Positions 1-64,000 of a DNA stretch of 64,000 bases are shown one piece after another. A program made the position numbers and the translations under genes. The DNA comes from an uncultured Pelagibacteraceae bacterium. GTDB taxonomy: Bacteria > Pseudomonadota > Alphaproteobacteria > Pelagibacterales > Pelagibacteraceae. The stretch covers positions 124,001 to 188,000 of the forward strand of contig CACIWZ010000001.1 in assembly GCA_902590505.1 (NCBI GenBank), written 5' to 3'. Within the stretch, counting starts at the first letter, position 1. Each line of letters starts with the position of its first letter. A model generated the notes under the pieces. That model saw only the letters and a program-made list of their open reading frames with translations. It made no database searches and was not told the DNA's origin.

Positions 1-1175
1 AAAGTCATCATCCAACCGAAATCAATTATAGGCTTAATATCACTAAAAATTAAAGAAAGAAAAGCACATATAGTTGTTAAAACAGTATAAAGAATTGGAA
101 GCATCATTTTTTTACTTGCTTCTAATACAGTTTTTTCTTTTGAAAATGTTGGTTGCTCTTTTTTAAGTTGCAGATATCTCACTGTGATATGAATATTCAT
201 TGCCATGTTTAAAATAAGCATCAAAGCAATAAAATTTGAGGATATTACTGTAACTTTCCACCCCATAAAACCTAACAGGCCAATCATTATTATTACTGAA
301 GTTGCACAACCTATTAATGGCATCAATACCCATTTTATGTTTCTGAAAATGAACCAAAGTGTAAAAACTATAAAAATGAAGACACCAATACCAAAAACAA
401 TGATATCACTTTTTATAAAACTCATCATATCATCAGCAATCATTGGAATGCCACCTAAGTGAATTTTTGCATTTTCACCATATTTATTTATTACGTCTCT
501 TATCTCTGCAATATTTTGGCTATTCCTTTTATTATAAAGATTTTTATATTTTTCGTATTCTTTTAAAAAATTTTTATAATTACTTTTTTCCTCTTTAGTT
601 AATCCCGTTTCATTGGATTGATTAAAATATTTGTCTTTTACTTTTAGATACTCCGCTAATCTTTCATCCTTTTTAAGATACACTACAATCCCTGATGTTT
701 TACCGTCCTCGCTAATGACATAATTTTGATAAATTGGACTATTTATAATTTCCTCAAATCCTCTTTTTTTATCTATTTCAGGATAAGCTAAGGTTTTATA
801 GTTTTTCAATCTATCCATTAATCCTTCGTCTGTGCTCTTGAGCAATGGAACATCAATTACAGTTATAACACTATCCACCCAGGTTAGTTTTTCGATTTTT
901 GATTTTAATAATTGAAGATTAAGAATAGTCTCATTTTCTGTAAAACTAGATATTGGTGTATAAGTTAGGACTAAAAAATCTTTAGATCCATACCTCTCGT
1001 TTACTTCTCTTAAATATCTTAAATCCTCATCTCCTTCTAAAAGAAGTGCATCAGAAGATGCGTCTAAATTAAAATTCTTCGCGTGATAGATTGAAAAAAC
1101 TAATGTAATTGCAATTAGTAGAAAGGTTAATTTTGAAAAATCAATGATTAGTTTTTTATAAATATAAGACCACAT
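1..1175 (-). CDS. RND/MMPL-family exporter, C-terminal part cut off by window edge
   Basis: I translated this gene by hand from an ATG at 1175; the frame is open for 391 codons and runs off the left edge. It begins with a transmembrane helix (about residues 8-27). A periplasmic-type domain with Lys/Glu-rich linkers follows, then at least four closely spaced hydrophobic helices, with a conserved-looking stretch FIALMLILNMAMNIHITVRY. This is the layout of the MMPL/RND superfamily (one TM, a large outer loop, then a TM bundle), which exports lipids or hydrophobic compounds using the proton gradient. The substrate cannot be read from the sequence. It lies 53 bases downstream of dnaB on the same strand. 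The truncation is due to the window and is not a mutation. Confidence 0.8.
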   Translation of the reverse strand, partial: MWSYIYKKLIIDFSKLTFLLIAITLVFSIYHAKNFNLDASSDALLLEGDEDLRYLREVNERYGSKDFLVLTYTPISSFTENETILNLQLLKSKIEKLTWVDSVITVIDVPLLKSTDEGLMDRLKNYKTLAYPEIDKKRGFEEIINSPIYQNYVISEDGKTSGIVVYLKKDERLAEYLKVKDKYFNQSNETGLTKEEKSNYKNFLKEYEKYKNLYNKRNSQNIAEIRDVINKYGENAKIHLGGIPMIADDMMSFIKSDIIVFGIGVFIFIVFTLWFIFRNIKWVLMPLIGCATSVIIMIGLLGFMGWKVTVISSNFIALMLILNMAMNIHITVRYLQLKKEQPTFSKEKTVLEASKKMMLPILYTVLTTICAFLSLIFSDIKPIIDFGWMMT

Positions 1176-1228
1176 CTATATAATTCAGATATATCTTAAT
1201 TTATTTATAACTAAAGAAAAAATTAAGT

Positions 1229-2656
1229 CTAATTTCTACTTAAATCTTTAAATTTTGTGTAAATTCCCTCAAACTCTACTTTGATAGTACCTGTTGGACC
1301 GTGCCTCTGTTTACCTAATATTATATCAGCTAAACCATTCACATCATTCATCTTAGATTGCCATTCAGCATGCTCTATTGAACCAAGTTTGGGCTGTTTT
1401 CTCTCTAAATAATAAGCTTCTCGGTATACAAACATTACCACATCAGCATCTTGTTCAATTGAACCGGACTCCCTTAGATCTGCTAACTGGGGTTGTTTAT
1501 CGTCTCTTTGCTCTACCGCTCTAGATAATTGTGATAAAGCTAATACAGGCACAGATAGTTCTTTGGCTAAAGCTTTAAGTCCTTGCGTAATTTCAGATAT
1601 TTCTTGAACTCTACCGTCGTTTTTGTTTGAGCTTGATCTCATAAGCTGAATATAGTCAACAACAACTAAGCTAAGTCCATTTAATCTTTTAATTCTTCGT
1701 GCTCTATTACTTAAAGTTGCTATCGTGATTGCGGGGGTTTCATCAATGTATAACGGTAAGTTATAAATGTTTCTGGAGGTCTCTATATACCTATTTATTT
1801 CTTCTTCAGTAACTTTACCTCGACGAATATCATCGGATCTAATTCTTGCTTGTTCAGATAATATTCTTGTTGATAGTTGTTCCGATGACATTTCTAACGA
1901 AAAAAAAGCTATTGAGGATTTTTCTTGCCGTTTTAAAATATTCTGAGCAGCATTATACGCAATATTTGTTGCCAAAGCAGTTTTACCCATTGAAGGTCTA
2001 CCAGCTAAAATAATCAAATCAGATTTATGTAGCCCACCAAGTTTTTCGTCTAAATCACTTAAACCAGTAGGCACTCCAACTATACCTTGATCATTCTGCA
2101 TTGCTAAAGTAGCCATTTGTATTGTTTGATCTAACGCTTTATTAAATTGGATAAAGGATTGAGAAAAACTACCTCTCTCCGCTAAATCGAAAAGTGATTT
2201 TTCCGTACCTTCAATAATACTTTCAGCATTTTGTTCTTTTGAACTTGCATTCAATGTTTCTGAAGATAGTTTATCAGAGATTAAAATTAATTGTCTTCTT
2301 AAATACATCTCATGAATAATTTTTGCATAATCGACTGCTTGCTTAGATGAGCTAGAGAATCTTGTAAGTTTAACTAAATATTCCGTACCGCCTACCTCAT
2401 TAAGCATATTATCTTTTTCAAAAAAATTTTTTAAGGTTATAGGATTTGCTATCATCCCTCTATTATTTAAATTGACTATCACGTCATAAATTTTTATATG
2501 AGCTGGATCAAAAAATATGTAGGATTTTATAGTATTAGAAATTTCATCTATGATGTCATTATTAACTAAAATTGAACCTAAAAGAGCTTGTTCTGCTTCA
2601 ATATTACAAGGCTGCTTGTTTTCAACTTTATTTTGAATAGATTTAATTTCTTCCAC
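1229..2656 (-). CDS. dnaB: Replicative DNA helicase DnaB
   Basis: Hexameric ATP-driven helicase that unwinds DNA at the replication fork. At 475 residues it has normal length. The N-terminal DnaB domain (about 15-120) is followed by a linker and the RecA-like motor, with Walker A GRPSMGKT (219-226), Walker B VVVDYIQLM (331-339), and a DLRESGSIEQDADVV segment typical of DnaB motif H4. No intein or insertion is seen. It follows the rpsF-rpsR-rplI cluster on the same strand, separated by 74 bases, an arrangement common in bacteria. The gap carries a DnaA-box-like nonamer but no clear promoter. Confidence 0.97.
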   Translation of the reverse strand: MEEIKSIQNKVENKQPCNIEAEQALLGSILVNNDIIDEISNTIKSYIFFDPAHIKIYDVIVNLNNRGMIANPITLKNFFEKDNMLNEVGGTEYLVKLTRFSSSSKQAVDYAKIIHEMYLRRQLILISDKLSSETLNASSKEQNAESIIEGTEKSLFDLAERGSFSQSFIQFNKALDQTIQMATLAMQNDQGIVGVPTGLSDLDEKLGGLHKSDLIILAGRPSMGKTALATNIAYNAAQNILKRQEKSSIAFFSLEMSSEQLSTRILSEQARIRSDDIRRGKVTEEEINRYIETSRNIYNLPLYIDETPAITIATLSNRARRIKRLNGLSLVVVDYIQLMRSSSNKNDGRVQEISEITQGLKALAKELSVPVLALSQLSRAVEQRDDKQPQLADLRESGSIEQDADVVMFVYREAYYLERKQPKLGSIEHAEWQSKMNDVNGLADIILGKQRHGPTGTIKVEFEGIYTKFKDLSRN

Positions 2657-2720
2657 GAAATAATACTATGGAAAAGAATTTTTCAATAAAGAAAAAAGTT
2701 ACACACTGTTTTAGAGATAC

Positions 2721-2729
2721 TGTGGAAAA
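2721..2729 (-). promoter_or_regulatory. DnaA-box-like nonamer upstream of dnaB
   Basis: The reverse strand reads TTTTCCACA, an exact match to the relaxed DnaA box TTWTNCACA. It lies in the 74-base gap between rplI and dnaB. A weaker copy on the plus strand (AGTTACACA, 2697-2705) has two mismatches. In DNA this AT-rich I estimate roughly ten such matches by chance in the window, so position is the only argument for function. Confidence 0.2.
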
Positions 2730-2730
2730 G

Positions 2731-3186
2731 TTATTTTGATTGTATTTTATTTATTTTTATAGAGATTTGAGCCTTTACTTCTGAATGAAAATTTATATCT
2801 ACTTTGTAAACTCCTATTTTATCGAGATTGTTTTTAAGAATTATCTGAGAGGGGCTAACTTCAACATTGAGTTTTTCTTTAATTAAATTGGTTATCTCCT
2901 TTGGTTTTATTGAGCCGTATAATTCTCCATTTTCTTTAGACTCTTTACTTATCGAAAATGTTTTTTTGTTTACAACGTTAGATATTTCTTTAAATTTATT
3001 TTTAACTTCTACATTTTTTTTGTTTAATTCGTCTTTTTTTTTACTTACAAAATCCTGATTTTCTTTATTAAACCTTAAAGCTTTACCTTTTTTTAGAAGA
3101 TAATTTCTTCCATAACCGTTTTTAACTTTAACTTTATCTCCTATATTTCCTAAATTAAGTATATTTTCTAATAATATTAATTCCAT
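2731..3186 (-). CDS. rplI: 50S ribosomal protein L9
   Basis: Large-subunit protein that binds 23S rRNA and extends from the L1 side of the ribosome. At 151 residues it has standard length. The N-terminal half carries the L9 signature (ILLENILNLGNIGDKVKVKNGYGRNYLLKKGKA), followed by a long Lys-rich helix (about 55-80) and a C-terminal domain containing the ELYGS segment. It begins one base after rpsR ends, so it is translated within the rpsF-rpsR-rplI message. Confidence 0.96.
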   Translation of the reverse strand: MELILLENILNLGNIGDKVKVKNGYGRNYLLKKGKALRFNKENQDFVSKKKDELNKKNVEVKNKFKEISNVVNKKTFSISKESKENGELYGSIKPKEITNLIKEKLNVEVSPSQIILKNNLDKIGVYKVDINFHSEVKAQISIKINKIQSK

Positions 3187-3187
3187 T

Positions 3188-3460
3188 TTAAATAAGTCCT
3201 AGAATTTTTGCTTTTTTAATTTCTTTCGTTAGTTTTTTTTGTTTATTAAAAGAAACAGATGTGATTTTTGAAGAAATAATTTTACCGTTATCAGAAACAT
3301 ATTTTTTTAATAGACCTATGTTTTTGTAATCGATTATTGGCGCATTTTTACTTGATAATGGACATTTTTTTGAGAATTTACCATCATTTTTTTGAAAAAG
3401 ACTTAACTTACTAAGCGAATTAGTATTTCTTTTTTGAAAATTTTTACCTTTTCTTTTCAT
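3188..3460 (-). CDS. rpsR: 30S ribosomal protein S18
   Basis: Small-subunit protein that pairs with S6 on the platform. At 90 residues it is slightly longer than usual because of a basic N-terminal tail (about 1-30). The core IDYKNIGLLKKYVSDNGKI and the basic C-terminal helix match S18. The family often has a CPxC-like cysteine pair just before the core; here only one cysteine (KKCPLSS) remains. Its start overlaps the rpsF stop by four bases (ATGA), suggesting translational coupling with its partner. Confidence 0.94.
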   Translation of the reverse strand: MKRKGKNFQKRNTNSLSKLSLFQKNDGKFSKKCPLSSKNAPIIDYKNIGLLKKYVSDNGKIISSKITSVSFNKQKKLTKEIKKAKILGLI

Positions 3461-3783
3461 ATTGATTTGCTGTTGAAAAACTCATTTTTAGTATCAAGTT
3501 TTTTATATTTAACAGTTAAATATCTTATTATTGATCCATCCACCTTTATCTTTTTTTCTATTTCAATTAGAGTATCTTTATTACCTTCAAATTTATAATG
3601 AATATAAAAACCTTTTTTATAATTTTTAATCTTATTAGCCAAATTTAATAAACCCCATTCTTCAATTTTTATAACTTTACCCGAAGACTTATTTATCAAT
3701 TCATTGTATTTTTCTTTGATTGTTTTAAGTTCTTTTTCGGCCAAATCTTGTTTGGCTACAATAGTATTTTCGTAAAAAGCCAT
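3457..3783 (-). CDS. rpsF: 30S ribosomal protein S6
   Basis: Platform protein of the 30S subunit and partner of S18. It has 108 residues. It opens with the typical beta strand (MAFYENTIVAKQDL), carries the conserved WGLLNLANKI motif and the GFYIHYKFEG strand, and ends with the RYLTVKY segment. It is the first gene of the minus-strand cluster rpsF-rpsR-rplI-dnaB. The 103-base gap to fabD on its 5' side holds a symmetrical element with a TATAAT box on each strand. No S6:S18-binding leader with the known CCG bulge is visible there. Confidence 0.96.
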   Translation of the reverse strand: MAFYENTIVAKQDLAEKELKTIKEKYNELINKSSGKVIKIEEWGLLNLANKIKNYKKGFYIHYKFEGNKDTLIEIEKKIKVDGSIIRYLTVKYKKLDTKNEFFNSKSI

Positions 3784-3834
3784 AATTATTTGCTATTATT
3801 AGTTTTATTATTTATTTGTAAAATCTGGGTTATA

Positions 3835-3853
3835 CTATAATGAAGAATTATAG
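3835..3853. promoter_or_regulatory. Perfect dyad carrying back-to-back TATAAT boxes between rpsF and fabD
   Basis: The sequence is CTATAAT, five bases (GAAGA), then ATTATAG: a perfect 7-base inverted repeat. Each arm contains TATAAT, at 3836-3841 on the plus strand and 3847-3852 read on the minus strand. The plus box is 46 bases before the fabD ATG and the minus box 64 bases before the rpsF ATG, so both are placed as -10 elements of a divergent promoter. No convincing -35 box accompanies either one, so the promoter reading is an inference. Confidence 0.4.
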
Positions 3854-3886
3854 CAATACTAATTATTATTGATTAAACTGAAGAAA

Positions 3887-4825
3887 ATGAGCGCTTTATT
3901 ATTTCCGGGTCAAGGTTCACAAATTGTAGGCATGGGATCAGAATTTTATAATAATTTTGATATTGTGAAAAAAATTTTTAAAGATGCAGATGAAAAATTA
4001 AATTATTCTATATCTAAATTGATTTTAAATGGACCAGAGGATCAGTTACAACTTACTCAAAACACTCAACCATCAATTTTGACTGTAAGCTTTTCAATTT
4101 TTAAGGTCTTAAAAGAAGAGTTTAATTTTGATTTCAATACATTTAATTACTTTGCTGGACATTCTTTAGGAGAATATAGTGCTCTAGTTTGTTCAGAGTC
4201 ATTAAAATTTGAAGACGCACTCTATTTATTATATGAGAGAGGTAAAGCAATGCAAGAGGCAGTTCCAGTCGGGAAGGGAAGTATGCTAGCAATACTTGGT
4301 GCAAAAATTAAAGATATCTCTGATTTGCTTAATTCATTAAAAGAAAAGGGAGTTTGTGAAATTGCTAATGATAATGCGGATGGACAAGTAATTGTCAGTG
4401 GTGATAAAGATAGTGTTGTTTCTTTTCAATCTTTATTGAAAGAAAAAAAGATTAAATCAATACCATTAAAAGTCAGCGCGCCATTTCACTGTTCTTTGAT
4501 GAAATCAGCTGCTGATAAAATGAGCGATAAAATCAAAAATACTAATTTTAGGAGTCCTACGCATTCAATTTTAAGCAATGTAACAGCAAAAATTGAAAAA
4601 AACCCAGAAAACATAAAAAAATTGCTAATCGATCAGATTTTTTCAACTGTTAAATGGCGCGAAACCATTATAAATATTTCTAATGAAGGGGTATCCAATT
4701 TTGTAGAAATTGGACCAGGAAAAGTTTTAACAGGTATGGTAAAAAGAACCGTAAAAAATGTTAATTGTTTTTCAATCAATTCAATCGATGATATTAAAAA
4801 TTTAAAAAATGAATTTAACAAATAA
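3887..4825 (+). CDS. fabD: Malonyl-CoA:ACP transacylase FabD
   Basis: Transfers the malonyl group from CoA to acyl carrier protein, supplying the two-carbon donor for type II fatty-acid synthesis. I chose the ATG at 3887 (312 residues) over the in-frame TTG at 3869, because MSALLFPGQGSQ is the normal family N-terminus. The nucleophile elbow GHSLG has Ser93, the partner histidine is in PFHCS (about 201), and a C-terminal EIGPGKVLTG motif is present. Its end overlaps fabG by 17 bases. It is the first gene of a fabD-fabG-acpP-gmk run. Confidence 0.95.
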   Translation: MSALLFPGQGSQIVGMGSEFYNNFDIVKKIFKDADEKLNYSISKLILNGPEDQLQLTQNTQPSILTVSFSIFKVLKEEFNFDFNTFNYFAGHSLGEYSALVCSESLKFEDALYLLYERGKAMQEAVPVGKGSMLAILGAKIKDISDLLNSLKEKGVCEIANDNADGQVIVSGDKDSVVSFQSLLKEKKIKSIPLKVSAPFHCSLMKSAADKMSDKIKNTNFRSPTHSILSNVTAKIEKNPENIKKLLIDQIFSTVKWRETIINISNEGVSNFVEIGPGKVLTGMVKRTVKNVNCFSINSIDDIKNLKNEFNK

Positions 4826-5540
4826 GAAAGTTTTAATCACAGGAGCTACAGGAGGTATTGGAAATTGCTTAGTGAAAAAATTTGACAGTTTAAATACAAA
4901 AATTATTGCAACTGGTACTAATGAAGAGAAGTTGGGTAATTTGAAAAAGAATTTTCCAAATATTCAAGTCGAAAAGTTTAAGCTAGATCATCACGATAAG
5001 ATAGATGATTTTATCAATAACGTTCATGATAAATTAGAAGGTCTAGATATTTTAGTTAATAATGCTGGTATAACTCTAGATAATTTATCTATTAGATTGA
5101 CAGAAGCAGATTGGAAAAAAGTTTTAGATATTAATCTTACATCTACTTTTTTAATGTGTAAATCAGCTGTTAAAAAGATGCTGAAAAAAAAATATGGAAA
5201 AATAATTAATATTACCTCTATTGTTGGTCATACAGGTAATTTAGGTCAAGCTAATTATGCAGCTTCAAAAGCTGGAATTATTGCATTTTCAAAAAGCTTA
5301 GCCATAGAATATGCAAAAAAGAATATCAATATAAACTGTGTGTCGCCTGGTTTTATAAAAACTGAGATGACAGATAAAATTAATGAAGAATTTAAAAAAA
5401 ATCTCATAAACAAAATTCCTTCGGGAAACCTAGGTACGGGCGAAGATGTTTCTAATTGTGTAGCTTTTTTAGCTTCTGATATGGCAACTTATATAAATGG
5501 GGAAACAATACATGTTAACGGTGGAATGTATATGGCTTGA
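4809..5540 (+). CDS. fabG: 3-oxoacyl-ACP reductase FabG
   Basis: NADPH-dependent reductase of the fatty-acid elongation cycle. It has 243 residues and is a classical short-chain dehydrogenase: glycine-rich cofactor loop GATGGIG (12-18), NNAG (84-87), and catalytic Ser137, Tyr150 and Lys154 (YAASK). A C-terminal NGETIHVNGGMYMA is typical of FabG. It overlaps fabD by 17 bases and is separated from acpP by a 50-base gap with a good ribosome-binding site for acpP. Confidence 0.96.
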   Translation: MNLTNKKVLITGATGGIGNCLVKKFDSLNTKIIATGTNEEKLGNLKKNFPNIQVEKFKLDHHDKIDDFINNVHDKLEGLDILVNNAGITLDNLSIRLTEADWKKVLDINLTSTFLMCKSAVKKMLKKKYGKIINITSIVGHTGNLGQANYAASKAGIIAFSKSLAIEYAKKNININCVSPGFIKTEMTDKINEEFKKNLINKIPSGNLGTGEDVSNCVAFLASDMATYINGETIHVNGGMYMA

Positions 5541-5580
5541 CAATTCTATTTAATAATCTAATAAGAATTAAATAAACACG

Positions 5581-5586
5581 AAAGGA
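5581..5586 (+). promoter_or_regulatory. Shine-Dalgarno site of acpP
   Basis: AAAGGA lies four bases before the acpP ATG. Most starts in this window have no clear Shine-Dalgarno sequence, so this one suggests strong translation of acyl carrier protein, which is made in large amounts in most bacteria. Confidence 0.55.
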
Positions 5587-5590
5587 ATTC

Positions 5591-5830
5591 ATGTCAGACG
5601 ATATAAAAAATAAGATAAAAAAAATTGTAGCAGATCATTTAGGTATAGAAGAAGAAAAAGTTACCGAAGAGGCAAGTTTCATTGATGATCTTGGTGCAGA
5701 CAGTTTAGATACCGTTGAACTAGTTATGGCTTTTGAAGAGGAATTTGGTTCAGAAATTTCAGATAGTGAAGCTGAGAAGATATTAACTGTTGGTGATGCT
5801 ATTAAGTTTATAGAAAGCAAATCTAGCTAA
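5591..5830 (+). CDS. acpP: Acyl carrier protein
   Basis: Small acidic carrier of growing acyl chains. It has 79 residues, a typical length. The 4'-phosphopantetheine attachment site is Ser38 in GADSLD, and the acidic helix II that follows ([13 protein letters not shown]) is the docking face for fatty-acid enzymes. In many Alphaproteobacteria fabF follows, but here gmk starts only 12 bases on. Confidence 0.97.
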
Positions 5831-5841
5831 ATCATTTTAAA

Positions 5842-6438
5842 ATGAAGCATGATAATAAAAATATCATGGTAGTTTTATCATCTCCCTCTGGAGCAGGTAA
5901 AACGACGATTACAAAAAAAATTCAACAAAAATTTAGTTCCTTTAAAATATCTGTATCTCATACCACAAGAAAGCCAAGACCTAACGAGGTAAACGGTGTT
6001 GATTATCACTTTATTAACTCAGAAAAATTCAAATTTTTAATAAATGAAAATAAACTTTATGAACATGCAAAAATATTCGATAATTATTACGGAACTTCAA
6101 AAGAAATTGTTGACAATTTAATCAAAACTAACGACATAATATTCGACATAGACTGGCAAGGAAATCAACAACTTTCAAAATATAAAAATTTAAATTTAGT
6201 AAAAATATTTATTACAACTAAAAATAAAGAAGAAGTTAAAAATAGATTAATGAAAAGGAATCAGGACAGTAAAGAAGAAGTAAAAAAAAGACTAATGTCT
6301 TTTGAAGAAGATATTAAACATTGGGATGATTACGATTATATTGTAACTAATGATGATTTAGAAAATTGCTTTAAACAAATTGAAAATATTATTTTGTTAC
6401 ATAAAAAACCTATAATTTTTCCTCGTACAATTCAGTGA
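5842..6438 (+). CDS. gmk: Guanylate kinase
   Basis: Phosphorylates GMP to GDP with ATP. It has 198 residues. The P-loop SPSGAGKT lies at 14-21, followed by the GMP-binding segment (SHTTRKPRPNEVNGVDYHF) and the lid region with paired arginines (KNRLMKRNQDS). The start lies 11 bases past the acpP stop. Its 3' end overlaps the convergent ksgA gene by 29 bases, the deepest convergent overlap in the window, so the last ten codons of each gene constrain one another. Confidence 0.95.
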   Translation: MKHDNKNIMVVLSSPSGAGKTTITKKIQQKFSSFKISVSHTTRKPRPNEVNGVDYHFINSEKFKFLINENKLYEHAKIFDNYYGTSKEIVDNLIKTNDIIFDIDWQGNQQLSKYKNLNLVKIFITTKNKEEVKNRLMKRNQDSKEEVKKRLMSFEEDIKHWDDYDYIVTNDDLENCFKQIENIILLHKKPIIFPRTIQ

Positions 6439-7177
6439 TTTTGTAATAAATTTCTGACTTAAGGTCAGATGGTCTTAAGTTGAGATTTAAATTTTTAATT
6501 CTTTTTTTTCCTAAAATTTTTTTATAATTTTTCTTAATCATTTTTCTCTTATTAGAAAAAAAAATATTAGTAATCATTTCTAAATTATCTAAGTTTTTAA
6601 TCTTATTAATCTCTTTTTTTATTGGTGATAAATGTAAAACAGAGGAGGTAATTTTAGGTTTTGGGTAAAAACAATTTGGAGATACATTAAATTTATTTGA
6701 AAGTTTTAATCTGTAATTAGTTATTATTGTCAATCTTCCAAAAGATTTACCTATAATTTTTTCAGCAACCTCTTTCTGAAACATAAAAATTAAATCAGTA
6801 AATTTTGGAGGCCAATTTTTAAATTTTATAAGTTTTACTAAAATTTGTGATGAAATATTGTACGGTAAATTTCCAAAGACTATACTTTTTATATCTATTA
6901 TTTTTTCAAGGTCTATTTTAAGAATATCTGAATTAAATAATGTTACTTTATTATTATTTTTATATTTCTTTTTTAATACTTCGTACAATTTATAGTCTTT
7001 CTCAATTAATATAAGACTTTTAGGGTTTTTTTCTAAAATTTTTTCAGTCAAAGCCCCTCGTCCAGGGCCAATTTCTAATATATTTCTATTTTTAATATTT
7101 TTAAGACTTGTTATTTTATTTATTATATTTTTATCAATAAGAAAATTTTGTCCTAAAGATTTTTTAGGATGAAGCAT
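6410..7177 (-). CDS. rsmA: 16S rRNA dimethyladenosine transferase KsgA/RsmA
   Basis: Dimethylates two adjacent adenosines near the 3' end of 16S rRNA during late 30S assembly. It has 255 residues. The SAM-binding loop is EIGPGRG (35-41), the catalytic motif is NLPY in FGNLPYNISS, and the opening KKSLGQNFL is characteristic of the family. It shares a TAATG stop-start junction with pdxA, and its 3' end overlaps gmk by 29 bases. Confidence 0.95.
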   Translation of the reverse strand: MLHPKKSLGQNFLIDKNIINKITSLKNIKNRNILEIGPGRGALTEKILEKNPKSLILIEKDYKLYEVLKKKYKNNNKVTLFNSDILKIDLEKIIDIKSIVFGNLPYNISSQILVKLIKFKNWPPKFTDLIFMFQKEVAEKIIGKSFGRLTIITNYRLKLSNKFNVSPNCFYPKPKITSSVLHLSPIKKEINKIKNLDNLEMITNIFFSNKRKMIKKNYKKILGKKRIKNLNLNLRPSDLKSEIYYKITELYEEKL

Positions 7178-8139
7178 TATCTCAACCTATCTAAAAAGTT
7201 TATACAATTTATCAAGCTTTGATTATCTGCTAAATTTTTCCCAATTATATCTCTTGCAGTACCATGGTCAGGTGACATTCTGATGTATTTTAGTCCCAAG
7301 GTAATGTTAATTGCATCAAATTTGAATAAATTTTTAAAAGGGATTAAAACCTGATCGTGATACATACCAACTATTACATCATATTTCTTATAATCAGAAT
7401 TAAAGAAGCTGTCTGCAGCCATTGGACCAAAAATATTTGCCTTCATTTTTAAATACTTAATTGCTGGTATAATTTGCTTCACTTCTTCAGAGTTTTTTTC
7501 ATATTCAGCATTATGTGGATTTAAACCTAAAACAGCTATTTTAGGCCAATATTTAAAAATTTTTTTAAAGTAAAAATTTAAAGTGCTAATTTTTTTTATT
7601 AAATTTTTTTTTTTAATATTTTTAGATATATTTACTACTTTAATATGTGTTGTAACTGGGACAACAGATAATTTTTTATTATAAAGCATCATAACTTCAG
7701 AAAACTTTTTAATTTTTGACTTTTTTGCAATAAATTCGGTCACTCCATGGATTCCTTTTTTTTTAATAAGCTTTTTATCTATTGGGCAATTAATGAAGCC
7801 TTTAATTTTTCTCTCTGTACATATTTTATTTGCTAAATTTAAACAACCAGTCACATATTTCGTAGCGTGTTTTTTTTGAACTTTAAAGCACTTTTTATAT
7901 TTCAGAGGATAATCGATAATATTTAAAAAATTCCCATCATTTTTTTCATTAATATTATTAATCTTTTTTAAAGGAATTTTTATTTTAAGCTTTTTTGCTT
8001 GATCATACAAAAGTTGAAAATTACCAATTAATGTAATTTTTTCTTTCTTTAATTTACTAACTTCTTTCCACGCTTTGAAAATAATTTCAGAATTAATACT
8101 ATTTGGATCACCACTAATTATTATTATTTTTGAGTTCAT
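7177..8139 (-). CDS. pdxA: 4-hydroxythreonine-4-phosphate dehydrogenase PdxA
   Basis: Oxidises 4-phosphohydroxy-L-threonine on the DXP-dependent route to pyridoxal phosphate. At 320 residues it matches the family. Seen: the N-terminal SGDPNSINSEI, the metal-binding GMYHDQVLIPFK, and the C-terminal SPDHGTARDI. The enzyme needs a divalent metal and NAD(P)+. It lies between ksgA and the surA-like gene with overlaps of one and four bases, as in the conserved lptD-surA-pdxA-ksgA cluster. Confidence 0.94.
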   Translation of the reverse strand: MNSKIIIISGDPNSINSEIIFKAWKEVSKLKKEKITLIGNFQLLYDQAKKLKIKIPLKKINNINEKNDGNFLNIIDYPLKYKKCFKVQKKHATKYVTGCLNLANKICTERKIKGFINCPIDKKLIKKKGIHGVTEFIAKKSKIKKFSEVMMLYNKKLSVVPVTTHIKVVNISKNIKKKNLIKKISTLNFYFKKIFKYWPKIAVLGLNPHNAEYEKNSEEVKQIIPAIKYLKMKANIFGPMAADSFFNSDYKKYDVIVGMYHDQVLIPFKNLFKFDAINITLGLKYIRMSPDHGTARDIIGKNLADNQSLINCINFLDRLR

Positions 8140-9080
8140 TTAAATTCAATTAAGGTGTTATTTTTTTTAAGAGATAAATGTGTATTAGAGTACAAATTTA
8201 AAAGGTCGGTTTTTTGTTTATTTATAATTGAATTTTTCAATTTTTCGGTATCAATGTTGTTTAAATTTTCTTTATATCTTTTACTGTTTAATTTAAGAAA
8301 AAGAATATTATTGCTGCTTGTAATTAAAGTATATTCACCAACATCAATTTTATTAATCGACTCATATACTGATTTAGAGAGGCTATTAGAATTTGTCCAA
8401 CCTAATTTTCCACCATCTAAAGAAGTATTTGAGATACTAAATTTATTTGCAGATTTAGCAAATCCATATTTTTCAATATGAATTTTGATGTCATCTATAA
8501 TTTTATTTTTTTCATCCAAATTTACAAAATTTACTTCTATTTCAGATAAATTAAACTCTTCAATATTTTTCTGTTCTTTTACTACAGAGTTTAATTCATT
8601 TAAAATCTGTTTTTCATCAATATTAATTTTTTTTGAATAAATCCTAAAAATAAGATTCTGCCAAGAAAACTCTGTCTTAATTTCATTTAAGTACTCATTA
8701 TAGTCAATTTTATTTTTTATAAACAAATTTTCAAGTTCATCAGTATTAATATTTAGCTTTGATGAAACTATTTTTAAATGGTTTTTAGTTCTTTCAAAAT
8801 GATCATTTTTGTAATTGTATTTTTTCAACTCTTCTCTTTTTAATTTTAGATTTATTAATGAGGTCATAGATACGTTTTTAATTGAATTAATATTTTTTTG
8901 GCTAAGATTTTCTCCAGCTAAAAATAAAGTAGTTTTAATTTTGTTTTCTAATTCAAAAGAGGTTACTATTTCACTGCCGACTTTCGCGATAATTTTTGTC
9001 TTGTTTTGTGCAAGTAAATTATTGTTTAATATTAAGATAATAAAAAAAATTTTTATTGATATTTTAAATAAAGAAATCAT
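8136..9080 (-). CDS. surA: SurA-like periplasmic chaperone / peptidyl-prolyl isomerase
   Basis: Probable periplasmic chaperone that escorts outer-membrane proteins such as LptD. It has 314 residues, shorter than the roughly 430 of E. coli SurA. It has an N-terminal signal peptide (about 1-24, ending LLAQ), a SurA-type chaperone domain (about 25-175), and one parvulin-like region (about 180-270) with GKLGWTNSNSL and VGEYTLI segments. Only one such domain is seen where SurA usually has two. The divergence is large, so identification relies on its place just downstream of lptD and upstream of pdxA, which is the conserved surA position. Confidence 0.78.
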   Translation of the reverse strand: MISLFKISIKIFFIILILNNNLLAQNKTKIIAKVGSEIVTSFELENKIKTTLFLAGENLSQKNINSIKNVSMTSLINLKLKREELKKYNYKNDHFERTKNHLKIVSSKLNINTDELENLFIKNKIDYNEYLNEIKTEFSWQNLIFRIYSKKINIDEKQILNELNSVVKEQKNIEEFNLSEIEVNFVNLDEKNKIIDDIKIHIEKYGFAKSANKFSISNTSLDGGKLGWTNSNSLSKSVYESINKIDVGEYTLITSSNNILFLKLNSKRYKENLNNIDTEKLKNSIINKQKTDLLNLYSNTHLSLKKNNTLIEFK

Positions 9081-9086
9081 TGATAA

Positions 9087-11396
9087 CTAAAATTTAGGTG
9101 ATGAAATTTCTCCGAAAGGACTTAAAGTAACTTTGAACATCAATGAATTTTCTGCCTCTAACTCTGAGTCGTTGTAAAATTCTCTTCTATAAACTAAACC
9201 AGCTCTTAAACAATCATTTATATACTCATAACTTAAGTTGTAATATTCAGAAGAATTGGTGATTATGTTTCTTTTATTACTAAAAGTGAATAAACCGTTA
9301 TTACCTCTTTTAATTTCCAATGAAGATTTTAAATATTCTTTTACGTCAGAAATATTATTTTCCTCTAAATAATTTAGATTAAATTTCATATTGCTTAAGG
9401 AATACTCCGCACCAACTTCATTGTAATTCATCTCCTTAAAATTTTGATCAAGTGAATAATTATAATCTATTTTTAAATTATTAGTATCAAATTCAAATGA
9501 ACCGACTACATCTGAAAATCTTTTATCTAAGCTTGATGTATCAGACATTCTTTCATTTAATTTTTTTTCATTGATAACCTGACCTAACGAAAATTTAATA
9601 TTATTTTCTTTTCTTTTTCTCTCATAGTCAAATCCGTAAGTTAAATTTGAACCACCCTCAAAATTCGATGATGAATTTACTCTATTTAGTGAAAAAATAT
9701 TCTCTCTATATAAACTATTATCTTCCGTCTCATTTTTCATGTGATTGGGGGCATATTTTAGTAAAAACTTTGGTTTTAAAATATGATTTGTCCCATTAGT
9801 GTCAGATTTTATCAAATCAAAGCTTGCTAAATAACCAAGTGCACCCATTAACTCACTAGTTGTTTTTTTTTTAAATTTATCTACATTTTTAGCTTCATAA
9901 TTTACATTTTTTAAACTTGTAAGAAAACTCCCTTCATATGGTAAATTAAAAAAAGTTTTATTAAATGACCATTCAAAATCATTTATTAAAAAGTTTTCAA
10001 ATTTATTTGTATCGTAATTATGAATTTTAAAGTTTGAATTAAAACTTCCACTTCCAAGTTTCTCACTATATAGATTTTTATTAAGATTTAACTCAGGTAA
10101 AATGAATTCATATTTGTCATTGTAAGACTCATTCAAATTCCTATAAATACTTGATCTAATTGAAACAAATAAATCTTTTTCATCATCGTAGTGGTTAAAA
10201 TTTACAAAATTCTCCAAAGTATTAGTTTCATAATTAACTAAGTCCGATTCTATCCTATATAATTTAAGATATTTTCTGTGTGATATATCTTGTAAATTAA
10301 TTTCAAAGTCACTTGTCCTATTCTCATTGTCACTGAACTCTTTAAAAAACTTTGCAAAAAAATGTGATTTATCACCCGGCTTTTTGGTGTCCGAAGTATT
10401 TTTGTATCCTTCTGAATAACCAAAATCAAAAATTAAATTAGAATTTTTGAATGCTTGACGATACTCTCCAATAAATAAAGGATTTTCATTCACAAATAAT
10501 TGATTTTTTAAGGTGAAGTCCCTATCAGGACTTATAGCCCAAAAATAAGGAATTTTTACACTTGATCCTAAGTTCTTAGTATCAGCATATGACGGTATAA
10601 GAAAACCAGATCTACGTTTTACTGTCGGATCTGGATGAGCAAGCTTAGGAAAATAAAAAATCGGAACATTGTAAATTCTTATAACAGCATTATCATAATA
10701 AATTGTCTTTTTTATATTATCATGCTTCATTTTCGAAGCTCTTAACTCCCACGGAGGGCATTTGTCATTTTCTCTGTAATTACATGTTGTGAAAGTACTT
10801 TTGATAAAATTTGACTCTTTTTCTTTTAAAGAAATAGAATTAGAAAAAATTCTTGGCTTATTTTCGTTATTCATTTTGAACCCATCCTGATTTAAAAATG
10901 CTTTCGAGTCAGATCCGATTAGTTCTTTTTTATTTTCGTCAATATAAATTTGTGAAAATTCATAGGTATTATTTGATTTATCGATGACCTTTATTAATCC
11001 AACAGATTTAAATATATTTCGTTTCATTTGATAATTAAAATTTTCTAAATAAATTTTGTTATTTTGCACATCTTTTATTACTGTGGAACTTTCTGAATTA
11101 ATAAAATTTTTATTCTTATTAAAATTGATATCTTTAGTTTCAACAATATAACCTTTAGAAGTTGTAATGACTGTATCTCCCTTAGCTTCTATAATTTGAA
11201 GTTTATAATTATAAACTGCGTAATCAGTTTTTATTATATTATTATCTTTATCGATTATAATTACTTCATCTTGAAAAATTGAAATTTCTTTTTTTTTATC
11301 CAGTGATATGTTTTTTGCACTTATTTCAAGTTCGTCTGCAAATGAAACATTTGTTAAAAGAAAAAATAGGAGTATTTTAATTAAATTATTTTTCAT
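9087..11396 (-). CDS. lptD: LPS-assembly outer-membrane protein LptD
   Basis: Outer-membrane barrel that inserts lipopolysaccharide into the outer leaflet. It has 769 residues, with a signal peptide (about 1-20, ending SFA), a jellyroll OstA/LptA-like domain (about 25-190), and a beta-barrel with the conserved PIFYFPKLAHPDPTVKRRSG entry segment. Cysteines at 205 and 213 flank the domain junction and one lies near the end at 729. E. coli uses two N-terminal cysteines plus an adjacent C-terminal pair for its disulfide switch, so the pattern here is different. Its start overlaps the end of lptG by 11 bases. Confidence 0.93.
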   Translation of the reverse strand: MKNNLIKILLFFLLTNVSFADELEISAKNISLDKKKEISIFQDEVIIIDKDNNIIKTDYAVYNYKLQIIEAKGDTVITTSKGYIVETKDINFNKNKNFINSESSTVIKDVQNNKIYLENFNYQMKRNIFKSVGLIKVIDKSNNTYEFSQIYIDENKKELIGSDSKAFLNQDGFKMNNENKPRIFSNSISLKEKESNFIKSTFTTCNYRENDKCPPWELRASKMKHDNIKKTIYYDNAVIRIYNVPIFYFPKLAHPDPTVKRRSGFLIPSYADTKNLGSSVKIPYFWAISPDRDFTLKNQLFVNENPLFIGEYRQAFKNSNLIFDFGYSEGYKNTSDTKKPGDKSHFFAKFFKEFSDNENRTSDFEINLQDISHRKYLKLYRIESDLVNYETNTLENFVNFNHYDDEKDLFVSIRSSIYRNLNESYNDKYEFILPELNLNKNLYSEKLGSGSFNSNFKIHNYDTNKFENFLINDFEWSFNKTFFNLPYEGSFLTSLKNVNYEAKNVDKFKKKTTSELMGALGYLASFDLIKSDTNGTNHILKPKFLLKYAPNHMKNETEDNSLYRENIFSLNRVNSSSNFEGGSNLTYGFDYERKRKENNIKFSLGQVINEKKLNERMSDTSSLDKRFSDVVGSFEFDTNNLKIDYNYSLDQNFKEMNYNEVGAEYSLSNMKFNLNYLEENNISDVKEYLKSSLEIKRGNNGLFTFSNKRNIITNSSEYYNLSYEYINDCLRAGLVYRREFYNDSELEAENSLMFKVTLSPFGEISSPKF

Positions 11397-12474
11397 TAAT
11401 TTGAAGAATGCCTATTGTACTAAATATTCCAATTACTATTACAGGCACCCATGTTGATAGTGTAAGTGGAATTCTATTCGTTTGGCCTAAAGCTACTGAT
11501 AGATCTTTTAGATAATAAATAAGAACACAAGAAATAATTCCTATGAATATAAATCTTACATTATTTGATTTTTTTAAAGTCCCCATAACAATTATCGATG
11601 CTAAAGCAGTCATAATAAATAAGAAAAAAGGCAAAGATAACATTGCGTGTAATCTCTGATTTAAAAAAAGCTTATTATAGCCTTTATTTATAAGGTTTTT
11701 ATAATTGATCAATAAGTCAACAAAAGACAGAGTTTCAAAATTTTTAAAAAGATTAATTATGTTATCGTAAGTGTAAATAGATGTAATGCTATCTTTTTTC
11801 AATTTTATCTCTTGTTGACTATTTTCACTAAATTCAACAATAGAGACTTTACTTAATTGCCATTCATTACTTTCTATATTTGCAGATTTTGAATAAATTT
11901 TTTTATTAAGATTATAATCTTCATCTAAATTAAATATAGTAATATCCTCTAATTTTTTACCGTTATATTTATTGGCAGTTATAATTCTACTGCCAGTCGA
12001 TAAGTTTTCTTTGATCCATAATCCGTTATTATTAAACGTTACAAGATGATCAATATCTCTGGAATAGTTTGACTTTATTTGCTCATAATATTTTGACATT
12101 TCTGATGTAACAGGATTTATTATTAAGAGAATTATCCACCCTAAAATAAAAGATGTACTTGCAAGAATAAAAAATATTTTGAAATTTGAAAATCCAAATA
12201 TCTTCATTGTAAGCAGATCTTTATTATTTCTTAAGTCAATAATAAATTTCATACTCGATATAAAAATTATAAATGGGAGTAAATTAATCATCATACTCGG
12301 AATATAAAGATTAGTTAAAATCAAAGGTGTAAAAATTGAAGACTCCAAATTTTTAAAAAATTCTATTTCTTCAAATAAATTTAAAATAATTCCAAAAGCG
12401 TAAAAAAATAAGAAAACTTTAAAAAAAGTTTTTAAAAAACCATTTAGAATATAATTTAGTATTACACTATTCAT
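11386..12474 (-). CDS. lptG: LPS export permease LptG
   Basis: Inner-membrane half of the LptB2FG ABC transporter that lifts lipopolysaccharide out of the membrane. It has 362 residues in the YjgP/YjgQ layout: three N-terminal helices, a periplasmic jellyroll domain (about 135-260), and three C-terminal helices. I call it LptG and its neighbour LptF from the usual order lptF-lptG, and from the C-terminal VALGQTNRIPLTLSTWVPV region. It overlaps lptF by four bases and lptD by 11. The ATPase LptB is not in the window. Confidence 0.9.
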   Translation of the reverse strand: MNSVILNYILNGFLKTFFKVFLFFYAFGIILNLFEEIEFFKNLESSIFTPLILTNLYIPSMMINLLPFIIFISSMKFIIDLRNNKDLLTMKIFGFSNFKIFFILASTSFILGWIILLIINPVTSEMSKYYEQIKSNYSRDIDHLVTFNNNGLWIKENLSTGSRIITANKYNGKKLEDITIFNLDEDYNLNKKIYSKSANIESNEWQLSKVSIVEFSENSQQEIKLKKDSITSIYTYDNIINLFKNFETLSFVDLLINYKNLINKGYNKLFLNQRLHAMLSLPFFLFIMTALASIIVMGTLKKSNNVRFIFIGIISCVLIYYLKDLSVALGQTNRIPLTLSTWVPVIVIGIFSTIGILQINEK

Positions 12475-13598
12475 AAATTTTTCGTTTCTTGCGATAGCTT
12501 AATTTTTAAAAAAATATATATAAATATTGCCAAAGCAGCAGGTGAAAATAAGAATACGTTTTTTATAATTTCGTTTATTCCTGTATATCTTATTGTTAAT
12601 TCAGCATACAAAAGAACCAGGAAAGAATAAGCAAATATACTTACTTTACTATAATAAATTCTTCCACTAGTTTTAATAAATAATAATGAGGAAATTAATG
12701 TTATAACTGGAATGAAAAGAGGCAAAACCATTCTTCTATTGAGAGTTGGTAAAATTTCCTCGTTAAAGCCCCCTTTACAAATTGGATCTTTTGAAAATTT
12801 ATTATAAATACAAGAGAATAATCTTAAAGTTGATGTCTCTTGGATTTTCGGTTGCTTGATAGTAGTATTTTCAAGATTTCTTAAATCAATATCAATTTGC
12901 TCAAATTTAATTATGTCATTTTGAGTATTTCCTTTACTTTCAGAAATAATTAACCCATTAAATAAAACAAGTTTTTTTTCTTCTACAATTCCAGTTTTTG
13001 CTATTATTGTTGAAGATGTTTCCGATTCTCGATCAGATGAAATATTTTTCAAAATATTAGACTTATCATGTAAAAATATATTTTTAATTTGATTTTCAAA
13101 CTTATCATCAACAATAAAAGTAAGGCCTTTGAAAGAGTCACTAAATTGCTGAATTTTTAGGGTGGGTAATATTGAGATAATTTTCTCATTTCCAAGAAGT
13201 TTTCTTGACTTATTTAAAGCAGTAGGTGTTATAAAAACTGAAAAAATTAAATGAAACAAGGATATGAATAAGGATAAAAACAAAAATAAATGAATAACTT
13301 GTATTTTTTTTACTCCTGAGGTCCATAAAATAATCAATTCATTTTCTTGTAACTGTCTAATTATAAAGATTGATAAAGCCAGTAGAAATGACAACGGAAT
13401 GAACTTTGTAAGTATTCCAAACAAATTCAAAAAAGAATACTGAAAATAAGTAAAAACAGGGTATCCACTTTCTACTATTAAATCTAAAAAGTTTACGGCT
13501 CTTACAGTCCAGGCAATAATTGCAAGACTAAACAAGATGACTAAAAACAATTTAAAAATCTCAATTATATAGTTATGGTAAATTTTGTTTTGAAGCAT
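12471..13598 (-). CDS. lptF: LPS export permease LptF
   Basis: Second permease of the LptB2FG transporter. It has 375 residues, with N-terminal helices containing an IIRQLQENELIILWTSG segment (the cytoplasmic coupling helix for the LptB ATPase), a periplasmic domain (about 130-260), and C-terminal helices after RRMVLPLFIPV. It is the first gene of the minus-strand envelope block lptF-lptG-lptD-surA-pdxA-ksgA. A 133-base divergent gap separates it from pepA. Confidence 0.92.
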   Translation of the reverse strand: MLQNKIYHNYIIEIFKLFLVILFSLAIIAWTVRAVNFLDLIVESGYPVFTYFQYSFLNLFGILTKFIPLSFLLALSIFIIRQLQENELIILWTSGVKKIQVIHLFLFLSLFISLFHLIFSVFITPTALNKSRKLLGNEKIISILPTLKIQQFSDSFKGLTFIVDDKFENQIKNIFLHDKSNILKNISSDRESETSSTIIAKTGIVEEKKLVLFNGLIISESKGNTQNDIIKFEQIDIDLRNLENTTIKQPKIQETSTLRLFSCIYNKFSKDPICKGGFNEEILPTLNRRMVLPLFIPVITLISSLLFIKTSGRIYYSKVSIFAYSFLVLLYAELTIRYTGINEIIKNVFLFSPAALAIFIYIFLKIKLSQETKNL

Positions 13599-13731
13599 TT
13601 GTATATTTCGTATATAAATAATCTATCCATAAAATAAATTCAACTAATGGTTTAAATATGATAAAATTATCATTGAAAACTTATATTTTTGAACATATAT
13701 CACTGACACAATTAGGTTTTATCTAAAATTT
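13599..13731. other. Divergent intergenic region between lptF and pepA
   Basis: This 133-base AT-rich gap must hold the promoters of the lpt block (leftward) and of pepA-ndk (rightward). A rightward candidate is TTGAAA, 17 bases, then TATATC, ending about 45 bases before the pepA ATG. The match is weak. No hairpin or riboswitch-like structure was noticed. Confidence 0.3.
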
Positions 13732-15189
13732 ATGTCTATCAAGTTTAACTATTTAAAAAAAACAATAAACAAGCCTACAGGCAACGTAGTTTTATTTTCA
13801 AATGAAAAATTTAAAACTAATGAGTTAAAAAAATATCTTTCAAATTTTGAATTTTCTTATATCAACGATTTGTTAAAAAATACTGATTACAAAAAAAACT
13901 TATATATTTTTGAACTTTCTTCAAAAAGAAATATAATTTTAGTATCAATTAAAAAAGATTTAAAAATTTCTGATATTGAAAAACTTGGTGCAGAATTTTT
14001 TGGGAGAATTAATATTGGAGATAGTAAAGATTACTTTATAATTTCAGATACTATTAATAACAAAAACAATAATTTTTTAAGTCATTTCCTTCATGGTGCG
14101 AAACTAAAATCTTATGTATTCAAAAAATATAAAACTAAAAAAGAGAAAAGAGATATTACATTAAATATAACTGGCAATAAAAATAAACCTTCAATTCAAA
14201 ATCAAATCAAATTCAAAGCATTAGAAGAAGGTACATTTTATGCAAGAGATTTAGTATCAGAGCCTGGAAATGTTTTACACCCTGATGAATACGCAAAAAG
14301 ATTAAGTTCTCTTAAAAAAGATGGATTAAAAATTAACATTTATGACGAAAAAAAATTAAAAAAAATGGGCATGCATGCCTTACTTGGAGTAGGTCAAGGA
14401 AGTATTAGAGGCTCGTATTTGGTAACAATGGAATGGAATGGTGCTAAAAACAAATCGAGTCCACTAGCATTTGTAGGAAAAGGAGTTTGTTTTGATACCG
14501 GAGGTTATTCTTTGAAGCCAGCAAAATTTATGGAAGACATGACTTATGATATGGCAGGCTCCGCTGCTGTAGTTGGATTAATGAAAAGCTTGGCTTTAAG
14601 AAAAGCTAAAATCAATGCTATAGGAGTTGTTGGTCTAGTAGAGAATATGGTAAGTGGTAACGCACAAAGACCAGGAGATATTGTAAAATCTTTTAGCGGT
14701 AAAACTATAGAAGTACTAAATACGGATGCAGAGGGAAGATTAGTTTTAGCTGATGCTATTACTTTTACTGAAAAAAAATATAAACCAAAATTTATTATTG
14801 ATTTAGCTACCCTTACAGGAGCAATTATAGTTTCCCTTGGCTCAGAGTATGCTGGACTTTTTTCAAATAACGATGATTTATCGAAAAAAATTTTTAACGC
14901 TGGGGAAAAAGTTGATGAAAAAGTATGGCGTATGCCATTACATAAAAATTACGATAAACTGATGAATTCAAAAAATGCAGATATGCAAAATATAAATTAT
15001 GTAGGGGGTGCTGGGTCAACTACAGCTGCACAATTTCTCCAGAGATTTATCCTGAATAAAACTCCATGGGCTCATTTAGATATTGCTGGGATGGCATTTT
15101 CAAAATATGGAGGAGCTCTAAATTCTGGAGGAGCAACTGGTTTTGGGGTGAGGTTACTTAATGAGCTTATTGAAGAAAATTATGAGTAA
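13732..15189 (+). CDS. pepA: Leucyl (cytosol) aminopeptidase, M17 family
   Basis: Two-metal exopeptidase that removes N-terminal residues from peptides. It has 485 residues. The N-terminal macro-like domain (about 1-165) is divergent. The catalytic domain holds the metal-binding VGKGVCFDTGGYSLKP and MAGSAAVVG segments and the M17 signature NTDAEGRLVLADA. The gene follows lptF divergently, as in many Proteobacteria. The first bases of ndk overlap its end by eight bases. Confidence 0.95.
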   Translation: MSIKFNYLKKTINKPTGNVVLFSNEKFKTNELKKYLSNFEFSYINDLLKNTDYKKNLYIFELSSKRNIILVSIKKDLKISDIEKLGAEFFGRINIGDSKDYFIISDTINNKNNNFLSHFLHGAKLKSYVFKKYKTKKEKRDITLNITGNKNKPSIQNQIKFKALEEGTFYARDLVSEPGNVLHPDEYAKRLSSLKKDGLKINIYDEKKLKKMGMHALLGVGQGSIRGSYLVTMEWNGAKNKSSPLAFVGKGVCFDTGGYSLKPAKFMEDMTYDMAGSAAVVGLMKSLALRKAKINAIGVVGLVENMVSGNAQRPGDIVKSFSGKTIEVLNTDAEGRLVLADAITFTEKKYKPKFIIDLATLTGAIIVSLGSEYAGLFSNNDDLSKKIFNAGEKVDEKVWRMPLHKNYDKLMNSKNADMQNINYVGGAGSTTAAQFLQRFILNKTPWAHLDIAGMAFSKYGGALNSGGATGFGVRLLNELIEENYE

Positions 15190-15592
15190 TTTTGAACAAA
15201 CATTGTCAATTATTAAACCCGATGCAGTTGAACGAAATCTTGTTGAAGAGATAAAAAGAATATTTACTTCAAATAATTTAAAAATAAAAGAGTCTAAAAA
15301 AATTCAAATTTCTAAGGAGGAAGCTGCAGAGTTTTACAAAGTCCACCAGTCGAAACCATTTTATGAAAATTTGTGTTCATATTTATCTTCTGGCCCTATT
15401 GTTGCTATGATTTTAGAGGGTGAAAACGCTATATTAGAGAATAGAAAATTAATGGGAGCAACTGATCCAAAAAAAGCAGAGGAAAATACAATTAGAAAAC
15501 AATATGGAATTTCAATTGATAAAAATTCTGTGCATGGTTCAGACTCAAGCGAAAACGCAAAAAAGGAAATCAATTTTTTCTTCAAAAATTAA
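15182..15592 (+). CDS. ndk: Nucleoside diphosphate kinase
   Basis: Balances nucleoside triphosphate pools through a phosphohistidine intermediate. I chose the ATG at 15182 (136 residues, MSNFEQTLSIIKPDAVERN) because the upstream in-frame ATG at 15161 lies within pepA and adds residues foreign to the family. The active-site histidine is His118 in SVHGSDS. TTAA at 15589-15592 supplies both its stop and the stop of convergent purN. Confidence 0.95.
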   Translation: MSNFEQTLSIIKPDAVERNLVEEIKRIFTSNNLKIKESKKIQISKEEAAEFYKVHQSKPFYENLCSYLSSGPIVAMILEGENAILENRKLMGATDPKKAEENTIRKQYGISIDKNSVHGSDSSENAKKEINFFFKN

Positions 15593-16152
15593 CGATTCCT
15601 GTATAATTTAATTATCGCCTCTGGATAAGCTAAGCGCTCTAATTTTTGAGTTTTGATTTTTAGAGTTTCTAAATTTTCATCTTTATTTATAAAAAAAAAT
15701 TTTTTGTTTATAATTTTTCCATCATCTAATTTCTCATTAATAAAATGTATGGTACAGCCTGTTTTTTTCTCTTTGTTCTTTAATACTCTATTATACGTAT
15801 CTAAACCTTTATAATTCGGCAACAAAGACGGATGAACATTTATTATTTTTTTTCTAAATTCTCTAATAAACTTTTTTGATATGATTTTCATATAACCAGC
15901 TAAACAAATTAATGAAATCTTATTTTTTTTAATTATTTCTAAAATTAAATTTTCGAACCCCCTTTTTTTTGTATTAATAATTAGGAAAGGTATTGAATTA
16001 ATTTTTGCGTAGTTAATTCCTTGAGCATTTTTATTGTTTGAGATAACAAGTTTAATATTTATTGGAAAATTATAATCTCTTGTTTTTTTTATTAAATTTT
16101 TTAAATTCGAGCCCTTACCTGATATAAAAATACATGCATTTTTTTTTACCAT
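15589..16152 (-). CDS. purN: Phosphoribosylglycinamide formyltransferase PurN
   Basis: Third step of purine synthesis, using 10-formyltetrahydrofolate. It has 187 residues. Seen: the GKGSNLKNL loop for phosphate binding, LAGYMKI, the catalytic NVHPSLLPNYKG with Asn and His, and GCTIHFINEKLDDGKII with the conserved Asp. It overlaps purM by seven bases and shares its stop tetramer TTAA with ndk. Confidence 0.95.
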   Translation of the reverse strand: MVKKNACIFISGKGSNLKNLIKKTRDYNFPINIKLVISNNKNAQGINYAKINSIPFLIINTKKRGFENLILEIIKKNKISLICLAGYMKIISKKFIREFRKKIINVHPSLLPNYKGLDTYNRVLKNKEKKTGCTIHFINEKLDDGKIINKKFFFINKDENLETLKIKTQKLERLAYPEAIIKLYRNR

Positions 16153-17174
16153 TTTAATGAATTGCTTATTTTTACTTTTGTTTTTTCCCTAGAGATAAAA
16201 CCAATTTCATAAGGTTTAAATTTATTCTCAAAAGTATTTTTTATTTTCACGATATTTTTTTTAGGGGAAATGATACAGAAACCTACTCCGCAATTAAAAG
16301 TGTTCATCATTTCATTGTCAGAAATATTCTTACTTTTAAGCCATTTAAAGATTTTATTAACTTTTATTTTAGATAGATCTACGTTTAACGATAAATTTTC
16401 AGGTATTGATCTCGTTAGATTTTCTATGAGCCCACCACCAGTAATATGTGCTGCAGAATGAATTAAATTTTTAGCAGTTAATTTTAAAATTTCTTTTGAA
16501 TAAATTTTTGTTGGTTTCAATAATTCTTTTCTTAAACTTAATGGAATTTTGTTAGATTTTAAAATTGATCTTACTAATGAAAATCCATTAGAATGCAATC
16601 CGTTGGAAGGTATAGCCAAAACTACATCTCCTGATCTAACTTTTTTTTTACTTAGAATTTTTTTCTTTGATACAATACCTACACTAAAGCCCGCTACATC
16701 AAATTTATTCTTTGAGTATGTTCCAGGCATTTCAGCAGTTTCGCCTCCAATAAGTTTACAATTTGATAATCTGCATCCTTCAAAAATACCCTTTAAAATC
16801 TTTTTGGTTTTGTTTAAATCTAATTTACCTATCGCTATGTAGTCCAAAAAAAATAGTGGTTTTGCTCCTTGAACGATTAAATCATTTATACACATTGCAA
16901 CTAGATCTATACCAATAGTATCAAATTTTTTAAATTTGTTCGCTAATTCGATCTTAGTGCCAACTCCATCAGTACATGAGACAATCACAGGGTCTTTAAT
17001 ATGTAATTTACTAATATCAAATAATGAACCAAATCCTCCAATTACATCTCTGTCAAAAGAGTTTTTCGTTTTTTTGACACCTTTTTTTGATATTAAAGAA
17101 ATGTGTTTTACTAATTTATTTGCTAATGAAATATTTACGCCACTTTTTTTGTAACTATTTTGTATTTTTTTCAT
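16146..17174 (-). CDS. purM: Phosphoribosylformylglycinamidine cyclo-ligase PurM (AIR synthetase)
   Basis: ATP-dependent ring closure that forms aminoimidazole ribotide. It has 342 residues. Conserved blocks are DRDVIGGFG, VSCTDGVGTK, GGETAEMPG and the C-terminal HITGGGLIENLTR. It is transcribed ahead of purN. Its start lies only 24 bases from the start of the divergent DUF2066-like gene, too little for two separate promoters. Confidence 0.96.
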   Translation of the reverse strand: MKKIQNSYKKSGVNISLANKLVKHISLISKKGVKKTKNSFDRDVIGGFGSLFDISKLHIKDPVIVSCTDGVGTKIELANKFKKFDTIGIDLVAMCINDLIVQGAKPLFFLDYIAIGKLDLNKTKKILKGIFEGCRLSNCKLIGGETAEMPGTYSKNKFDVAGFSVGIVSKKKILSKKKVRSGDVVLAIPSNGLHSNGFSLVRSILKSNKIPLSLRKELLKPTKIYSKEILKLTAKNLIHSAAHITGGGLIENLTRSIPENLSLNVDLSKIKVNKIFKWLKSKNISDNEMMNTFNCGVGFCIISPKKNIVKIKNTFENKFKPYEIGFISREKTKVKISNSLKW

Positions 17175-17198
17175 TTATAAAAATGATATTTAACTTTT

Positions 17199-18248
17199 AT
17201 GAAGCTTAATAAAATTATAATTCTTATCTTAGTTATTTTTATTAAAACTGGAAATGTTTTATCTCAAGACAGTATATTTAATGTTAATAATATTGAGATT
17301 ATTAAGAAAACAAATACCTCTAATAAGGATATTGCAAATCAGGCTATTAAAAAAGCTTACCTAAAGCTCATTGATAAAATTCTATTAATTGATGATAAAG
17401 AAAAAATTTCAAAAATGGATTTTACAAAAATTAAAGAGTTAGTTTCTTATTATCAAGTAATATCAAATGTGGAAAATGACAAAAAGGAAGATATTGTAAT
17501 TTTTAATATTTTCTTTGATAAGGATAAATTGCATAATTTATTTTATGAAAAAGATATTTCTTACGCCGAAATTACTAATAAAGAATTTTATCTTCTTCCA
17601 GTTCTTAAAAAAGATGATCAATATTTCATATTCAATCAAAATTTTTTTTATGAAAAATGGAACGATTTTGAAGACAATGATTTAGTAGAATTTATACTAC
17701 CATTTGAAAATATAGAAATTATACAAAAAATTAATATAAATAAAAATAATTTATTTGATGTAGAAATAAATACTTTATTTTTAGAATATTCAAAAAAAAA
17801 TCAAGCATTGTTATTAATTGATGATAAAAATGGCATTGTAGAAAAAATCTTTTTAAGGGCCAACATTTCAGGAAAAAAAATAAATAAAAATTTATTGATT
17901 AAAAATAATTTCAAAGAAAAAGAGAAAAATTACAGAGAAATAATCCAGAGAACTAGGAATGAAATAATTGACTTAGTAAAATCAAAAAATTTGATAGATA
18001 TTAAAACACCATCATTTTTGAATATAAAATTGACTCCAAATAAAAATAATAATTTAGCTGAATTACACAAAAGACTAAATAATATTGGTTTAGTTGACGA
18101 TTTATATGTTCAAGAAATTAACAGCGAATATGTTTTACTAAAAATCAAATATTTGGGAAAATTAGAAAAAATTATAAATGAATTGAAAAAAGAAAACATT
18201 ATTTTAAAACAAAAAAATGATGAATGGGGTATTAAACTTATTAAATGA
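17199..18248 (+). CDS. Exported DUF2066-like protein of unknown function
   Basis: I do not know its function. It has 349 residues, with a clear signal peptide (about 1-22, MKLNKIIILILVIFIKTGNVLSQ) and then a Lys/Asn-rich domain without catalytic motifs. The N-terminal pattern (NQAIKKAYLKLIDKILL, a short helix repeated after a beta strand) and its place between purM and hda fit the DUF2066 family found at this spot in Alphaproteobacteria. It ends with an ATGA overlap onto hda. Cell location is probably periplasm, from the signal peptide. Confidence 0.65.
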   Translation: MKLNKIIILILVIFIKTGNVLSQDSIFNVNNIEIIKKTNTSNKDIANQAIKKAYLKLIDKILLIDDKEKISKMDFTKIKELVSYYQVISNVENDKKEDIVIFNIFFDKDKLHNLFYEKDISYAEITNKEFYLLPVLKKDDQYFIFNQNFFYEKWNDFEDNDLVEFILPFENIEIIQKININKNNLFDVEINTLFLEYSKKNQALLLIDDKNGIVEKIFLRANISGKKINKNLLIKNNFKEKEKNYREIIQRTRNEIIDLVKSKNLIDIKTPSFLNIKLTPNKNNNLAELHKRLNNIGLVDDLYVQEINSEYVLLKIKYLGKLEKIINELKKENIILKQKNDEWGIKLIK

Positions 18249-18901
18249 GTCAATTAGTTTTTAAATTTCCTTTTAAAACAAAATATTTTGAGCAAGATTT
18301 TTATGTCTCAAGTAATAATTTTTCAGCCTACAAACTTATCGAAAGTTGGCCCAAATGGAACGAAAAATGGTTAAATATTTTTGGTGTACCCGGTTCAGGT
18401 AAAACTCATTTATCAAAAATTCTTGAAAAAAAAATCAACAAAATAAAAATCGTTGAAGCGAAAAAAATTAATGACAATACAATTTCAAATCTGAACAACT
18501 TAGAGTGCCTAATTATTGATAATTTTAATAATAATATTAATGAAAAATTATTATATTCAATACTTAATCATTCAAAACAATTAGAAAATTTTGTTTTAAT
18601 TAATAGCGTAAAGCCCTTAAATCAAATTGAATTTGAATTAAAAGATTTAAAATCTAGAATTAGTAGTTTTATTTTTATAGGCATAGATTTACCTACTGAT
18701 GAACTGTTACAAGTAATTATCTCAAAATCTTTTTCTGATAAACAAATCAACCTAAATCCAAAAATATCAGACTATATTATTAAAAATGTTGAGCGATCTT
18801 ATGATAAAATATTCAAATTTCTTAAAGATATCGATGATTTATCTTTATCTTCTGGAAAATCAATAAATATTAATTTAATAAAAAAAGTATTAGATAAATG
18901 A
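18245..18901 (+). CDS. hda: DnaA-related regulator Hda/HdaA
   Basis: AAA+ protein resembling DnaA domain III, which with the sliding clamp converts DnaA-ATP to DnaA-ADP after initiation. It has 218 residues. Walker A is [12 protein letters not shown] (about 49-60) and a Walker-B-like ECLIIDNFN follows. The start [10 protein letters not shown] includes the QLVFKF peptide that fits a clamp-binding motif (QL[SPV][LM]F type). It lies in ATGA-linked order with the DUF2066 gene before it and aspS after it. DnaA domain IV, the DNA-binding part, is absent as expected. Confidence 0.85.
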
Positions 18902-20685
18902 ATAAATATAGAACTCATAATTGTGCAGAATTAGACGAGACTAACATTGATAAAACAATTACATTATCAGGATGGCTTCATAGAAAAAGAGACCATGGAA
19001 ATTTATTATTTATAGATCTTCGAGATCACTATGGTTTGACTCAATGTGTAATTGAAAATAATAATAAATTTTTTTCTATTTTAGAAAAAATCAAAGCCGA
19101 GTCTGTTTTGAAGGTTTCTGGAAAAGTAATTAAGCGTGAAAAAGGAACAGAAAATTTAGAATTAAAAACTGGAAAAATAGAGGTTGCTATAGAGTCGCTC
19201 GAAGTTTTATCGGACGCAAAAGAATTACCAATGCCAGTTTTTGGTGAACAGGACTACCCAGAAGATATTAGATTAAAATACAGATTTTTAGATCTTAGAA
19301 GAGATGAGATGCACCATAATATTATTTTGAGATCAAAAGTAATTTCTTTTATTAGAGAGGAAATGCTTAAAATAGGATTTTTAGAATTCCAAACCCCAAT
19401 ACTAACCTCGTCTAGCCCAGAAGGTGCAAGAGACTTTTTAGTTCCAAGTAGATTGAATCCAGGTAAATTTTATGCTCTACCCCAAGCACCTCAACAGTTT
19501 AAGCAACTAATCATGGTTTCTGGATTCGATAAATATTTTCAAATTGCTCCATGTTTTAGAGATGAAGACGCAAGAGCTGACAGGAGTCCGGGGGAATTTT
19601 ATCAATTAGACTTAGAAATGTCATTTGTAGAGCAAGAAGATGTATTTCAAGTTGTAGAAAAATTATTAAATAATGTATTTAAAAAATTTTCAAACAAAAA
19701 TATTAAATCGACGAAGTTTCCAAGAATTCCTTATAAAGAAGCTATGCAAAAATATGGTACAGATAAGCCAGACCTAAGAAATCCTTTGATAATTCATGAT
19801 GTAACGGAAATTTTTTCAAGAGATGATGTAAAGTTCGATATATTTAAAAAACTTGTTAAATCTGGTTCTTTTGTGAAAGCTATATTAACTAAAAATACAA
19901 AAGATAAACCTAGAAGTTTTTTTGATAATATCGACAAATGGGCAAAAGAGCAGGGAGCTTCAGGGCTAGCTTATTTTACTTTTGAAAAAGATGAAAAAAT
20001 AACTGCAAAAGGACCAGTTGGAAAATTTTTTAGCGAAAACTCTCTTAAAGAAATAATGAAAATTTGTAATGCATCTATTGGAGATAGTTTATTTTTGTCA
20101 TGTGGAAAGGAAAAAGAACTTGAAAAAATACTGTCTATTTCAAGAGATAAGATATGCTCAGATTTAAATCTTATTAACAAAAATGAATATAGTTTTTGCT
20201 GGATTGTGGATTATCCAATGTTTGAAATAGACGAAAAAACTAATAAGATTATTTTTAGTCATAATCCTTTTTCTATGCCACAAGGAAATATTAAAGAAAT
20301 TAATTTTGATAAACCACTCAATATAAAAGCTTTCCAGTACGATATAGTATGTAATGGAATTGAGTTATCTTCTGGGGCAATAAGAAACCATATTCCAGAA
20401 TTGATGTATAAGTTATTTTCAATAGCAGGATATAGTGAAAAAAACGTTAATGAAAAATTTAGCGGTATGATAAATGCACTAAGTTATGGTGCACCACCTC
20501 ATGGAGGCATTGCACCAGGAATTGACAGAATTGTTATGCTTTTGGCTGATGAAAAAAATATAAGAGAAGTTACATTGTTTCCAATGAATCAAAATGCAGA
20601 AGATTTAATGATGAAAGCACCTTCAAAAGTTGATGAGGAACATCTTAAAGAATTGAATATAAAATTGGATCTTAAGAAAAGTTAA
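18898..20685 (+). CDS. aspS: Aspartyl-tRNA synthetase
   Basis: Charges tRNA-Asp. It has 595 residues in the long bacterial form: an anticodon-binding OB fold (1-105), the class II catalytic core with RYRFLDLRR and [24 protein letters not shown], an inserted GAD domain (about 280-410), and motif 3 in [18 protein letters not shown]. It overlaps hda by four bases and shares TTAA (20682-20685) as stop with the convergent gene. The tRNA-Asp gene itself is at 56138. Confidence 0.96.
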
Positions 20686-21500
20686 TTTTTTGTTTTTAAA
20701 TTAATTCTTACGTCAGATAGATCTACGAGTTTTTCCTCCAGATTACTTCTTACAAATCCTTTCGAAGTAATGTTTTTTACTATTTTAAGAAATTTGTCAT
20801 CCGAGTCGTCCCCTGATAAAGCTTTAGAACTAGCTATTGATGGTGTATGAGCTAACTCTTCTTTTCCAAGATAAGAGATTGCAAGCTCTCTAAATACATA
20901 ATCTAAAATTGAAGAAGCACTTAAGATCCTATCATTACCTATTACGTTCCCTGAAGGTTCAAATTTTGTATCAATAAAAGCGTCTACATACTCATCTAAA
21001 GGCACTCCATACTGTAAACCAAGCGAAATTGCTATTGCAAAATTATTCATCATAGCTTTTACAAGTTCACCTTCTTTGTTTGTATCGATAAAAATTTCTC
21101 CAATTTTTCCATCGTCATATTCTCCAGTATGTAAATAAACTTTATGATCACCGATCTGAGCCTTTTGAATATATCCCTTTCTTCTATCAGGCATTTTAAA
21201 TCTCGCATTACTCTTGACTTTAAAAGCAGTCATACTCTCAGCTGATATTTTTTTTTCTTTTTCAATTTTGTTAGAAATACTTTTAGGAATTGAATTATTT
21301 ATTCTTATATTTTCAGGTTTTTCTTTGCTTTCACCGCCAATTTTTTTTGTTTTTCTATTGTTCAGCTTTACATCAATAACTTCTACACTCCCATCATTTC
21401 TGTCATCTATTTTAGATAATTCTTTATCGTTTAGATCATCTAAAGTGTGGACGGTCTTAAAGGTACAAGTATAGTAAGTTTCAACAACGAATTTTTTCAT
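20682..21500 (-). CDS. Stand-alone C-terminal (TSCPD-like) piece of class II ribonucleotide reductase
   Basis: Residues about 100-230 match the end region of adenosylcobalamin-dependent Nrd[35 protein letters not shown], then [26 protein letters not shown] and [15 protein letters not shown]. The 272-residue protein has no radical-generating barrel, no B12-binding part, and only one cysteine (Cys12), so it cannot be a reductase alone. The first 95 residues are a Lys/Ser-rich linker. Class II enzymes split into two chains (NrdJa/NrdJb) are known in Pseudomonas, but no partner lies nearby. A regulatory or accessory role is possible but unproven. Confidence 0.7.
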
Positions 21501-21538
21501 ATATAATTGGAATCGAATATTGATGATATATATAAAAT

Positions 21539-21579
21539 ACTATAAGTGTCTATCCTATAATTATACAATTGTTAATTGT
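21539..21579. promoter_or_regulatory. Candidate divergent promoter and palindrome upstream of the NDUFA12 gene
   Basis: Within the 98-base divergent gap, a leftward candidate is TTGTAT (21568-21563), 18 bases, then TATAGT (21544-21539). A rightward TATAAT lies at 21556-21561. It is followed directly by the perfect inverted repeat ACAATT-GTT-AATTGT (21565-21579), 20 bases before the NDUFA12 ATG, where a repressor or a short hairpin could act. All are inferred from sequence only. Confidence 0.3.
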
Positions 21580-21598
21580 GTGGATTTAAAATTTTAAA

Positions 21599-21952
21599 AT
21601 GAGCTTTAAAATAATTTTTACTTGGTGGAATAAACAAACTTTAGGAACTTTTCTTAAAACTTTATTTACTGGGATTTACGTTGGCAAGGATGAATTTGGT
21701 AACAAATATTATAAAAATAAAAAAAATGAAAGGTGGGTGATTTATTCAAAGGATATTGAAGCTACAAAAATTACTTCTGATTGGTATCTATGGATGCATC
21801 ATACAATCGATAAAATTCCAGTTGAAAAAGAGAAAAATAAATATATTTGGCAAAAAAACCATAAAGAAAACAAAACTGGTACTAAAGAAAGCCACAAACC
21901 TATAAGAATTAGAAAAAACAATGTACAAAAAAAATATGAAACTTGGAAATAA
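21599..21952 (+). CDS. NDUFA12-like accessory subunit of respiratory Complex I
   Basis: Homologue of the mitochondrial Complex I accessory protein NDUFA12 (B17.2), which alphaproteobacterial Complex I also carries. It has 117 residues. The hallmark pattern is present: WWNKQTLGTF, GTKYY-type strand (VGKDEFGNKYYKN), RWVIYSKDIEATKITSDWYLWMHHTIDKIP, and a Trp/Pro-containing tail. It lies far from the nuo operon (56380 onward) in this window, next to the DUF2155 gene and accCB as in other Alphaproteobacteria. Confidence 0.88.
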   Translation: MSFKIIFTWWNKQTLGTFLKTLFTGIYVGKDEFGNKYYKNKKNERWVIYSKDIEATKITSDWYLWMHHTIDKIPVEKEKNKYIWQKNHKENKTGTKESHKPIRIRKNNVQKKYETWK

Positions 21953-22454
21953 AACTTTAATTTTATTAATCAAATTTTTTTTTTTAATTACATATAATTT
22001 ATATGGAAACGAGGAAATTTCAACATCACAATTGATCAATATTGAAAAAATTAAACCAAGCTTTGAAGAAGTTGAGGAAAAAAATGAGTCCTCACTTCAA
22101 AATCAAAAAGATAAAGACATCAAACAAAAGAGAAAAACAATTAAAAAGCTTAATTCTTCGCATGCAATTTTAGTCGGATTAGATAAAATAACAGCAAAAT
22201 CTTCAGAAATTTTAGTAAATTTAAACGAGACAAAAACTTTTGGCCCTCTTGAAATTAAAATTTTGAAATGTAAAAAAGTCAAAGCAAATAATAGAATTAA
22301 CGATGTTGCATATATGCAAGTAAAAGACTTAACTAAGACTGAAAATGAAAAAGTCTTTATTTTTAATGGTTGGACGTTTTCGGAAGATCCAAATTTAACA
22401 CCATTCGATCATGCAATTTATGATATACAACTATTAAACTGTTATAATACTTAA
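21921..22454 (+). CDS. DUF2155 family secreted protein
   Basis: Function unknown. It has 177 residues, with a signal-peptide-like N-terminus (KTLILLIKFFFLITYNLYG), a charged linker (about 35-75), and a DUF2155 core with LVGLDKITAKS, FGPLEIKILKCKK, EKVFIFNGWTFSEDPNLTPFDHAIYDIQLLNC. Two cysteines (LKC and LNC) could form a disulfide after export. The listed ATG overlaps NDUFA12 by 32 bases; the ATG at 21936 would give a more usual signal peptide and is equally possible. It ends in TTAA shared with accC. Confidence 0.75.
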   Translation: MYKKNMKLGNKTLILLIKFFFLITYNLYGNEEISTSQLINIEKIKPSFEEVEEKNESSLQNQKDKDIKQKRKTIKKLNSSHAILVGLDKITAKSSEILVNLNETKTFGPLEIKILKCKKVKANNRINDVAYMQVKDLTKTENEKVFIFNGWTFSEDPNLTPFDHAIYDIQLLNCYNT

Positions 22455-23788
22455 AAAAATTTTTCTTTACTTAGCCAATTAGTATCAAAATCTGAGTTAA
22501 CAAATTTTTTATGTTTCAATATTTTTTTGTGCAAGTCAATTGTTGTTGTAATACCTTCAAGCACAAATTCATCAAGTGATCGAAGCGTTCTTTGAATAGC
22601 TTCTGTTCTGTTTCTTCCTTTACATATAACTTTCGCAATTAAACTATCGTAAAATGGTGTAATTTTACATCCTTGAAATATTGAACCATCAACCCTTGTT
22701 CTAAACCCTGAAGGCTGATGACAAACACTTATGGTACCTGGACTAGGTTGAAAATCCATTGCAGGATTCTCAGCATTAATTCTACATTCTATCGAATGAC
22801 CTCTCGGATTTATATCGCTTTGTTTTAAAGCTGTTTCTCCAGTATATGCTATCCATAATTGCTCCTTAACAATATCAATACCAGTCTGAACTTCAGTAAC
22901 AGGATGTTCAACTTGTACTCTTGTATTCATTTCTAGAAAATAAAATTTTCCATCCTCATAAATAAATTCTACTGTTCCTGCACCCTCATAATTAATTTTT
23001 TCAACCATTTCTACTGTTTTTTTTAAAAGATCTTTTCTCTGATCTTCGGTAAGAACTGGGCTAGGAGTTTCCTCAATAAGTTTTTGATGTCTTCTTTGTA
23101 CTGAGCAGTCTCTTTCACCCAAGTGAACAGTTCTATTTTTACCTGACATTATTTGAACTTCTATGTGTCTTGGGTTTTTAAAATATTTTTCAATATATAG
23201 TTCATCATTTCCAAAAAATTTTTTTGCCTCAGTCTTAGCAGTTAAAAACATATTTTCTAATTCGTTATCTTGATTAACTATTTTCATACCTTTTCCACCA
23301 CCTCCACCAGCTGCTTTAATCAATATGGGATATCCTATTTCTCTTGCAATAGATTTTGCTTCATCCAAAGATTTTACACCCCCTTCAGATCCTTCAATAA
23401 CAGGAAGACCGTACTTTTTTGCAATTCTTTTTGCCTCAATTTTATCTCCCATTTTAGAAATGATATCAGCACTAGGTCCAATAAATTTAATTCCGTGTTT
23501 TTGTACAATTTCTGAAAATTTAGAATTCTCAGATAAAAATCCATATCCTGGATGAATTGCTTCTGCTCCGGTCAGATCAACAGCAGACATAATTGCTGAA
23601 ATATTTAAGTAACTATTCTGAGGTTGATGAGAACCAACACAAACACTTTCATCAGCTAATCTAACATGCATAGAGTCAGAGTCTACATCAGAATGAATTG
23701 CAACGGTTTGTATTCCCCATTCTTTACATGCCCTTATAACTCTAACAGCTATTTCACCTCTGTTAGCAATTAAAACTTTTTTAAACAT
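22451..23788 (-). CDS. accC: Acetyl-CoA carboxylase, biotin carboxylase subunit
   Basis: Carboxylates the biotin on AccB, the first half-reaction of malonyl-CoA formation. It has 445 residues. Seen: FKKVLIANRGEIAVRVIRACKE, the ATP-grasp loop AAGGGGGKGMKIV, the ERDCSVQRRHQKLIEE block, and EMNTRVQVEHPVTE. It lies six bases after accB. Its stop shares TTAA with the DUF2155 gene. Product feeds fabD of the same window. Confidence 0.97.
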   Translation of the reverse strand: MFKKVLIANRGEIAVRVIRACKEWGIQTVAIHSDVDSDSMHVRLADESVCVGSHQPQNSYLNISAIMSAVDLTGAEAIHPGYGFLSENSKFSEIVQKHGIKFIGPSADIISKMGDKIEAKRIAKKYGLPVIEGSEGGVKSLDEAKSIAREIGYPILIKAAGGGGGKGMKIVNQDNELENMFLTAKTEAKKFFGNDELYIEKYFKNPRHIEVQIMSGKNRTVHLGERDCSVQRRHQKLIEETPSPVLTEDQRKDLLKKTVEMVEKINYEGAGTVEFIYEDGKFYFLEMNTRVQVEHPVTEVQTGIDIVKEQLWIAYTGETALKQSDINPRGHSIECRINAENPAMDFQPSPGTISVCHQPSGFRTRVDGSIFQGCKITPFYDSLIAKVICKGRNRTEAIQRTLRSLDEFVLEGITTTIDLHKKILKHKKFVNSDFDTNWLSKEKFF

Positions 23789-23794
23789 TATTTT

Positions 23795-24220
23795 TTATTT
23801 TAGAAGAACTAGTGTTTGACCAAATTCAACTGGTTGGCCGTCTTCGACTAAAACTTTTTTAACTTCCCCGTCACTTGTGGAAGGAACATGATTCATTGTT
23901 TTCATTGCTTCAACAATCATAATAGTTTGACCTTTTTTCACTTTATCTCCAACATTAACAAATTTTTTTGCACCTGGTTCAGGCGCTAGGTAAGCTGTGC
24001 CTATTATTGGAGATTTGACTCTTATTCCATCAGTGGTGTCCGATGTATTTAAAACAGCTTTATTAGGAGAAACCATAGCGCTCGACTTTGATTGTTCTAT
24101 CGCTTTAGAAGCTTTAGAAACTTTTATTTTAGTTTGCCCTTCTTGATATTCAAGTTCTGTTAAACCAAATTCTTTTAAGTTATCAACTAATTCTTTAATT
24201 AATTTTTTATCTATCTTCAT
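23795..24220 (-). CDS. accB: Acetyl-CoA carboxylase, biotin carboxyl carrier protein
   Basis: Carries the carboxybiotin between the two carboxylase activities. It has 141 residues, with an N-terminal helix, a flexible Ala/Ser/Lys linker (about 35-65), and a biotinyl domain with the attachment lysine Lys107 in VEAMKTMN. It overlaps aroQ by 14 bases and lies directly before accC. Confidence 0.96.
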   Translation of the reverse strand: MKIDKKLIKELVDNLKEFGLTELEYQEGQTKIKVSKASKAIEQSKSSAMVSPNKAVLNTSDTTDGIRVKSPIIGTAYLAPEPGAKKFVNVGDKVKKGQTIMIVEAMKTMNHVPSTSDGEVKKVLVEDGQPVEFGQTLVLLK

Positions 24221-24653
24221 TATTTAAATACTTTATCATTGCATTCAGAGCCATTATATAGCCATCAGTTCCGAAACCACAAATTACTCCATTAGCAACA
24301 TTACTAATTAGAGATTTATGCCTGAATTCCTCTCTATTGTAAATATTACTTATATGCAATTCAATAATTGGTAACTTTAATATTTTTAAAGCATCATGTA
24401 TTGCAACTGATGTATGCGTATATCCACCAGCATTAATAATCAGGCCATCTTGATCTTTTCTAGATTCTTGAATTTTTTCTACTAACTCCCCTTCAATATT
24501 TGACTGAAAAAAGGATATTTTTAAATTATTCTCTCCAGCAAACTCTTCACAACTTTTTTCAACATCTTTTAAAGTGGAGTCACCGTATTGGCTTTTTTCT
24601 CTCTCACCTAAAAGGTTGAGATTTGGTCCATTAAGAATTATAATTTTTTTCAT
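24207..24653 (-). CDS. aroQ: 3-dehydroquinate dehydratase, type II
   Basis: Third step of the shikimate route to aromatic amino acids. It has 148 residues. Seen: ILNGPNLNLLGERE with the catalytic-loop arginine and following QYG tyrosine, NAGGYTHTSVAIHDAL with active-site Asn and His, and the EXH block ELHISNIYNREEFRHKS. It is the first gene of aroQ-accB-accC. Its start is only 33 bases from the divergent thiS ATG. Confidence 0.96.
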   Translation of the reverse strand: MKKIIILNGPNLNLLGEREKSQYGDSTLKDVEKSCEEFAGENNLKISFFQSNIEGELVEKIQESRKDQDGLIINAGGYTHTSVAIHDALKILKLPIIELHISNIYNREEFRHKSLISNVANGVICGFGTDGYIMALNAMIKYLNNEDR

Positions 24654-24686
24654 CGTTAATTATTAGTATCATTGATTAGCTCAATT

Positions 24687-24890
24687 ATGGCAAAAATACA
24701 ATTAAATGGAAAAAAGATTACAATCAATTCTAAATCTTCAATTCAAGATTTGCTTAAAAAATATAACTTAATCAATAAAAAAATTGCTATCGAGCTTAAT
24801 GGTATAATTATTCCAAAAATCAAATTTAAAAAAAAATATTTGAAGAATAAGGATAAAGTTGAGGTAGTACATTTTATAGGGGGAGGTTAG
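24687..24890 (+). CDS. thiS: Thiamine sulfur-carrier protein ThiS
   Basis: Ubiquitin-like protein that donates sulfur as a C-terminal thiocarboxylate for the thiazole ring. The ATG at 24687 (67 residues, MAKIQLNGK) fits the family better than the in-frame TTG at 24672. The essential C-terminal Gly-Gly is present (HFIGGG). It overlaps thiG by one base, matching its use as ThiG's sulfur donor. The activating enzyme ThiF is not in the window. Confidence 0.93.
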
Positions 24891-25660
24891 TGAAAGATAT
24901 ATTTAAAGTTGCTAATAAAAAACTCAAATCTAGATTAATTGTGGGGACTGGGAAATATAAAAATTTTCAAGAAACTGCTAAAGCTGTTGAGGCTTCAGGC
25001 GCAGACATGGTTACCGTAGCAGTTAGAAGAGTAAATATTTTAGATAAAAAAAAACCCATATTAACAGATTACCTTAATCCAAAAAAAATAATTTTTTTAC
25101 CGAATACAGCTGGTTGTTTTAATTCATCTGATGCATTAAGAACCTTAAGACTCGCAAGAGAAATGGGAGGGTGGAAACTAGTTAAATTAGAAGTATTAGG
25201 AGATAAAAAAACTTTGTACCCAAATATGATTGAAACAGTTAAATCAACGAAAATTCTAACAAAAGAAGGATTCAAAGTAATGGTTTATTGCACTGATGAT
25301 CCTTTGTTAGCAAAAAAATTAGAAGATAATGGTGCTGTAGCGATTATGCCTTTAGCTTCGCCAATAGGATCTGGGTTAGGATTACAAAATAAAATTAATA
25401 TTTCTATGATTATAAAACAATCAAAAGTACCAGTGATTGTGGATGCAGGTATAGGCACAGCCTCAGACGCAACGGTAGCCATGGAACTTGGTTGCGATGG
25501 TGTATTAATTAATAGCGCTATTGCAATGGCAAAAAAACCCATCTTAATGGCGAAAGCTTTTAAAGATGCGGTTATCTCAGGACGTAATTCTTATTTAGCA
25601 GGCAGGATGGAAAAAAATTATATAGCTTCTCCAAGCTCTCCTACTAAAGGTTTAATTTAA
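24890..25660 (+). CDS. thiG: Thiazole synthase ThiG
   Basis: Condenses deoxyxylulose phosphate with the ThiS sulfur and a glycine-derived imine to form the thiazole of thiamine. It has 256 residues and starts with GTG inside the thiS stop (TTAGTG). Seen: [43 protein letters not shown] with the Schiff-base lysine region, and the phosphate-binding [14 protein letters not shown]11 bacteria are known to need the pyrimidine half of thiamine from outside, and thiazole synthesis fits that. Its 3' end overlaps rne by nine bases. Confidence 0.95.
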
Positions 25661-27469
25661 TTTTTTTTTTCTTCTCACCCACAAAGTTCGTAATTTTTTC
25701 TTAGTTTTTGATTTTTTTATTTCTTTCTTTTGTTTTTTAGCGTCTTTTTTTTCTTTTGATTTATCATTACTAATTTTTTTGTTAAAAATAATATTTTCAA
25801 TGTGCTCGACTTTATTTATGACTTTTTTAGATTTATTTAATAATTCAATCTTATATTCAGGTATAACAAGTTGCTCAGTAGAAATTAACTCAATTTTGAA
25901 AGAATATTTTTTTTGGAAATATTTTAATTCATCAATTAAATTTTTTTCCATGTTAGTCTTAATTTTTTCTGGAATATATGCTTTAATAATTTTTACTTTT
26001 TCAGTAAATGCTAAATATTGTATTTTCTTTAAAATTTTTTGAGAAAAAGATCCGAGAGAAAGTTGAGTTTCCCATTTTATCGAACCTTCTCTGAGCCTTT
26101 GACGAGTCATCTCAAGTAAACCAAAACTACTTATCCTTCCAATCTGTATTCTAGCTCTATCTTTTCTGATACTTTCTCTCATTTTTTTTTCGACTGTCCT
26201 TTTATTATAAAAGTTCATCATATCGATAAAGTCGATTACTATTAATCCTGATAAGTCTCTCAACTTAATTTGATGGGCTATTTCTTCAGCGGCTTCTAAA
26301 TTCGTATTTAAAGCCGTTTTCTCAATATTAATTTGTTTTGTAGATTGACCAGAATTTATGTCTATAGAAACTAAAGCTTCAGTAGGATTTATTACAATAT
26401 AACCTCCGGACTTTAGTTTAACTGTTGGTTCAAAAATATTGTTTAATTCTTTTTCTAAATTAGCAAAATGAAAAAGAGGTATTTTACCTCTATATTTTTT
26501 TATATTTTTTACACTTTTTGGCATTAATTCTTTCATAAATTTTTTTGCTTTTTGATAAGCTTCATTTCCTTCAACATAAACATTTTTGGTTTCGTTATCG
26601 TAAGTATCTCTTAAAGTTCTTTTAATTATATCTCCCTCCTCATATACTAAAGAGGGCGCATTGGAGTCTAAAGCTCTGTCCTTAATTTCATCCCAAGTTT
26701 TTAAAGTATTTTGAAAATCCTTTTCAATTTCATTTTTTGACTTATTTGATCCAGCTGTTCTTACAATAACACCCATGCTAGTTGGTATACTTATTTCATT
26801 TAATATGTTTCTAATTTTTTGTCTGTCAGAAGAACTAAAAATTTTTCTAGAAATTCCGCCTCCTTTTGGAGTATTAGGCATAAGAACAATATATTTTCCA
26901 GCTAATGAAATAAAAGTGGTTAGAGCGGCTCCTTTTTGGCCCCTTTCTTCTTTGATGACTTGAATTAATACTACCTGTCCAGGTTTTATTACTTCCTGAA
27001 TTTTATAACGTCTTATACCGAATGACGATTTTATTTCTTCTCTATACTGTTTTTTTTCGTTTTCATTACTTTTTAACATACTTCCATTTTCTAATTTATT
27101 ACTTTCAGGTTGCGAAATGTTTGTTTCCAACTGATTATTTTCTTGTGTTTCACCATCATTTTTATTTTTGAGTTGTTCTCTAATTTGTTCCTCTGCTTCT
27201 TTTAATTTTTCTTTATCTTCCGATGGAATTTGGTAATAGTCAGACTGTATATCATTAAAAGCAAGAAACCCGTGTCTCTCTCTACCAAAATTTACAAATG
27301 CTGCCTGTAAGGATGGCTCGACTCTGCTGATGGTGCCTAAATAAATATTATTTTTAAAATTTACGTTATTGCTATCTTCAAATTCATATTCTTCAATTGA
27401 ATAAGCTGATTTAAGAACAATTCGAGTTTCGTTTGGATGCGATGCATCAATATATAAATTTTTTTCCAT
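25652..27469 (-). CDS. rne: Ribonuclease E/G without zinc-link cysteines
   Basis: Endoribonuclease of mRNA decay and RNA maturation. It has 605 residues. It has an N-terminal S1 domain (about 35-170) interrupted by a Gln/Asn/Glu-rich insert, the 5' sensor region, and the DNase-I-like core with catalytic aspartates in SIDINSG and LIVIDFID. Where family members have the CPxCxG zinc-link after [10 protein letters not shown], this protein reads [11 protein letters not shown], and I find no cysteine anywhere in it. The long degradosome scaffold of E. coli RNase E is missing; only a Lys-rich tail ending TLWVRRKKK remains. Confidence 0.9.
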
Positions 27470-27611
27470 TTTAAATGAATTCCTTTTATTTTTTTGAAAT
27501 CTGATAATTTTAAATTAGTCATAGCTTTATTTTATACAATTTTGTGAATAAATACAGATATTTAATTTATATGCCTAAAGAAAGTCTTAATTTTTAATGA
27601 TAAAATAAAGA
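27470..27611. other. Divergent intergenic region between rne and mrcA
   Basis: At 142 bases this is one of the longer gaps. It is almost entirely A/T with no good -35/-10 pair, hairpin or conserved RNA that I can recognise. It must supply the 5' leader of rne to the left and of PBP1A to the right. Confidence 0.3.
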
Positions 27612-29972
27612 ATGCTTAAATTTCTTAACTTTTCAATAAAATTTTTAATCATATTTTCTATCGCAATTTTGATTTTTTTGCTTACAACCTTATGGTATTT
27701 TTCTATAGGTTTACCCGACTATAAAAAATTATCAAATTATCAACCCCCGATATCATCACGAGTATACTCCAATAACGGTAAGCTAATTGCAGAATATGCT
27801 CTTCAAAAAAGATTATTTGTTCCGTATGACTCTATACCTAAAATTGTAGTTAACTCATTTCTTTCAGCAGAAGATAAAAATTTTTTTACCCACCCAGGTA
27901 TTGATGCTAAAGGTATTTTGAGAGCAATCATAAAAAATTTGAGGAATATCACTCAAAATAAACGGTTAGAGGGAGCTTCTACTATTACTCAACAAGTTGC
28001 AAAAAACTTTCTTTTAACAAATGAAGTTTCTTTAAAAAGAAAAATAAAAGAGGCTATATTAGCCTTTAGAATAGAAAGAGCTTATTCAAAGGAGAGAATT
28101 TTAGAACTTTATTTAAATCAAATTTACTTAGGTCAAGGGACATACGGTATAGCAGCTGCTAGTTTAGAGTATTTTGATAAATCAATAAAAGAACTTACTT
28201 ACCCAGACGCAGCCTTATTAGCAGCACTTCCAAAGGCACCAAGTAAATATAATCCTTATAAATACCCAGACGTAGGAAAATTTAGAAGAGATTTAGTTCT
28301 TAAAAATTTAGAAGAAAATAATTTTATTTCTAAAAAAGATCTAATTAAATTTAAGGAATCAAATCTAAATTTAAAAAAAAGAAAAATTGAAATTGTAAAT
28401 GAGGCTAACTCTTACACCGAGGAGGTTAGAAGATCTGTTAAAGAAAATTATGGTTTTGAAAAACTGTACTCACAAGGATTAAGCATCAAAACACCTCTTA
28501 ATATTGATTATCAAATTCAAGCAATAAAATCTTTAAGAAAAGGAATAGAAGATTACGATAGGAGGCATGGATGGAGAGGTCCTATAACTAATAAATTAAA
28601 GAATGGAAACTGGAGAAATAAAATTGATGAGTTTAAACTAGATCCAACATTAAAATGGAAATTTGCAGAGATTTTAGAAATAAATGAGAATGAAATAAAT
28701 TTTAAAATAATTAATCAAAACGAAAAGAATTCCATTGAAAAACTTTACTTTAAAAATTTAAAATGGTCCTTACCGAAAAACAAAACGATTTCCTCTATAC
28801 ACAGTATCGGAGATATAATTTTTGTTAAAAAAGAGAAAAATTTATGGAAACTAAAACAGTATCCAAAAGTAAATGGCGGAATAATCGCCTTAGATCCTTT
28901 TACTGGTGATGTTAAGGCTTTGGTGGGTGGTTTTAATTTTAAATCAAGTGAATTCAACAGAGTTACACAAGCAAAAAGACAGCCAGGATCTGCTTTTAAA
29001 CCTATAGTTTATGCAGCAGCTTTAGAAAATGGATTTTCACCCAATTCAATTATTTTAGACGCACCTTTCGTAGAAAGTCAAGGAGTAGGTTTAAAAAATT
29101 GGAAACCTGAAAATTATGGAAAAAAATTTTATGGCCCTACAACATTAAGAAAAGGTATAGAATATTCTCGAAATTTGATGACAGTTCGAATTGCAAAAAT
29201 TTTAGGCTTAGACAAGATTTTAGACCTATCGAAAAAATTAGATATTTATAATGAAATACCTGAATTACTATCTGTTTCGTTAGGTGCTGCCGAGACTACA
29301 TTGATTAATTTAACCGCTGCCTACGCTTCATTTGTAAATGGTGGAAAAAAAGTTAATCCAAATTTAATTTCAAGGATACAAGACAGAAGAGGTAAAACAA
29401 TTTTTCAAATTAAAAGCAGAAAATGCCTAGGCTGTGATAAATTTATTGATCAATCAATCGATTATCCTAAAATAGAAAATACTAATAAACGTGTTTTCAG
29501 CGAGGCAACAGCCTACCAAATGGTAACAATTTTAAGTGGAGCTGTTGAAAGAGGTACAGCAAAAAAATTAAAATCCTTAAATGTTCCTCTAGCTGGTAAA
29601 ACAGGAACTACTAATGATAACTATGATGCTTGGTTTATTGGTTTTTCATCAAATCTTGTTGTTGGTGTTTATATTGGATTTGATAATCCTAGAACTTTAG
29701 GAAAATTTGAAACAGGATCAAAAGCTGCTTTACCTATTTTTAAGAATTTTATTGAAAATTCACTTTTCAAAGACGATTTTAATGATTTTCAAATACCTGA
29801 AAAAATTTATTTGACGTCATTAAATTATGATACTGGACTTAAGTCTTCAGCTAATGATGAAAAAACAATAATTGAAGCTCTAAAAATAGAAGATATTAAC
29901 AATATAGATAATAATAGTTTAATTTCAGTTAATGATCGTGATACTCTAATCAAATTTAGACAATTTTACTAA
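27612..29972 (+). CDS. mrcA: Penicillin-binding protein 1A (transglycosylase/transpeptidase)
   Basis: Bifunctional enzyme that polymerises and cross-links peptidoglycan at the inner membrane. It has 786 residues. One N-terminal membrane anchor (about 8-30), glycosyltransferase family 51 domain with AEDKNFFTHPGID and EGASTITQQVAKN, an OB-like linker region, and the transpeptidase with SxxK in RQPGSAFKP, SxN in EYSRNLM and KTG in AGKTGTTNDN. Its stop and the prfB start share TAATG. In many Alphaproteobacteria an amidase gene stands between rne and this gene; it is absent here. Confidence 0.95.
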   Translation: MLKFLNFSIKFLIIFSIAILIFLLTTLWYFSIGLPDYKKLSNYQPPISSRVYSNNGKLIAEYALQKRLFVPYDSIPKIVVNSFLSAEDKNFFTHPGIDAKGILRAIIKNLRNITQNKRLEGASTITQQVAKNFLLTNEVSLKRKIKEAILAFRIERAYSKERILELYLNQIYLGQGTYGIAAASLEYFDKSIKELTYPDAALLAALPKAPSKYNPYKYPDVGKFRRDLVLKNLEENNFISKKDLIKFKESNLNLKKRKIEIVNEANSYTEEVRRSVKENYGFEKLYSQGLSIKTPLNIDYQIQAIKSLRKGIEDYDRRHGWRGPITNKLKNGNWRNKIDEFKLDPTLKWKFAEILEINENEINFKIINQNEKNSIEKLYFKNLKWSLPKNKTISSIHSIGDIIFVKKEKNLWKLKQYPKVNGGIIALDPFTGDVKALVGGFNFKSSEFNRVTQAKRQPGSAFKPIVYAAALENGFSPNSIILDAPFVESQGVGLKNWKPENYGKKFYGPTTLRKGIEYSRNLMTVRIAKILGLDKILDLSKKLDIYNEIPELLSVSLGAAETTLINLTAAYASFVNGGKKVNPNLISRIQDRRGKTIFQIKSRKCLGCDKFIDQSIDYPKIENTNKRVFSEATAYQMVTILSGAVERGTAKKLKSLNVPLAGKTGTTNDNYDAWFIGFSSNLVVGVYIGFDNPRTLGKFETGSKAALPIFKNFIENSLFKDDFNDFQIPEKIYLTSLNYDTGLKSSANDEKTIIEALKIEDINNIDNNSLISVNDRDTLIKFRQFY

Positions 29973-31061
29973 TGGAAAGCTTTGAAAATAAATTTATAGT
30001 AGTTGAAAGAACTCTAGAAAATATTAGGGGGTATCTTTGATAAGGAAGATATCAAAAAAAAATTAATAGAGTTAGAAAAAAATCTTCTTAAAGAAAATTT
30101 TTGGAAAGATAAAGAATTAGCAAAAAAAACAATTAAACAAAAAAAGAATTTTGAACAAATACTTAACTCTTATAAAAATTTTTTTACGGAAATTCAGAAT
30201 CTAAAAGAGCTTTTTTTACTTGCGACACAAGAAAAGAATGAAGAAATCATAAATGAATGTTCTCAAAAAATAGATACTATTTCAAAAAATTTAAAAAAAA
30301 TTGAAATTAACTGTTTTCTTTCTGGTGAAAACGATGACTTAAATATTTACCTAGAAATTCATGCTGGGGCAGGAGGCACTGAAAGCCAAGATTGGGCTGA
30401 AATGCTTAGAAGAATGTATATGAAATGGTTCGATAAAAGGAAATTTAGTTATGAAATTATTAGTGAGCATAAGGGAGAGGAGGCAGGTATAAAATCATCA
30501 ACATTAAAAGTTGATGGCAATTACTTGTACGGATTAATGAGATCAGAGTCTGGGGTGCATAGATTAGTTAGAATATCACCTTTTGATAGTGGTGCTAGAA
30601 GGCATACAAGCTTTGCAAGCGTGTGGGTTTACCCTGCAATTGACGATGAAATAGATATTAGTATAGATGAAAAAGATTTAAGAATTGATACATACAGATC
30701 AAGTGGCGCAGGCGGTCAACATGTTAATACCACAGATAGTGCAGTAAGAATTACACATTTACCAACCAAGATAGTAGTTCAATGTCAAAATGAAAGATCT
30801 CAACATAAGAATAAAGAAACATGCTTTAAGATGCTAAGAGCTAGACTTTATGAACACGAGCTTCAAAAAAGAGAGGAACAGAATTCAAAGGAACTCAATA
30901 CTAAAACTGATATTGGTTGGGGCCACCAAATTAGATCTTATGTTTTACAACCTTATCAACTCGTAAAAGATTTAAGAAACAGAATTGAAAGTACAAATCC
31001 GTCAAGCATCCTTGATGGTAACATCGATCAATTTATAGAAGGAGGAATTAAAAATAAGTAA
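29972..31061 (+). CDS. prfB: Peptide chain release factor 2, made by programmed +1 frameshift
   Basis: Recognises UGA and UAA stop codons. Translation starts at the ATG at 29972, reads 22 codons, then meets an in-frame TGA at 30038-30040. Slipping by one base at CTT-T joins the second frame from GAT at 30039 to the stop at 31061, for about 362 residues, close to E. coli RF2. The site AGGGGGTATCTTTGA, with an internal Shine-Dalgarno AGGGGG, matches the known RF2 autoregulatory frameshift. SPF (202-204) is the RF2 codon-reading motif, and GGQ (247-249) is the catalytic loop. It is thus intact and not a pseudogene. Confidence 0.96.
30025..30041 (+). promoter_or_regulatory. RF2 programmed frameshift site
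   Basis: AGGGGG (30026-30031), TAT, then CTT-TGA-T. The purine block pairs with the 16S 3' end and sits three bases before the shifty CTT, as in E. coli prfB. When RF2 is scarce the ribosome pauses at TGA and shifts +1, raising RF2 synthesis. The base after TGA is T where E. coli has C. Confidence 0.93.
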
Positions 31062-33250
31062 TGAAAAAGTTTTTTACGATTTTAATTTCTTTAATTTTTA
31101 TCCTTTTAATTTCAATAGCATCAGCTTTATTAACTATAGGAATTGAAACAGAAAGGTTTAATAAATTAATATTAAACAAGATTAATCACATAGATAATAA
31201 AATAAATGTAAAAATAAATACCATAAAATTTAAGCTTGATATTAGTGAATTTAGCTTATTTTTAGAAACATCTGAACCAAATATATTTTATAGAGATATT
31301 TCAATTCCCACTGAAAAAATAAAAGTATATGTGGATTTTTTTTCAATAATTAAAACTAAACCAAAAATTAAGCGAATAAATATTTTATCAAGAAAATTAA
31401 ATATTAAAGATTTAAAAAATATTAATGTAGTAATTAAACCCTCAAATTTGAAGAGTTTCTTAAAAAATAATGTTAAAAACGGAAATTTAATCTTAGATTT
31501 AGCATTTTATTTAGACACAAATAACTCAATAGATAATTTTATCGTAAGAGGGCAAGTGACAAATTTTAATTCTAAAATATTCAAAGAAATATTTTTACAA
31601 GATACCAGTTTCGAATTTTTTGGAGACAAATCAATTATATTATTTAAAAAGATTAATGGTGAAATTAATGGCATTTTAGTTAAAGATGGAGATATAAAAT
31701 TAACTGTTTCTCCTGAAATTTCGATTATTTCAAACTTTAATTCTGATATTAAATATCAAAATTCTCTTAAAAATGGGTATTCAAAATTACTTAAAAAATT
31801 TAAAAATTTAAAAGAGATTACAAAGATCGAAGCAGTATTGAAAAATAATTTGAAAATTAACTTTGATAAAACTTATAAAATTAAAGATTATAATCTTTCA
31901 AGTAGAGGAGAAATAATAAAAGGATCGTTGAAAATTGAAAATCCTTTGTCTAGTGAAATATTAGAAGAAAAAATAGATCAATTCTCGATAACTGATACTG
32001 ATTTGAAAATAGATTTTGACTCAAAATCAAAAAATTTTTCTTTATCTGGTAAATATTCAACAGAAATTGAAAAGTTTCTTAATTACAATATTAAAGGCAA
32101 TATAGAAAAAGCCTTTTCTAGATATGAAATAGATGCTGAAATAGATAAAAAAATAGATATTAAACATATAAATTATTCTAAGAAAAAAAATCTAATTTCA
32201 AACTTATCTTTGATATTTGAAATAAGTAAAAAAAAATTAAATTTAAAAAAATTAGTATTTGTGGAAGATAATAACAAAATATTAGTAGATGATTTATTAA
32301 TCAGCAAAGGTAAACCTCTTACTTTTAAAAGGATTTCAACAAAAACTTATAAAGAGGGATCTATTAATAATGATTTTTTGATCACTGGAGATAAAAAAAT
32401 TAAAATAAAAGGCTCAAAATTTGATGCAACAAATTTACCTAAAATTATTACTACAAAAAATAAGAATAATAATTTTTCAAATTTCAGTAAGGAAATAGAA
32501 ATCGATTTAGATAATGTAATTGCTCCTTTATCAGAAAATTTAAAAAATTTTAAATTAATTGGGTATCTTGATAAAGGTGAGTTCGCGAAAATTTCTGCAA
32601 AAGGAGATTTTGGAAAAAATAATTTTTTAGATATTTCTCTAAAAAATGACAAAAAAAAAAATAGAAAATATTTGGAAATTTACTCTGATTTAACCTCACC
32701 ATTATTAACAGAGTTCAAATTTTTCAAAGGGTTATCCGAGGGTAAACTCTTATATACATCAATTATTAATGGTAATGACTTCAATTCAAAATTAAAAATT
32801 GAAGATTTTAAAGTTACTAATGCTCCTGGATTGATAAAGCTATTATCTTTGGCTGACTTGGGAGGGCTAGCAGATCTTGCTAAAGGTGAGGGTTTATCTT
32901 TTGATAGTTTAGAAATTGAAATGAGCAGAGAAAAAGGTTTCCTTAAAATTATTGAAATATTGGCCCTAGGACCTAGCATATCAGTTTTAATGGAAGGTTA
33001 TAGAGATCAAAATGAGATAACAAGCCTTAGAGGTACATTAGTGCCTGCAAAAAATTTAAATAAGCTTATATCTAAAATTCCAATTATTGGAGATATAGTA
33101 ATTCCAAAAGATGTTGGTGAAGGTCTCTTTGGAATAAGTTTTAAAATGAAAGGACCACCTGGAAGAATAAAAACTTCAATTAATCCTATAAGAACTTTAA
33201 CACCAAGGTTTATTCAAAAAATTGTTGATAGAAAAAAAAAGGTTAAATAA
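31061..33250 (+). CDS. AsmA/YhdP-like envelope protein
   Basis: Probable inner-membrane-anchored protein with a long periplasmic part. It has 729 residues. One N-terminal transmembrane helix (about 5-27) is followed by a repetitive beta-rich stretch. The C-terminal 170 residues (APGLIKLLSLADLGGLADLA through GLFGISFKMKGPPG) resemble the YhdP/AsmA C-terminal domain. Relatives of this superfamily help move phospholipids between membranes, but I cannot fix a role here. It shares its start with the prfB stop, so the two genes may be cotranscribed, and ends convergent with tyrS, overlapping by eight bases. Confidence 0.7.
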   Translation: MKKFFTILISLIFILLISIASALLTIGIETERFNKLILNKINHIDNKINVKINTIKFKLDISEFSLFLETSEPNIFYRDISIPTEKIKVYVDFFSIIKTKPKIKRINILSRKLNIKDLKNINVVIKPSNLKSFLKNNVKNGNLILDLAFYLDTNNSIDNFIVRGQVTNFNSKIFKEIFLQDTSFEFFGDKSIILFKKINGEINGILVKDGDIKLTVSPEISIISNFNSDIKYQNSLKNGYSKLLKKFKNLKEITKIEAVLKNNLKINFDKTYKIKDYNLSSRGEIIKGSLKIENPLSSEILEEKIDQFSITDTDLKIDFDSKSKNFSLSGKYSTEIEKFLNYNIKGNIEKAFSRYEIDAEIDKKIDIKHINYSKKKNLISNLSLIFEISKKKLNLKKLVFVEDNNKILVDDLLISKGKPLTFKRISTKTYKEGSINNDFLITGDKKIKIKGSKFDATNLPKIITTKNKNNNFSNFSKEIEIDLDNVIAPLSENLKNFKLIGYLDKGEFAKISAKGDFGKNNFLDISLKNDKKKNRKYLEIYSDLTSPLLTEFKFFKGLSEGKLLYTSIINGNDFNSKLKIEDFKVTNAPGLIKLLSLADLGGLADLAKGEGLSFDSLEIEMSREKGFLKIIEILALGPSISVLMEGYRDQNEITSLRGTLVPAKNLNKLISKIPIIGDIVIPKDVGEGLFGISFKMKGPPGRIKTSINPIRTLTPRFIQKIVDRKKKVK

Positions 33251-34481
33251 GTTTTATTAAATAATGTTTTTTTTTTCCAAATGAAAGTTTTAAAGAACTA
33301 TTTTTGAAATCAGACATTTTTAAAATTTTATTTTCATCAGTAACTACTGAATTATGAATTTTTATTCCATTATTGGCTATTGCTCTTCGAGCCTCACTTT
33401 TAGATGAAAGCACACCGTGTTTTGATAAAATGTCTAAAATACCTATTCCTTTTCTTATCTCACTTAATTTTATACATATTTCTGGAAGACCAACGCCAAC
33501 GCCACCGCTTTCAAAAGTTTGTTTTGCAGTCTTTTCAGCTTTTTTTGTTTTAGTTTCACCATGTAATATTTTTGTAGCCTCATTAGCTAATAAAACTTTT
33601 AATTTGTTAATATTTTTTTCTTTTTCACAAAGATTTTTTATATCCTCTACTTTTAAATCAGTAAAAAAATATAAAAAACGCTCAACATCTCTATCATCTG
33701 TGTTTCTCCAAAATTGCCAGTAATCGTAGGATGATAGTAAATCCTCATTCAGCCAAATTGCTCCCTTTTCGGTTTTACCCATTTTCGCCCCAGAGGCCAA
33801 AGTAATTAATGGTGATGTAAGCCCGAATGATTCTTTTTTCATTATTCGTCTTATTAGCTCAACTCCATTTACAATATTTCCCCATTGATCAGAACCTCCA
33901 ATTTGAAGAATACAATTTTTATTTTTAAAAAGCTGATAAAAATCATAAGCCTGTAAAATCATATAATTAAATTCCATATAGCTTAATGATTGTTCTCTTT
34001 CTAACCTTAATTTTACACTGTCAAAAGATAACATTTTATTAATAGTGAAGTGACTTCCAATCTCTCTCAAAAATTCGATATAATTTAATTTTGTTAACCA
34101 TTTTGAATTATCTACAAAAATCGGTTTTGTTTTCTTATTTGAAAAATTTAAAATTTTATGAAAAACTTTTTGAATATTAAAAATATTCTTCTGAATATCT
34201 TTTTTATCTAATACTTTTCTTGTTGAGTCTTTCCCTGACGGATCTCCAATTAAAGTAGTGCCCCCGCCTAAAAGCACAATAGGTCGATGGCCGTAATTTT
34301 GCATCAATCTCAAAATCATTATTTGGAGTAAACTTCCAACATGAAGACTGCTTGCAGTACAATCAAATCCTATATATGCTGTTATTGATTTTTGGCTACT
34401 TATTCTTTCTAAATTATCAAAATCAGTGCATTGGTGCAAATAACCTCGAGATTTCATTTCAAATAAGAATTTATTTTTCAT
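33243..34481 (-). CDS. tyrS: Tyrosyl-tRNA synthetase
   Basis: Charges tRNA-Tyr. It has 412 residues. The class I signature is FDCTASSLHVGSLL (HIGH-like), the KMSKS loop reads KMGKT, the tyrosine-binding QAYDFYQLF and QIGGSDQWGN are present, and a C-terminal S4 RNA-binding domain (about 345-412) ends the protein. It is divergent from anmK with 53 bases between, a pair often adjacent in Alphaproteobacteria. Confidence 0.96.
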   Translation of the reverse strand: MKNKFLFEMKSRGYLHQCTDFDNLERISSQKSITAYIGFDCTASSLHVGSLLQIMILRLMQNYGHRPIVLLGGGTTLIGDPSGKDSTRKVLDKKDIQKNIFNIQKVFHKILNFSNKKTKPIFVDNSKWLTKLNYIEFLREIGSHFTINKMLSFDSVKLRLEREQSLSYMEFNYMILQAYDFYQLFKNKNCILQIGGSDQWGNIVNGVELIRRIMKKESFGLTSPLITLASGAKMGKTEKGAIWLNEDLLSSYDYWQFWRNTDDRDVERFLYFFTDLKVEDIKNLCEKEKNINKLKVLLANEATKILHGETKTKKAEKTAKQTFESGGVGVGLPEICIKLSEIRKGIGILDILSKHGVLSSKSEARRAIANNGIKIHNSVVTDENKILKMSDFKNSSLKLSFGKKKHYLIKLI

Positions 34482-34534
34482 AGTATTAATTGATAACTAC
34501 TATTATACAAAAATTGTTATAAATAAATAAAAAT

Positions 34535-35656
34535 ATGCAAAAAGAATATATATCTTTGGGATTAATGAGCGGTACTTCAGGCGATGGAGTTGATGCATCG
34601 TTAATTAGATCAGATGGAATTACCAATTACGAAGTTTTAAAAAACAGATATTTTGAATATGACAAGGATATTTTTGAGGACATTCACAAATTAAAAGAAA
34701 AGATTTTTAAAAAAAAAGACTTAAATACTTATGTAAATGAAATTTCAGAACTAGAGAGAAAAATTACTTTATTTCACTCAAAAGCTACAAGTTATTTCAA
34801 TGATAAATACAAAAATTTAATTATAGGATTTCATGGGCAAACTATATTTCATAACCCTACAGAAAAAATCTCATATCAATTAGGAGACGGAAATTTATTA
34901 AGTCAATTAACAAAAAATAAGATTGTCTTTAATTTCAGAGAAAATGATATAATGAATGAGGGAGAAGGAGCACCTTTAACACCAATCTTTCATCAACTTA
35001 TTGCATCCAAAACTAACATTGAACTACCAGTTTGTTTTTTGAATATTGGGGGCATATCTAATGTTACAATTATTAAAGATACATCAAATTTTTCAAAAAT
35101 TTTCAGTCAAGATATTGGCCCTGGAAATTGTTTAATTGATTCTTGGGTAAGAAAAAATTCGGAAAATAAATTTGATAAAAACGGCCAACTTGCAATAAGC
35201 GGAAAAAAAAACGAAATAATTTTAGAGCAAGCCCAAGAATTATTTTCAAATAGACCTGACAAAAATAAACGTTCTTTAGATACAAATGATTTTGATGTTT
35301 CATTTGTAAGAGGATTAAATTTAGAAGACGGATCTGCTACTTTGACTGAATTTACAGCTAGTATAATTGGTAATAAATTAAGTAATTTATTTAAAAATTT
35401 TGATTACCAGATAAAAAATATTTTTCTTTGTGGTGGTGGTAGAAAAAATGATTTTCTTATTAAAAAGATCAAAACTTATCTTAGTACAGACATTAAAATA
35501 AGTTTAATTGATAAGTTAAAAATAGATGGAGATTTCATTGAGTCCCAAGCTTTCGCATTTCTCGCAATAAGAACTTTAAAAAATTTACCAATTTCTTTTC
35601 CAAACACAACCGGATGCAAAAAACCTTGTGTCGGTGGTAAAATAATAGAAAATTAA
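34535..35656 (+). CDS. anmK: Anhydro-N-acetylmuramic acid kinase
   Basis: Phosphorylates and opens anhydroMurNAc released during cell-wall recycling, giving MurNAc-6-phosphate. It has 373 residues. Seen: the nucleotide-binding GLMSGTSGDGVDASLI, GFHGQTIFHNP, DIGPGNCLIDSWV and LCGGGRKNDFL. An intact recycling enzyme in so reduced a genome suggests peptidoglycan recycling is retained. It shares TTAA (35653-35656) as stop with the convergent hydrolase. Confidence 0.93.
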   Translation: MQKEYISLGLMSGTSGDGVDASLIRSDGITNYEVLKNRYFEYDKDIFEDIHKLKEKIFKKKDLNTYVNEISELERKITLFHSKATSYFNDKYKNLIIGFHGQTIFHNPTEKISYQLGDGNLLSQLTKNKIVFNFRENDIMNEGEGAPLTPIFHQLIASKTNIELPVCFLNIGGISNVTIIKDTSNFSKIFSQDIGPGNCLIDSWVRKNSENKFDKNGQLAISGKKNEIILEQAQELFSNRPDKNKRSLDTNDFDVSFVRGLNLEDGSATLTEFTASIIGNKLSNLFKNFDYQIKNIFLCGGGRKNDFLIKKIKTYLSTDIKISLIDKLKIDGDFIESQAFAFLAIRTLKNLPISFPNTTGCKKPCVGGKIIEN

Positions 35657-36309
35657 ATTAATGCTGTTTTATCTTTGAGATATTTTTCTATTTCTTCTGA
35701 AAGTTCTTTTTCTTTACTTTTAAAAAAATGATTTGAATTCTTTATTTTTGAAAATACTACTTCAACGCTTTTTTGACTTTTTATCCTGTTGTCTAATTCA
35801 GTAATACTCTCTTTGCTCACTAATTCATCGTTATCGCTGTATATTATTTGTCCTGAAGTCGGGCAAGGAGCTAAAAAAGAAAAATCATAAACGTTAGGTT
35901 GTGGAGAAACAGCTATAAAATTATTAACTTCAGGTCTTCTCATAATAAGTTGCATACATATAAGTGAGCCAAAAGAAAAACCAGAAACCCAACATTGACT
36001 GTAATCTAAATTTTGCCTTTCAATCCAGTCGAGAGCTGCTGCAGCGTCTGATAGTTCTCCCTGACCATTATCAAATACACCTTCACTTTTTCCCACTCCT
36101 CTAAAATTAACTTTAATCACAGAGAAACCATTTTCCAAAAAAATATTATACATAAGCTGAACAATTCTATTATTCATTGTTCCTCCATATTGAGGGTGCG
36201 GATGTAAAACAATTGCTACTGGTGAACCAAATTTCGGATTTTTATAATACTTCGCTTCAAGTCTTCCAGCAGGCCCAGGTATAAAAATTTCTAAACTTTT
36301 TGGCTTCAT
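35653..36309 (-). CDS. Alpha/beta hydrolase
   Basis: Small serine hydrolase of unknown substrate. It has 218 residues. Nucleophile elbow GFSFGS (about 113-118, Ser115), oxyanion-loop segment HPHPQYGGTMNN, NFRGVGKS strand, and likely triad Asp in YSDNDELV and His in NSNHFF. The N-terminus IFIPGPAGRLEA resembles the alphaproteobacterial hydrolases often annotated as dienelactone- or CocE-like. No signal peptide, so cytoplasmic. It is divergent from iscR (131 bases). Confidence 0.8.
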   Translation of the reverse strand: MKPKSLEIFIPGPAGRLEAKYYKNPKFGSPVAIVLHPHPQYGGTMNNRIVQLMYNIFLENGFSVIKVNFRGVGKSEGVFDNGQGELSDAAAALDWIERQNLDYSQCWVSGFSFGSLICMQLIMRRPEVNNFIAVSPQPNVYDFSFLAPCPTSGQIIYSDNDELVSKESITELDNRIKSQKSVEVVFSKIKNSNHFFKSKEKELSEEIEKYLKDKTALI

Positions 36310-36383
36310 AATTGATAATGATTATTATTAAAAAAAAAAGTAATGAGTTATATCACGTTTTTATGCGACAAATATTTTTTTTT

Positions 36384-36408
36384 AATCCTGACTAAAATAG
36401 TAGGAATT
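36384..36408 (+). promoter_or_regulatory. IscR-type operator upstream of iscR-suf
   Basis: The core CCTGACTAAAATAGTAGG (36387-36404) fits the E. coli type 1 IscR consensus ATASYYGACTRWWWYAGTCRRSTAT: in the 25-base frame all of YYGACTRWWWYAGT is matched and mismatches fall in the outer and right-hand bases. The core ends 36 bases before the iscR ATG, where an IscR dimer holding a [2Fe-2S] cluster could block transcription of its own operon. The match is seen; the binding is inferred. Confidence 0.55.
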
Positions 36409-36440
36409 ATGCAAAAACTATTGTAATACATGGCATAATA

Positions 36441-36851
36441 ATGAAACTTACAAATAAAGGTCGATACGCGGTTATGGCTATGGCAGACTTGGCATCGAAT
36501 ACTAAGGATGGTCCGATAAGTTTAACTGAAATATCGTTACGACAAAACATATCTCTGGCTTACTTAGAACAAATTTTTTTAAAACTAAAAAATAATAAGT
36601 TAGTAAAAAGTTCTAGAGGAGCTAATGGAGGATATGTGCTTGAAAAACCGGCTTCTGAGATAAAGTTATCAAATATAATTTTTGCTGTAGATGAAGAAGT
36701 CAAAACTTTAAACTGTAAAAAAAATTCAAAAAAAGGATGCAATAATAAAACAACTAAATGTATCACTCATAACTTATGGGATCAATTAGATCAGCATATC
36801 AATGGTTTTTTTGAAAAAGTAAAACTACAAGATTTAACGAAGATAAATTAA
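36441..36851 (+). CDS. iscR: Rrf2-family iron-sulfur regulator IscR
   Basis: Transcription factor that senses iron-sulfur status and controls cluster-assembly genes. It has 136 residues. Winged helix-turn-helix at 1-65 ([36 protein letters not shown]). Three cysteines, Cys92, Cys100 and Cys107, with His110 behind them fit the C-x-C-x-C-x2-H ligand set of E. coli IscR (92, 98, 104, 107), slightly wider spaced. It starts the suf operon, five bases before sufB, and has an IscR-like site upstream. Confidence 0.9.
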
Positions 36852-36856
36852 AGATT

Positions 36857-38290
36857 ATGAAAAGTGGAGAGCTTAAAAATCAAGAATACAAGTACGGTTT
36901 TTCAACCGATATTGAAAATTTCAAAGCTCCAAAAGGACTTTCAGAGAAAACTATTAAATTTATTTCTGAAGTAAAAAAAGAGCCTAAGTGGATGCTTGAT
37001 TGGAGGTTGAAAGCTTTCAATAGACTTAAAGTTTTAAAAGAGCCTAACTGGCAAAAACCCAAATATCCAAAAATAAATTATCAGGATTTATATTATTATT
37101 CTGCTCCAAAAAGCATGAAAGATAAACCAAAAAGTTTAGACGAGGTTGATCCAAAACTTATTGAGACATATAATAAACTAGGTATTCCTTTAAATGAACA
37201 AAAAAGATTGAGTGGTGTAGCAGTTGATGCAGTATTTGACTCAGTTTCAGTAGCAACAACCTTTAAAGGTGAGCTTGACAAGAAGGGAATAATTTTTTGT
37301 CCAATTTCTGAAGCAATTCAAAAACATCCAGAATTGGTAAAAAAATATCTTGGCTCTGTTATTCCTATAAGCGATCATTATTTTGCAACATTGAACTCAG
37401 CGGTATTCACTGATGGTTCTTTTGTATACATACCACCTAATACAAGATGTCCGATGGAACTTTCTACATACTTTAGAATTAATGCATCTGAGACTGGCCA
37501 ATTCGAAAGAACTTTAATTATTGCAGATAAAGGAAGCTATGTGAGTTATTTGGAGGGTTGCACAGCTCCCATGAGGGATGAAAATCAATTACACGCAGCT
37601 AACGTTGAATTAGTAGCATTAGATGATGCAGAAATTAAATATTCTACAGTTCAAAATTGGTACCCGGGCGACAAGGATGGAGTAGGTGGAATTTATAATT
37701 TTGTGACAAAGCGAGGAGCATGTAGAGGTAAAAACTCAAAAATATCATGGACTCAAGTTGAGACAGGATCCGCAATAACTTGGAAATATCCTAGCTGTAT
37801 TTTGCAAGGCGATAATTCTGTTGGTGAATTTTACTCTATAGCTATTACAAACAATCATCAAAAAGCAGATACTGGTACCAAGATGATACACTTAGGTAAA
37901 AATACAAAAAGTAAGATTATTTCAAAAGGAATTTCTGCAGGTCAAGCCGATAATACCTATAGAGGTCTTGTAGACATTGGAGCTAAAGCTAAAAATTCTA
38001 GAAATTATACACAATGTGACTCACTCTTAATGGGTAACAAATGTGGTGCACACACTGTACCTTATATAAAAAACAAAAATTCATCTTCAACAGTAGAACA
38101 CGAAGCTACAACATCTAAAATTAACGAAGATCAGTTATTTTATTGTAATCAAAGAGGGCTCAATCAGGAAGAAGCAGTAAGTCTTATAGTAAATGGCTTC
38201 TGCAAAGAGGTCTTACAGCAACTTCCGATGGAATTTGCAGTAGAGGCACAAAAACTAGTTTCAATCAGCTTAGAAGGGAGCGTTGGTTAA
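36857..38290 (+). CDS. sufB: Fe-S scaffold complex subunit SufB
   Basis: Core of the SufBC2D scaffold on which clusters are built. It has 477 residues. Conserved blocks include [32 protein letters not shown] with a cysteine, [14 protein letters not shown], and the C-terminal [24 protein letters not shown]. It is translationally linked to sufC by TAATG. Confidence 0.96.
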
Positions 38291-39024
38291 TGCTTCAATT
38301 ACAAAATTTAAAAGCTTCAATTAATGATAAGTTTATTTTAAACGGATTAAATTTAGATATAAAACCTGGTGAAGTGCATGCTATTATGGGTCCAAATGGT
38401 TCTGGAAAAAGTACTTTAGCAAATATTTTATCAGGCAAAAATGGATATGAAGTAAGCGGAAATTTAAAGTATGAAGGTAAAAATTTGCAAGATATACCAA
38501 TAGAGGAGCGAGCGCAAAAAGGTATCTTTTTAGCGTTTCAATATCCTCTAGAAATTCCAGGTGTGAATACAACTAATTTCTTAAAAACTTCACTAAATAC
38601 AATCAGGAAAGCTAAAGGTGAAAAAGAGTTAGATACTTTAACTCTTTTAAAACTAATAAAAGAAAAAGCTTCTGAACTAAACATAGATGAAAAATTTTTA
38701 TCAAGACAATTGAATGTTGGTTTTTCAGGAGGTGAAAAAAAGAAAAATGAAATACTTCAAATGAAACTTTTAGAACCAAAATTAGCCATCTTAGATGAGA
38801 CAGACTCAGGTTTAGATATCGACGCATTGAGAATAGTCGCTAATGGAGTTAACTCTCATAAAAATAAAAATAACTCATTTTTGATTATCACTCACTATCA
38901 AAGATTACTTGACTATATTAAGCCAGATTTTATTCATGTTTTATCTAACGGAAAAATTATCAAAACAGGCTCTGCTGATCTAGGCCAGGAATTAGAAAAA
39001 ACAGGATACGAAAATTTGAAATAA
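38290..39024 (+). CDS. sufC: Fe-S assembly ATPase SufC
   Basis: Soluble ABC ATPase that powers the SufBC2D scaffold. It has 244 residues. Walker A is GPNGSGKST, the signature motif reads FSGGEKKKNEIL as usual for SufC, Walker B with catalytic Glu is LAILDETDSGLD, and the H-loop histidine is in ITHYQRLL. TAATG junctions join it to sufB and sufD. Confidence 0.97.
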   Translation: MLQLQNLKASINDKFILNGLNLDIKPGEVHAIMGPNGSGKSTLANILSGKNGYEVSGNLKYEGKNLQDIPIEERAQKGIFLAFQYPLEIPGVNTTNFLKTSLNTIRKAKGEKELDTLTLLKLIKEKASELNIDEKFLSRQLNVGFSGGEKKKNEILQMKLLEPKLAILDETDSGLDIDALRIVANGVNSHKNKNNSFLIITHYQRLLDYIKPDFIHVLSNGKIIKTGSADLGQELEKTGYENLK

Positions 39025-40265
39025 TGGACCAACTATTTAATATAGATTTAAAAAAAATACCTGTTTCTTCAGATCAAGAAGCATTAGAAAGGAAAAAAAA
39101 TTTTGAGTTATTTTTAGAAAATGGCTTACCAAATAAAAAAGATGAAAATTGGAAATTTAGTGATCTTAATTATATTATAAGTAAAAATTTTAAACAAATT
39201 TCAGTTTCAGATGATTTTAAATTTGATAAAAAAATTGAATTTATTAATGATTTTGAACATAACCATATTACTCTCATAAACGGAGCATATAAATCTTGCG
39301 ATATAAGATTTGAAGAAAAAGAAAAAGTAAAAATTGAAAGCTTCAAATCATTTGATAATTTTACCAATGAAAAAGGTAACAATCTTTATAATCTTAATAA
39401 AGCCCTATCTTCAGGTGGATTTAGTCTTGAAATACTAAAAGATTACAAATGTAAAAAACCAATAATAATTTATAATTATTTTACATCAGATCTAGATAAT
39501 AAAATTATAAGTAATTCAAATCAGATAAAGCTTAGTAAAAACTCAGAGTTAACTTTAATTGAATATAATATAAGTGAAGAGAGTAAATTTTTTAAAAATA
39601 CTTTCGAAAATATAAATATTGAACAAGGTTCGTTATTAAAAAGTATCACTATACAAAAAAATAAAAGTAATGGTTATTTTTATAAAAATATATCAGGCAT
39701 ACAAGATTACAACTCTAGCTATCAAAGTTTTATATTAAGTTCTGGTCTTAAATTTAATAAAATCGAAATTAATATGAATTTAGAAAAAGAAAATAGCACT
39801 TGCTATATTTTATCTGGATTGAGTTTGGGTAAAGATGAACACCAAGAAATTAAAACACGAATAAATCACTTGGCTCCAAATTGCAAAAGCTATCAAAAAA
39901 TTAAAAATGTTTTAGAAAATGATAGCAATGGAGTTTATCAAGGTAAAATATTTGTTAAAGATATTGCACAAAAAACAGACGCATATCAATTGAGTAAAGC
40001 TTTAATTTTAGACGATCAAGCAGAATTTAACGCTAAACCAGAGTTAGAAATTTATGCTGATGATGTTAAGTGTTCGCATGGATCAACCTCGGGCAGCATC
40101 GATGAAGATGCTATTCATTATTTAATGACAAGAGGAATTAAATTACCTATAGCAAAAAAACTTTTAATAAATGGTTTCCTGAATGAAATTTTTGAAAATA
40201 TACAGGAGGAAAAACTTAAAACTTTCCTTGAAAAAAGTATAATGGAGCAAGTAGATGGAATTTAA
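39024..40265 (+). CDS. sufD: Fe-S assembly protein SufD
   Basis: Partner of SufB and SufC in the scaffold. It has 413 residues. The N-terminal helical domain is divergent (KKDENWKFSDLNYI), while the C-terminal SufBD core is clear: GKIFVKDIAQKTDAYQLSKALILDDQAEFNAKPELEIYADDVKCSHGSTSGSID, with the functional Cys/His pair in KCSHG. It overlaps sufS by 11 bases. Confidence 0.94.
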   Translation: MDQLFNIDLKKIPVSSDQEALERKKNFELFLENGLPNKKDENWKFSDLNYIISKNFKQISVSDDFKFDKKIEFINDFEHNHITLINGAYKSCDIRFEEKEKVKIESFKSFDNFTNEKGNNLYNLNKALSSGGFSLEILKDYKCKKPIIIYNYFTSDLDNKIISNSNQIKLSKNSELTLIEYNISEESKFFKNTFENINIEQGSLLKSITIQKNKSNGYFYKNISGIQDYNSSYQSFILSSGLKFNKIEINMNLEKENSTCYILSGLSLGKDEHQEIKTRINHLAPNCKSYQKIKNVLENDSNGVYQGKIFVKDIAQKTDAYQLSKALILDDQAEFNAKPELEIYADDVKCSHGSTSGSIDEDAIHYLMTRGIKLPIAKKLLINGFLNEIFENIQEEKLKTFLEKSIMEQVDGI

Positions 40266-41472
40266 TAATATTAAGTCTATATTTCCAATTTTTAAACAAA
40301 AAATTAAAGGAAAGCCATTAATATACCTTGATAGTGCTAATTCTTCACAAAAGCCAAAAATGGTTATAGATGAGATTTCAAAATTTTATGAAACTGAGTT
40401 TTCAAATGTTGGAAGAAGCGTTCATACATTAGCGGTAAAAGCAACAAATAAGTTTGAAGAAACAAGAGACATAGTAAAATCTTACATTAATGCAAAACAT
40501 AGAGAGGAAATAATTTTTACAAAAGGCGCTACAGAAGCAATAAATTTAGTTGCAAATACTTATGGAGAGAAATTTATTAAGAATGGCGATGAAATTTTAG
40601 TAACTGAATTGGAGCATCACTCAAATTATGTTCCGTGGCATTACTTAAGAAAAAAAAAAGGTGCAGTAATAAAATTTGCTTCAGTAAATGATAACGGAGA
40701 AATAGATATTGATGAGTTTAAAAAGAATATTACTGAAAATACTAAAATGATTGCTTTCACTCATATTTCAAATGTTACTGGCTCAATCATGCCTGTAAAA
40801 AAAATTATTGAAATGGCTAAAACAAAAAATATTCCAGTGTTAATTGATGGAACACAGGGAGCTCCTCATGCAGTTTTAGATGTACAAGATTTAGACTGCG
40901 ATTTTTATGCAATATCTTGTCATAAAATGTATGGTCCCAATGGTCTCGGTATTCTGTATGCGAAAAAAAAATGGTTAGATGAATTACCACCATATCAAGG
41001 TGGCGGAGGAATGATAAGTGAAGTAAAAAAAGATGATATATCTTATGCAGAATCACCAAACAAATATGAAGCTGGAACGATGCAAACAGCAGAGGTAGTG
41101 GCTTTTGCAAAGTCCATCAAATTTATTCAAGATTTAGGAATTAAAAATATAGAAGACCACGAGAGCAAAATACTTGAGTATGGTTTAGAAAAATTAAGAA
41201 AAGATAATTCTGTTAGCATTATTGGTAATCCTAAAAATAGGGCATCTATTATTTCATTTACAATAAAAGGAGTTCATCCTCATGATATTGCAACTATTTT
41301 AGATGATGATGGAGTCGCAATAAGAGCAGGTCATCACTGCTGTCAAATTTTGCATGATAAACTTGGAATTCCTGCTTCAGCTAGAGCCTCAATAGGAGTT
41401 TATAATGACAAAGAGGATATCGACGTATTATGTGAGTCAATTAAAAAATGTAAAAAGGTATTTCAGATTTAA
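40255..41472 (+). CDS. sufS: Cysteine desulfurase SufS
   Basis: PLP enzyme that draws sulfur from cysteine. It has 405 residues. The PLP lysine is Lys224 in SCHKMYGPNG, and the persulfide cysteine is Cys362 in RAGHHCCQI, the short-loop SufS form. Next to it is sufU and not sufE, so sulfur probably passes from SufS to SufU. Confidence 0.96.
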   Translation: MEFNNIKSIFPIFKQKIKGKPLIYLDSANSSQKPKMVIDEISKFYETEFSNVGRSVHTLAVKATNKFEETRDIVKSYINAKHREEIIFTKGATEAINLVANTYGEKFIKNGDEILVTELEHHSNYVPWHYLRKKKGAVIKFASVNDNGEIDIDEFKKNITENTKMIAFTHISNVTGSIMPVKKIIEMAKTKNIPVLIDGTQGAPHAVLDVQDLDCDFYAISCHKMYGPNGLGILYAKKKWLDELPPYQGGGGMISEVKKDDISYAESPNKYEAGTMQTAEVVAFAKSIKFIQDLGIKNIEDHESKILEYGLEKLRKDNSVSIIGNPKNRASIISFTIKGVHPHDIATILDDDGVAIRAGHHCCQILHDKLGIPASARASIGVYNDKEDIDVLCESIKKCKKVFQI

Positions 41473-41916
41473 ATGGAATTAAAAGAATTATATCAAGAAA
41501 TTATTTTAGATCACGCTAAGAACCCTCGAAATAAAGGTAAATGCGAGGGTTATAATCATGATGCAAAAGCACATAATCCACTTTGTGGAGATAAAGTACA
41601 TATTTATTTGAAACTAGATAAAGATAAAAATATTTCAGGGTTGAGTTTTGAAGGCGAAGGTTGTGCAATATCTTTAGCTTCTGCATCAATTCTCACTGAC
41701 ATTCTAAAAGGTAAAGATCTTAATTTTTCAAAAAAAGTTACAGATGATTTTTTAAATATGTTAAAAAATAAGACAAAAATAACTTTAAATAGCTTATCCG
41801 AAGATCAAATTACAACTATTTCATCATTATCTGGAGTTCAAGAATTTCCTATGAGAATAAAGTGTGCTACTATGGCATGGCATACGCTGTTGTCAGCCTT
41901 AGAAAAAAAAAATTGA
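41473..41916 (+). CDS. sufU: SufU-type sulfur-transfer/scaffold protein
   Basis: Zinc-containing sulfur acceptor that activates SufS, related to IscU. It has 147 residues. Three cysteines occur in NPLCGD, GEGCAIS and IKCATMAWHTLL. The extra stretch between the second and third (KGKDLNFSKKVTDDFLNMLKNK) and the missing His before the last Cys mark SufU and not IscU. It abuts sufS directly, matching its role. Confidence 0.88.
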   Translation: MELKELYQEIILDHAKNPRNKGKCEGYNHDAKAHNPLCGDKVHIYLKLDKDKNISGLSFEGEGCAISLASASILTDILKGKDLNFSKKVTDDFLNMLKNKTKITLNSLSEDQITTISSLSGVQEFPMRIKCATMAWHTLLSALEKKN

Positions 41917-41917
41917 T

Positions 41918-42220
41918 ATGTCTGAAATAAAACAAAAAATAGTAAGTGAAATTAAAAAAATTTATGATCCTGAGATACCTGTAAATATATACGAACTAGG
42001 ATTAATTTATAAAATTGAAGTTAATGAACAAAAAAAAGTAAACATTGAAATGACTCTTACATCTCCAAACTGTCCAGTAGCTGAAGAATTACCAAATACT
42101 GTAAAAAAAAATGTATTAAAAATTCCAGAAATTAAAGATGTTGATCTGAAACTAGTCTGGGATCCACCTTGGACAAAAGACAAGATGTCTGAAGCAGCTA
42201 AATTAGAATTAAATTTATGA
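41918..42220 (+). CDS. sufT: MIP18/DUF59 Fe-S assembly factor, SufT-like
   Basis: Small protein of the family that helps mature Fe-S enzymes. It has 100 residues. Hallmarks are IYDPEIPVNIYELGLIYKIEV and MTLTSPNCPVAEELP with the single conserved cysteine, and VWDPPWTKDKMSEAAKLELNL. It is one base after sufU and overlaps sufA by four. Confidence 0.9.
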   Translation: MSEIKQKIVSEIKKIYDPEIPVNIYELGLIYKIEVNEQKKVNIEMTLTSPNCPVAEELPNTVKKNVLKIPEIKDVDLKLVWDPPWTKDKMSEAAKLELNL

Positions 42221-42552
42221 ATGAACAAGTAATAAAACTTAGTGATAACGCTGCAAAAAGAATAAAATATATTATGTCAAAAGCAGAAAGTTCAGCTGTA
42301 GGTGTAAGAGTAGGTGTCAAATCAGGAGGCTGTGCGGGAATGTCTTATGTTATGGAATACGCTAAAGAAATTAAGCCAAATGAGGAAGTAATTGAAGATA
42401 AAGGTGTAAAAGTTTTAATTGATCCAACTGCTGTAATGTATTTATTAGGTACAGAAATGGACTACAAAGAAGAAAAATTTTCTTCTCAATTCATTTTTAA
42501 AAACCCTAATGAAACCGAAAGATGTGGATGCGGAGAATCTTTTAAAGTTTAA
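42217..42552 (+). CDS. sufA: A-type Fe-S carrier SufA/IscA/HesB
   Basis: Delivers assembled clusters to target proteins. It has 111 residues. The three ligand cysteines are Cys39 (SGGCAGMSY) and Cys103/Cys105 (RCGCGESF). It is the last gene of the iscR-suf operon. TTAA at 42549-42552 serves as its stop and as that of convergent glnA. Confidence 0.94.
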   Translation: MNEQVIKLSDNAAKRIKYIMSKAESSAVGVRVGVKSGGCAGMSYVMEYAKEIKPNEEVIEDKGVKVLIDPTAVMYLLGTEMDYKEEKFSSQFIFKNPNETERCGCGESFKV

Positions 42553-43955
42553 CCGCTATAGTACATATCAAATTCAATCGGATGAGGTGTATGTTCAAAG
42601 TTATAAATTTCCTGAAACTTTAATTCAATGTAAGCATCTATTTGATCGTCGGTAAATACACCGCCTTCCGTCAAAAATTTTCTATCCTTATCTAAATTTT
42701 GCATTGCTTCTCTCAAAGAACCACAAACGGTTGGGAGTTTTTTAACCTCGTTTTCAGATAGCGAATATAAATCTTGATCAAAAGGCTTGCCTGGATCAAT
42801 TTTGTTTTTAATACCATCAATTCCAGCCATTAGCATAGATGCAAAAGTTAAGTAAGGATTTCCTGCGGCGTCTGGAAACCTAATTTCCATTCTTGCAGCC
42901 TTAGGATTCATAATTACTGGAATTCTACATGATGCAGATCTGTTTCTTGCTGAGTATGCTAAAATTACTGGCGCCTCAAAACCTGGAATTAATCTTTTAT
43001 AACTATTAGTTGTTGCATTGGCGAAAGCGTTGATTGCTCTAGCATGTTTTAATATACCACCAATATAATATAATGCATTCTTCGATAGTCCGGCGTACTC
43101 TTTGCCCATAAATAATGGTGTACTCCCTTTCCAAATCGATTGATGACAGTGCATGCCAGAGCCGTTATCGCCTTTAACTGGCTTAGGCATAAAAGTTGCA
43201 GTTTTACCGAAGGAGTGTGTAACCATTTGTACTGCATATTTATAAAGTTGAACGTTATCTGCTTGATTTGTTAATGTTCCAAAGTACATCCCAAGCTCAT
43301 GTTGACTCGGAGCAACTTCATGGTGATGCTTTTCAACTTTGACACCCATATCTTTAAGTGCTTTCAGATACTCTCCTCTCATATCTTGAGCACTATCAAC
43401 TGGAGGTACTGGGAAGTATCCGCCTTTAACTCCTGGTCTATGACCCATGTTACCATTTTCATATTTTTTTCCTGTGTTATAGGGACCCTCGGAACTATCA
43501 ATTGAAAAGCTGGTTTCGTTCATATCATTTTTGTATCTCACATCGTCAAAAACAAAAAATTCAGGCTCAGGGCCAAAATAAGATTTATCACCTATACCAG
43601 TCTTTTTAAGATAAGCCTCTGCTTTTTTTGCAGTGCCTCTTGGATCTCTTTCATATGGATCTTTTTTTACGGCATCTAAAATATCACAAAAAATATTTAA
43701 AGTAGTGTGAGAATTAAAAGGATCAATTATGGGTCTATCTAAATCAGGTTTTAATATCATGTCTGACTCATTAATCGCTTTCCAGCCAGCTATAGAAGAA
43801 CCGTCGAAAAACACTCCTTTATTGAGCATATCTTCGTCAACTACGGTTGAGTCCATCGTTAAATGTTGAAGTTTACCTTTTGGATCAGTAAACCTTAGGT
43901 CTACGAATTCTACTTGCTTATCTTTCATAAGCTTTAAAATATCTTTTGAACTCAT
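42549..43955 (-). CDS. glnA: Glutamine synthetase type I
   Basis: Main ammonia-assimilating enzyme, forming glutamine from glutamate and ATP. It has 468 residues and is the GSI-beta type. Seen: FFDGSSIAGW, FGPEPEFF, the latch NGSGMHCHQSIWK, the ATP region RIPV and the glutamate segment. A tyrosine in DQDLYSLSE stands where GSI-beta is adenylylated, so control by GlnE/PII is possible. No NtrC-type or -24/-12 promoter was recognised. A strong Shine-Dalgarno site precedes the start. Confidence 0.96.
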   Translation of the reverse strand: MSSKDILKLMKDKQVEFVDLRFTDPKGKLQHLTMDSTVVDEDMLNKGVFFDGSSIAGWKAINESDMILKPDLDRPIIDPFNSHTTLNIFCDILDAVKKDPYERDPRGTAKKAEAYLKKTGIGDKSYFGPEPEFFVFDDVRYKNDMNETSFSIDSSEGPYNTGKKYENGNMGHRPGVKGGYFPVPPVDSAQDMRGEYLKALKDMGVKVEKHHHEVAPSQHELGMYFGTLTNQADNVQLYKYAVQMVTHSFGKTATFMPKPVKGDNGSGMHCHQSIWKGSTPLFMGKEYAGLSKNALYYIGGILKHARAINAFANATTNSYKRLIPGFEAPVILAYSARNRSASCRIPVIMNPKAARMEIRFPDAAGNPYLTFASMLMAGIDGIKNKIDPGKPFDQDLYSLSENEVKKLPTVCGSLREAMQNLDKDRKFLTEGGVFTDDQIDAYIELKFQEIYNFEHTPHPIEFDMYYSG

Positions 43956-43958
43956 TGT

Positions 43959-43966
43959 TCTCCTTT
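43959..43966 (-). promoter_or_regulatory. Shine-Dalgarno site of glnA
   Basis: The leftward strand reads AAAGGAGA, three bases before the ATG. This is one of the strongest ribosome-binding sites in the window and fits high production of glutamine synthetase. Confidence 0.6.
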
Positions 43967-44016
43967 AAAAGTTGTTTTAATTTCGAACTGAACATATATA
44001 AGGGACTTTTTTAGAG

Positions 44017-44022
44017 TATAAT
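44017..44022 (+). promoter_or_regulatory. Possible -10 element for the EamA transporter gene
   Basis: A TATAAT box stands about 54 bases before the EamA-family ATG at 44076, in the 120-base gap shared with glnA. No -35 match lies 15-19 bases upstream, so it is tentative. Confidence 0.25.
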
Positions 44023-44075
44023 TAAAAATAAATATCAGCTATGCAATTATCACATAAATACAATTTTAACTTGAA

Positions 44076-44972
44076 ATGAGAGAAGCCAATACCTTTGATT
44101 TTTCTCTATTAATTTTATTAGCTATAATATGGGGATCATCATTTTTTAATATTAAGTTAGCTACGTACTCTTACGAACCAATAACTCTTGCATTAGTAAG
44201 AGTAATTTTTGCAAGTATTCCATTATTAATCTTATGTAAAATCAAAAATATTTATATAGAAGCTTTTACAAAAAATTGGAAACCATATGCACTTATCGGC
44301 TTGTGTAATATTGCAATACCTTTTGTGCTGATAGCAATTGGAACCGCAAAAATTAACAGTTATCTCGCTGCTATTTTGATGAGCACAACTCCACTGAGTG
44401 GGTCCATACTTGCACATATATTTACAAAAGACGAAAAATTATCTTTTTTAAAGTCTCTTGGAGTTTTGATTGGGTTTAGTGGAATAATTTTATTATTTTT
44501 TGACAAGGTTATTATTAATAGTGAAAACTATCTTTACGCATTGATAACTATTTTAGGATCAACATTTTACTGTATAGGTGGATTACTGACTTTAAAATTA
44601 AGAAATAAAAAAAATGAAAATGTGACGACATCTACAACTTTATGGTCTGTTATTTTTTTACTACCTTTTTCTTTGATATTTGAAACTCCATGGAATTCAA
44701 ATCCGACAATGTCAGCGACCCTATCTTTATTATACTTAGGGATAGTTGCTACCGGACTTGCTTGGTTAATTAGATTTAGAATATTAACTGTTAATGGTCT
44801 AGTTTTTCAAACTCAAGTAGCCTATTTAATCCCAATATTTGGAGTTCTGTTTGGTTATTTTTTAATGGATGAGATTATTACATGGAGAGTTTTATTATCT
44901 TTAGTTATAATCTTAGTTGGTATTCACATATTTAAGAAAAACAATAAAGGAATTAAAGTAAATGGGAACTGA
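44076..44972 (+). CDS. EamA/DMT-family membrane transporter
   Basis: Inner-membrane transporter, substrate unknown. It has 298 residues and about ten hydrophobic helices arranged as two EamA repeats (about 10-140 and 150-290), with the family pattern WGSSFFNIKLA at the start and a Gly-rich second-repeat end. Members export or import amino acids and other metabolites. It overlaps the next gene by 11 bases, so the two are probably cotranscribed. Confidence 0.85.
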   Translation: MREANTFDFSLLILLAIIWGSSFFNIKLATYSYEPITLALVRVIFASIPLLILCKIKNIYIEAFTKNWKPYALIGLCNIAIPFVLIAIGTAKINSYLAAILMSTTPLSGSILAHIFTKDEKLSFLKSLGVLIGFSGIILLFFDKVIINSENYLYALITILGSTFYCIGGLLTLKLRNKKNENVTTSTTLWSVIFLLPFSLIFETPWNSNPTMSATLSLLYLGIVATGLAWLIRFRILTVNGLVFQTQVAYLIPIFGVLFGYFLMDEIITWRVLLSLVIILVGIHIFKKNNKGIKVNGN

Positions 44973-46023
44973 GTCAATTGAAGCAAGTTTTTTATCAATT
45001 TTCGCTTTAATAAGTTTTTTTATTTTTTTAATTATTAGTAAGTTTTCTTATAAAATTGGCGAGGGTGTGCTTTTAGATAAAGATTTTAATAAACCGCAAG
45101 CATTTCATGACCTTCCAGTTACAAGGAGTGGAGGATTAGCTATAATAATTTCTTTAAGTATTTTTTTTGGAATATATTATTTAATATATTCAAAAATTCT
45201 TTTTGATTACATTTTGATTTGTTATTCAATGTTTTTAGTTGGATTTTTAGATGATCTTAAAATTAAGATTAAACCATTCAAAAGATTGTTGATGATGATT
45301 ATTTTACTTTTTGTTTTAATTTATTTTTTACCTATACAAATTCTAAATATAGATATTTCTTTACTTTCATTCATATCTAATAATCATTTTTTTTCATCCG
45401 CATTTGTCCTATTATGTTTTTTATTTGTTATAAATGGAGCTAATTTAATTGATGGTTTTAACGGATTACTTGCTTTAAACCTTTTAATAATAAATATTAT
45501 ACTTACATATATAAATTTGAACAATTCTAATTTAGAATTCTCTATATTACTTATTTCACAAATTGTAATCTTATTATCTTTTTTATTATTTAACTTCCCT
45601 CATGCAAAAATTTTCCTTGGGGATAGTGGCGCATACTTAATGGGATCTTTAATTGCTCTTAATACAATAATAACTAATAACTTAAACCCAAATATATCAT
45701 CTTTTTTCTTCTGTACTTTACTATTTTATATTTTTTTTGAAGTTTTTTTTTCATTTTTTAGAAAATTGAAACAAAATAAATCCCCGATTTACCCTGATAA
45801 CAAACATTTACATATGTTGAGTTATTATAAAATTTCTTCTTATTATGGAAAATATAAAGCTAATTATATAAATTCTGTTATTATTAATCTAAGTTACCTA
45901 ATTCTTATTCTACCGGGGTTATATTTAATGAACAGTCCAATTTTGAGCAGATATTGGTTTTTTATACTACTACTCATTTATATTATAATTTATTCACGAC
46001 TTTATCATTTAACAAAAAATTAA
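44962..46023 (+). CDS. WecA/MraY-family sugar-phosphate transferase
   Basis: Multi-pass enzyme that moves a sugar-1-phosphate from a UDP-sugar to undecaprenyl phosphate, starting a surface glycan. It has 353 residues and about ten helices. Active-site blocks match the family: VGFLDDLKIKIKPFKRL, NGANLIDGFNGLL, FLGDSGAYLMGSL and DNKHLHML. It could act on O-antigen-type glycan priming rather than peptidoglycan, since the mur cluster is not nearby. It precedes tRNA-Leu by 30 bases. Confidence 0.82.
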   Translation: MGTESIEASFLSIFALISFFIFLIISKFSYKIGEGVLLDKDFNKPQAFHDLPVTRSGGLAIIISLSIFFGIYYLIYSKILFDYILICYSMFLVGFLDDLKIKIKPFKRLLMMIILLFVLIYFLPIQILNIDISLLSFISNNHFFSSAFVLLCFLFVINGANLIDGFNGLLALNLLIINIILTYINLNNSNLEFSILLISQIVILLSFLLFNFPHAKIFLGDSGAYLMGSLIALNTIITNNLNPNISSFFFCTLLFYIFFEVFFSFFRKLKQNKSPIYPDNKHLHMLSYYKISSYYGKYKANYINSVIINLSYLILILPGLYLMNSPILSRYWFFILLLIYIIIYSRLYHLTKN

Positions 46024-46053
46024 ATTGTTATATAAAGCATCGATTGATTAAAC

Positions 46054-46138
46054 GGGCAAGTGGCGGAATTGGTATACGCGCTGGTCTTAGAAACCAGTGC
46101 CGCAAGGCTTAAGAGTTCGAGTCTCTTCTTGCCCACCA
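46054..46138 (+). tRNA. tRNA-Leu (anticodon UAG)
   Basis: The 85-base gene folds completely: acceptor GGGCAAG/CTTGCCC, anticodon stem CTGGT/ACCAG with TAG at 46088-46090, a long variable arm GCC-GCAA-GGC as in type II tRNAs, T stem AAGAG/CTCTT, and an encoded CCA at 46136-46138. The tig ATG follows only nine bases after the CCA. Confidence 0.97.
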
Positions 46139-46147
46139 CAGGATATT

Positions 46148-47521
46148 ATGAAAATTGAAGTAAAATCAAAAAAGGGACTAAGTACTACCTTATCTGTAAT
46201 AGTTGACAAAAATACAATTCAATTAAAAGTAAATGAGAGACTTTCAGAATTACAAAAGGAAGTTTCTTTAAAAGGTTTTAGGCCAGGTAAAGTTCCGCCC
46301 TCTTTAATAAAAAGTCAATTTGGAAAATCAATTTATGGAGAGGTTATCGATAAAGTTTTAAGAGAGACATCTTCAAAAGCCATCACAGAAAAAAAACTTA
46401 AAGTGGCGGGACAACCTAAAATAGATTTAAAACAATTTGGTGAAGGAAAGGATTTAAACTACGAATTGTTAATAGATTGTTTGCCAAATATAAAACTAAA
46501 TCCTTTAGAAAAAATTAAGGCAAATGAATATAAGGTAAAAATTGATAAAAAGATTATTGAAGATAAACTCAAAGAATTAGCAAATCAAAATAAGCAATTC
46601 GAAGATAAAAAAGAAAATGAAAAATCAATAATAGGTGATCAAGTAACCTTTGATTATTCAGCTACAGTAGATGAAAATAAATTTGAGGGAAGCGAGGGAA
46701 AAGGAGTGCAGATTGAATTAGGAAAAAATTTATTTCTTAAAGGGTTTGACGATCAATTGGTAGGCGTTAAAAAAGGTGAGACAAAAATTGTTAACGCTAT
46801 TCTACCTTCTAACCATCCAAAAAAGGAGCTTGCTAATAAAGATACGAAATTCCGGTGTAAAATTTCTAACATTAAAAAATCAATTGAAAGTAAGATAGAT
46901 GATAATTTTGCAAAAATAATGGGAGCAAAAGACATATCAGATTTGAAAAAATTGATTGAAAAACAAATTTCTAGTCAATATTCTCAAGCGCTCAATTCAA
47001 TTACAAAAAAAGAAATTTTAGATCAAATTGAAAAAAATCACGATGTAGAATTACCAAAAAATTTAGTTGATCAAGAAGTTGCTTTAATGACTAAAAATAT
47101 AAAAACAGAGGATAAAGAGAAATATAAATCTAATAATGAGAAATTAGCAAAATCAAGAATAAAGCTTGGTCTACTTTTAAATGAGTTTGGAGAAAAAAAT
47201 AATCTAAAAGTAACTGACGAAGAGGTACGCTCTGAAATTCAAAAACAAATTAAAGGTATGCCAGGACAAGAAAAAATGGTTCTAGAGTATTATAAGAACA
47301 ATCCAAACGCTTCTCAAAGTTTAAGAGGCTCTATATATGAAGAAAAAATTATAGATTTAATAAAATCAAAGATTAAAATTAACACTATTGAAATTGATAC
47401 AAAAGAAGCTGAGAAAGTAATTTCTAACTTTAATAAACCAAATATTGATAAGGCTCAGGCCTCCAAAACAAAATCTTCCAGTCAAGATAAGATTAAAACA
47501 AAAAAAATTAGTAAAAAGTAA
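46148..47521 (+). CDS. tig: Trigger factor
   Basis: Ribosome-bound chaperone with peptidyl-prolyl isomerase activity. I start it at the ATG at 46148 (457 residues); the longer reading frame from 46097 overlaps tRNA-Leu and adds a non-family extension. The ribosome-binding signature is LKGFRPGKVPPSLIK, an FKBP-like middle domain has DQVTFDYSATVDENKFEGSEG, and the C-terminal helical cradle ends in a Lys/Ser-rich tail. A short AGGA at 46140-46143 serves as ribosome-binding site. It heads tig-clpP-clpX-lon. Confidence 0.94.
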   Translation: MKIEVKSKKGLSTTLSVIVDKNTIQLKVNERLSELQKEVSLKGFRPGKVPPSLIKSQFGKSIYGEVIDKVLRETSSKAITEKKLKVAGQPKIDLKQFGEGKDLNYELLIDCLPNIKLNPLEKIKANEYKVKIDKKIIEDKLKELANQNKQFEDKKENEKSIIGDQVTFDYSATVDENKFEGSEGKGVQIELGKNLFLKGFDDQLVGVKKGETKIVNAILPSNHPKKELANKDTKFRCKISNIKKSIESKIDDNFAKIMGAKDISDLKKLIEKQISSQYSQALNSITKKEILDQIEKNHDVELPKNLVDQEVALMTKNIKTEDKEKYKSNNEKLAKSRIKLGLLLNEFGEKNNLKVTDEEVRSEIQKQIKGMPGQEKMVLEYYKNNPNASQSLRGSIYEEKIIDLIKSKIKINTIEIDTKEAEKVISNFNKPNIDKAQASKTKSSSQDKIKTKKISKK

Positions 47522-47543
47522 CTAATAGTTGTATAAACCATTA

Positions 47544-48155
47544 ATGAGTCGAGATTTCGAAGAAAAAATGAATAGCCTTATACCAATGGTAGTTGAACAA
47601 ACTAATAAAGGTGAGAGAGCTTATGACATTTACTCAAGATTATTAAAAGAAAGAATAGTTTTTTTAGTTGGACCAGTTAATGATGCAGTTGCCTCATTAG
47701 TTACAGCGCAACTATTATTTTTAGAGTCAGAAAATCCAAATAAAGAAATCAGTTTTTATATTAATAGCCCAGGGGGCCTTGTAACTGCAGGTTTAGGTAT
47801 TTATGACACTATGCAATATATTAATTCACCAGTATCGACATTATGTATTGGCCAAGCTTCATCTATGGGATCATTTTTACTATCAGCTGGTGAAAAGGGT
47901 AAGCGGTATTCATTACCTAATTCAAGAATTATGGTTCATCAACCCTCTGCAGGTTTCCAAGGTCAAGCAACGGATATTCAAATTCATGCTAAAGAAATTT
48001 TATCCTTAAAAGAGAGGTTAAATAAAATTTATTCAAAACATACCGGTAAGTCATTAGCTGAAATTTCAGACGCTCTTGAGAGAGACAACTTCATGACTGC
48101 AGAAGAAGCTAAAAAATTTGGTTTGATAGACTCTGTTGTGGAGAAACGAAAATAA
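47544..48155 (+). CDS. clpP: ATP-dependent Clp protease proteolytic subunit
   Basis: Serine protease chamber that works with ClpX. The ATG at 47544 (203 residues) is preferred to the in-frame TTG at 47529. Catalytic Ser107 (GQASSMGS), His132 (MVHQPSAG) and the Asp near the C-terminus are present. It is downstream of tig and upstream of clpX. Confidence 0.96.
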
Positions 48156-48234
48156 GTAACAATATCTAGTTATTACTACAACTTCAGCTTGATATACAAA
48201 TATTACACAATTATATTAAATATATTGATTCGAT

Positions 48235-49488
48235 ATGTCAGAAAAAAATAATAAAAATATTTTATATTGTTCATTTTGCGGTAAAAGCCAGCATGAAGTA
48301 AGAAAGTTAATAGCTGGTCCAACTGTTTTTATTTGTGATGAATGTGTTGAGCTTTGTATGGATATTATCAAAGAAGAAAACAAAAGTTCTTTGGTAAAAC
48401 ATCAAGATGGCGTGCCGTCACCTAAAGAAATATGTAGTGTTTTGGATGATTATGTTATTGGCCAGAAATTAGCTAAAGAGATTTTATCAGTTGCTGTACA
48501 CAATCATTACAAAAGATTAAACCATGAAACAAAAAATAACAAAGATGTGGAATTATCAAAATCCAATATATTATTAGTTGGTCCAACGGGTTGTGGTAAA
48601 ACTTTACTTGCACAAACACTAGCAAGAATATTAGATGTTCCCTTTACTATGGCTGATGCTACAACACTTACTGAAGCAGGCTATGTAGGTGAAGATGTTG
48701 AAAATATCATTTTAAAACTCTTACAATCAGCTGACTACAATGTAGAAAAAGCACAAAGAGGAATAGTTTATATTGATGAGGTAGACAAGATTAGTAGAAA
48801 GTCTGAGAACCCATCTATTACTAGAGACGTATCAGGTGAAGGTGTGCAACAAGCTCTTTTAAAGATCATGGAAGGAACAGTAGCAAGTGTTCCACCTCAA
48901 GGCGGAAGAAAACACCCTCAACAAGAGTTTTTACAAGTTGATACTACTAATATTTTATTTATTTGTGGAGGCGCTTTTGCAGGTTTAGATAAAGTAATCG
49001 ACAGCAGGGGTAAAGGAAGCTCAATTGGTTTTGGAGCTAAAGTAAAGAACTATAAAGAACAACCGCTTTCCGAGATAATGAAGATGTTAGAACCTGAAGA
49101 TCTAATTAAATATGGTTTAATACCTGAATTTATCGGAAGGATGCCAATAATTGCAACATTGGACGATTTAGACGAAAAATCTTTAGTCAAAATTCTTAAA
49201 GAACCTAAAAATTCTTTAATAAAACAATATCAAAGATTATTTGAATTTGAAAATGTAGAGCTAGAATTTAAAGATGAGGCAATCTCAGAAATTGCAAAAA
49301 AAGCTATTAGTAAAAAAACAGGGGCTAGAGGACTTAGATCTATTTTAGAAAATATTTTATTAAAAACTATGTTTGAACTTCCAGATATGGAAAATGTGAT
49401 AAAAGTTACTGTGGATAGTGCTGCAGTAAGAGGTGTTACAGAACCCATTGTCACATACGGCAAAAAAACATCAACATCAGTAGCGTAA
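48235..49488 (+). CDS. clpX: ClpX unfoldase
   Basis: AAA+ ring that unfolds substrates and feeds them to ClpP. It has 417 residues. The zinc-binding domain has CSFC and CDEC pairs ([25 protein letters not shown]), Walker A is GPTGCGKT, the ClpP-binding IGF loop is SSIGFGAKV, and the sensor region ends in [12 protein letters not shown]. It follows clpP after a 79-base gap with no obvious terminator. Confidence 0.97.
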
Positions 49489-49538
49489 TCAAAATTTGTT
49501 CCTTGAAATTATGATAATAATTGTCATATTAAACATAT

Positions 49539-51923
49539 ATGAGAACTACTTATTTAAAACCACTTCTACCACTTAGAGACATAGTCATATTTCCATCTAT
49601 GGTCGTCCCTTTATTTGTAGGGCGAGATAAATCAATTAAAGCTCTTCAGGAAGTAATGAAGGCAGATAAGTCGATTGTTTTAATTACTCAAAAAAATTCA
49701 GAGATCGATGACCCTAATGAAAAGGACTTGTATCAATATGGATGCCTAAGTAAAGTTTTGCAACTTTTAAAACTGCCAGATGGAACTGTGAAAGTTCTTG
49801 TAGAGGGAGAAAAAAGAGTAAAAATTTTAAAACATAAAACTGACACAGATTATTTAACCTGTGAAGTAGAACTAGTTGAAGATAAAAATATTTCAAAAGA
49901 TCTTGATCAACTAGCCCAAGGGCTTGTAAAGAAATTTGAAAGATTGCAGGTTTTAAATAAAAAAGATTTAGCCGAGGGATCAAATAATTTAAGAAATTTA
50001 AAAGACTCAGTTCAGATAGCAAACAACATCTCAGCCAACTTAAATATTCAAATTTTTGAAAAACAAGAATTATTAGAAATAACAGACCTAAAGAAAAGAT
50101 TAGAAAAAATCCATTCTTTTATAGAAAAAGAGACAAGCGTATTATCTGTTGAAAAGAAAATACGAGGAAGGGTTAAAAATCAAATGGAAAAAACCCAGAG
50201 GGAATACTATTTAAACGAGCAACTTAAAGCTATCCAAAAAGAACTTGGAGAAATTGACGAAGGTAAAGATGAACTATCGTCATTATCTAAAGCCATTTCA
50301 GAGGCAAAAATGCCAAAATTAGCTAAAGAAAAATGCCTCTCTGAATTGAAAAAATTAAAGTCTATGAGCCCCATGTCTGCTGAAGCGACAGTAGTTAGAA
50401 ATTATTTAGACTGGATGACAGAATTACCATGGTCAAATAAATCAAAAATTAACACTAATTTGAATGACGCTCAAAAAATTTTAGATGAGGATCATTATGG
50501 TTTGGAAAAAGTAAAAGAAAGAATAATTGAATTTTTAGCAGTTCAAAAAAGAATACAAAAAATGAAAGGTCCTATTTTATGTTTGGTCGGTCCCCCAGGT
50601 GTTGGAAAAACGTCTTTAGGAAAATCAATCGCTAAAGCAACTAATAGAAAATTTATAAGAATTTCTTTAGGGGGAATAAGAGATGAAGCTGAAATCAGAG
50701 GTCACAGAAGAACATACATTGGCTCGCTTCCTGGAAAAATTATTCAGATGATGAAAAAGGCTGGAACAAAAAATCCACTTTTTTTATTAGATGAGATAGA
50801 TAAAGTAGGAAATGATTACAGAGGCGATCCTTCCTCCGCATTATTAGAAGCGTTAGACCCCGAGCAAAATAAAGAATTCAATGACCATTATTTAGAAGTT
50901 GATTATGATTTATCAGATGTAATGTTTGTAACAACAGCCAATACTTTGAACATTCTTCCTCCTCTACTTGATAGAATGGAAGTTATAAGACTTTCTGGAT
51001 ATACCGAGGACGAAAAATTAAATATTTCTCAAAAATTTTTAATTCCCAACCAAAGTAAAAATAATGGGTTAAAAAAGGAGGAATGGACAATAGATGAGAA
51101 CATTATTAGAAAAATAATAAGACATTACACAAGAGAGTCAGGAGTACGAAATCTTGAAAGAGAGATTTCAAAAATTGCGAGAAAACTAGTCAAGAAAATT
51201 GATAATAAAGAAAAGGTTAACAACCCAATTAATGAAAAAGACTTAAAAGATTTACTTGGAGTTCAAAAATTTAATTACGGAGAGATAGAGGAAGAGAATA
51301 GAGTTGGAGTAGTAACAGGTTTAGCTTGGACAGAAGTTGGTGGAGAAATTTTAAAAATTGAGTCAGCCATAATGCCAGGAAAAGGAAAAATGCAAATAAC
51401 TGGTAAACTAGGCGATGTTATGCAAGAGTCTGTAAAGGCAGCTAAATCTTACATAAGATCAAAAAGTTTAGATTTTGGAATAATTCCACCAATCTTTGAC
51501 AAAAAAGATTTCCATATTCACGTTCCAGAGGGAGCAACTCCAAAAGACGGACCATCTGCTGGTGTTGGAATGGTTACTTCTATAATTTCTGCAATTACAG
51601 AAATTCCGGTAAATAAAAATGTTGCGATGACAGGCGAAATTACCTTAAGAGGTTTGGTTCTTCCAATAGGCGGTCTCAAAGAAAAACTTCTTGCAGCTCA
51701 CAGAGCTGGTATTAAAAAAGTATTAATACCTGAAGAAAATAAAAAGGATTTAGTTGAGGTGCCAAAAACAATACTAAATAACATTGAAATCATTCCAGTC
51801 AAAAATGTGGATGAAGTATTAAAAGTTGCTCTAATTAAACCGTTAAAAAGAGTAGAGTGGGTAGAAGTTGACCAGATGAGTAAAAAAGGCAAGGATAAAA
51901 AAGAAGAACTTAGCACGCATTAG
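49539..51923 (+). CDS. lon: Lon protease
   Basis: ATP-dependent protease for damaged and regulatory proteins. It has 794 residues. N-terminal LAN domain (1-200), Walker A GPPGVGKTSL (351-360), and the protease domain with the Ser673-Lys716 dyad (PKDGPSAG and GGLKEKL). In many Alphaproteobacteria hupB follows; here a convergent glycosyltransferase gene lies 12 bases away. Confidence 0.97.
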   Translation: MRTTYLKPLLPLRDIVIFPSMVVPLFVGRDKSIKALQEVMKADKSIVLITQKNSEIDDPNEKDLYQYGCLSKVLQLLKLPDGTVKVLVEGEKRVKILKHKTDTDYLTCEVELVEDKNISKDLDQLAQGLVKKFERLQVLNKKDLAEGSNNLRNLKDSVQIANNISANLNIQIFEKQELLEITDLKKRLEKIHSFIEKETSVLSVEKKIRGRVKNQMEKTQREYYLNEQLKAIQKELGEIDEGKDELSSLSKAISEAKMPKLAKEKCLSELKKLKSMSPMSAEATVVRNYLDWMTELPWSNKSKINTNLNDAQKILDEDHYGLEKVKERIIEFLAVQKRIQKMKGPILCLVGPPGVGKTSLGKSIAKATNRKFIRISLGGIRDEAEIRGHRRTYIGSLPGKIIQMMKKAGTKNPLFLLDEIDKVGNDYRGDPSSALLEALDPEQNKEFNDHYLEVDYDLSDVMFVTTANTLNILPPLLDRMEVIRLSGYTEDEKLNISQKFLIPNQSKNNGLKKEEWTIDENIIRKIIRHYTRESGVRNLEREISKIARKLVKKIDNKEKVNNPINEKDLKDLLGVQKFNYGEIEEENRVGVVTGLAWTEVGGEILKIESAIMPGKGKMQITGKLGDVMQESVKAAKSYIRSKSLDFGIIPPIFDKKDFHIHVPEGATPKDGPSAGVGMVTSIISAITEIPVNKNVAMTGEITLRGLVLPIGGLKEKLLAAHRAGIKKVLIPEENKKDLVEVPKTILNNIEIIPVKNVDEVLKVALIKPLKRVEWVEVDQMSKKGKDKKEELSTH

Positions 51924-51935
51924 TTAAATTAATTT

Positions 51936-52826
51936 CTAATCTAACCATTCTTTGTAGTTATCAATATTTGACGAGATAAATTTTGGTAACTGGTCTAAAT
52001 CAATTTTTTTTAAAACTGATTTTCCTGACCATTTATAACTTCTCATATCAACATTATGGTCGTACATTACTCTTTTTTCAGAAATTAATTTTTTTAAGTC
52101 ATTAATTTTAAGCCCACTTTCCTCAAATTCATAATGATGAGCAAAATTTAATAATTTCTTTTCTAGTTCTTCTGGAGTTCTCAAACAGGTAAAATGCCAG
52201 CCACCGTTTTTAATATGTAATAAATTTGAGTATTTTTTTTTTGAAAAAAAAGTGTCAATTCTCCATAAAGGATACTTTCTTCCTTTTACATTCCTAAGCC
52301 ATTGAGGTGAAATAAAATTTTTCTTTTTTACTGCTTTGGTTCCTTGCCAATTATAATTCTCATAAAGCAAATTGAATTTATAATAAAACATTTTTTGTTC
52401 AAAAATTGCGATATTATTTTGTATTTTTGAAAGATCCACTACTTCTAAATTAGGAATTTCATCTAGATCACTGATAAATATTAAGTCGTCTTCATGAGCA
52501 GCATTAAGTCCTTTATTCAAATTTTCTCTTTGGTAATAATCTCTAGCCATACCGTTTAAAATAAGCTTTTCTGCTCTTCTATTTTTAGAGTCATTGTCAC
52601 TTAATTTTAAAATATTTTCTGGATGCTGATCTACAACAATGTAAATAATCTTATCCTCAAATTTTTTAAATTTATTAATATCAAACTGAAGTTTCTTTTT
52701 ACTTCCATTATGTGTGTAAGTGGCCTCAGTAATAACGAATTTTTTGACAAAATTATTTAGAACATTTAGCCTTAAATCTAGAAGTAAATCCTCATCAAAA
52801 TACATAAAGCAGTCATAAATGTTCAT
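51936..52826 (-). CDS. Glycosyltransferase family 17
   Basis: Resembles GT17 beta-1,4-N-acetylglucosaminyltransferases (the eukaryotic MGAT3 family). It has 296 residues from the ATG at 52826 (MNIYDCFMYFDEDLLLDLRLNVL), a better start than that at 52865. The family features are clear: VKKFVITEATYTHNGSKK, the acidic donor-binding motif FISDLDEIPN, and WRIDTF and GGWHFTCLRTPEEL. No signal peptide or membrane segment, so cytoplasmic. The true sugar and acceptor are unknown. It is divergent from the fusion enzyme, 53 bases away, suggesting a joint glycan role. Confidence 0.82.
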   Translation of the reverse strand: MNIYDCFMYFDEDLLLDLRLNVLNNFVKKFVITEATYTHNGSKKKLQFDINKFKKFEDKIIYIVVDQHPENILKLSDNDSKNRRAEKLILNGMARDYYQRENLNKGLNAAHEDDLIFISDLDEIPNLEVVDLSKIQNNIAIFEQKMFYYKFNLLYENYNWQGTKAVKKKNFISPQWLRNVKGRKYPLWRIDTFFSKKKYSNLLHIKNGGWHFTCLRTPEELEKKLLNFAHHYEFEESGLKINDLKKLISEKRVMYDHNVDMRSYKWSGKSVLKKIDLDQLPKFISSNIDNYKEWLD

Positions 52827-52879
52827 GATATTTGAGTTATAATAAAATATAATATAAGTAAACATTAATTAAAAAACAT

Positions 52880-55423
52880 ATGAAGAAAAAAATCATAATT
52901 ACTGGTGGTTTAGGATATATAGGCACTGAATTATGTAAACTATATTCAGGTGTAAGCTGGCATCATAATATTTATGTAATCGATAACAGGTTTATCTCAG
53001 AAAGAGTTAATCAATTAAGAAATTGGAATATTGAATTTATCCATGGAGATATACTAGATAAAAATTTAGTTGAAAAAATTTTTAAAGATGCAGATGTTGT
53101 GCATCACCTTGCTGGCGTAACTGATGTTCCTAGGACAAAAAGTGAATCTTCTTCTACAAAAGATGATAAAATAAAAATTGTTGGTGAAAAAGGGACACAG
53201 AATATTTTAGATGTGATTACTAAAAAATGTAAAATAATTTTTCCCTCTACTCATGTTGTTTATGAGGGGGTAAATGAGGTAAGGAAAAATATAAAAGAGA
53301 ATGAAAAAACGCAGCCTGTTTTATCTTATTCATCTTCAAAAGCATTTAACGAAGCTCAACTAAAGGAGTCAGGTAAAAATTATATTATACTAAGATTAGG
53401 ATCAGTTTATGGTTATTCCTCTGACACAATGCGTATTGATATAATGCCTAATTTATTTTCAAAAATTGCATCACAAAATGGGACCTTAAAGCTTTTCGCT
53501 GGAGGAAGACAAATAAAAAGCCTAGTTCCTTTAATTGATGTAGCTAGATGTTTTAAATTTATGGAAGAAAAAGAAAATTTTAACTCAGAGATTTTTAACT
53601 TAACAAAAGACACTTTAACAGTGAAAGAAGTTGCAGAAATTTGTAAAAAACATAACCCAAGAATTAGATTACAAGAAACAAACGATGAAGTCCCAAATCT
53701 TGGGTTTTCACTATCAAACAAAAAACTATTAAATACTGGTTTTCAATTTTTATATGGAATTGACGAATGCATAAAAGAGATGATCCAAAAATGGTCAAAA
53801 CAAAATATTAGTAAAGAATTAGAGTATGTTAGAGATGGAGAAGACCTTTTCATAGATAAAAGGGGCATGATAAGCAATCATGAGCTAACTGAGCCTATAA
53901 ATTTGATAGGCCTTATAGACTCAAAAAAAGGCACTATCAGAGCAAATCATTATCACCCACAGCAAGAACAAAAATGTTTGTTTACTAAAGGACAAATTAT
54001 TGAAGTTTTCCAAGATATTATAAATCCTAATTCTCCAAAAATTACACAAGTTGTTAATGCTGGCCAACTTTCAGTAATTAAACCCAATGTTGCCCACACT
54101 ATGGTGTTTTCAAAAGACACAACGTTTTTAAATTTAGTAAGAGGTGAAAGAGACCACGATAATTATGGAATTACCCACACAATTAAACATGTTTTTGTCG
54201 ATGAAGAAGAAAAAAACTTATTATTGAAATATTATAAATTCGATTGCAGATCATGTGGAAATACAAATTTAAAAAGAGTTGTATCTCTAGGTTACCAACC
54301 ACTTGCCAACAATCTTCTTAAAAAGAGAAATGAAAAATGTGAATTATATCCATTAGAGGTAAACTACTGTGATAAATGTTATAACTGTCAGCTATCAATA
54401 TCTGTAGATCCTAAAAAAATGTTTTCAAACTATCTTTATACTTCTTCAACATCAAAGATATTTAGAAATCATTTTGTTGATGCATCAAAAAAGTATATTA
54501 AAGAGCTTAAATTAAAAAAAAAATCTTACATAATTGACATTGGAAGTAATGATGGAGTTGCACTTAAGCCTTTTTTAGATCAAGGATTTAAGAAAATCTT
54601 AGGCATAGAACCAGCTAAAAATTTAGCAAAATTAGCCAATAAAAATAAAATCAAAACTTTGAATGGTTTCTTAAATAAAAAGAATATTAAAAAAATTAAA
54701 AAAAATGCAGATTTAATCTTAGCATCAAATGTTTTTGCTCATTCAGATGAATTAAAAGAAATGGCTGAGTGCATGTTTAAGCTGTTGAATAAGAAAGGAA
54801 CTATTGTAATAGAAGTACAATATTTGATGAATACATTAAAAGATTTAACTTTTGATAACATATATCACGAACATTATAATTATTGGTCATTAACTTCTCT
54901 GGTAAATTTTTTTAATAGATTTGAAGGCAAAATATTTAGATCAGAAAGAGTTAACACACATGGTGGCTCATTAAGAGTATACATTAAAAAAGATAAAAAA
55001 GTAAAAATTGAGCAAAGTGTGAAACTCATGCTTAAAGAAGAGGAGAAGTTTGGAATAAAAAATTTTCAAACTTACAAAGAGTTTGGTGAAAAGGTTTATA
55101 AAATAAGAGAAAATGTGAGAAGAAATATTAAAAAACTTAAAAATAATAACAGTTTAATTATCGGTTACGGCGCACCTGCTAAAGCTACTACTGCTCTTAA
55201 CTTTTTTGGAATTTCTAAAGAAATTGACTTTATTGTTGAGGACAACAAGCTTAAACATAATAAATTTATACCAGGGGTTAAAATTCCAATTAAAAATAAA
55301 TTACAAATTAAAAATAAAAAGAATACGCTTATAGTTCTAGCGTGGAATTTTTATAAAGATATTAAAAAAAATAACTCTAGTCTTTCAGAAAATATTATTA
55401 ATATTAAAGATTTAGAAAACTAA
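52880..55423 (+). CDS. Three-part fusion: NAD-dependent epimerase/dehydratase, cupin, sugar C-methyltransferase
   Basis: 847 residues made of three recognisable parts in one open frame. Residues 1-310 are an extended SDR epimerase/dehydratase with GGLGYIG (9-15) and Tyr150-xxx-Lys154. Residues about 330-445 are a cupin with HYHPQQEQ (357-364) and a following histidine (PNVAHT), resembling the cupin of CapF-type SDR-cupin enzymes. Residues about 455-847 are a sugar-type C-methyltransferase: CxxC pairs at 456/459 and 497/500, SAM loop IDIGSNDG (552-559), EHYNYW (664-669) and GYGAPAKATT (762-771). It probably makes and C-methylates a deoxysugar nucleotide, substrate unknown. Confidence 0.88.
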   Translation: MKKKIIITGGLGYIGTELCKLYSGVSWHHNIYVIDNRFISERVNQLRNWNIEFIHGDILDKNLVEKIFKDADVVHHLAGVTDVPRTKSESSSTKDDKIKIVGEKGTQNILDVITKKCKIIFPSTHVVYEGVNEVRKNIKENEKTQPVLSYSSSKAFNEAQLKESGKNYIILRLGSVYGYSSDTMRIDIMPNLFSKIASQNGTLKLFAGGRQIKSLVPLIDVARCFKFMEEKENFNSEIFNLTKDTLTVKEVAEICKKHNPRIRLQETNDEVPNLGFSLSNKKLLNTGFQFLYGIDECIKEMIQKWSKQNISKELEYVRDGEDLFIDKRGMISNHELTEPINLIGLIDSKKGTIRANHYHPQQEQKCLFTKGQIIEVFQDIINPNSPKITQVVNAGQLSVIKPNVAHTMVFSKDTTFLNLVRGERDHDNYGITHTIKHVFVDEEEKNLLLKYYKFDCRSCGNTNLKRVVSLGYQPLANNLLKKRNEKCELYPLEVNYCDKCYNCQLSISVDPKKMFSNYLYTSSTSKIFRNHFVDASKKYIKELKLKKKSYIIDIGSNDGVALKPFLDQGFKKILGIEPAKNLAKLANKNKIKTLNGFLNKKNIKKIKKNADLILASNVFAHSDELKEMAECMFKLLNKKGTIVIEVQYLMNTLKDLTFDNIYHEHYNYWSLTSLVNFFNRFEGKIFRSERVNTHGGSLRVYIKKDKKVKIEQSVKLMLKEEEKFGIKNFQTYKEFGEKVYKIRENVRRNIKKLKNNNSLIIGYGAPAKATTALNFFGISKEIDFIVEDNKLKHNKFIPGVKIPIKNKLQIKNKKNTLIVLAWNFYKDIKKNNSSLSENIINIKDLEN

Positions 55424-55953
55424 TGATTAGTAACTAAACTTTTCCATATTTCAAAAATATTTCTTATACTTTCAAAAAAATAATTCAGATAGTATTCAGA
55501 TGCAGGAAGATAAGAAATGATGAAATTTTGAGAAAAATATAATATACGCGAGAATGCAATCACTAAAAATATGAATACAATTAATGAATTATAGAATCCG
55601 AACGAAATTTTTTCCTTTTCAATTTTATTAGTTGCCTTTACAGGTCTTGTATCATTTATTTTAATACCATGTTTCTTTGCAAGATATTCTGGAGAGTATA
55701 GACTTATTTCTCTCGGTTTCTTTACAATGTTTTTTTTGGTTTTTTTTGGTTTTTGTATTGTTGGTTGAACAGGTTGAGATTTTGATATCGTTTTTTTTGG
55801 CTTAGAAGTAACTGGAGTTTTTTTAATTTCATTTAGAGGATATTGTCTCCACTTATTCCCACAAGAGCCACATTGAACCATTCTTCCAGAGACAGTTATT
55901 GCATTATCTGGAACAACAAATTTTTTACCGCATGAATTACAACTTAAAATCAT
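55420..55953 (-). CDS. Zinc-ribbon membrane protein (MJ0042 type)
   Basis: Function unknown. It has 177 residues. An N-terminal zinc ribbon with two CxxC pairs (LSCNSCGKKF and VQCGSCGNKW) is followed by a Lys/Pro-rich linker (about 45-100), a short EYLAKKHGI-containing segment and one transmembrane helix (about 118-140). This is the pattern of MJ0042-family proteins, which often act as small membrane-linked sensors or scaffolds in Alphaproteobacteria. CTAA at 55420-55423 serves as stop for both this gene and the fusion. Confidence 0.72.
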   Translation of the reverse strand: MILSCNSCGKKFVVPDNAITVSGRMVQCGSCGNKWRQYPLNEIKKTPVTSKPKKTISKSQPVQPTIQKPKKTKKNIVKKPREISLYSPEYLAKKHGIKINDTRPVKATNKIEKEKISFGFYNSLIVFIFLVIAFSRILYFSQNFIISYLPASEYYLNYFFESIRNIFEIWKSLVTNH

Positions 55954-56053
55954 ACAAATTCAATAATACCGGTATTTATATAAATTACACTACAATTTAA
56001 ATACTTTTTTACTTTATAAAGTTTTTATTGTATATCTCGGTTTTATTTAATTA

Positions 56054-56129
56054 GGGCGGTTAGCTCAGTTGGTAGAGCATCTCGTTTACACCGAGAGGGT
56101 CATAGGTTCGAGTCCTTTACCGCCCACCA
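56054..56129 (+). tRNA. tRNA-Val (anticodon UAC)
   Basis: 76 bases. Acceptor GGGCGGT/ACCGCCC, D stem GCTC/GAGC, anticodon stem TCTCG/CGAGA with TAC at 56087-56089, and encoded CCA at 56127-56129. The T stem ATAGG/CCTTT contains one T-T mismatch, which is unusual but leaves the fold intact. It is eight bases upstream of tRNA-Asp and probably cotranscribed. Confidence 0.96.
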
Positions 56130-56137
56130 TTAAATAA

Positions 56138-56215
56138 GGGGGTGTAGCTCAGCTTGGTTAGAGCGCCTGCCTGTCACGCAGGAGGTCGCGGGTTCGAGTC
56201 CCGTCACTCCCGCCA
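56138..56215 (+). tRNA. tRNA-Asp (anticodon GUC)
   Basis: 78 bases. Acceptor GGGGGTG/CACTCCC with one G-U pair, anticodon stem CCTGC/GCAGG with GTC at 56173-56175, discriminator G, and an encoded CCA at 56213-56215. The matching synthetase gene aspS is at 18898. Confidence 0.97.
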
Positions 56216-56379
56216 CTAGTTGATAATCGTTTTCATCTAGAAAGTTATAAATCAACAACTATCAATCAACAATAATGCTTCCTTCTGTCCTGTACTCTTT
56301 AGTAATAAATGCTATAAAGAATTATTATTAATATAAGAATCCTTAAACCACGGTATTAAGGTAGATATTAATAAAAAAC
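56216..56379. other. Intergenic region before the nuo operon
   Basis: At 164 bases this is the longest gap in the window. It must hold the nuo promoter or pass transcription on from the tRNAs. I see no strong -35/-10 pair; the best -10-like string is TATAAA near 56312. Its 3' part has a dyad described separately. No terminator hairpin follows the tRNAs. Confidence 0.4.
56341..56361. promoter_or_regulatory. Dyad symmetry in the nuoA leader
   Basis: CCTTAA, nine bases, TTAAGG forms a perfect 6-base inverted repeat, with further partial symmetry (ACC/GGT) inside. It ends 18 bases before the nuoA ATG. It could be an operator or an RNA hairpin near the ribosome-binding region; the sequence does not decide between them. 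Confidence 0.3.
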
Positions 56380-56748
56380 ATGATTTATAATTTTTTAACA
56401 GATTACTTATCAATAATAATTTTTTTATTTATTGCTTTGTTTTTAAGCATTGGTTTTATTGTGGCTAACTTTTTAGCCTCTCCATCTAATCCGGACCCAG
56501 AAAAATTATCTGCCTATGAATGTGGTTTTGAGGCATTTGATGACTCTAGAATGGAATTTGACGTGAGGTTTTATTTAGTTGCAATCTTATTTATAATTTT
56601 TGACTTAGAAATTGCTTTTCTTTTCCCATGGGCAATATCTTTAGGAAGCTTAGGTGCTTTAGGTTTTTGGTCTATGATGGTTTTCTTAGGAATTTTAACA
56701 ATTGGTTTTATTTATGAGTGGAAAAAAGGAGCTTTAGAATGGGAATAA
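56380..56748 (+). CDS. nuoA: NADH dehydrogenase I subunit A (NuoA/ND3)
   Basis: Three-helix membrane subunit near the quinone site of Complex I. It has 122 residues. The loop [20 protein letters not shown] with its conserved cysteine, and helix [16 protein letters not shown], identify it. It opens the nuo operon and overlaps nuoB by ten bases. Confidence 0.96.
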
Positions 56749-57275
56749 AATTTGGTTTAGCTTCAAATAAAGAAAAACAAATACCTGATGAGTTTAAAGA
56801 TCTAGCGAAAGATTTTGCTGAAAAAGGTTTTATTACTACTTCCTCTGCAAATTTAATTAATTGGGCTAGAACAGGCTCATTACATTGGATGACCTTTGGA
56901 CTTGCTTGTTGTGCAGTTGAAATGATGCAAACATCTATGCCAAGATATGATTTGGAAAGATTTGGTGCAGCCCCTAGAGCTTCACCGAGACAATCAGATG
57001 TAATGATTGTAGCTGGGACATTGACAAATAAAATGGCACCAGCTCTTAGAAAAGTTTACGATCAAATGCCAGAACCTAGGTACGTTGTATCAATGGGAAG
57101 TTGTGCTAATGGAGGTGGTTATTATCACTACTCTTACTCAGTTGTAAGAGGATGCGATAAAATTGTGCCAGTTGATATTTATATTCCAGGCTGTCCTCCA
57201 TCTGCAGAAGCTCTGCTCTACGGTATTTTACAATTACAAAAAAAAATAAGAAGAGAGGGAAACATACAAAGGTAG
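56739..57275 (+). CDS. nuoB: NADH dehydrogenase I subunit B (NuoB/PSST)
   Basis: Carries the terminal cluster N2 that reduces quinone. The ATG at 56739 (178 residues, MGIKFGL) is preferred over 56718, which lies in nuoA. Cluster ligands are in [33 protein letters not shown] and [11 protein letters not shown]. Confidence 0.96.
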
Positions 57276-57281
57276 ATTTAT

Positions 57282-57893
57282 ATGAAGTCTTTAATAGATA
57301 AAGAGAAACTGATTAATTCAGAACTTGCCACTAAAATTCAAAACTCGTTTATAAAGAATAACGAGCTAACAATTGAAATAAATGAAAATGATTTAATTGA
57401 AGTTATTCAATTTTTAAAATCTAATGAAAAATGTAAATTTAGGCAATTAATAGATATTGCTGGTGTAGATTATCCTGATTCTGAAAAAAGATTTCAACTA
57501 GTTTATTTACTTTTATCTCATCAAAATAATATTAGAATTAAAGTTTCTATTCAGTTTCAATTAAACCAAATTATAAATTCAATTACAAAAATATTTCCAT
57601 CAGCTAACTGGATGGAGAGGGAAGTATTCGATATGTACGGAATAAAATTTAAAAATCATCCAGATCTGAGAAGAATTTTAACAGATTATGGATTTAAGGG
57701 TCATCCTTTAAGAAAAGATTTTCCATTAACTGGCTTCAATGAAGTCCGATATAGCGAAAAGGAGAAAAAAGTAATTTATGAACCGGTGAAACTCGAACAA
57801 AATTATAGAAATTTTGACTTTGAGAGTCCTTGGGAAGGAACAAACTACCTGAAAGAAATAAAAAATTTAGAGAAACATGACAAAAAAAACTAA
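57282..57893 (+). CDS. nuoC: NADH dehydrogenase I subunit C (NuoC, 30 kDa)
   Basis: Peripheral-arm subunit that holds NuoB and NuoD. It has 203 residues. The family signature [26 protein letters not shown] and the [10 protein letters not shown] stretch are present. NuoC is separate from NuoD, as in other Alphaproteobacteria (E. coli has a fusion). It overlaps nuoD by 17 bases. Confidence 0.95.
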
Positions 57894-59052
57894 ATCGTTA
57901 AATTTAAATTTTGGACCTCAACATCCAGCTGCGCATGGAGTGCTAAGATTGATATTAGAGTTAGATGGAGAAGTTGTTGAAAAAGCAGATCCACATATTG
58001 GACTATTACACAGAGGTACAGAGAAGCTTATTGAACAAAAAACATACACGCAAGCTTTACCATATTTTGATAGACTTGATTATGTCGCTCCAATGAACCA
58101 GGAACATGCATTTGCGTTGGCAGCCGAGAAGTTGCTGGATATAGAAGTTCCAATAAGGGCAAAATACATAAGAGTTATATTTTGTGAAATTGGAAGAATT
58201 TTGAGCCATATTCTAAATGTTACAACTCAAGCTTTAGATGTTGGTGCGTTAACACCTTCTCTATGGGGTTTTGAAGAAAGAGAAACTCTCATGACTTTTT
58301 ATGAAAGAGCATCAGGATCTAGACTGCATGCAAATTATTTTAGAACTGGTGGTGTTCACCAAGATATACCTTTAAAATTGATAGACGATATAGAAAAATT
58401 TTGTAAATCATTTCCAAAAATTATTGACGATTTAGAGGGTCTTTTAACTGATAACAGAATTTTTAAACAAAGAAATGTTGAAATTGGAATTGTTACTAAG
58501 CAAGAGGCATTAGATCATAGTTTTTCTGGTGTAATGTTAAGAGGATCTGGTGTTCCTTGGGACTTGAGAAGGTCTCAACCTTACGAAATATACAAAGACT
58601 TAGATTTTAAAATTCCGGTAGGAAAAAACGGTGACTGTTACGATCGCTATCTTTGTAGAATAGAGGAAATGAGAGAAAGTGTAAAAATTATACTACAATG
58701 TATCGAAAAATTACCAAAGGGACCTGTAAAATCTATTGATGGAAAAATTTCCCCTCCAAATAGAGATGATCTAAAACAATCCATGGAAGCTTTAATCCAT
58801 CACTTCAAACTTTTTACTGAAGGTTATAGAGTTCCTAAGGGTGATGTTTATACTGCAGTCGAAGCTCCAAAAGGTGAATTTGGAGTTTATCTAATATCTG
58901 ACGGGACTAACAAGCCATACAGATGTAAAATTAGAGCTCCAGGATTTTCACATCTTCAAGCAATGGATTATTTAATTCGCGGCCATATGTTAGCAGATGT
59001 CCCTGCAGTTTTAGGTTCTTTAGATATTGTATTTGGAGAAGTAGACAGATGA
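57877..59052 (+). CDS. nuoD: NADH dehydrogenase I subunit D (NuoD, 49 kDa)
   Basis: Forms the quinone pocket together with NuoB. It has 391 residues. Seen: [21 protein letters not shown] with the quinone-facing His, [22 protein letters not shown], and PKGEFGVYL near the end. It overlaps nuoE by four bases. Confidence 0.97.
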
Positions 59053-59654
59053 CCTTAAAAAAAATTCATGACGATCAACCCAAAGAATTTAAATTTTCAA
59101 GCGAAAATTTTAAAAAAGCTGAGGAAATTTTAAAAAGATATCCTAAAGAGAATAAAAAAAGTGCAGTGATGCCTTTTCTATATTTAGCACAAAAACAAAA
59201 TAGTAATTGGATACCACTGGCAGCAATGAAATATATCGCCAATTTTTTATCAATGCCTTACATTTCCGTTTACGAAGTTGCAACTTTTTATACAATGTAC
59301 AACTTAGCACCAGTTGGGAAACATTTTGTGCAGGTTTGTACTACAACCCCTTGCTTGATACGTGGAGCAGATAAAATTGTAAGACTTTGCAAAGAAAAGA
59401 TTTCACCAAATGAAAATGAATTATCTAAAGAAGGAAGCTGCTCGTGGATGGAAGTAGAATGTCTAGGTGCATGTGTAAATGCTCCAATGATACAAATTAA
59501 TGATAATTATTACGAAGACCTAGATGAAAAAAGCACAAAGGAAATTTTAGAATCACTCATAAATGACAAACCCTTAAAACCTGGGTCTTTCAGGGGACGT
59601 AAAAATACTGCCCCAGAAAAAAAACAAATAGTTAATGGAGAAAAACATGCTTAA
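59049..59654 (+). CDS. nuoE: NADH dehydrogenase I subunit E (NuoE, 24 kDa)
   Basis: Holds the [2Fe-2S] cluster N1a beside NuoF. It has 201 residues. The ligand cysteines are in [12 protein letters not shown] and [11 protein letters not shown] Lys-rich C-terminal tail after residue 175 is extra to the E. coli protein and seems typical of alphaproteobacterial NuoE. Confidence 0.95.
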
Positions 59655-60978
59655 AGCAGAAAATAAGATATTTAAAAACCTGTATAATCAACTTGGATGG
59701 GAAATAGATCATGCAATAAAAAGAGATGACTGGAAGGATACTAAAAATATCATCTCTAAAGGCAGAGAATGGATTATTAATGAAGTTAAAACTTCTGAGT
59801 TGAGAGGTAGAGGAGGCGCAGGTTTTTCTACAGGACTTAAATGGTCTTTTGCACCGAAAGAAGTTGGTTCAAGACCACATTATTTAGTAATTAACGCGGA
59901 TGAGTCTGAGCCTGGGACATGTAAAGATAGGGATATATTAAGATTTGAACCTCAAAAATTAATTGAAGGATGTTTAATTGCGGGTTATGCCGTAAATGCC
60001 CATATTTGCTATATATACATAAGAGGCGAATACTTTAATGAAGGAAGAAGACTTCAAGAGGCTATTGATCAAGCTTATGAAAAAAATTTTTTAGGAAAAA
60101 ATGCCTGCGGTTCAGGTTGGGACTTTGATATTCATATTCATTACGGAGCTGGAGCTTATATTTGTGGAGAAGAAACTGCTTTATTAGAAAGTATTGAGGG
60201 AAATAAAGGACAACCAAGGTTAAAACCTCCTTTCCCAGCTTTAGTAGGGTTATACGGTTGCCCAACTATTGTAAATAATGTTGAAACAATAGCTGTTGTT
60301 CCAACAATTTTAAGAAGAGGCGGTAAATGGTTCGCATCAATTGGAAAACCAAAAAATACAGGAACTAAAATATTTTGTATATCTGGAAATGTAAATTCAC
60401 CTTGTAATGTTGAAGAGGAAATGGGAATTCCTTTAAAAGAATTAATCGATAAACATGCAGGAGGGGTAGTTGGGGGTTGGGAAAACCTTCAAGCTGTAAT
60501 TCCTGGAGGCTCATCAATGCCTTTACTCCCAAAAAAAATATGCGATACAATTACAATGGACTTCGATTCTTTAATTGAGAATAAAAGTGGTTTAGGAACA
60601 GCTGGAATAGTCGTCATCAATAAAGATCAAGACATCATTGCTTGCATGGCAAGAATAGCAAGGTTTTATAAACATGAAAGTTGTGGTCAATGCACTCCAT
60701 GTAGAGAGGGCGCAGGATGGATGTGGAGAATTCTTGATAGAGTTGTTAAAAGAAAAGCTACATTTAGTGATATAGACCTATTGTCTGATGTAACAAAACA
60801 AATAGAGGGCCATACAATTTGTGCATTTGGGGAGGGATCAGCTTGGCCTGTGCAAGGGTTGCTGAGGCATTTCAGAAAAGAGATCGATAGTCGTTGTAGA
60901 GATGAACCTTTAATTAAAAAAAGAACGAATAACCCCTATTTAGTAGATCAACATTTATTGGAAAATAAGAATGCCTAA
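59647..60978 (+). CDS. nuoF: NADH dehydrogenase I subunit F (NuoF, 51 kDa)
   Basis: NADH-oxidising subunit with FMN and cluster N3. I prefer the ATG at 59647 (MLKAENKIF, 443 residues) over 59635, which lies deeper in nuoE. Seen: the NADH-binding [19 protein letters not shown] site [13 protein letters not shown], and cluster motif [12 protein letters not shown]. It overlaps nuoE and nuoG by eight bases each. Confidence 0.96.
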
Positions 60979-63019
60979 AATAATTATTAATGGAAAAGAA
61001 ATAGAATTTGAAAAGGGAATGACGGTTCTACAAGCATGCGAGCTAGCTGATGTGGAGATACCAAGATTTTGTTACCACGAAAAACTTTCAATTGCGGGAA
61101 ATTGTAGAATGTGTCTTGTAGAACTTGAAAAATCACCAAAACCTATTGCATCATGCGCGATGCCAGCAGCCGAGGGTATGAATATAAAAACGAATACACA
61201 TCTTGTTGAAAAAGCTAGAAAGGGTGTGATGGAATTTTTACTCGCTAACCACCCTCTTGATTGCCCAGTATGCGATCAAGGAGGAGAGTGTGATTTGCAA
61301 GATCAATCAATGTACTACGGAGTAGATAAGTCAAGATTTATTGAAAATAAAAGACAAGTTAAAGAAAAATATATGGGTCCTCTAATAAAAACCCAAATGA
61401 CTAGGTGCATTCATTGCACAAGGTGCGTTAGATTTGCAACGGAAGTCGCAGGTGTCCCTGAAATTGGAGCTATTGGTCGGGGAGAGAATATGGAAATTAC
61501 AACTTATTTAGAAAAAGCGATGGAGTCTGAGCTTTCAGCTAACGTTATAGATTTATGCCCGGTAGGAGCCCTTACTTCAAAACCATATGCTTTTGAGGCA
61601 AGACCTTGGGAACTCAAAAAAACTGAGAGCATAGATGTTATGGATGCGGTGGGATCTAATATTAGAATAGATACTTACAATTGGGAAGTAAAACGAATAT
61701 TACCTAGGCTTAATAATGACATTAATGAAGAGTGGATTTCTGATAAAACAAGATACTCTTGCGATGGTTTGCTAAAACAGAGGCTTGATGTTCCGTATAT
61801 AAAAAAAAATAACAAGCTTCAGAAATCAAATTGGGACGAGGCTATAACTCTTTTAACGGATAAAATTCAATCAATTAATCCCAATGAAATTGGTGGACAT
61901 ATTGGTGATATGGTTAACATGGAAAATGCTTTAAGTTTTAAAAAACTTTTTGCAACTTTAAAGAGTAAAAATTTAGAATTCAGAGAAAAAAAATTTTATA
62001 TCAATTCATCAGAAAAAATAAACTACATATTCAATTCATCAATTAAAGGAATAGAAGAATCAGATCTTATTTTATTGATCGGAAGTAATCCAAGACATGA
62101 AGCCACTATGTTGAATGCAAGAATAAGAAAAACATTTGTAAAAAAACGAATTCCAATTTTCTCAATTGGTGACCCTGGCGAACTCACGTATGATTATACC
62201 GTTATTGGAAATACAACAGATGATTTGAAAAAAATTATAGATAATGAACACGAATTTTCAAAAAAACTTTCTTCTTCAAATAAACCAATTGTAATTATAG
62301 GAGAGTCTGCTCTAGAGCTAGAGAGCGGCCAATATATAGTCGAAGAGGTTAAAAATTTTCTAAAAAAAAATAACTTTATCAGTAAAGAATGGAATGCATT
62401 TAATTTTTTAGCTCAAAATGCATCAACAGTTGGTTTGATAGATCTCAAAGTTTTATCAAAAGAGGATGAAGAAAAAAATTCTTTCTTTGAAAAATTAAAT
62501 AAAAATCAATTTAAACTATTATATCTTTTAGGATCGGACAATTTAGATATAAAAAAAAACAATGAATTTATTGTTTACCAAGGAAGTCATGGGGATAGGG
62601 GCGCTGAAATCGCGGACTTAGTGCTTCCAAGCGCAGCATTTACAGAGCAAAATGGACTTTTTGAAAACTTGGAGGGAAGAGTTCAGGAAAGTAAAAAGGC
62701 ATCTTATCCAATAGGAGAAGCGCTAGAAGATTGGAAAATATTTAATTTAATCTTAAAAAAACTTGGCAAGTTTAATGATTTATCAAAATTTGACTCACTT
62801 AGAAAAGAAGTTTTAAATTTAATCCCAAATTTTACAAAATTAAATGAATTACCTAATTTTGAGGAGGCACAAGTAGTAAATACTTCCTCAGAATTTATCA
62901 GTGAATCAGTTAATATAAAAAATCTAGATTATTTTTATACTAACTCAATTTCTAGAGCTTCTAAGACAATGAGCGAATGTCGTCAAATTAAACAAAAATT
63001 AAGAAAAACAGGAACATAA
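60971..63019 (+). CDS. nuoG: NADH dehydrogenase I subunit G (NuoG, 75 kDa)
   Basis: Carries several iron-sulfur clusters of the electron wire. It has 682 residues. N-terminal ferredoxin domain with CRMCLVELE, then [27 protein letters not shown] and the [12 protein letters not shown] set, followed by a molybdopterin-like domain that has no cofactor in this family. That domain is the most divergent part of the operon. Confidence 0.95.
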
Positions 63020-63023
63020 GTAC

Positions 63024-64000
63024 ATGATTGAGTATTTACAAATTTTAGGACAAGAAGTTTATAAAATTGTTTTTCTGTTAGTTCCAATATTAGTTTCAGT
63101 AGCCATGATTGTATGGTTAGATAGAAGAGTTTGGGGTTTAGTTCAAAAAAGAAGAGGCCCAAATGTCGTTGGTCCTTTTGGACTTTTTCAAACTTTAGCT
63201 GATGCTTTAAAATATATTTTCAAAGAAATAATTATTCCTGCAAGTGCAAATAAGGTAGTTTTTATTCTTGCACCGATTGTGACAATGACTTTAGCTTTAG
63301 TTGCATGGGCAGTCATTCCGATGAGTGAAGAATTAGTTTTATCTGACATAAATGTTGGTATTTTATATTTATTCGCAGTTTCTTCTCTCGGTGTTTATGG
63401 AATAATTATGGGGGGATGGGCCTCAAATTCAAAATATCCTTTCTTAGGTGCTATTAGATCTGCAGCACAAATGGTATCATATGAAGTTTCAATCGGGATA
63501 ATAATAATTAATGTCCTTCTATGTGTTGGCTCACTCAACTTAAACGATATTGTAATTGCGCAAAAAAACTTATGGTATGTAATTCCGCTTTTTCCAATGT
63601 TTGTAATATTTTTTATCTCTGCACTTGCAGAAACAAACAGGCCACCATTTGACTTACCTGAAGCAGAAGCAGAGTTAGTTGCAGGTTATCAGACCGAATA
63701 CTCAGGCATGATGTATGCTATGTTCTGGCTCGGAGAGTATGCAAATATTCTTTTAATGTGTGCATTGGGATCGATACTATTTTTAGGAGGTTGGTTACCT
63801 ATAATGGATGTTTATCCACTTAATATAATTCCTGCTCCAATCTGGATGATATCAAAAATATTATTTTTATTTTTACTATTTGCTTTGATTAAAGCTATTG
63901 TTCCAAGGTATAGATATGATCAATTAATGAGACTTGGTTGGAAAATATTTCTTCCATTTTCATTAATTTATCTAGTATTTACAGCAAGTTTCTTATTTTA
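63024..64000 (+). CDS. nuoH: NADH dehydrogenase I subunit H (NuoH/ND1), 3' end beyond the window
   Basis: Translated by hand from the ATG at 63024; the frame is open to the right edge (325 codons). NuoH is the membrane subunit at the junction of the two arms and lines the quinone channel. Seen: [33 protein letters not shown], and the hallmark [27 protein letters not shown]. It starts four bases after nuoG. Only a short C-terminal piece should be missing. Confidence 0.95.

What the first reader, a model, noticed from the sequence alone, without database searches (positions are those of the whole stretch)
52880..55423. Single 847-residue epimerase-cupin-C-methyltransferase polypeptide
Three enzyme-type domains normally coded as separate genes, or at most SDR plus cupin as in CapF, form one open frame. 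Every active-site motif looks intact: GGLGYIG with YxxxK, the cupin HYHPQQEQ, and CxxC pairs plus a SAM loop and GYGAPAKATT in the methyltransferase. Such an enzyme could take one nucleotide-sugar through oxidation/epimerisation, isomerisation and C-methylation without releasing it. I know of no characterised enzyme with exactly this order.
Basis: partly seen in the sequence, partly recalled or inferred. Interest (0 to 1): 0.72.

Follow-up and report, generated by a model that had tools for sequence, protein, structure and literature searches.

The report
Three-in-one sugar-methylating enzyme, SAR11 and phages
A single long protein joins three sugar-modifying enzymes that are usually separate; most close relatives of this ocean bacterium carry it, and so do many phages, which suggests a dedicated way of making one unusual methyl-branched sugar.

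Summary
Window 52880-55423 (+) is one 847-residue frame: an NAD-type SDR (about 1-305), a sugar cupin (about 308-452) and a sugar C-methyltransferase (455-847). It is not an assembly error. Of 61 genus genomes 53 have a match at E<=1e-100 (45 spanning the protein), and 39 of 45 viral-contig loci and a 642-kb phage have all three parts in one frame. Catalytic residues are kept and selection is purifying.

So it is neither unique nor chance, but a real, apparently uncharacterised fused enzyme of SAR11 (Pelagibacteraceae) and large phages. Four viral contigs hold SDR-cupin and methyltransferase as separate genes, overlapping in three. A glycosyltransferase is often next door: GT17 or, at other sites, a tandem GT2.

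Best mechanism: the SDR oxidises C4 of a nucleotide sugar with bound NAD (closest solved relative Cj1427, a C4-dehydrogenase). The cupin epimerises or isomerises the 4-keto sugar, the methyltransferase adds CH3 at C3, and the SDR may re-reduce C4. The neighbouring GT uses the product.

Shown: architecture, conservation, motifs, folds, distribution. Inferred: step order, position, nucleotide, redox balance. Main rival: a CapF-like last-steps enzyme fed by a separate 4,6-dehydratase. Novelty: new variant of a known kind.

The parts
52880..55423 (+). complete three-domain gene, 847 aa
   Evidence: homologs
52880..53794 (+). SDR (extended, NAD-type) domain, residues 1-305: GGLGYIG, D35 at the end of the second strand, S123-T124-H125, Y150xxxK154
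   Evidence: PF01370; best solved relative Cj1427 6vo6 E 6.2e-24 and best structural match for this part; conservation
53801..54235 (+). sugar-type cupin domain, residues 308-452, H357xH359, E363, H406
   Evidence: PF14667 in 47 of 53 members at E<=0.01, window copy below Pfam's cut-off; AlphaFold pLDDT 88.4; VIA Z 13.0 to a 3,4-ketoisomerase, 12.6 to a dTDP sugar isomerase (3ejk), 11.5 to CapF, about 11 to RmlC-like epimerases
54242..55420 (+). sugar C-methyltransferase domain, residues 455-847: CxxC...CxxC, SAM loop, YHEH (662-665), C-terminal GYGAPAKATT
   Evidence: PF08421, PF13489, PF08484; MtmC 4rv9 E 7e-60, TcaB9 E 4e-44; Foldseek MtmC rmsd 2.1 over 402 columns
51936..52865 (-). divergent neighbour gene, GT17 glycosyltransferase; many homologs start at the internal MNIYDCF-like Met (about 296 aa), so the true start is probably near 52826
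   Evidence: PF04724 E 2.3e-17; GT17 directly upstream in 47 of 78 cellular loci and, in tandem, 6 of 42 viral or MAG loci; ORF lengths

Best explanation
A trifunctional nucleotide-sugar C-methylase that works as a self-contained unit. (1) The N-terminal SDR, holding NAD tightly, oxidises the C4 hydroxyl of a common nucleotide-diphosphate sugar to a 4-ketone (inferred from Cj1427 kinship, the invariant Asp35 and the lack of dehydratase residues). (2) The cupin uses the acidified alpha-carbon to epimerise C3 and/or C5, or to shift the ketone (fold and HxH motif shown; which reaction is inferred). (3) The C-terminal domain, with the TcaB9/MtmC catalytic residues intact, transfers CH3 from SAM to C3 through an enolate (residues shown; position inferred from the family). 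(4) The NADH left on the SDR may return its hydride to C4, making the cycle redox-neutral (speculative). (5) The neighbouring glycosyltransferase (GT17, or GT2 at other sites) attaches the branched sugar to a surface glycan or protein (inferred from gene pairing).
For: SDR: best solved relative by sequence is Cj1427, and in the full-length model it is the top match for that part. Cj1427 is a C4-dehydrogenase with tightly bound NADH acting on GDP-manno-heptose, followed there by a C3/C5-epimerase and a C4-reductase (PMC10680097, passages). Asp35 is invariant in the 140 of 141 rows that have a letter there, and His125-Val126 follow the catalytic Thr, where 4,6-dehydratases carry an acid pair (recalled). 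MT: TcaB9 Y76, H181, Y222, E224, H225 (mutants named in PDB titles) align with Y518, H621, Y662, E664, H665 (the mapping takes the chain index as title number plus 2, which fits the Y-x-E-H pattern); the last four are invariant in 141 rows, Y518 in the 50 rows of A6. Self-contained: a fusion match is in 53 of 61 genus genomes and 12 of 12 near-complete ones, 11 of those 12 spanning the protein, while RmlB is over cut-off in 43, GMD in 11 and RfbG in 39; G038, G053 and G060 carry the fusion and none of the three at E<=1e-60. It stands alone among housekeeping genes in one SAR86 genome and beside ribonucleotide reductase in the phage contig L064 and its near-copies. Selection: pairwise dN/dS 0.02-0.11 in the 11 of 15 comparisons that could be computed. 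GT partner.
Against: No activity is known. The characterised relatives of the methyltransferase work in deoxysugar pathways (recalled: 4-keto-6-deoxy substrates), normally fed by a separate dehydratase. Cupin sequence matches are weak and its structural neighbours mix ketoisomerases, CapF and 3,5-epimerases. Dehydratase absences are in 80-98% complete genomes, so some are gaps; only three dehydratase families were looked for (not PseB, CapE or LegB types); 58 of 61 genomes have at least one of the three (E<=1e-60). GT17 genes of phages and window are only 26-35% identical, against 52-59% for the fusion, so that pairing may have arisen twice. GT17 occurs in 58 of 61 genus genomes, often in extra copies, and 22 of 78 cellular loci have neither GT17 nor GT2 directly upstream.
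Confidence: 0.48

Rival explanations
1. CapF-like last-steps enzyme: a separate 4,6-dehydratase makes a 4-keto-6-deoxy sugar; the cupin epimerises it, the methyltransferase methylates C3, and the SDR is the final C4 reductase.
For: CapF has the same SDR-cupin order, with cupin epimerisation and then NADPH reduction by the SDR (PMC5393024, passages); CapF is the only sugar-enzyme match of the cupin profile in the PDB, though weak (E 0.13), and a structural match (Z 11.5); RmlB is over cut-off in 43 of 61 genus genomes and 58 of 61 have at least one of RmlB, GMD or RfbG at E<=1e-60; SDR genes matching PF16363/PF01370 (best E 1.3e-143) lie directly beside the fusion in 6 of 56 viral neighbours scanned; a cluster of aminotransferase-type genes, of which the one tested (L020) is RfbH-like, occurs in 13 of 50 viral or MAG loci.
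Against: Invariant Asp35 argues for NAD rather than NADPH (inference); nearest solved SDR is a C4-dehydrogenase, not a reductase; no one of three tested dehydratases accompanies the fusion throughout.
Confidence: 0.32
2. The cupin is a 3,4-ketoisomerase, so that the methyl group ends up beside a 3-keto intermediate (attack at C4 or C2) rather than a 4-keto one.
For: The best structural matches of the cupin are mostly 3,4-ketoisomerases (HCAN_0198 Z 13.0, WlaRB 12.4, FdtD 12.3), whose His pair (H49/H51 in the Aneurinibacillus enzyme, named in PDB titles) has the same HxH spacing.
Against: By sequence the family is nearer PF14667 (47 of 53 members) than any ketoisomerase family; Z differences to CapF and RmlC are small.
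Confidence: 0.15
3. Assembly join of three separate genes.
Against: Same frame in many separate genomes and viral contigs.
Confidence: 0.005

Closest known systems
MtmC / TcaB9 / KijD1 sugar 3-C-methyltransferases (4rv9, 3ndi, 5t64)
   Same: Whole-length fold (rmsd 1.6-2.7 over 386-402 columns, TM by target 0.88-0.92) and all five TcaB9 catalytic residues.
   Different: Those are stand-alone enzymes of antibiotic deoxysugar pathways (recalled); here the domain is fused to SDR and cupin.
Cj1427 GDP-heptose C4-dehydrogenase (6vo6)
   Same: Closest solved SDR by sequence and structure; uses NAD.
   Different: Stand-alone; its epimerase and reductase partners are separate enzymes (passages). About 26% identity only.
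CapF (SDR-cupin bifunctional enzyme)
   Same: SDR followed by a PF14667-like cupin with HxH.
   Different: No methyltransferase; SDR is an NADPH reductase; sequence similarity of the cupin is marginal.
FdtA/QdtA/FdtD 3,4-ketoisomerases
   Same: Cupin fold, HxH pair; FdtD is also a fusion.
   Different: FdtD is fused to an acetyltransferase; no family-level sequence match here.
Leisingera SDR-methyltransferase protein and Brachyspira cupin-methyltransferase gene pair (plasmids L022, L021)
   Same: Other partial combinations of the same parts, near rfbF.
   Different: The Leisingera protein shows no cupin match and only a weak SDR match (23.9 bits); the Brachyspira pair is unfused.

Membership tests
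Sugar 3-C-methyltransferase (MtmC/TcaB9) | PF08421 + class I SAM domain + PF08484 | tested here: met
Sugar 3-C-methyltransferase (MtmC/TcaB9) | catalytic Y76, H181, Y222, E224, H225 (TcaB9 numbering) | tested here: met
   Y518, H621, Y662, E664, H665; conservation
Sugar 3-C-methyltransferase (MtmC/TcaB9) | methylates C3 of a 4-keto sugar | not testable with these tools
   needs enzyme assay
NAD-dependent C4-dehydrogenase (Cj1427) | closest solved relative by sequence and fold | tested here: met
NAD-dependent C4-dehydrogenase (Cj1427) | tightly bound NADH, re-oxidised by alpha-ketoglutarate | not testable with these tools
   known for Cj1427
CapF | SDR then PF14667-type cupin on one chain | tested here: inconclusive
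   order met; PF14667 match of the window copy is below Pfam's cut-off
CapF | NADPH-dependent SDR, zinc in cupin | not testable with these tools
   Asp35 suggests NAD, inference only
3,4-ketoisomerase | cupin fold with HxH catalytic pair | tested here: inconclusive
   fold and spacing fit; no family HMM match
GT17 (neighbour gene) | PF04724 over its cut-off | tested here: met
   63.5 bits vs 26

The most novel reading that the evidence does not exclude
A dehydratase-independent, redox-neutral C-methyl-branched-sugar synthase: one polypeptide with bound NAD takes a primary nucleotide sugar, oxidises it, inverts or isomerises it, adds a methyl group to ring carbon and restores the alcohol, giving a new branched sugar with SAM as the only consumed co-substrate. 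SAR11 bacteria fixed it as a near-universal gene, and large phages carry it, with swappable glycosyltransferases, to build or copy a surface glycan.
Probability: 0.3. Interest if true: 0.72.

Novelty: new variant of a known kind. Interest (0 to 1): 0.52.

Why it matters
SAR11 genomes are small and streamlined (recalled), yet 53 of 61 genus genomes show this 2.5-kb gene. A C-methyl-branched sugar on SAR11 surfaces would be an unexpected, testable trait that may bear on phage adsorption, and phages encode the same fused enzyme. For enzymology it offers a possible natural one-chain route to branched sugars, and some phage contigs hold an unfused state.

Tried and rejected
Assembly artefact: rejected. 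SDR as a 4,6-dehydratase: the residues after the catalytic Thr/Ser are His-Val in all 141 rows; the dTDP-glucose dehydratase model scores 64.8 against a cut-off of 365. Substrate nucleotide: not resolved. CDP hints (RfbF near the Brachyspira pair and the Leisingera protein; an RfbH-like gene in L020) and GDP hints (GMD-like in L063 and a heptose kinase/guanylyltransferase-like fusion in L109, all below cut-off) conflict. A wider spread in Pseudomonadota: of 398 genomes sampled only the window's own matched at E<=1e-130; in a sample of 151 genomes of the SAR86 genome's order only that genome itself matched. Cupin against the PDB by single sequence: no credible match. Literature: searches returned nothing and 79 returned two papers that look unrelated from the listing; these are narrow word searches, so absence from print is not shown. 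Dropped rows: the 141-row set needs one frame of at least 780 aa matching all three domains (drops L047, L067, L035 and the six unfused or cut viral loci), and it holds duplicates (122 distinct; 13 of 23 G-handle rows repeat genome contigs rows). The tree (89 rows plus one joined row) uses an 88% identity filter. The genome-contig scan kept only its best 80 of 316 confirmed relatives, so the neighbour counts rest on those. One search scanned 56 of the 67 neighbours listed (near-duplicate contigs and L109 left out). Foldseek's viral library was not searched.

Full report
OBSERVATION. The frame at 52880-55423 on the plus strand is real, 847 aa, without interruption. Pfam assigns SDR, zinc-binding, SAM and C-terminal C-methyltransferase domains over their cut-offs. 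The middle part has no family over cut-off; PF14667 is best at E 0.005 for the window and 47 of 53 members match it at E<=0.01. An AlphaFold model of that part has pLDDT 88.4 and aligns to 3,4-ketoisomerases (best Z 13.0), a dTDP sugar isomerase (12.6), CapF (11.5) and RmlC-type epimerases (about 11), so it is a sugar cupin whose exact reaction is undecided. The whole-protein model (pLDDT 88.2, pTM 0.68) matches MtmC, KijD1 and TcaB9 for the methyltransferase and Cj1427 for the SDR.

NOT CHANCE, NOT ASSEMBLY. Among 61 genus genomes of at least 80% completeness, 53 have a match at E<=1e-100; in 45 it spans at least 838 residues, in the rest it is shorter or, in G153, broken. All 12 near-complete genomes match, 11 of them over the whole length (G165 over 1-256 only). 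In the earlier set of relatives, 53 rows, all own or same genus, cover at least 838 of 847 residues at 76% identity or more, and no listed match outside the genus spans the three domains. G041 has a broken copy. Pairwise dN/dS against five relatives is 0.02-0.11 in 11 of 15 domain comparisons; the other four gave no dS, and many of the dS values exceed 1.

VIRUSES. A 642-kb phage record (LR756502) holds an 867-aa homolog at 56% identity over 96% of the protein. A first viral scan gave 14 loci and an alignment scan 45, which include those 14. In 39 of the 45, all three domains match in one frame (recount); two of these frames are short, L067 cut by the contig end and L047 with a broken 5' part. 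Several contigs are near-copies (for example L039/L045, L050/L051, L064 and its kin); the viral rows used for conservation, L020 included, hold 32 distinct sequences out of 38. The six exceptions: L073 split near the end of the SDR; L078 cut by the contig end; L075, L077, L079 and L080 with an SDR-cupin gene and a separate methyltransferase gene (close to ours in L079, divergent in the other three). In L079, L075 and L080 those two genes overlap; in L077 another gene lies between. These look like the state before fusion, or its reversal. Contig L064 carries a family B DNA polymerase gene and, next to the fusion, a ribonucleotide reductase gene with a B12-dependent-type insertion domain, as expected of a viral genome; other contigs were not tested for viral hallmarks beyond their place in IMG/VR.

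TREE. The Pelagibacteraceae rows (window included) plus a Caspian MAG (L087) form one side of a branch (55 rows, SH-aLRT 100). The viral rows, with a SAR86 genome (L082), a Patescibacteria MAG (L081) and a Nanoarchaeota MAG (L109), form the other (35 rows) (quick method, midpoint root, so direction of transfer is not settled). In L082 the gene follows dnaG- and rpoD-like genes (read by eye; next-door genes Pfam YrbL, and MMPL below cut-off). In a sample of 151 genomes of that order only that genome itself matched.

LOCATION AND PARTNERS. In SAR11 the gene is usually between lon and the nuo operon: lon upstream in 54 of 69 cellular loci with at least 3.5 kb upstream, nuoA/B downstream in 47 of 61 with at least 2.5 kb downstream. 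In others it sits elsewhere among housekeeping genes (by eye). The gene directly upstream is a divergent GT17 in 47 of 78 cellular loci and a tandem GT2 (gap 0-9) in 7; 22 have another gene and 2 end there; one of these has GT17 downstream. Pfam confirmed GT2 in the four tested and GT17 in the one tested, and L092 has a TPR-GT41 protein upstream. Five loci away from lon keep the divergent GT17 (L088, L090, L145, L159, L160), but they share neighbours and so are one alternative site; the seven GT2 loci lie at several sites. Of 42 viral or MAG loci with the fused frame, 6 have GT17 directly upstream in tandem. Phage and window GT17 are only 26-35% identical, so common ancestry of the pair is not shown.

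MECHANISM. TcaB9 catalytic residues map onto identical residues. The SDR keeps YxxxK and an invariant Asp35, and lacks dehydratase residues (the dehydratase and NAD rules are recalled). The nearest solved SDR, Cj1427, oxidises C4 of GDP-manno-heptose with tightly bound NAD, and there a C3/C5-epimerase follows (PMC10680097, passages only). I therefore favour oxidation, epimerisation or isomerisation, C3 methylation, and possible re-reduction on one chain. None of three tested 4,6-dehydratases tracks the fusion: RmlB over cut-off in 43 of 61, RfbG in 39, GMD in 11; at E<=1e-60 G038, G053 and G060 have the fusion and none of the three. These genomes are incomplete, other dehydratases were not looked for, and 58 of 61 have at least one of the three, so this is modest evidence. 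The CapF-like alternative (PMC5393024, passages only) remains open at about 0.32.

NOVELTY. Each domain belongs to a known kind; no PDB chain spans more than one of the three domains, the only PHROG matched covers the SDR part, and my narrow paper searches found no description. I rate it a new variant of a known kind, interest 0.52: well supported as a conserved fused enzyme, unproven in chemistry.

Noticed in passing
L020:1981-3282, 12511-13272, 13269-14522: The 642-kb phage carries an RfbH-like gene (356.6 bits, below the 423 cut-off), NAD synthase (PF02540) and a nucleotide-sugar dehydrogenase (189.2 bits, cut-off 189.8) near the fusion.
   Followed up: partly
L069:8001-11375: One viral contig has a 1124-aa version with about 250 extra C-terminal residues that look like an FkbM-type methyltransferase by eye; FkbM domains occur in 4 of 56 viral neighbour genes scanned.
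   Followed up: no
L109:3890-5935 and 2941-3888: Nanoarchaeota MAG contig with a 681-aa protein matching a heptose-1-phosphate guanylyltransferase-like part and a heptose kinase-like part (both below cut-off), beside an SDR and near the fusion.
   Followed up: partly
L103:11347-13687, L083:3893-5860, L158:10787-12751: Variable insertions near the fusion in some SAR11 genomes: a 517-aa protein (membrane-like by eye) plus a 267-aa protein before nuoA, or a 654-655-aa protein between the fusion and the small CxxC-protein gene.
   Followed up: no
window 55420-55953 (-): The 177-aa CxxC-rich protein downstream overlaps the end of the fusion by four bases tail to tail; a homolog lies downstream in 41 of 61 cellular loci with enough sequence, often overlapping.
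   Followed up: partly
viral rows of the fusion, residues 456, 459, 497, 500: The methyltransferase zinc cysteines are lost in part of the phage proteins (C456 kept in 29 of 38 rows) while all 103 cellular rows keep C456.
   Followed up: no
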